Source: a virus
DNA length: 20,004 nucleotides
Strand: one strand, 5' to 3'
Virus record (IMG/VR): IMGVR_UViG_3300021343_000011
Location: 1 to 20,004 of that record
A model generated the notes under the pieces. It was not told where the DNA came from. It did no database searches and saw nothing but the letters and a program-made list of their open reading frames with translations. Position numbers and translations under genes: made by a program. This document shows, in pieces, positions 1 to 20,004 of the stretch; the stretch's first letter is position 1, and each line of letters begins with the position of its first letter.

Positions 1-33
1 ATTGATAGGCGGATAAATGAATTTTTTGTTCAA
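1..33 (-). CDS. Possible 5' end of the next tail gene, cut by the window edge
   Basis: Reading leftward after tail gene I, a TTG codon at 33-31 is preceded by GGAG at a short 3-base spacing and opens 11 codons (MNKKFIYPPIN) without a stop to the window edge. In P2-like phages the tail-fibre gene H follows I, so a gene is expected here. Eleven codons are too few to identify it, and the start is only one candidate. Confidence 0.25.
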   Translation of the reverse strand, partial: MNKKFIYPPIN

Positions 34-39
34 AGTCTC

Positions 40-68
40 CAGCTAGATGCTTTTACCCTTCAGCTAGA
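40..68. repeat. Short direct repeat CAGCTAGA x2 downstream of tail gene I
   Basis: CAGCTAGA occurs at 40-47 and again at 61-68, a 21-base period. On the leftward strand the match extends to TCTAGCTGRAG. It lies in the 85 bases between the stop of gene I and the left edge. No function can be assigned; it may be a chance repeat or part of the leader of the next gene. Confidence 0.3.
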
Positions 69-85
69 ATATGAGTGACTGATTG

Positions 86-538
86 TTAAATGACCAATCT
101 TGGAGATTTTGAACTCCGAAACTTGAGATCTAAGATGCGGTCTAACAGGTCTGGGTTTTGTGCCAGCTGATCGTCGCTTAAGTGCAGCGTAATCACGTCC
201 CAATCCTTGAGCGGGTCTCGCTCTTCAACCTCTACTGTGCCAACCCCCAAGCGCGAGAAGATGCGCTTAATCCCTGCCACGCTACCAGCGTCCTGGGCAT
301 TGACCAGCGCATATTTCACTCGCAGCCGATACAGGCTTTCCGGCTCTTCTTTCATGCGTTCTATATCACGCTGCCATGCCAAAAGATCCAACATGCCCAG
401 CGTGCAGGTCTCGGCGTCCAGCTGCGTTAGCGGCCACGAAAGCCAGGTTTCCACTTTGTCCCAATAAGTCTTGGCGGCCTGCTTCAGTTTGGTGAGTTCA
501 GCACCGTCCAACCAAAACGGCAGTTTGATATCAATCAT
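86..538 (-). CDS. I: Phage tail protein I (baseplate)
   Basis: A 150-aa protein of the P2 gpI family, a baseplate component of contractile tails located with gpJ at the baseplate edge where tail fibres attach. The core with WSWPLTQLDAETC, LLAWQRD and LYRLRVKYAL is typical of the family; P2 gpI is somewhat longer (about 176 aa). The ATG at 538 overlaps the stop of gene J by four bases (ATGA), which indicates translational coupling. Its position directly after J is the standard P2 order. The identification rests on motif and synteny; no search was run. The 85 bases between its stop and the edge hold only a short repeat and a possible gene start. Confidence 0.88.
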   Translation of the reverse strand: MIDIKLPFWLDGAELTKLKQAAKTYWDKVETWLSWPLTQLDAETCTLGMLDLLAWQRDIERMKEEPESLYRLRVKYALVNAQDAGSVAGIKRIFSRLGVGTVEVEERDPLKDWDVITLHLSDDQLAQNPDLLDRILDLKFRSSKSPRLVI

Positions 539-1701
539 TGCTTCGTTACCGTCAACGAGTTAATGCGGGGAATTTCCAGCGCGGGCACTAGATCGGCATT
601 CGCAAAGCTCAGTGACTCAATGCTGGGAAATTCACGGTGCAGCTCTTGTCCCAGCCGTGAAAAGCTAAAGCGCTGATAAGGCGCTGTGCGAGTGGGCGAA
701 TAATCCAGGTTTTCGCGAAAAGCAGCCCGCACAAACTGTTCAATATCCGTCGCCAATTGGGTGCTTTCCGCTGCCGTGAGATTTTCCACCTCCCAATAAT
801 CCAAACTGATATCGTGCAGGGTTTCTGCCATGGCGAACACCTGCAAGTCGTCGCCGTGGCCGTGGTTACCGTTGTCGGTGATTTCGCTTTGCACACTGGC
901 AATAAAGCTGGCATCCGGGGTGCCGATATCAAACAAAATGTAGGCATTGGCTGAGCCTGGCCCTCGTGGTGCGCCGTGCTCAAAATAAACATTGTCGGGG
1001 TGCACACCGTCAAAGCTGGAAATAATGGAACGGTACACGGCATCTGTGTGCCACTGGTTCACCGCACTGAATTGATTGCGGATGCGCAGGCGCAGTTCAT
1101 CGTCGCTTTCGGTATCCGCACCAGGTGTTAACAGCCAATCCGCTAGGTTTGTGACCGCAGTAACACCGGCAATGGGGGTTGGCAGAATCGAATAATAACC
1201 CGCCGCCAGGTTATAGGCCGCGCCCGCTTCAGTTGCCTCTACCGATACCAGCAGGTTGGCCTCTCCATCAGCAAAGCTTTTAGCTTCAGTCGTCACCAGG
1301 GAATAGATGTTGCCATTAATCGCTGCAGTCTGTACCACTGTCCCCAAAGGTATTGCCAATGTGCCAGCGGTATCCGTGCGCGTGAACTGCAACCGCCCTA
1401 CAGCCTTGGCGGCCTGTTTACGCTCCAGGTTCACGCCCCAGGCCAGGATATCCAAAAAAGTACCCGTGGCCGTTTTCGCAAAGGCTTGGGGCAATACTTG
1501 CTCAATGATTAGGTTAATCAACCACAGCACCGGCGTAGTGACCAGGTTTGTGATTAAACGCCACAAGGGCGAATACTCACTGGTATTGGTGTAACCGCTG
1601 GCGTCTACCTCAGCCTGCCATTCAGCTTTCAATTCGTCTTCGGTAGTGGGTATGCCAGCGTCTGCCACCAGCTTTTTGAAATCCGCGCTGTTGTCGCTCA
1701 C
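535..1701 (-). CDS. J: Baseplate assembly protein J
   Basis: A 388-aa baseplate J-like protein. The middle (about residues 100-260) carries hallmarks of the family: the FTRTDTAGTLAIPLGTVVQT stretch, an AGAAYNLAAGYYSILP segment, and the GADTESDDELRLRIRNQF motif. It would form wedges of the contractile-tail baseplate. It is longer than P2 gpJ (about 302 aa), with an extra N-terminal part of about 80 residues that includes a hydrophobic stretch (LITNLVTTPVLWLINLIIEQVL). The GTG start at 1701 overlaps the upstream stop as GTGA, and its own stop overlaps the start of I, so three baseplate genes are coupled. Identification is firm; the role of the N-terminal extension is unknown. Confidence 0.92.
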   Translation of the reverse strand: MSDNSADFKKLVADAGIPTTEDELKAEWQAEVDASGYTNTSEYSPLWRLITNLVTTPVLWLINLIIEQVLPQAFAKTATGTFLDILAWGVNLERKQAAKAVGRLQFTRTDTAGTLAIPLGTVVQTAAINGNIYSLVTTEAKSFADGEANLLVSVEATEAGAAYNLAAGYYSILPTPIAGVTAVTNLADWLLTPGADTESDDELRLRIRNQFSAVNQWHTDAVYRSIISSFDGVHPDNVYFEHGAPRGPGSANAYILFDIGTPDASFIASVQSEITDNGNHGHGDDLQVFAMAETLHDISLDYWEVENLTAAESTQLATDIEQFVRAAFRENLDYSPTRTAPYQRFSFSRLGQELHREFPSIESLSFANADLVPALEIPRINSLTVTKQ

Positions 1702-2012
1702 AGGTACACCTCCAGGTGGCCGTATTTCACCGTCTTAGCCGAGATATAAAAAGTTTCTGTATCTACCCGCGTCACCCGCGCCGTACCAGGTACAATTCGT
1801 TGGTCGTTTTCAACGTGTTGCTCTATGCGGTTCATGCGTTGCTGCACGGCTTCGGCGTTACGCTGTCCCACCATTTCCACCAGCAGGCCGGTTTCGCGAA
1901 TCATGTGTTGAATATCCTGGGCAATACTCGCCCGCTCACTCACCGGGCTTTCAACGTTGCCGTCAATGGCCAGGTCGTTGTCAACAATGAGTAAATCCAG
2001 GTAATCTGCCAT
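1698..2012 (-). CDS. DUF2590-like phage baseplate-region protein
   Basis: A 104-aa protein starting MADYLDLLIVDNDL, placed exactly where P2 has its baseplate genes V and W. The ...VDNDLAIDGN... opening and the central QDIQHMIRETGLLVEMVGQR block resemble the phage family DUF2590, and in outline the gp25/gpW-like baseplate proteins, whose members also have an N-terminal strand pair and then an 'iaqdI.h.I.T' helix. The in-frame ORF could begin at 2045, but the ATG at 2012 lies 14 bases after the tape-measure stop and follows a purine-rich GGGGTAAAGG, so it is preferred. The stop overlaps the GTG of J. The DUF2590 name is from memory of the family; the baseplate role is inferred from position. 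Confidence 0.7.
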   Translation of the reverse strand: MADYLDLLIVDNDLAIDGNVESPVSERASIAQDIQHMIRETGLLVEMVGQRNAEAVQQRMNRIEQHVENDQRIVPGTARVTRVDTETFYISAKTVKYGHLEVYL

Positions 2013-2025
2013 TGCCTTTACCCCG

Positions 2026-3957
2026 TTAAGCCAGGGCCAATTCATCAGCCAGCAAGAAACCGTTTACCGGTTGATTGGTGTGGATTTCCATCTTCTCCAC
2101 CGTCGTGCCCTTGTTGTGGGTTGCATTGCTGATTTGCTGCATCAATCCGCCTGTAGGCACAGCGTTCAACCTGTCGCCACTGATCCGGCCTGCCACCTGG
2201 TTCATGGCGTCCCGCTCCTGCTCCACTTTTTGGTTGAGGTTTAAGCTGTTGTCGCCACCAAACAGCCCGGCAATGGACTGAATCAACCCATTGTCGGCCA
2301 CGGTCTTGAGGAACCCGGCAAACAAGTTGGTGGCCTGCCACACCTTTTGAATCAGCCAGCCTATGGCGCTGGCCACAGCCCCTATTACCGTGCCTATGGC
2401 CTGAAACAGGGTCAGCACGTTGTTAAACACCGTGGTGACACCAAACAGGTCAAACAGGAGCTTCCAGCCGTCAATGATCATACCCAGCCCATCCCACAGA
2501 AAAGACAAGGAGGCGGTTAACCCCTGCACCGCCAGGCGCAGGAGCTGGAATACCACGGACTTTGCCAGGGCCGCCTGCACTTTGTCCCAATAGATGACTA
2601 AGCCCGCGAGAGCGGCTCCCAGGAGCAATACGCCCCCCACCACCCAGGTAATGGGGTTGGCCCAGAGTGCGGCATTGAACAGCAGCAGGGCTGTGCGCCC
2701 TACCAGCAGGATAGAGTGCCACCCGGCCATGGCCATACCTGCCACCCCAGTGGCCAGCGAAAAGGCGCTGACGGCGGCCACAAGACCAAATACCACCAGG
2801 GTGCCTATACCAATCACGCGGGTCAGGTTGGGAAATAGCTCTGTCCAGCGCACAATGGCCTCGCCACCGCTGATCAAGCTGTTAGCCAGGGGCACCAGCA
2901 CTGGCTGCATGACTCGGCCAAACACCGTCTTCACGGCCTCTCCCACAGCCCCCAGGCGCTCCCAGGGGTCAACCATGGCATCAGCCATCTCCATGGCCTT
3001 ATCCATGCCGTTGAGGCTGCCCAGGGCGCTGATATTGCCTGCCAGGCCCTCAACGTTCTGGGATAGCAGCTTGATCAGGCCCACGGCCTCTTTGGTACCA
3101 AACGCTTTTCTGAGTGCGTCAGATTCCGCCACGGTGTCGATTTCGCCGTATTTGCTCTGGATCTTCTGGAGGATATCCACCATGGGCAGTAGCTTGCCCT
3201 GGCTATCGGTGAACCTCAGCCCCAGTTCCGCCTGGGCCTTGCCCACGCCCGCCAGGAAGGATTTGTACTTGGTGCCTGCCTCTGACCCACTCATGGTGGC
3301 CTGCAGCGTGCCCAGGATCGCCATTTGCTCATTCATGGCAACACCGTGGCTCTGGGCCTCAGCGCCCAGATTGGCGAAGCTGGCGGCCATCTCGCTACCC
3401 GTGGTCTTGAACATCTGCACCGCGCTCGCGGTTTGACCGGCCAGCATCTGCACCCACTCGGCCTTACCCATCTGATTAGCGGTGTTCTGGAAAATACCGT
3501 ACATGGTGCCCATGTAGTCGGTAATGGTGCCGGTATCGGATTTGGTGGCCTTGGCCAGCACACCACTGGCCTGGGTGAACTTGGACAGCTCATTGCCCGT
3601 TAAACCGGCAATGGCACTTTGGATATCGTAGGAGGAGCGCACAAAGTCGGTGGCGCTCTCACCGTAGCGGGTGGAAAAAGACAAGGCAGTCTTCTCCAGT
3701 TGTTTGAGGGCGCTATCCGCTACCCCCAGGCTTTTGACTTCACCCAAAGCCCGATCCATCTCAATGGCAGGTGATAAAATGGAAGACAATGCATAGCCCG
3801 TGGAGAACAACCCCGCAGCGCCCACACCTACCTGGGCAAAACCCTGGGTGGCACGCCTGTTTAACTGGTCGATTTGAGCCGCTATTTTTCCCGCAGGGCC
3901 GCTGACCTTGTCAATCAGCGACACACTAAAGAGCAATTTTTCTAAACGAGAACTCAT
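2026..3957 (-). CDS. T: Tail tape measure protein
   Basis: A 643-aa tape measure protein that sets tail length and is threaded through the tube. The N-terminal third matches the TP901-type core: MDRALGEVKSLGV, LSFSTRYGESATDFVRSSYD, ASGVLAKATKSDTGTITDYM and SHGVAMNEQMAILGTL. The middle (about 370-470) and parts of the C-terminal third are strongly hydrophobic with several potential membrane-spanning segments (for example VIGIGTLVVFGLVAAVSAFS), as expected for a protein that may help genome passage at the inner membrane. It is shorter than P2 gpT (about 815 aa), which suggests a shorter tail. It follows the chaperone pair E/E' but with a lipoprotein gene inserted between them. The ATG at 3957 is preceded by a modest GGAAA. 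Confidence 0.95.
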   Translation of the reverse strand: MSSRLEKLLFSVSLIDKVSGPAGKIAAQIDQLNRRATQGFAQVGVGAAGLFSTGYALSSILSPAIEMDRALGEVKSLGVADSALKQLEKTALSFSTRYGESATDFVRSSYDIQSAIAGLTGNELSKFTQASGVLAKATKSDTGTITDYMGTMYGIFQNTANQMGKAEWVQMLAGQTASAVQMFKTTGSEMAASFANLGAEAQSHGVAMNEQMAILGTLQATMSGSEAGTKYKSFLAGVGKAQAELGLRFTDSQGKLLPMVDILQKIQSKYGEIDTVAESDALRKAFGTKEAVGLIKLLSQNVEGLAGNISALGSLNGMDKAMEMADAMVDPWERLGAVGEAVKTVFGRVMQPVLVPLANSLISGGEAIVRWTELFPNLTRVIGIGTLVVFGLVAAVSAFSLATGVAGMAMAGWHSILLVGRTALLLFNAALWANPITWVVGGVLLLGAALAGLVIYWDKVQAALAKSVVFQLLRLAVQGLTASLSFLWDGLGMIIDGWKLLFDLFGVTTVFNNVLTLFQAIGTVIGAVASAIGWLIQKVWQATNLFAGFLKTVADNGLIQSIAGLFGGDNSLNLNQKVEQERDAMNQVAGRISGDRLNAVPTGGLMQQISNATHNKGTTVEKMEIHTNQPVNGFLLADELALA

Positions 3958-4007
3958 AGTGTTTCCAAAGGTTCAGTGCTGCAGTCTTTGTGCATCAGGA
4001 AATTGGT

Positions 4008-4415
4008 TCACAGTCTTATAGTCTGTATCTCTAAGCGACGTCGGATTTCCTCAACAGGTACCCGGCGCAACCATTCAAACTCTTGCGGATTCAGGGGGAA
4101 CGGGGCGGCACTGTTGTTATCAACGCAGGTGTTGCCATGGCACAAAAAAGCATGAGCGCTATTCGTATTGACTGGCAAACCAATCCATAACGTACCGCCT
4201 ACCTGTTCCTGCAACGTAATCGCGTAGTCTTCGCAGTCACCATAGACAGTGCCGCTACTGGCCAGTCTTATCCATTCGTCGCCAATGTCGTAACGATAAA
4301 CGAATCTGGCATCTAACTGGTTCTTCTCGCGCATCACGTCCGCCGTGCTGACGCATCCAGAAAGGAATGCCACAAATATCCCCACTAAAAGTAAATAAGC
4401 ACTTCTGAATTTCAT
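4008..4415 (-). CDS. Lipoprotein with a transglutaminase-like cysteine peptidase (C93-type) motif
   Basis: A 135-aa protein with an N-terminal signal peptide (KFR, then hydrophobic YLLLVGIFVAFL) and a lipobox LSGC with C21, so it should be a lipoprotein. The mature part contains GDCEDYAITL (C61), then AHAFL (H88) and CVDNN (D99). This Cys-His-Asp order matches bacterial transglutaminase-like cysteine proteinases (family C93), which carry GDCEDYA. It lies between the tail chaperone and the tape measure, an unusual place for an envelope protein. A perfect palindrome GGTTGCAACC (4416-4425) abuts the ATG, with AGAGG just upstream as the likely ribosome site. It could be a cargo gene altering the envelope (exclusion, lysis aid) or a virion-associated enzyme; the activity is inferred from motif alone. 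Confidence 0.72.
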   Translation of the reverse strand: MKFRSAYLLLVGIFVAFLSGCVSTADVMREKNQLDARFVYRYDIGDEWIRLASSGTVYGDCEDYAITLQEQVGGTLWIGLPVNTNSAHAFLCHGNTCVDNNSAAPFPLNPQEFEWLRRVPVEEIRRRLEIQTIRL

Positions 4416-4454
4416 GGTTGCAACCTCTACCTTGCGTCAGTCAATCCTTGGCGG

Positions 4455-4652
4455 TCACTTACCGCTAAAAGCACGGCCAATACCATTAGCAATCGCGGCT
4501 TCCAGGTTCTGGCACTCCCGCTTTTCCAGGTACAGCGCCAGCCCCATGGTTTCTTCGGTTACGGGCTGACCTGGTAGATACCTGGCCACCAGGGCGCGCA
4601 GCTGGTCGTAGCCGTTGTTTTCGATCTGCTCCGCTATGCGCTGCGCTTTTTT
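4455..4652 (-). CDS. E': E' extension of the tail assembly chaperone, reached by -1 frameshift
   Basis: After the slip at 4646-4652, the -1 frame stays open for 63 codons and ends at the TGA at 4457-4455. It encodes AQRIAEQIENNGYDQLRALV, then LPGQPVTEETMGLALYLEKR and a C-terminal ANGIGRAFSGK. No convincing independent start precedes it, so it is expressed as a 154-aa fusion: 91 residues of E plus these 63. In P2 the E+E' fusion, like lambda G-T, loads the tape measure during tail assembly. The coherent composition and the precise heptamer support this strongly, although the frame has no start codon of its own. Confidence 0.85.
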   Translation of the reverse strand, partial: KKAQRIAEQIENNGYDQLRALVARYLPGQPVTEETMGLALYLEKRECQNLEAAIANGIGRAFSGK

Positions 4653-4918
4653 GCAGTGATCGCCAGATCAGGGGTATATTCCTGCAGAACAGCGCCAACC
4701 AGATCCATTTCAATACCAGGCGCGGATTTAATCAGCTCCAGCAACGCTTTCTCATCGTCTTTTTGAACTGTTCCCACCAAAAAGTTATGGCTAGGAGCCA
4801 CCTTGCTGTTGGGCAATAAGCTATTGACGTACTTGTTGTACGATTCACGAGTGACTTCAAAACAATAGGTCTTCTCGCCAACAGTAACGTCTATGATTTG
4901 TGCGGCAGATTTAGTCAT
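4634..4918 (-). CDS. E: Tail assembly chaperone E
   Basis: A 94-aa protein in the position of P2 gpE, the short form of the tail assembly chaperone that coats the tape measure before tube polymerisation. It opens with MTKSAAQIIDVTVGEKTYCF and ends ITAKKRSA just after a slippery run, where part of the ribosomes should shift to the E' frame. A good ribosome site (AAAGGAG) precedes the ATG at 4918, and the gene overlaps the small holin's stop by eight bases. Sequence similarity to named families is weak by eye; the call rests on size, position before the tape measure and the frameshift architecture. Confidence 0.8.
   Translation of the reverse strand: MTKSAAQIIDVTVGEKTYCFEVTRESYNKYVNSLLPNSKVAPSHNFLVGTVQKDDEKALLELIKSAPGIEMDLVGAVLQEYTPDLAITAKKRSA
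4646..4652 (-). promoter_or_regulatory. Programmed -1 ribosomal frameshift site (A AAA AAG)
   Basis: Reading leftward, the heptamer A-AAA-AAG sits in the right phase (gcA AAA AAG) four codons before the E stop. A AAA AAG is among the most efficient -1 slippery heptamers known in E. coli. Slipping joins E to the open E' frame. P2 itself uses a T-run heptamer at the equivalent place. Downstream stimulatory structure was not resolved by eye. Confidence 0.88.
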
Positions 4919-5117
4919 TGCTATTTACTCCTTTCGAATGTTGCTGGTGTGGCTGTTGTGCCAGCTCCAGGTGTTTATGTTTGTAGTACCAATTAATCAG
5001 CATGGTGATAAAACCGGTGACCAGTACGCCCAGAGATACCCACTGATTAAACGTCAATCCATGCAGTGAACCGAAAATTACAGCCAGCCAGTGGGCGGCC
5101 AAGTTGTCTTTTTCCAC
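4911..5117 (-). CDS. Small HP1-type phage holin
   Basis: A 68-aa protein with one clear membrane segment (about residues 23-43: FNQWVSLGVLVTGFITMLIN) followed by WYYKHKH, the arrangement of the small P2/HP1-like phage holin family (a TM ending in NWYYK and a charged tail). The in-frame ORF extends upstream to 5228 inside the preceding holin gene, but GTG at 5117 is preferred: AAGGGA lies seven bases before it and the upstream gene's TAA overlaps that site. It ends inside the start of E. With the 3-TM holin just upstream it may act as partner or antiholin; which one makes the lethal hole cannot be told. Confidence 0.75.
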   Translation of the reverse strand: MEKDNLAAHWLAVIFGSLHGLTFNQWVSLGVLVTGFITMLINWYYKHKHLELAQQPHQQHSKGVNSND

Positions 5118-5128
5118 GCGGTTATCCC

Positions 5129-5680
5129 TTACTGCTTTTTGCCAGTGTTTAATGGAAAAGCGTTCTTTAACTTGCTGCCGAGGCTGGAGCCAAAAAAGAA
5201 ACCAATCACCTGTTGGCGTTCCTGCCAAAGCGCAGTCACACTGCCGCCTATCAAGTTGCCCAACGCCATAGCAACAGCGGTATCCTCCACATACTGCAGC
5301 ACCAGGACGTTACACAGCAGTAACAGCGCCACCACTTTGTGGTTTTGGCTGATTACTTGCTCAGCAACCTTGTCCGCCATAGCATTTTTATGGCCGTACA
5401 TTTCGCGGGCGCTTTGCACGTCTTCCAGGTAAGCCAGCTTTAATTCGTGCTCTTTTTCGAGTAGCTTCTGTTTCACCGCTTCCGCTTCGTCCTGGTACAG
5501 CTTCACGCGCTCCAGGGCTTCCTCTGGTGTGGCAGAGTTGGTGGCCACCTGGGCAATATGGGTAATCTTCTGTGCGGTTTTCTCGCCCAGTTTTTCCCCC
5601 AACTTGTTTTTGATCCAATCGCCCAGTCCGGTGTATTTGGCAATGCCCTTGGCGATGGTAATTGCAGTTACGGGGTCCAT
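5129..5680 (-). CDS. 3-TM holin (gene-transfer-agent holin family)
   Basis: A 183-aa protein resembling the 'holin of 3TMs, for gene-transfer release' family. The N-terminal part is amphipathic (MDPVTAITIAKGIAKYTGLG), residues 55-90 form a charged helix, and the C-terminal half holds hydrophobic segments at about 115-131 (VVALLLLCNVLVLQYV) and 134-152, ending in the characteristic VIGFFFGSSLGSK. It would permeabilise the inner membrane to release the lysin. Its ATG at 5680 overlaps the lysin stop by 13 bases, so lysin and holin are coupled. Family match by eye is good. Confidence 0.82.
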   Translation of the reverse strand: MDPVTAITIAKGIAKYTGLGDWIKNKLGEKLGEKTAQKITHIAQVATNSATPEEALERVKLYQDEAEAVKQKLLEKEHELKLAYLEDVQSAREMYGHKNAMADKVAEQVISQNHKVVALLLLCNVLVLQYVEDTAVAMALGNLIGGSVTALWQERQQVIGFFFGSSLGSKLKNAFPLNTGKKQ

Positions 5681-6300
5681 AAGTCGCCTTCATCCAAAAG
5701 TGTGTAGGTAAAGCTGTTGCCGTACAGTGCCGCTGCTTTACGACACAGGGCCATCAACAGAGCGAAGTCATCTGGATTGGCCAGCACCTGGCAGCCGGCA
5801 GACCAGCGGTTTACTGTGCTGCTGGTGCCCTCAGCGCTGGCACGGTGACAGTTAATGCCAAAATGGCCCCGCTCTTCCGGCATATACAGCATGTCCAATA
5901 CCGCATCTTTATTGTTATCGCGGTAAACGGTCACCAGGCCACGCTGTACCAGGGCGTCATACTTACCCTGGTGTTTGCCCAGCTGCCACAGGCCACGGTA
6001 CTGACCCGGTTTCACAATCGCAGTGCCCTCAAGATTGATTGGCTGTTCTCGCCAATACACACCGGGATCAGTGGTGCAGTCAAAAACAAACAGGTGTGGG
6101 CGTTCAACCGTGCGAAACGCCACGGCCAAACGGTCATTGAACGTGTTGGCCCTGTTGTCCCTGGTGCGAATCCCCACCAGGTTGAGGTTGTAGTCGCCGT
6201 TATCAAACCAGGCATAGCCCTTGGCAATCATGGTGGTTTGCAACTGTCCAAACCTAACCCGTATATTCTCTTGCACTGTTCCATTTCCCCCGCTGTTCAC
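5668..6300 (-). CDS. Putative endolysin with L,D-transpeptidase (YkuD)-like active site
   Basis: A 210-aa protein located directly upstream of the holins, so most likely the cell-wall lytic enzyme. The C-terminal half has GHFGINCHRA (H146, H152), then after 14 residues S167-A-G169-C170, the H-X14-17-S/T-x-G-C signature of YkuD-type L,D-transpeptidases. Upstream are strand-rich blocks such as HLFVFDCTTDPGVYW and LYMPEERG. No signal peptide or membrane segment is seen, so export would depend on the holin. The frame opens at GTG 6300; a second GTG at 6276, after GGGGGA, is also possible. It could cut peptidoglycan cross-links rather than form them. Enzyme class is inferred from the motif; the lysis role is from context. 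Confidence 0.75.
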   Translation of the reverse strand: MNSGGNGTVQENIRVRFGQLQTTMIAKGYAWFDNGDYNLNLVGIRTRDNRANTFNDRLAVAFRTVERPHLFVFDCTTDPGVYWREQPINLEGTAIVKPGQYRGLWQLGKHQGKYDALVQRGLVTVYRDNNKDAVLDMLYMPEERGHFGINCHRASAEGTSSTVNRWSAGCQVLANPDDFALLMALCRKAAALYGNSFTYTLLDEGDLWTP

Positions 6301-6325
6301 AAGGCCTGCGCTTGGCGTTTAACCG

Positions 6326-6778
6326 TTAAACCAGGTTTTCGGTTTCGCTGGCATCGATATAGGGCGTACCGTTTATGCGCACAAAATCGCGACTGGTCAC
6401 GTCATAGGGCAACTTGTGTTTCAACTTTTCGCCGCCAGTGGCCGCCGCGTTTATCAGATCGCTAATACGCAGCTTGCAGCCAAAGGCCTCTACATTTAGC
6501 TCAATGTCGGGGCTGGCGGCATTCATCACCACGTCGAAAGCTTCCAGGGCGCTAAAACTGCCCGCACTATTGGCGGCATCCAAAATGGTATTGAGGTTAG
6601 TCGTGTCCACCTCGATGTCACCGTTGGCTTTTTTGTCGCCATTGATCCAGCCATCCGGCACGCCTTTGGTCATGGCAACGCCGGTATTGTCCTCAATGTT
6701 CAGTGTGATGTTCTCCACATGCACCAGCATGGAACCAATCATCACATCAACATCCTTACCGCTTAGTTTCTGGCCCAT
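6326..6778 (-). CDS. FII: Major tail tube protein
   Basis: A 150-aa protein directly downstream of the sheath gene, the fixed place of the tube subunit in contractile-tail phages. It reads MGQKLSGKDVDVMIGSMLVH and contains GWINGDKKANGDIEVDTTNL and a C-terminal SDLINAAATGGEKLKHKLPY, a pattern seen in P2-like tube proteins of marine phages (GxxxGDxxLDTxxF-like). Subunits stack as hexameric rings inside the sheath. GGAG precedes the ATG at 6778. P2 FII is about 172 aa, so this is slightly shorter. Position makes the call strong; sequence similarity to P2 FII itself is limited by eye. Confidence 0.82.
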   Translation of the reverse strand: MGQKLSGKDVDVMIGSMLVHVENITLNIEDNTGVAMTKGVPDGWINGDKKANGDIEVDTTNLNTILDAANSAGSFSALEAFDVVMNAASPDIELNVEAFGCKLRISDLINAAATGGEKLKHKLPYDVTSRDFVRINGTPYIDASETENLV

Positions 6779-6817
6779 TGTTTTTGCTCCGCGTTAATTA
6801 ACCAGGCAGAGGCACGG

Positions 6818-7939
6818 TTAAACCGCGCCGTTGCTCAAATCCAAAATAATGTTGGCTTCAATCTCTTTGGGTGAGTTGTAAGGCTGCACCTTCAGGTAGA
6901 TTTCCACCTTCGTTTTTGAAGGCCACACAATAGTGATGCTGTCATCCGTCGGCGGCTTGATATCACCGGGGAAATGTTCACCGGCAAAAACCGTGCTGTG
7001 ACTCATCTCGCGCAAGGGGCGCATAAAGTAAGTTTTGTTAGCCGCAATGCTCACCGCTGTGGAATTCAAAGAACGGTTGGCAATGCGGGCAATGGACAGG
7101 ATGCGCACCGCACGGGCGGCCTTGTCCACCACCCGCAGGTTTTCTATTACCTGGTAGTCGCCGCCAGCGGCATCCAACAGGTTGCAATCGCCCCAGTAGA
7201 CGCCCGCATAATCGGGGTATGACTGTGGGCAGGACAGGCGGTTGGCATCCAAAGTAGTCAAAGTGGCACTACTCAATTCGTCACCGTTCATATCCACAGG
7301 AGTGGCACCCAGGCCAATCAAGGGGCCTGTTGCTGTGCGCATGGGGCTGTCGGCAATACTCACAGCGGCATTGCACAGGCGGCCCACCAAAACCCCCAGG
7401 TTGTTGCCGTGGAGCTGTGGCACTGCCGCTACACGGTAAGCGGCCACACCGTTGGTAATCGCTGCCTGGGCGGTCTCGTAATCACTCCAGGTCTGTCCCG
7501 TGGTTGGTGTGGGATCTACACCAGGTGTCGCGGTTAAGATAATCACGCGCCGTGCCAGGGTAGTGCGCAAACTCTCTGCTTTAGTCTGCATGGCGTCCAG
7601 CTCTGCACTGGAGGTGGCCGGGGTGCAGAGCACAATCAGCTCCGGGGAAATGGTGTTCATGGCCAGGTCAACCACGTCTTCCCAGGTGTAACCGCTGTTT
7701 TGTGGTGCGGCCCAGGCCTGCCAGTTTTCACCGCCGTTGTTTTTAGCGGCCAACACATTGGTTTTAATCTCGCTGTTGTTGACGCCCAACAGGTCTTCCA
7801 TGTCGCTCTGTGTGTTGAGACTCAACACCTGGCCCATATTCTTGGTGCCCACGCCGATAAACAGCGCCTTTCGTTCAATGGCCGGGATATCCCCTTGGGC
7901 CAAATTCAAATTGTTTACCGTAACCTTACCCTGTGCCAT
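6818..7939 (-). CDS. Contractile tail sheath protein
   Basis: A 373-aa sheath subunit. Visible features are an N-terminal IERKALFIGVGTKNMGQVLSL, the middle block LIVLCTPATSSAELDAMQTK, the central YAGVYWGDCNLLDAAGGDYQ with VIENLRVVDKAARAVR, and C-terminal strands (KVEIYLKVQPYNSPKEIEAN). It resembles the DUF2586 group of phage sheath-like proteins more than P2 FI, but size (P2 FI is about 396 aa) and place before the tube gene agree. It polymerises around the tube and contracts on infection. The ATG at 7939 lies three bases after the stop of S. Family number is from memory. Confidence 0.87.
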   Translation of the reverse strand: MAQGKVTVNNLNLAQGDIPAIERKALFIGVGTKNMGQVLSLNTQSDMEDLLGVNNSEIKTNVLAAKNNGGENWQAWAAPQNSGYTWEDVVDLAMNTISPELIVLCTPATSSAELDAMQTKAESLRTTLARRVIILTATPGVDPTPTTGQTWSDYETAQAAITNGVAAYRVAAVPQLHGNNLGVLVGRLCNAAVSIADSPMRTATGPLIGLGATPVDMNGDELSSATLTTLDANRLSCPQSYPDYAGVYWGDCNLLDAAGGDYQVIENLRVVDKAARAVRILSIARIANRSLNSTAVSIAANKTYFMRPLREMSHSTVFAGEHFPGDIKPPTDDSITIVWPSKTKVEIYLKVQPYNSPKEIEANIILDLSNGAV

Positions 7940-7941
7940 TG

Positions 7942-8595
7942 CTATGCCCTTTTCCGGTTCAGTGTGTTTTCAAAAATCGTATCTACCATGGCGTTTACAT
8001 CTTTTTCGCTGGCCCCCAAAAACGAGCGGGCCGGTAGAGGAATAACCCAGGAGCTGGTGCTGGCTTTGTCGCGCATCAATCGCAAAATAATGCCCGCTTG
8101 CCCTATGGTTAAATTTTCAGTAATCCACTTGAGCGTGGCGTTCTTCCAGCCTTTGCCGTTGGCCCGCCGTATTTTGTATCCCTCTGCCCGCAACGCTTTG
8201 GCCTGGCTACGGGTGGCTGGCGCGCCATAATCCGGTTCACCGTGAATCCGCTGCATTTTTTGCGCGGTCATTCCCGTGGCGATACCTTCCTGTTGTGCCC
8301 TGGCGATTTTCCCCACAACCCCATTGTCAAAAGTGATATCCACTTTCTTAGGATCGCTATACACCGCCATGCGCTTACTTAGGCCCCGCAGCATCTTGCG
8401 CTTGCTTTGGCTCTTTCTGGGTGCCCAGGGTCTGCCGTTAATGTCTCGCTGTTGCCGCAACCGCTGACGGCTGGCTACCCTTACCTTGCGCCCAACCTGG
8501 CCCAATATCCGTTTGCGTTTAGCCGGTGTTTGCTGCAACAGCTGCAGCGTTTTTTTAACACCAAGGTGCCCGCTAATATCAACCTTCACGGACAT
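7942..8595 (-). CDS. S: Phage virion morphogenesis protein / tail completion protein S
   Basis: A 217-aa basic protein of the phage virion morphogenesis family (P2 gpS), which completes the tail tip next to the head connector. Diagnostic stretches are the RQRLRQQRDINGRPWAPRK segment, KVDITFDNGVVGKIARAQQE and IPLPARSFLGASEKDVNAMV, the last being the conserved 'R.flG.s..d' end of the family. P2 gpS is shorter (about 150 aa); the extra length is a basic insert around residues 110-170. The ORF opens at GTG 8628, but the ATG at 8595 (MSVKVDIS) gives the usual family start and a 17-base overlap with R, so it is chosen. Confidence 0.87.
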   Translation of the reverse strand: MSVKVDISGHLGVKKTLQLLQQTPAKRKRILGQVGRKVRVASRQRLRQQRDINGRPWAPRKSQSKRKMLRGLSKRMAVYSDPKKVDITFDNGVVGKIARAQQEGIATGMTAQKMQRIHGEPDYGAPATRSQAKALRAEGYKIRRANGKGWKNATLKWITENLTIGQAGIILRLMRDKASTSSWVIPLPARSFLGASEKDVNAMVDTIFENTLNRKRA

Positions 8596-9067
8596 AGGAC
8601 TTGTCCGTCGGCTGTGCCTGGTCGTCACCCACAGCGGCTTCGTTGGGTTCGTCGACTAGTACGCTGGCGACACTCCAGGTTTTGCCCTTGAATGGCACTA
8701 GCCCATTTGCGTCTTCCACCAGGTCAATGTTTTCGATAAACGCCACGCGCAATTCAACGTCAGCGGTGCCGTTATCCAAAATATCAATGTCGATATCTGG
8801 TGGTGGCAATTCGTCGTCTTCTCGCTCTGGGTCTACATCCATTAGCCAGACACAAATCAGCGCCAGTAAAAGGTCTTCATTGCCGCTAAAGCGTTCAATG
8901 CTCACCAAGGCGTCATAACTTAACCGACAAACCCGAATGCCGTTACCCAGACTCTTGGCGCACGCTTCCGGCTTGCCGTTTTCCATCCAACTGGCAACCT
9001 GGTTTTCATCCACCAGGTTCTGTTCAACCAAAAACGTGTGGAGCGCTTGCAGCTTTTCCAATGCCAT
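8579..9067 (-). CDS. R: Tail completion protein R
   Basis: A 162-aa protein matching the P2 gpR family, needed with S to finish the tail before it joins the head. The core LALICVWLMDVD, the acidic DDELPPPDIDIDILDNGTAD block and VELRVAFIENIDLV are the family's signature. P2 gpR is about 155 aa. Its ATG at 9067 touches the L stop (TAATG), and its 3' end overlaps S by 17 bases. R and S adjacent is the P2 order, though P2 places its lysis genes between L and R; here L runs straight into R. Confidence 0.88.
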   Translation of the reverse strand: MALEKLQALHTFLVEQNLVDENQVASWMENGKPEACAKSLGNGIRVCRLSYDALVSIERFSGNEDLLLALICVWLMDVDPEREDDELPPPDIDIDILDNGTADVELRVAFIENIDLVEDANGLVPFKGKTWSVASVLVDEPNEAAVGDDQAQPTDKSYVREG

Positions 9068-9522
9068 TACAGCAACTCCGCCGTAATGTTGGTGGTAATG
9101 CCCTTTAACCGCCTGACGGCCCGGTTGCTGTTGGCCAGCAATGCCTGGTAGGTGCCGTCGCCATCCTTGGCGATATCGTCTGCCTGATCGCGGCGGGTAA
9201 AGGTTTGAAAATCGTGTAACAGCTCTGCCTTGGCTTTCAGATAAACCGCATCCAGGTAATAACTCACCAGGTCAGAATTCTCCCCCAGGTCTACCGCTGC
9301 CAGAGTCGCGTAGCCATCTAGCTCCCAGGCGGCTTTCTCTGCTACCAGCGTATCGTTAACCAGATTGCGGGCTACTTTGAGCTGGTGCTCTACCGCTTCC
9401 TGGGCACGGTCAGCAGGCACCCGGTAGATTTTCTGGAAGTCGCCCAAAGACAGTATTGGAAAGAACCCGTCATTACTTAAGGTGCTGTCCAAAAATGTCT
9501 GTGGCCTGCCGGTAAACGCCAT
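9067..9522 (-). CDS. L: Head completion/stabilisation protein L
   Basis: A 151-aa protein of the P2 gpL family, which stabilises the filled head. It opens MAFTGRPQTFLDSTLSNDGF and has FFPILSLGDFQKIYRVPADR, YYLDAVYLKAKAELLHDFQT and the closing YQALLANSNRAVRRLKG, all typical of GPL. A ribosome site AGGTGAG precedes the ATG at 9522. The stop overlaps the start of R by one base. The 93 bases between it and M are free of genes and show a composite inverted repeat. Confidence 0.92.
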   Translation of the reverse strand: MAFTGRPQTFLDSTLSNDGFFPILSLGDFQKIYRVPADRAQEAVEHQLKVARNLVNDTLVAEKAAWELDGYATLAAVDLGENSDLVSYYLDAVYLKAKAELLHDFQTFTRRDQADDIAKDGDGTYQALLANSNRAVRRLKGITTNITAELL

Positions 9523-9530
9523 GTTCTCAC

Positions 9531-9608
9531 CTGTTTAAAAACACGGTGCCAAGTGGTTATGCTGCCAAGCTGGGGGAATGACAGCGCCCCACTGGCCCGT
9601 GTGGCTTG
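9531..9608 (-). repeat. Composite inverted repeats in the M-L spacer
   Basis: Reading leftward after the M stop, CCAAGC, then TGGGG, a 10-base loop, CCCCCA and GCTTGG can pair as a two-part stem with unpaired bases on one side. Further on, CCGTGT runs into a T-rich stretch (GTTTTT). The spacer could therefore fold, and might act as a weak attenuator or RNA-processing site between M and L. The pairing is imperfect and was judged by eye. Confidence 0.3.
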
Positions 9609-9615
9609 GGAGTCG

Positions 9616-10335
9616 TTATTGATTCAGTTTCGCTTTTAATACTTTTATCTTGGTTTTTACCCCAGACTTATCGGGATTGACTTCTTCGCACTTCTCAAAC
9701 CAGGCTAAGGCCTGCTCTTCCTGGTTATCGCACTCCGCATACAAACCCAACAGTTTGTACAACTTGTTCAACACAATAGGCTGGTTAACGATCCAGAAAT
9801 CAGCCATCACCAATTTGGCAACATCATCAAGATAGGGGCTGGCACTAGCTTTCGCTTTATACTGCCGCTCTGACCAGGCTGTGATTTCCTCCACCACATA
9901 AGTGGGCAAGTCGCGCTTAAAGTTGCCTGGCATGTGCTGCTGTTGAGCTATGGCAAAACCTGCCAACTCCACGGCGGTTTCAATGTCTTCAGCATCGATC
10001 AGCCAAATAACCACGCGCACCAACAATTCATTGGGGTAGTCTGCGCCGCTGTCGCGGTAGGCTTGGACGATGGGTAGATACTTAGGCAGCAGTTCGTTTT
10101 TCTTCAGCGCCACTTTATCGGCCACGTCTTCCAGGTCGCTCAAGCGCTCAAGGTCGTTTTGCAGTTCGGTTAAGGCTACTTCCTGTTGGTGCTTGGATTT
10201 AGCGCTGCTAACAGGGGAACTGGATTGCACCGCCGTTGCGGTCTGTGGTGCTGTCTCCTGTTCAACCTCTCCCGCTTGTTTTGTCGCGTGGGCCTCCAGG
10301 CACTTTTGCTTATGACGCAGGGCAATACTTGTCAT
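9616..10335 (-). CDS. M: Small terminase subunit M
   Basis: A 239-aa protein of the P2 gpM family, the small terminase subunit with the endonuclease function in P2. It begins with a basic MTSIALRHKQKCLEAHATKQ, as the family does, followed by a Ser/Gln-rich linker, then an all-helical core with NELLVRVVIWLIDAEDIETA, IAQQQHMPGNFKRDLPTYVV and a repeat-like C terminus with LLGLYAECDNQEEQALAWFE. P2 gpM is about 247 aa. The ATG at 10335 has AAGGA seven bases upstream. Its transcript comes through or after a strong terminator that separates it from N. Confidence 0.92.
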   Translation of the reverse strand: MTSIALRHKQKCLEAHATKQAGEVEQETAPQTATAVQSSSPVSSAKSKHQQEVALTELQNDLERLSDLEDVADKVALKKNELLPKYLPIVQAYRDSGADYPNELLVRVVIWLIDAEDIETAVELAGFAIAQQQHMPGNFKRDLPTYVVEEITAWSERQYKAKASASPYLDDVAKLVMADFWIVNQPIVLNKLYKLLGLYAECDNQEEQALAWFEKCEEVNPDKSGVKTKIKVLKAKLNQ

Positions 10336-10376
10336 CTTATTATCCTTGGTTTTCTATTGGACGTTTAATCGCAGCT

Positions 10377-10415
10377 CAAAAAGGCCCCGCTGTTTTCAGC
10401 TGAAAATAGCGAGGC
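10377..10415 (-). terminator. Rho-independent terminator between capsid gene N and terminase gene M
   Basis: On the leftward strand a 16-bp arm on each side forms an almost perfect inverted repeat at 10384-10415 (14 of 16 positions complementary, centre CAGCTG), GC-rich at the base and followed at once by CTTTTT. This is a textbook intrinsic terminator for the N transcript, yet it lies inside the late operon with M, L, R and the tail genes downstream. On the other strand no T-run follows. Confidence 0.88.
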
Positions 10416-10441
10416 AAGCTGCCGCTGCTTTTATCGAGTTA

Positions 10442-11482
10442 TTAAGCAGTCCAAAGACCAGAGCCAGGGTCTTTAAACTTCACGTTGCCAAATTCAATGG
10501 CGGCGGCCTTGTCCAGGTCTTCCACCACATAGGCTTCGTTAATGGTGTTGTAGTGCTCCACGCGGTCGCGTTTGGCATTGTCATCAATCTTCTGACGCAC
10601 GGCCCCTTCCTGGTAGTAAATAGACAGGTTGTCAAAGCTGGTGATGATCAGGCCGCGGGCAGGCAGGTTAGCCACTGTGTAAGACGGCAGACCACCATAG
10701 GTGCGAGTCACCGCGTTGTTTTCGATGCGCTCTTTTTCCGTGGGGGTCTGTCCCTGGGCTTTGTACAGCTGCGCCTTGTCCTGGGCCAACAGATCGCGAC
10801 CAACCAGGGCCACCAGGTCGTCACCGTCGCGGTGGACGTCACTCACCATCTGGAGCACGTCATACACCAGGCCATCGAGGTTTTCATAGTCGCCGCCAGC
10901 GCCCACGCGAATTTCGTTAGCGGTGCCACCCTGGGTGAGAATCTGGGAACCGGCCTGATAGTCACGCAGGTGTTGCAGCCAGCCCTTGTTGACATCTTCC
11001 CCGTTGGGGTTGGTGCCCGCATTGGTGACCGCCGCTGCACTGGTGCCGTAAAAACCGTGCTTAATGCGGGCCAGAGCAATAGCTCTGCGCACATACGCCA
11101 TAAAGCGGTCGTTCAGGTCTGGGAACTTGGCCCAGGCATCGATGGTGTTGTAGGTGATGTGCACATCATATTCCGTTTTGACGCACTCATAACCCAACGG
11201 GTCAAGGCCCAGCGGGTCACTGGTTTGGCGGTCACCCGCTGTGGTATCGGTACGCTTACCCAACACACCGGACACAGAGCCCAGGATTTTTTCTCCCTTC
11301 AGTTCGGGAACGCCCAACACGTTAATGCGCTGAAGAAAATCAGAGGACTCTACAATTTTATCCATCAAGCGCTGTTCAATTTCGGGGGTAGCGGCAAAGG
11401 TTTGTGCCACACTGTCTACGCCATAGGTGGTGGCCATGGCGACGCACATAGCGTTAAAAAGTTTGCGGGTATTGTTACGCAT
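10442..11482 (-). CDS. N: Major capsid protein N
   Basis: A 346-aa capsid protein of the P2 gpN (HK97-fold) family. It opens MRNNTRKLFNAMCVAMATTY and holds LMDKIVESSDFLQRINVLGV, RQTSDPLGLDPLGYECVKTE and DDLVALVGRDLLAQDK, with a C-terminal DNLSIYYQEGAVRQKIDDNA followed by YVVEDLDKAAAIEFGNVKF, all characteristic. P2 gpN is about 357 aa; the scaffold/protease O upstream would trim it in assembly. The stop is followed within 27 bases by a strong terminator, so N can be transcribed in excess of the genes beyond. Confidence 0.95.
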   Translation of the reverse strand: MRNNTRKLFNAMCVAMATTYGVDSVAQTFAATPEIEQRLMDKIVESSDFLQRINVLGVPELKGEKILGSVSGVLGKRTDTTAGDRQTSDPLGLDPLGYECVKTEYDVHITYNTIDAWAKFPDLNDRFMAYVRRAIALARIKHGFYGTSAAAVTNAGTNPNGEDVNKGWLQHLRDYQAGSQILTQGGTANEIRVGAGGDYENLDGLVYDVLQMVSDVHRDGDDLVALVGRDLLAQDKAQLYKAQGQTPTEKERIENNAVTRTYGGLPSYTVANLPARGLIITSFDNLSIYYQEGAVRQKIDDNAKRDRVEHYNTINEAYVVEDLDKAAAIEFGNVKFKDPGSGLWTA

Positions 11483-11538
11483 AGCTGTTTGCTCTCTTGC
11501 AGTTAAAACAAAGGGTTAAGGGTGTGAGTCACCCGCAG

Positions 11539-12369
11539 TTAAATAACTTCTACTTTCTCAGCATCACCGCCAGCCGGATCGGTTTCGGTGCCGGGCACTT
11601 CTTCTTCAGACAGCTTGTTGAACTTTTCCTGCAACTCATTGAACTGGGTTTGCAGCTGGCTAAACGCTTCCTGGCTTACACCGGTTTCCGGTGTCTCTTC
11701 ATCACCACCCTGGGGTTCTTCCTTAGCCGCCAATTTTTCTTCCAGGCTGGTGAATTTTTCCAGCAGTGCGCTGCTGGCCTGAGTCTGAGTGTTAAAGGCG
11801 TCCAGCAGTTGTTGAAACTGTTCTTTATCCATGGTTTTGGAATCCTGTTTATCGTCGGTGGATTTGGTGAGTTTTTGCATGAATCGCGACAAAGGCCCCT
11901 GGTTGTTTTCCAGCTCCAGGTGCTCTAGCGCTACAGGGGTAGAAAAGTAGTTCTCTGGCAGCTGGGCGCGATTGCTGAATTGCAACTCACTGGTACCCAG
12001 GCTGGCCGGTGAATCGGTCACCGCCAGGCCTGCCAGGTAGGCTTTACCGGTTTTGGCAAAATCCGGTTGAATTTCAATGGAGGTAAACAGCTTTTGGCCG
12101 TTATTGTTCAGGTAGATTAACTCATCACTGGGGGCAATTTTGGCGAACAAACACATGCGGCCTTTGCTGTCTTCTTCCGCTTTGACTTCTATCACCTTGC
12201 CCAGGTTGCCAAAGTAGCGGATATGCTCATACCAGATATTCGCGGTGTACTCTTCCTGGTCGTAGGATTCCGCCATATCAGTGATATCCGTGGCGGAAAT
12301 TTCGCGCCCATCAATAGTAGGCCCACTGGTTGCCACTTTCACAAAATCGGTAAAGAGTTTTCGCGCCAC
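11539..12369 (-). CDS. O: Capsid scaffold and maturation protease O
   Basis: A 276-aa protein of the P2 gpO family: an N-terminal serine protease that matures the capsid and a C-terminal helical scaffold. Likely catalytic residues by comparison with P2 gpO are D20 (TIDGR), H49 (YEHIRYFGN) and S97 (LFTSIEI); the [16 protein letters not shown] segment follows as in the family. Residues about 170-265 are charged, Gln/Glu-rich and coiled-coil-like, fitting the scaffold part. P2 gpO is about 284 aa. Translation should start at GTG 12369, with AAGGG eight bases upstream. It is the first gene of the leftward late unit, next to the divergent control region. Confidence 0.93.
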
Positions 12370-12479
12370 TGGGTTGCCCTTCTGTTGGTTTAATCGGTTC
12401 GCTTGAATGCCGGTTGTGCTTGCTGCACTTCAATGGTTGCCACAGTAAGGCTAAGCACCGGGTGAAACAACGCGTTTAA

Positions 12480-12522
12480 TTCCTGCCAATTCCTGTTTTG
12501 CGAAAATAGGAATTTCCAGGAA
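12480..12522. promoter_or_regulatory. 43-bp dyad with doubled half-sites between the divergent late units
   Basis: A symmetrical element is centred at 12501. The inner arms (12488-12499 and 12503-12514) form a 27-bp palindrome with 11 of 12 pairs around GCG. Each arm also carries a second copy of the half-site one helical turn further out: TTCCTG at 12480 and 12490, AGGAA at 12508 and 12518. Over 20 bases per arm, 17 positions are complementary. It lies between O (start 12369) and P (start 12567). This looks like a binding site for a dimer of dimers, most simply the late activator encoded at 15439; the binding protein is inferred. Confidence 0.65.
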
Positions 12523-12536
12523 CGCCGCTGCACTTT

Positions 12537-12558
12537 TTTACGGCTAAAACCCCGTAAA
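12537..12558 (+). repeat. Inverted repeat in the leader of terminase gene P
   Basis: TTTACGG (12537-12543) and CCGTAAA (12552-12558) are perfectly complementary around an 8-base loop. The right arm ends eight bases before the P start codon. A possible -10 box TAAAAC (12545-12550) lies in the loop. It may be a leader hairpin or an operator; no T-run follows, so it is not a terminator. Confidence 0.45.
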
Positions 12559-12566
12559 CTGCCCAC

Positions 12567-14312
12567 ATGGCTAAATACTCAGACGAAATAAAAGTTGCCG
12601 CGAAAATGATGTGGCTGCGCAAATGCTCTGCCAAAGAGATTGCGCAAGAACTGAACCTGAATAGTGCACGGGTGGTTTACCAGTGGGCGGAAAAAGGCCA
12701 CTGGGATGACATGTTGCAACACGAAACCGTGGAGCAGGCGACCGCCCGCCGCATGATTGTGCTGGTTGAAAAGCCCAACAAAACGGATGATGACTATAAG
12801 GAGATAGACCGGCTCAGTAACCTGCTGGATAAACTGGCAGGCATTGATGCCAAGAAAGCCAGAGCAGCCAAAGAGAAAGCCAGGGCCGCCAAGGAAGAAA
12901 ATGGCGAAGGTGGCACCAGAAAACGCAAGCGGAAAAAGAAAAACGATGTCAGCGAGATAACGCCGGAACAGCTGGAGACCATCCGTAAAGAGCTGTTTTT
13001 TGATTACCAGCACCGCTGGCACGACAACAAAGACCAGCGCACCCGGTTTATTTTGAAGTCCCGCCAGATTGGCGCTACCTACTACTTTGCCTGGGAGGCC
13101 TTCGAGGACGCTATTATTAGTGGCGACAACCAGGTATTCCTGTCGGCCAGCCGCAGCCAGGCGGAAGTGTTCAAGGCCTATATCATCAAGTTTGCCCGTG
13201 AATACTTTGAACTGGAATTGAAAGGCGCGGAGTTCATCGAACTCAGCAACAGCGCAGAATTGCGTTTTGTCTCCACCAATGGTCGCACCGCTCAGGGCTA
13301 CCACGGGCACCTCTACATTGATGAAGTCTTTTGGATACCGGACTTCGAAAAGCTCAACAAGCTGGCCAGTGCCATGGCATCACAAAAGAAATGGCGCAAA
13401 ACCTATTTCTCTACGCCATCGGTGAAAAGCCACGGCGCTTACCCCATGTGGAGCGGAGAGAAATACAACGAACGGCTGAAAAACAAGGTTGAGTTTAATC
13501 TATCCCACGATACCCTGGTTAACGGTCATGTAGGGCCGGATAAGATTTGGCGCAACGTGGTAACCATCAAAGACGCCGAAACCCAGGGCTGTGACCTCTT
13601 TGATATCGAAAGCCTACAGCTGGAATACACAGACGCAGAGTTTAATAACCTGTTTATGTGTGCGTTTATGGAGGCCGGGCAATCAGTCTTTAAACTGGAT
13701 GACCTGTTAAATTGTGCAGTGGATTCCAATGTAGTGTGGGTGGACTTTAAAGCCCGCCAGAAACGCCCCTTTGGCAACCGCCCGGTATGGATCGGTTACG
13801 ACCCTGCCCGCACCGGGGATACCTCCAGCGTGGTGGTGGTGGCTCCCCCGCTCAAGGAAGGTGAGAAATTCCGTATTCTGGAAAAACACAAACTGAAAGG
13901 CGCATTTGCTTACCAGGCCAACCGCATCAAGGAATTGACTGAAAAGTACAACGTGCAATTTATCGGCATTGACTGCACCGGCCCAGGGCTGGGCGTTTTT
14001 GAGTTAGTGCAGGGGTTTTTCCCCAGGGCAACACCGATCCATTACGGCTTGGAAACCAAGACCAGCCTGGTACTTAAAGCCGTCGACGTGGTGGAGTCTG
14101 GCCGCATTGAGTGGGACGCAGAGCATACCGATATCCCCCAGGCATTTTTGCAAGTGCAACAGGTGGCCACCGCTGGCGACAAAATCACCTATGTTGCAGA
14201 CCGCAACAGCAAAACTGGCCACGCAGACGTGGCTTGGTCGATTATGCACGCGCTCAGCAACGAACCCTTAAACCGTACCCAGCGAAAAGCCACCCTGGCT
14301 TTTGCGAGTTAA
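12567..14312 (+). CDS. P: Large terminase subunit P (packaging ATPase/nuclease)
   Basis: A 581-aa large terminase of the P2 gpP family that pumps DNA into the prohead. Residues 1-50 form an HTH (CSAKEIAQELNLNSARVVYQ); 94-125 are very Lys/Arg/Ala-rich. The ATPase shows a Walker A-like SRQIGATYYF (165-174) and Walker B HLYIDEVFW (D252, E253), with FSTPS (281-285) as coupling motif. The nuclease domain has IGYDPA (D412), GIDCTGPG (D469) and GHADVAWSIMHAL (D554), the RNase H-type acidic triad. P2 gpP is about 590 aa. No clear ribosome site precedes the ATG at 12567, and a possible promoter lies very close, so a very short leader is likely. Confidence 0.96.
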   Translation: MAKYSDEIKVAAKMMWLRKCSAKEIAQELNLNSARVVYQWAEKGHWDDMLQHETVEQATARRMIVLVEKPNKTDDDYKEIDRLSNLLDKLAGIDAKKARAAKEKARAAKEENGEGGTRKRKRKKKNDVSEITPEQLETIRKELFFDYQHRWHDNKDQRTRFILKSRQIGATYYFAWEAFEDAIISGDNQVFLSASRSQAEVFKAYIIKFAREYFELELKGAEFIELSNSAELRFVSTNGRTAQGYHGHLYIDEVFWIPDFEKLNKLASAMASQKKWRKTYFSTPSVKSHGAYPMWSGEKYNERLKNKVEFNLSHDTLVNGHVGPDKIWRNVVTIKDAETQGCDLFDIESLQLEYTDAEFNNLFMCAFMEAGQSVFKLDDLLNCAVDSNVVWVDFKARQKRPFGNRPVWIGYDPARTGDTSSVVVVAPPLKEGEKFRILEKHKLKGAFAYQANRIKELTEKYNVQFIGIDCTGPGLGVFELVQGFFPRATPIHYGLETKTSLVLKAVDVVESGRIEWDAEHTDIPQAFLQVQQVATAGDKITYVADRNSKTGHADVAWSIMHALSNEPLNRTQRKATLAFAS

Positions 14313-14327
14313 GAGAACCCGGCACCA

Positions 14328-15380
14328 ATGAGAAAAGGCGCATTAAAAAACAAGCCACATAACTTTACCCGCCGCAGTGTGAGCCACACGGGGGACAAAC
14401 AAGGCAACCCTCTGGCCTTCAGCTTTGGCGATCCAGAACCGGCCCTGTCTGGCAATATCGCGGATTACTTGGGACTGTTTATCAACCCTAACGGTGACTA
14501 CTACACGCCCCCGGTGAGCCTAGGAGGGCTAGCCAAAATCCTACGGGCCAATGCTCACCACAACACCATACCGTTTTTTAAGCGCAACATGCTCCGCAAA
14601 TGGTACGTTGAAAATCCGGTGTTATCGGCTACCGACTTGGAAAATGCCGGGTTTGACTATCTGGTGTTTGGCAACTGTTACCTCCAGGCTATATTCAACC
14701 GCTTTGGCCAGATACTGCGCTACAAGCATATCCCGGCCCTCAATATGCGCCGCATGAAGGAGCTAGACCGCTATTGCCAGTTGCGCAATAGTAAAGAGCC
14801 ACTGGTGTTTCAACCGGGCGAAATCGTCCACCTGAAAGAGTATGACGTTAACCAGCAAATCTACGGCATGCCGCAATACTTAGGCGGTGTCCAATCCGTG
14901 CTGTTGAATGAGGCCGCCACGCTCTTTCGCCGCCGATACTACAACAACGGTGCGCATATGGGCTTTGTGTTCTATACCGCTGACGCCAAGCTAGACGATG
15001 CAGACGAACAAGCCCTTAAGGAGCAAATCGCCAACAGCAAGGGCGTGGGCAACTTCCGCAGTCTGTTTTTGAACATACCTGGTGGGCGTCCCGACTCCGT
15101 TAAGATTATCCCCGTGGGGGATATCGCCACCAAAGACGAATTCGAGCGGGTAAAAAACTTAAGCCGTAACGATGTGCTCAGTATGTGGCGCATCCAGCCA
15201 GCCTTAGCGGGCATTATGCCGGAGAACACCGGGGGCTTTGGAGATATCGAAAAAATCAGCCGGGTCTATTACGAAAACGAAGTGGAGCCCATGCAGCATG
15301 TTTTTTTGAAGCTGAATGAACAACTCCCAAAGGCCAAACGGATTAAGTTTGATAGACCAGAAATTACAAATGAATCCTAA
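14328..15380 (+). CDS. Q: Portal protein Q
   Basis: A 350-aa portal of the P2 gpQ/PBSX portal family, the dodecameric ring through which DNA is packaged and to which the tail joins. Typical stretches are YYTPPVSLGGLAKILRANAH, FDYLVFGNCYLQAIFNRFG, VHLKEYDVNQQIYGMPQYLG with RRRYYNNGAHMGFVFY, and the terminal LSMWRIQPALAGIMPENTGG with YYENEVEPMQ. P2 gpQ is about 344 aa. The ATG at 14328 lies 15 bases after the P stop, with a poor upstream AAGAGAA; translation probably couples to P. P and Q share orientation and presumably one transcript. Confidence 0.95.
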   Translation: MRKGALKNKPHNFTRRSVSHTGDKQGNPLAFSFGDPEPALSGNIADYLGLFINPNGDYYTPPVSLGGLAKILRANAHHNTIPFFKRNMLRKWYVENPVLSATDLENAGFDYLVFGNCYLQAIFNRFGQILRYKHIPALNMRRMKELDRYCQLRNSKEPLVFQPGEIVHLKEYDVNQQIYGMPQYLGGVQSVLLNEAATLFRRRYYNNGAHMGFVFYTADAKLDDADEQALKEQIANSKGVGNFRSLFLNIPGGRPDSVKIIPVGDIATKDEFERVKNLSRNDVLSMWRIQPALAGIMPENTGGFGDIEKISRVYYENEVEPMQHVFLKLNEQLPKAKRIKFDRPEITNES

Positions 15381-15391
15381 TAATTACAAAT
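15362..15391 (+). repeat. Tandem direct repeat AATTACAAAT at the end of Q
   Basis: AATTACAAAT occurs at 15362-15371 and 15382-15391, a 20-base period (about two helical turns), each followed by an AA two bases further on. The first copy is inside the last Q codons, the second overlaps the possible -35 box of the ogr promoter. This spacing suits a regulator binding one face of the helix. It could also be chance in an AT-rich stretch. Confidence 0.4.
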
Positions 15392-15412
15392 TAAATTGCA
15401 CCATGCTAAAAT
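15384..15412 (+). promoter_or_regulatory. Possible sigma-70 promoter for the ogr-like gene
   Basis: TTACAA (15384-15389) and TAAAAT (15407-15412) are 17 bases apart, which places a start near 15419, about 20 bases before the ogr ATG. The -10 box is 5 of 6, the -35 box only 3 of 6. If real, the activator would be made independently of the P-Q transcript. The AT-rich context weakens the call. Confidence 0.35.
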
Positions 15413-15438
15413 GCCCCTTCATGACCAGGGGGGAGTCT

Positions 15439-15693
15439 ATGCGCGTCGAGTGCCCGGAATGCAATCAAAGAGCGGTGATCAATAAACGTAACCGCCTATC
15501 CAATGTGGTCACCGACTTGTATTGTAGCTGTAGTGATGCGGAGTGCGGACATACCTTTGTGACCACGCTGGCATTTAAACACACCTTGTCACCGTCCAGA
15601 AAAGGGGCCAAGGATATGATGTTAGAACTCTTGCGCAGTCTCCCAGCCAACGAGCAGCAGCAACTGCTTGAGCAAGCAAGGCTTTCTGTCTAA
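15439..15693 (+). CDS. ogr: Ogr/Delta-type zinc-finger late transcription activator
   Basis: An 84-aa protein starting MRVECPECNQRAVINKRNRL with C5-X2-C8-X22-C31-X4-C36, the exact cysteine spacing of P2 Ogr and P4 Delta, which bind one zinc and activate P2-type late promoters through the RNA polymerase alpha subunit. The HTFVTTLAF segment after the last Cys matches the conserved ATFIT-like part of Ogr. The frame is open from 15316, but the ATG at 15439 follows a strong GGGGGGAG and gives the normal family N terminus (P2 Ogr is 72 aa). It lies behind the portal gene and before a strong terminator. The targets would be the late promoters near 12501; this is inference. Confidence 0.9.
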   Translation: MRVECPECNQRAVINKRNRLSNVVTDLYCSCSDAECGHTFVTTLAFKHTLSPSRKGAKDMMLELLRSLPANEQQQLLEQARLSV

Positions 15694-15710
15694 CCCCACC
15701 GCAACTGGAC

Positions 15711-15735
15711 CAGGCACCTAACGGTGCCTGTGTTT
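15711..15735 (+). terminator. Rho-independent terminator after ogr
   Basis: CAGGCACC (15711-15718), a TAAC loop and GGTGCCTG (15723-15730) form a perfect 8-bp stem followed by TGTTTT. It ends the P-Q-ogr unit and protects the convergent gene whose stop begins at 15735. Confidence 0.88.
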
Positions 15736-16019
15736 TAGGTTAACCTGTCTGTTACCACCTCCTTTAAATCATCTTTCGCTTGGTGCAATTCTTTCTGAAG
15801 ACTATCAAATATCACACTCAAGCCCCGTTGATCATCGCCGTTAAGTTCCAAGTGCTCCTGGCTGGTCAATAATCTACCCAAAACACCATAACCAGCAGTA
15901 GCCCTACTTATCCGCTCTACAGTCTTTAGATTGGTGGTTATGATTTTTTGCAGTGAGTCTTCTTTCCTTACCTGGTGCAGTTCCTCAACATTTCCAAGTT
16001 GTTTTTCGTGTTTCGCCAT
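15735..16019 (-). CDS. Small charged helical protein, unrecognised
   Basis: A 94-aa protein, MAKHEKQLGNVEELHQVRKE onward, rich in Glu, Lys, Gln and Leu and probably all helical with coiled-coil tendency (SVIFDSLQKELHQAKDDLKE). No known motif was recognised. The open frame begins at GTG 16028, but the ATG at 16019 has AAGGAG eight bases upstream and is preferred. It is transcribed away from the XRE regulator across a shared control region, the usual place of a lysogeny or early-control gene, and converges on ogr. It may be a regulatory partner or a small accessory protein; no function is assigned. Confidence 0.72.
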   Translation of the reverse strand: MAKHEKQLGNVEELHQVRKEDSLQKIITTNLKTVERISRATAGYGVLGRLLTSQEHLELNGDDQRGLSVIFDSLQKELHQAKDDLKEVVTDRLT

Positions 16020-16089
16020 CGATGGCACTCCTTATGGTTACGGCTTAAACAGCCCTCCTGACGCATGTAGATCCAGACGCCAAAAGGGT

Positions 16090-16106
16090 AGCTAGTTTAA
16101 CTAGCT
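16090..16106. promoter_or_regulatory. Perfect 17-bp palindrome, candidate operator
   Basis: AGCTAGTT-T-AACTAGCT (16090-16106) is fully symmetrical around one base. It lies between the divergent starts at 16019 and 16176. On the leftward strand TTGTTG and TAAACT boxes 17 bases apart would put the palindrome over the -10 region of the 16019 gene. This is the best candidate site for the XRE regulator; a single copy was found. Confidence 0.5.
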
Positions 16107-16169
16107 GTTGGCAAGGCAACAACTCCCCTAGCATGGGTGCTTTGTATATTTGTACTTTTATACCTGTAG

Positions 16170-16385
16170 GTGACCGTGACTTCGTTTAAAAAGGAATTTG
16201 GCCTCAATGTTGCCCGCTACCGCAAGGAGGCAGGGCTTACCCAGGAGCAGCTTGCAGAGCGTTGCGGCGTAGTCCTTCAAACTATAGGCCATATAGAACG
16301 AGGGAAACATGGCCCCCGGTTTGACTTGTTGGAAAAGCTTTGTGAGGTGCTGGAAGTGCACCCTAAACAGCTGTTTGATTTTTAG
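16170..16385 (+). CDS. XRE-family (Cro/C1-type) DNA-binding regulator
   Basis: A 71-aa protein consisting almost entirely of a Cro/C1-type helix-turn-helix: LNVARYRKEAGLTQEQLAER (12-31) and CGVVLQTIGHIERGKHGPRF, with the LEKLCEVLEVHPKQLFDF end typical of XRE proteins. It has no dimerisation or cleavage domain, so it is a single-domain repressor or Cro-like protein. No ATG is available: the frame opens at GTG 16170, and GTG 16176, preceded by AGGTG, is an alternative. A perfect palindrome lies about 65 bases upstream. As the only clear regulator of this region, it probably controls the divergent 16019 gene and itself; that role is inference. Confidence 0.88.
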   Translation: MTVTSFKKEFGLNVARYRKEAGLTQEQLAERCGVVLQTIGHIERGKHGPRFDLLEKLCEVLEVHPKQLFDF

Positions 16386-16431
16386 CCGTTCATGGCAAAA
16401 AATAAAACGCCATAACAACTGAGAGGGTGCC

Positions 16432-16653
16432 GTGAAATTGAAAGACTTAGTCAATAAAGACCCAAATGAATGGTCTGCCAGTGAGCTAGAGCAATTCTTA
16501 GACCAGATTGGTATGGATAAGGAAATATGGGATAAGTTTCTAGCGCTACCACTCGAGCTTAAGCAGATGGTTTATGACCATATTGATTTTTTGGTTGATG
16601 CTCAATGCCGTCTGAAAGAGAAGGAGGGGGCGCAGAGCGGCCCCCAGGATTAA
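16432..16653 (+). CDS. Small acidic protein, unrecognised
   Basis: A 73-aa protein (MKLKDLVNKDPNEWSASELE onward) that is acidic and probably helical, with Trp- and Leu-rich segments (MDKEIWDKFLALPLELKQMV). Nothing matched a known family by eye. It starts at GTG 16432, with GAGAGG about six bases before, and follows the XRE gene by 46 bases in the same direction, so the two likely share a transcript. An antirepressor or partner of the regulator is possible but unsupported. Confidence 0.7.
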   Translation: MKLKDLVNKDPNEWSASELEQFLDQIGMDKEIWDKFLALPLELKQMVYDHIDFLVDAQCRLKEKEGAQSGPQD

Positions 16654-16654
16654 A

Positions 16655-16676
16655 ACTCAATTTGTACTTATTGAGT
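16655..16676. terminator. Weak inverted repeat between convergent genes
   Basis: ACTCAAT (16655-16661) and ATTGAGT (16670-16676) pair perfectly around an 8-base loop. The repeat lies between the stop of the rightward 73-aa gene and the stop of the leftward 88-aa gene. T-runs are poor on both sides (CTTGTT rightward), so termination would be weak. Confidence 0.35.
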
Positions 16677-16680
16677 CTTG

Positions 16681-16947
16681 TTATCTGCTTATCGCCCGAT
16701 CTCTCTGAGACTCGCGAACCGCCAATATTTTCTCGTACATATTAAGAGTATTTTGTTCGGCTTCTATTAGTAATGGGATTTGATCCACATTGCGATCACA
16801 TTCAGTAAGAGAAGATCCTTCCCTATTGGAATATCCTTCCTCTCCCCAGGATATCAGTGCGTCGATGCGAGCCTTGATTGAAGCAACTCTCTCTTTCCAC
16901 CGCTCACAGGAGGTTTCTAAATCTTTCATATGTTTGTTCGTTCGCAT
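16681..16947 (-). CDS. Small helical protein, unrecognised
   Basis: An 88-aa protein beginning MRTNKHMKDLETSCERWKER, mostly charged helices: RVASIKARIDALISW, then LTECDRNVDQIPLLIEAEQN and MYEKILAVRESQRD. No family recognised. The open frame extends to 16992, but the start there lacks a ribosome site, while the ATG at 16947 has GCGGAG upstream with a 9-base spacer. It is the last gene of the leftward array and sits 128 bases after the previous one. That gap holds a small hairpin (GCAAG at 17022-17026 with CTTGC at 17034-17038), so it may be transcribed separately. Confidence 0.65.
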   Translation of the reverse strand: MRTNKHMKDLETSCERWKERVASIKARIDALISWGEEGYSNREGSSLTECDRNVDQIPLLIEAEQNTLNMYEKILAVRESQRDRAISR

Positions 16948-17075
16948 CAAAAAATTCTCCGCAAAATAGTGGTTTGACAAAAAACAGCTCATCTATATTC
17001 ATTAGGTAGAGTACTGGATAAGCAAGGAAAAATCTTGCCATATTAATCTGAGGCTAAAAGAGCTATCAGATCAAA

Positions 17076-17201
17076 TTAACGATTATGACCCTGCACCTTT
17101 CCGCAGCATGGGCACACCTTTGTCCAGCCGTCGCCCTGCCTAGTGGCCTTGCAGTGGGGGCAGGTTTCGGTAACTGTTGGCTTTGTATATGGAATATTCA
17201 T
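17076..17201 (-). CDS. 41-aa zinc-ribbon-like mini-protein
   Basis: A very short gene with two Cys pairs: C14-P-H-C17 and C30-P-C-C33, separated by 12 residues that include GDGWTKV, the classic zinc-ribbon layout (CPHCKATRQGDGWTKVCPCC). It starts at ATG 17201 with AGGA five bases upstream, and ends at TAA 17076-17078. The 25-base gap from the DUF6527-like gene suggests a common transcript. Likely binds one zinc; the target (nucleic acid or protein) is unknown. A 75-aa frame on the opposite strand is less convincing. Confidence 0.75.
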   Translation of the reverse strand: MNIPYTKPTVTETCPHCKATRQGDGWTKVCPCCGKVQGHNR

Positions 17202-17226
17202 ATTTTCCTAACGTACAGAATTGAGG

Positions 17227-17523
17227 TTATTCAATATCGATCATGGGGACAGTCTGACCCGCAAGGTCGTGAGTGCAATCATTTAAAAACTGCCACATAC
17301 CGTCACGAATAAAACTGTGACAAACCCGCTTTTCCCGCTCATCTCCCCATGCGGATCTCACCAACAGAGACGGTGAAAAGGTTGGTTTCTCCATATCCCC
17401 GTTAAAGTTCCAGTTAGCTCCAGGGTGGCTGTGTTTGGTTGGTATCTGGTGAAGCATTTTGCATCCTGGGCACTCGACCAGGTACAGGCCCTCTATGTTT
17501 TCAGCTTCTTCTAAAATAGCCAT
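17227..17523 (-). CDS. DUF6527-like phage protein
   Basis: A 98-aa protein with a conserved look: VECPGCKMLHQIP (C18, C21, H25), then ANWNFNGDMEKPTFSPSLLV, then VCHSFIRDGMWQFLNDCTHD ending in LAGQTVPM. The W.FNGD...PTFsPSL / CHsFI..G...FL.DCTH.LAGQTV pattern is that of the phage-borne family I know as DUF6527, of unknown function. The paired Cys and His residues suggest metal binding. ATG 17523 has AGGAG nine bases upstream, but part of it lies in a small hairpin (TTAGG/CCTAA, 17526-17539) that could limit translation. The family number is from memory. Confidence 0.8.
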   Translation of the reverse strand: MAILEEAENIEGLYLVECPGCKMLHQIPTKHSHPGANWNFNGDMEKPTFSPSLLVRSAWGDEREKRVCHSFIRDGMWQFLNDCTHDLAGQTVPMIDIE

Positions 17524-17525
17524 CT

Positions 17526-17539
17526 TTAGGCACTCCTAA
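17526..17539 (-). promoter_or_regulatory. Hairpin overlapping the ribosome site of the DUF6527-like gene
   Basis: On the leftward transcript TTAGG and CCTAA pair around a 4-base AGTG loop. The AGGAG ribosome site spans one arm and the loop, and the stem ends two bases before the start codon region. It could reduce initiation unless opened by ribosomes coming from the upstream gene. The stem is only 5 bp. Confidence 0.35.
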
Positions 17540-17555
17540 GGTAAAAATATGTGCT

Positions 17556-17711
17556 TTACGCGTCCCAGTTATTTCCACATTCGGCGCAGGTGTAATGAGT
17601 GATGATCGGCGCATCTATGCGGTGTTCGTCTGTTTCGATTTCTTCAACATCGATCACCGTTTCCTCGTCGCAAATCTCGCAATAGTCAATCTGCTTGTAT
17701 TTGAGTGTCAT
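17556..17711 (-). CDS. 51-aa protein with two CxxC motifs
   Basis: A short gene encoding MTLKYKQIDYCEICDEETVI and onward, with C11-E-I-C14 and C42-A-E-C45 around an acidic, His-containing middle. Two CxxC knuckles 27 residues apart suggest a zinc-ribbon fold. It starts at ATG 17711, with AAGGGG in the upstream spacer, only four bases after the previous stop, and ends at TAA 17556-17558. The very acidic centre (DEETVIDVEEIETDEH) argues against direct DNA binding and for a protein partner; that is inference. Confidence 0.75.
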   Translation of the reverse strand: MTLKYKQIDYCEICDEETVIDVEEIETDEHRIDAPIITHYTCAECGNNWDA

Positions 17712-17715
17712 ATCT

Positions 17716-17901
17716 CTATCCCCTTACAATCTCGAAGCGTTTTCTGGATACATAGTTGCTTTTTCCTGCACTTGTCGTTTTTGTTATTCCATTCCTGGCT
17801 TCAAATTCTGCCATTTGTCTGGCAATCGCTTGGCGGGCTGCCTCCTTTGCGGCAACGGTATATGCCGCCGCCTCTACCTGTTTTCCTGTAAAACGATTCA
17901 T
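17716..17901 (-). CDS. Small Ala-rich basic protein, unrecognised
   Basis: A 61-aa protein starting MNRFTGKQVEAAAYTVAAKE, a long alanine-rich amphipathic helix (AAAYTVAAKEAARQAIARQM) followed by a basic tail with TSAGKSNYVSRKRFEIVRG. No family recognised. The frame could open at GTG 17910, but ATG 17901 has AGGTGG at suitable spacing and gives a natural N terminus. It lies 14 bases after the previous gene and four bases before the next, so it belongs to the leftward operon. Confidence 0.68.
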   Translation of the reverse strand: MNRFTGKQVEAAAYTVAAKEAARQAIARQMAEFEARNGITKTTSAGKSNYVSRKRFEIVRG

Positions 17902-17915
17902 TGCTTCCACCTAAG

Positions 17916-18314
17916 TCAGTGAACTGCTTTTGAATATTGAATTTCACCTCTACGGGCGCGGCAGCTATTACAGTCGCAATGGACACCAATGTCGGATTCC
18001 CCATATAGAGCATTCATATTTGGAAGGCCAGAGTTTTCAAGCTGTTGATAGATTCCCTCTAAACCACCGAAGCTTTCGGCATGTTTGCAAATGAAGGAGG
18101 CCAGACTTAAACCTTCGGCATATATTCCTGCGTCCGCAGCACTCAATTGACCGGCAAATGTGCTAACCACCCTTGGGGCTGTGTCGCCCATCTTTTCGCC
18201 AACATGAAAAACCGTAACAGCGATCAAGGCCGCAAAGTGATTTTTTCCACCGCTGGTAACGGGATCAATCTCAACACTGGTTTTAAGGTCGTTTTTTTTG
18301 AGTCGAATTTTCAT
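17916..18314 (-). CDS. 132-aa protein with a C-terminal CxCxxC motif, unrecognised
   Basis: MKIRLKKNDLKTSVEIDPVT begins a protein with a mixed core (HFAALIAVTVFHVGEKMGDT, then GLSLASFICKHAESFGGLEG) and a C-terminal HCDCNSCRARRGE (C113, C115, C118), which may bind a metal. The family is not known to me. ATG 18314 has AAAGGA eight to nine bases upstream. It follows the membrane-protein gene by 26 bases on the same strand. No signal peptide or membrane segment is evident, so it is probably cytoplasmic. Confidence 0.72.
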   Translation of the reverse strand: MKIRLKKNDLKTSVEIDPVTSGGKNHFAALIAVTVFHVGEKMGDTAPRVVSTFAGQLSAADAGIYAEGLSLASFICKHAESFGGLEGIYQQLENSGLPNMNALYGESDIGVHCDCNSCRARRGEIQYSKAVH

Positions 18315-18340
18315 AATGACATTTCCTTTGTATAGTGTGC

Positions 18341-19321
18341 TTATATGGTTTTCTGGACAAGCTCAAAACCTTTGCCGGTTTCAATCAGTTTGTTTTGACG
18401 AATAAGGTAATCAAAGACAGGTCGAACTTTGTTGAAGCCGCCCTTAATCGCTTTGTTAGCTATCAGCTCTCGCATTGCTGGTTTACTGCCAAACTCGCCT
18501 GCAGTTATTCTTGAAGCCAGTTCATGTTGAGCGGGTGTTAAATCATTGCCTCCTGCTGGTGCTGGTTTTGGCTTATCCACTTTTTTAACAGGCATTTTTT
18601 TAACGTTTTCCTGCCTGCCTTCATTAGACTTAAAGCGTTCAGCACCTTGTGGCTCTGGTTTCCAAGACGTAACCGCAAGCACTGAAAATATACAGGCAAG
18701 GTGCAGCGCAATCGCGGCTCCTGTGGCGGCCTGTAATCCCGCCTCCACTCCACCCAGAGAAAGCTTTATATTTCTCCCGAAAGTCGCCCCCGTGTGAGCT
18801 GGTGAACTTTGAGCAAGCCTTTCAGCTTTTGAGGCGATTGCAGCCCGCTGCATCTTAAGAGTTTCCAGCTTTTCCCGCTGAAGGTATGCCCTTTCTCGGT
18901 ATCCTGCGGCCAAATCGGCGGCAAGCAATGCGTTTAGTGTTTTGATCTCACCGTTTAAATCGTTTAATTCTGTGACCGCGTTTTGGTAAGCCAAACTATT
19001 AACGGCGCCGCTTTGCTGTTTGATCGTTGTTGCATTGTTTAATAAGTCGCGGCTAGCGCTAACACTAACAGCCAAAGCTACCATGGCAACAGCAAAGAGG
19101 AAAAAGGCTGGAATATGGCTTTTTTGTCGGAAGTTCTCTATTGCCAATGGAATAAAGGTCAGCTTGCAAATACCCAGGGCAAGGGCCGCCGCCCCTCCCA
19201 GGCACTGGAGCAAAAAGCCGCTGGGAATGCTGACCCACTGATAGACAGGCAGCGAAAGGCATAGGCCGCAAAGAATGAGTGCAGCTAAAACAGTGCCGTT
19301 ATGAATAAAATATTCCTTCAT
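18341..19321 (-). CDS. Four-helix membrane protein with coiled coil and C-terminal winged-helix-like domain
   Basis: A 326-aa protein with no family recognised. Membrane segments are visible at about 9-30, 35-60, 70-89 and 194-219. Between the third and fourth lies a coiled coil (about 90-170), with AVTELNDLNGEIKTLNALLA and YLQREKLETLKMQRAAIAS. After the last helix comes a Lys/Pro-rich linker (221-258: VKKMPVKKVDKPKPAPAGG) and then LTPAQHELASRITAGEFGSK with KGGFNKVRPVFDYLIRQNKL (261-312), which looks like a winged-helix DNA-binding domain. With four helices both termini fall on the same side, so the tail can be cytoplasmic. ATG 19321 has CAGGAG eight bases upstream, 14 bases after the previous gene. 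A membrane anchor for DNA or a sensor is possible; this is inference. Confidence 0.78.
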   Translation of the reverse strand: MKEYFIHNGTVLAALILCGLCLSLPVYQWVSIPSGFLLQCLGGAAALALGICKLTFIPLAIENFRQKSHIPAFFLFAVAMVALAVSVSASRDLLNNATTIKQQSGAVNSLAYQNAVTELNDLNGEIKTLNALLAADLAAGYRERAYLQREKLETLKMQRAAIASKAERLAQSSPAHTGATFGRNIKLSLGGVEAGLQAATGAAIALHLACIFSVLAVTSWKPEPQGAERFKSNEGRQENVKKMPVKKVDKPKPAPAGGNDLTPAQHELASRITAGEFGSKPAMRELIANKAIKGGFNKVRPVFDYLIRQNKLIETGKGFELVQKTI

Positions 19322-19335
19322 GGGTAAGCTCCTGG

Positions 19336-19929
19336 TTATTCAACGTCTGTGAGTTTTCGGCAGTCAGAAATAAAGGAATGGGCAGCTACTTCAGCCTCAA
19401 CTTTATCAATTGCTTTGCGATATAAGCCCTGTATTTCAAGCTTCCATTCCGATTCAAAGGTTTCAATCAGCAGGGTCAGCTTTTTTTCCTCAGGGGATTC
19501 ATCGTAGGGCCATAGGCGTTCAGTGATAATTTCATGAATTTCTCTACGCCAGTCGTTAACCACAAATTTCAGTGTAAAATGGTGTTTGTTACTTAAAGCG
19601 CGGTCTATATCACTGAGAGCGTATTTGTTTTCAGACACATAAAAGTAAGGGTCTGACAAATAATCATTCAGCTTTGCGCCCAGCGCCAACCGCCAAATCA
19701 GAATGTCGACATAACTTTGTGACTCAACAGCCAGGGGCAACAGCTTATTTACCAGCTTGATACGACTTGCCTTGTAGCTTTTCAGCCTCAAATCACGTGC
19801 TTTCTCTTCTCGCGCTTTAATTTCTTTGGCATGCTCCACTGTTCCCTTGATCCCCTTCAAAATAGATACTGCACGATTAAGGGCTGCGGAAAAAATAAAT
19901 TTTCCCATTTTGGGCTGGATCATTGCCAC
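19336..19929 (-). CDS. 197-aa protein, unrecognised
   Basis: A protein with a basic helical N-terminal third (LNRAVSILKGIKGTVEHAKE, then KEIKAREEKARDLRLKSYKA) and a mostly helical remainder with aromatic patches (LSDPYFYVSENKYALSDIDR, LKFVVNDWRREIHEI) and acidic EKKLTLLIETFESEWKLEIQ. No known family or catalytic motif seen; no signal peptide. GTG 19929 opens the frame and ATG 19923 is an equally likely start (MIQPKMGKF); neither has a good ribosome site. It is the first visible gene of the leftward array and is 14 bases from the membrane-protein gene, so the two probably act together. Confidence 0.7.
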   Translation of the reverse strand: MAMIQPKMGKFIFSAALNRAVSILKGIKGTVEHAKEIKAREEKARDLRLKSYKASRIKLVNKLLPLAVESQSYVDILIWRLALGAKLNDYLSDPYFYVSENKYALSDIDRALSNKHHFTLKFVVNDWRREIHEIITERLWPYDESPEEKKLTLLIETFESEWKLEIQGLYRKAIDKVEAEVAAHSFISDCRKLTDVE

Positions 19930-19961
19930 CGAATTTTTTAAAATCCCATTTCCAAAACGAC

Positions 19962-20003
19962 GGAAAAATACAATGAAGGCGATATAGAATTATGGAAAAA
20001 TAC
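19962..20003. repeat. Direct repeat GGAAAAATAC x2 at the right edge
   Basis: GGAAAAATAC occurs at 19962-19971 and 19994-20003, 32 bases apart (about three helical turns), in the AT-rich stretch upstream of the leftward array. It may be part of an operator or promoter region for that array. The window ends here, so further copies cannot be seen. Confidence 0.35.
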
Positions 20004-20004
20004 C

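Follow-up and report, generated by a model that had tools for sequence, protein, structure and literature searches.

A dyad with doubled half-sites between the divergent P and O operons of a P2-like phage, a probable Ogr-class operator of both late promoters

An activator site lying between the P and O genes and common to both late operons is already known from phages P2 and 186. In P2, late activation works via the C-terminal domain of the RNA polymerase alpha subunit. The P2 activator site is experimentally annotated at 3057-3087 with starts at 3016 and 3127; these annotated starts lie 55-56 bp from the centre of the site, and the -10-like hexamers, counted on the sequence, lie 43-44 bp from it. 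The B-protein site of 186 is experimentally annotated at 3798-3817. According to the literature, the motifs reported for P2, Smp131, phiRSA1 and phiRSY1 are either TGT-N12-ACA or TGTTGT-N13-ACAACA, the latter being found at the late promoters of phiRSA1 and phiRSY1 in four regions per genome (PMC5694545). The cysteine motif CX2CX22CX4C of the Ogr/Delta proteins has been described (PMC3931495), and in K139 and Smhb1 the ogr gene is reported to lie between the portal and early genes (PMC8537503).

The DNA analysed here is a 20,004-base viral contig fragment (hereafter the window) carrying a P2-like late region. The leftward operon runs from 12369 to 86 and consists of O, N, M, L, R, S, a sheath-like gene, a tube-like gene (HP1 Orf24), the tape measure gene, baseplate gene J, and I; the rightward operon runs from 12567 to 15693 and consists of P, Q and ogr. 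The first leftward gene, O (scaffold/protease, 11539-12369, minus strand), was assigned by PF05929 and other P2 families. The first rightward gene, P (terminase ATPase subunit, 12567-14312, plus strand), matched PF03237, PF17289 and PF06056, and Q (portal protein, 14328-15380, plus strand) matched PF04860. A terminator-like stem on the plus strand at 15711-15730 closes P-Q-ogr.

Between the two operons (O-N-M-… leftward, P-Q-ogr rightward) lies a dyad at 12480-12522, TTCCTGCCAATTCCTGTTTT-gcg-AAAATAGGAATTTCCAGGAA, in which 17 of 20 positions are complementary around a 3-nt spacer centred at 12501. The first-pass annotation had reported this palindrome, and it was confirmed by a recount and by 200 Markov-1 random windows, none of which contained a 17/20 palindrome with a spacer of 0-10. 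It was the only such palindrome in the window, and the only full match to the site across it. The inner half-sites are TTCCTG at 12490-12495 (plus strand) and TAGGAA at 12507-12512 (TTCCTA on the minus strand). The outer half-sites are TTCCTG at 12480-12485 (plus strand) and CAGGAA at 12517-12522 (TTCCTG on the minus strand), so that the half-site recurs at an exact 10-base outward step in both arms (12480/12490 and 12507/12517). This recurrence, also noted earlier, held in the window and in relatives. When outer and inner hexamers of 17 non-redundant loci were compared at offsets 6 to 29, the mean match was 4.4 of 6 at offset 10 and 0.7-2.3 at all others; at least 5 of 6 positions matched at offset 10 in 18 of 34 arms, compared with no more than one arm at any other offset. 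Offset 10 was the only one at which the hexamers resembled each other across relatives, which means that the outer half-sites did not arise by accident in a single sequence. In many relatives the outer half-sites were weak or diverged, and binding by four protomers may therefore not be general.

The locus resembles P2 PO/PP in its P-O location, in a putative activator site common to divergent late operons, in an Ogr-family activator and in a weak -35. However, the P2 half-site is TGT-N12-ACA, whereas the present type is TTCCTR-N11-YAGGAA with an extra outer pair. No TGT-N12-ACA was found in the P-O gap (12370-12566), and its 23 occurrences in the whole window were at chance level (23.8 expected), in agreement with the earlier remark that the motif is not of the P2 TGTTGT type. 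The centre in P2 is at -55/-56 with the -10 at 43-44 bp, while here the -10 is 54 bp away. In P2, annotated activator sites mark three late-promoter loci (PO/PP, PV and PF), and ogr follows D; in the present type there is apparently one site per phage, and ogr follows Q, behind the portal gene as in K139 and Smhb1. A strict P2-type Ogr late promoter, with a TGT-N12-ACA dyad centred at about -55, was rejected because both the half-site and the distance (as judged from putative starts) fail that definition. The site belongs to a sister class that appears to work in the same way. The pV/p12 region of 186 likewise has a zinc-finger activator site common to divergent late operons, but with a different half-site, GTTGTGTGGGCGGTTGTCCA. 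The palindromic Ogr-type motifs upstream of the phiRSA1 and phiRSY1 late operons are comparable, differing in half-site and number.

Relatives were fetched by protein similarity of their terminase genes, regardless of the dyad, yielding 14 bacterial and 11 viral contigs. The dyad was present at the same P-O place in most of them, including prophages of Microbulbifer, Hahella, Methylophaga and Pseudoalteromonas; such conservation upstream of P and O was one of the conditions on which the first-pass annotation had made its proposal depend. The common core was TTCCTA-N11-TAGGAA, with TTTCTA in Cellvibrio-like phages. Microbulbifer prophages had, like the window, an extra outer pair 10 bp outside. 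The doubled pattern was found in 8 of 48 Microbulbifer genomes searched and the reversed control pattern in 0; all 8 doubled sites, when fetched as loci, adjoined P and O. When viral contigs were scanned for the complete dyad exactly as it stands in the window, nothing matched, the reason being a lack of conservation in the inner T4/A4 flanks. In a nucleotide similarity search of the P-O intergenic region against phage records, matches reached only the P coding part.

The most telling feature was the placement of the -10 boxes. Among 20 distinct strong-site loci, fetched by P (terminase) protein similarity alone and partly related (17 non-redundant), TANNNT began exactly 54 bp from the centre in 20/20 on the right and 20/20 on the left, compared with rates of 0.9% and 0.2% at other offsets. 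There were two exceptions: a further copy (L019) had its right-hand TANNNT at 53, and a locus with a weak dyad (L011) was without the 54-bp pattern. In the window, the putative -10 of the rightward P promoter is TAAACT (12555-12560, plus strand), the first base of which is 54 bp from the centre. The putative -10 of the leftward O promoter is TACTGT (12442-12447, minus strand), with its first base, 12447, at the exact mirror position, and it is preceded at 17 bp by a -35-like TTGTTT (12465-12470, minus strand), of which the TTG is kept at this offset in relatives. The conserved boxes thus replace the TAAAAC box put forward earlier as the rightward -10 and supply the leftward -10 that had been missed. 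With the usual 7 nt from -10 to start, both transcripts would start about 66 bp from the centre, because the conserved -10 is 54 bp away on each side. The centre would then be at about -66, and the predicted starts would be near 12567 for P and near 12435 for O. Judged by these predicted starts, the spacing is one helical turn longer than the -55 of P2. The earlier reading, in which the centre of an Ogr-class operator is at -55 and P starts at about 12556, had the P2 distance of -55/-56 from annotated starts in its favor, but no conserved -10 was found about 43 bp from the centre in relatives, practically all of which had it at 54, and a start at 12556 would fall inside the conserved -10 box. 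We regard that geometry as very improbable.

The predicted P start coincides with the A of the P ATG (12567, plus strand), 7 nt past the -10 and 66 bp from the centre, and the start codons of relatives point to the same position. Of 101 distinct loci, 66 had an in-frame ATG at a distance of 66 or 67 bp from the centre. This ATG falls at the predicted start, which suggests a leaderless terminase mRNA in many of these phages; in the window, transcription of P probably starts at the gene's own ATG. The annotation of the P2 V gene has the same coincidence, with start site and CDS both at 10308.

These predicted starts also bear on whether the dyad could act as a hairpin in RNA or DNA, for example as a bidirectional terminator. 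As RNA, the dyad of the window folds well (-18.9 kcal/mol, z -4.5). However, the site is upstream of both predicted starts, hence absent from either late transcript, and in relatives the 11-bp spacer shows no self-complementarity, with 27-53% pairing at positions 1-5, indicating that only protein-type half-sites are kept. The spacer and the location outside both predicted transcripts argue for a protein-binding site, and a hairpin function is extremely unlikely. An intrinsic terminator was rejected: no terminator-like site (GC-rich stem plus T run) was found at the dyad, which lies between 5' ends and not 3' ends.

The promoter was also sought without gene information, by scanning 2.9 million IMG/VR viral contigs with the pattern ANNNTA-N42-TTCCTA-N11-TAGGAA-N42-TANNNT. 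The pattern matched 95 contigs, and in all of them the match fell in the P-O region, with P and/or O at the expected distance; the -10 agreement within these pattern-selected contigs is by construction and was not counted as evidence of spacing. When both gaps were lengthened by one base (43), 0 viral contigs matched, and the contrast with the 95 at N42 shows conservation of the distance itself. A one-sided scan added a further clade with CAAACT at the mirror position; among the matches listed (at least 120) there were only P/O sites, and no satellites or other genes with the same operator. The promoter occurred once each in 8 viral records and 4 complete host genomes (2.5-6.6 Mb), apart from two chance-like one-mismatch matches, which suggests that each phage apparently has one such site. 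The locus therefore has what is expected of a broad Ogr-class bidirectional late operator: a single activator-type dyad separates the divergent P and O operons, and both the dyad and its spacing are conserved in relatives.

A phage-encoded Ogr/Delta protein, the third feature of this broad class, was also present. The ogr gene downstream of Q (15439-15693, plus strand) encodes an 84-aa zinc-finger late activator of the Ogr/Delta family (PF04606, 2.5e-15; alignment with P2 Ogr) in which the CX2CX22CX4C cysteines are intact. All 22 records tested that carry the promoter also had an Ogr/Delta gene, in line with the earlier claim that the phage encodes an activator of this class. Where found downstream, ogr was on the P strand in 86/86 loci, typically about 3 kb from the site and behind Q. 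The gene is preceded by an extended-TG promoter-like sequence, ATTACA-N18-TAAAAT (15383-15412, plus strand), with a similar -10 in many relatives, so that initial Ogr could be made independently of the late promoter. A PDB sequence search found no solved relative of Ogr. Because the half-site differs from the P2 TGT-N12-ACA and the identity to P2 Ogr in the alignment is only 21%, we infer rather than observe that Ogr recognizes the dyad. One record of a doubled-operator phage (IMGVR_UViG_2905755338_000001, 44 kb) contained two Ogr/Delta genes.

Binding of the dyad by another regulator, repressing the late promoters, was considered as well; candidates would be a host factor or a repressor of the phage itself, for instance the HTH protein encoded at 16170-16385. 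An HTH_3 protein is indeed encoded nearby in the window, and palindromes are typical of HTH repressor sites. However, a single site per phage, separated from the two downstream -10 boxes by a constant distance that keeps helical phase, fits activation better; no second copy of the dyad was found near the immunity-type genes of the window, and P2 and 186 use the same position for Ogr and B. We therefore consider a repressor site improbable. The dyad is very likely the shared activator site of a symmetric bidirectional late promoter, bound by the phage Ogr/Delta protein, and would most likely let one phage activator switch on both virus-building gene sets together. As to the original proposal of an Ogr-class operator between divergent late operons, the kind of operator and its place were upheld by conservation and the presence of ogr, whereas the -55 geometry was not.

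In the mechanism that we propose from these sequence features, the Ogr/Delta protein (15439-15693) would bind as a dimer on the inner pair TTCCTG-N11-TAGGAA, and a second pair of protomers would occupy the outer half-sites, where present, one helical turn further out on the same helix face. From this site near -66, a class-I-like position, Ogr would recruit the host sigma-70 RNA polymerase in both directions and place it at the two -10 boxes, each 54 bp from the centre. The leftward head/tail operon (from O onwards) and the rightward P-Q-ogr operon would thereby be activated together. Read-through from P would amplify Ogr and activation would feed forward, because ogr ends the rightward operon yet is also preceded by a promoter-like sequence of its own.

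Dyads in the P-O gap were also found in 919TP, Vibrio PE001 and HP1, where at least one arm repeats its half-site with 10-bp phasing, but the half-sites differ from that of the window: TTCGGA in Vibrio and GGATAT in HP1. The phasing is seen in HP1 as GGATATCGTAGGATAT…ATATCCGAAGATATCC and in the right arm of Vibrio PE001 as TCCGAATTCATCCGAA. Independent lineages thus share the 10-bp phasing with other half-sites. Among these three, the exact 54-bp spacing was confirmed only in Vibrio PE001, and neither HP1 nor F108 had a symmetric 54-bp -10 pair around a dyad. In HP1 (NC_001697.1), Q is followed by an ogr homologue that lacks annotation; it lies downstream of the P-O dyad, at about 3.0-3.3 kb, and is divided between two reading frames in the sequence as deposited. 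No such dyad was found in the P-O regions of Burkholderia, Mannheimia, SEN8, Yersinia 06.16-2 and Klebsiella Kp4848 phages. Neither a TTCCTA-type site nor a symmetric 54-bp -10 pair was found in the P-O gap of Cronobacter phage ESSI-2, and the operator of this phage may be of another type. ESSI-2 has an Ogr relative behind Q.

The half-site and spacing described here are new with respect to the P-O sites of P2 and 186. In the literature searched, outside of which most of the classic P2, P4 and K139 papers lie, neither the TTCCTA site nor the doubling of half-sites nor the 54-bp geometry was found described; such dyads may have been mentioned earlier in papers on the K139 genome or on P4 Delta and 186 B binding. 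The signature is precise and genome-searchable, and identifies late promoters in a very large P2-like prophage group missed by the P2 consensus; it also describes an activator site that would act both ways at one fixed distance, a helical turn off the textbook one. More tentatively, as possible rather than probable, a large branch of P2-like phages may run its whole late programme from one symmetric promoter, with four Ogr protomers bound to half-sites phased at 10 bp around a centre at -66 from both promoters, a leaderless terminase mRNA, ogr ending one operon, and half-sites that have changed repeatedly at fixed geometry. If so, the fixed geometry and changing half-sites would form a readable Ogr-to-DNA recognition series; the natural half-sites TTCCTA, TTTCTA, TTCGGA, GGATAT and TGTTGT offer a way to learn how Ogr reads DNA.

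Elsewhere in the window, overlapping frames at 4486-4918 on the minus strand resemble the P2 E/E' pair, and a slippery heptamer, A_AAA_AAG, is located at about 4652-4646 in the right phase for a -1 frameshift.
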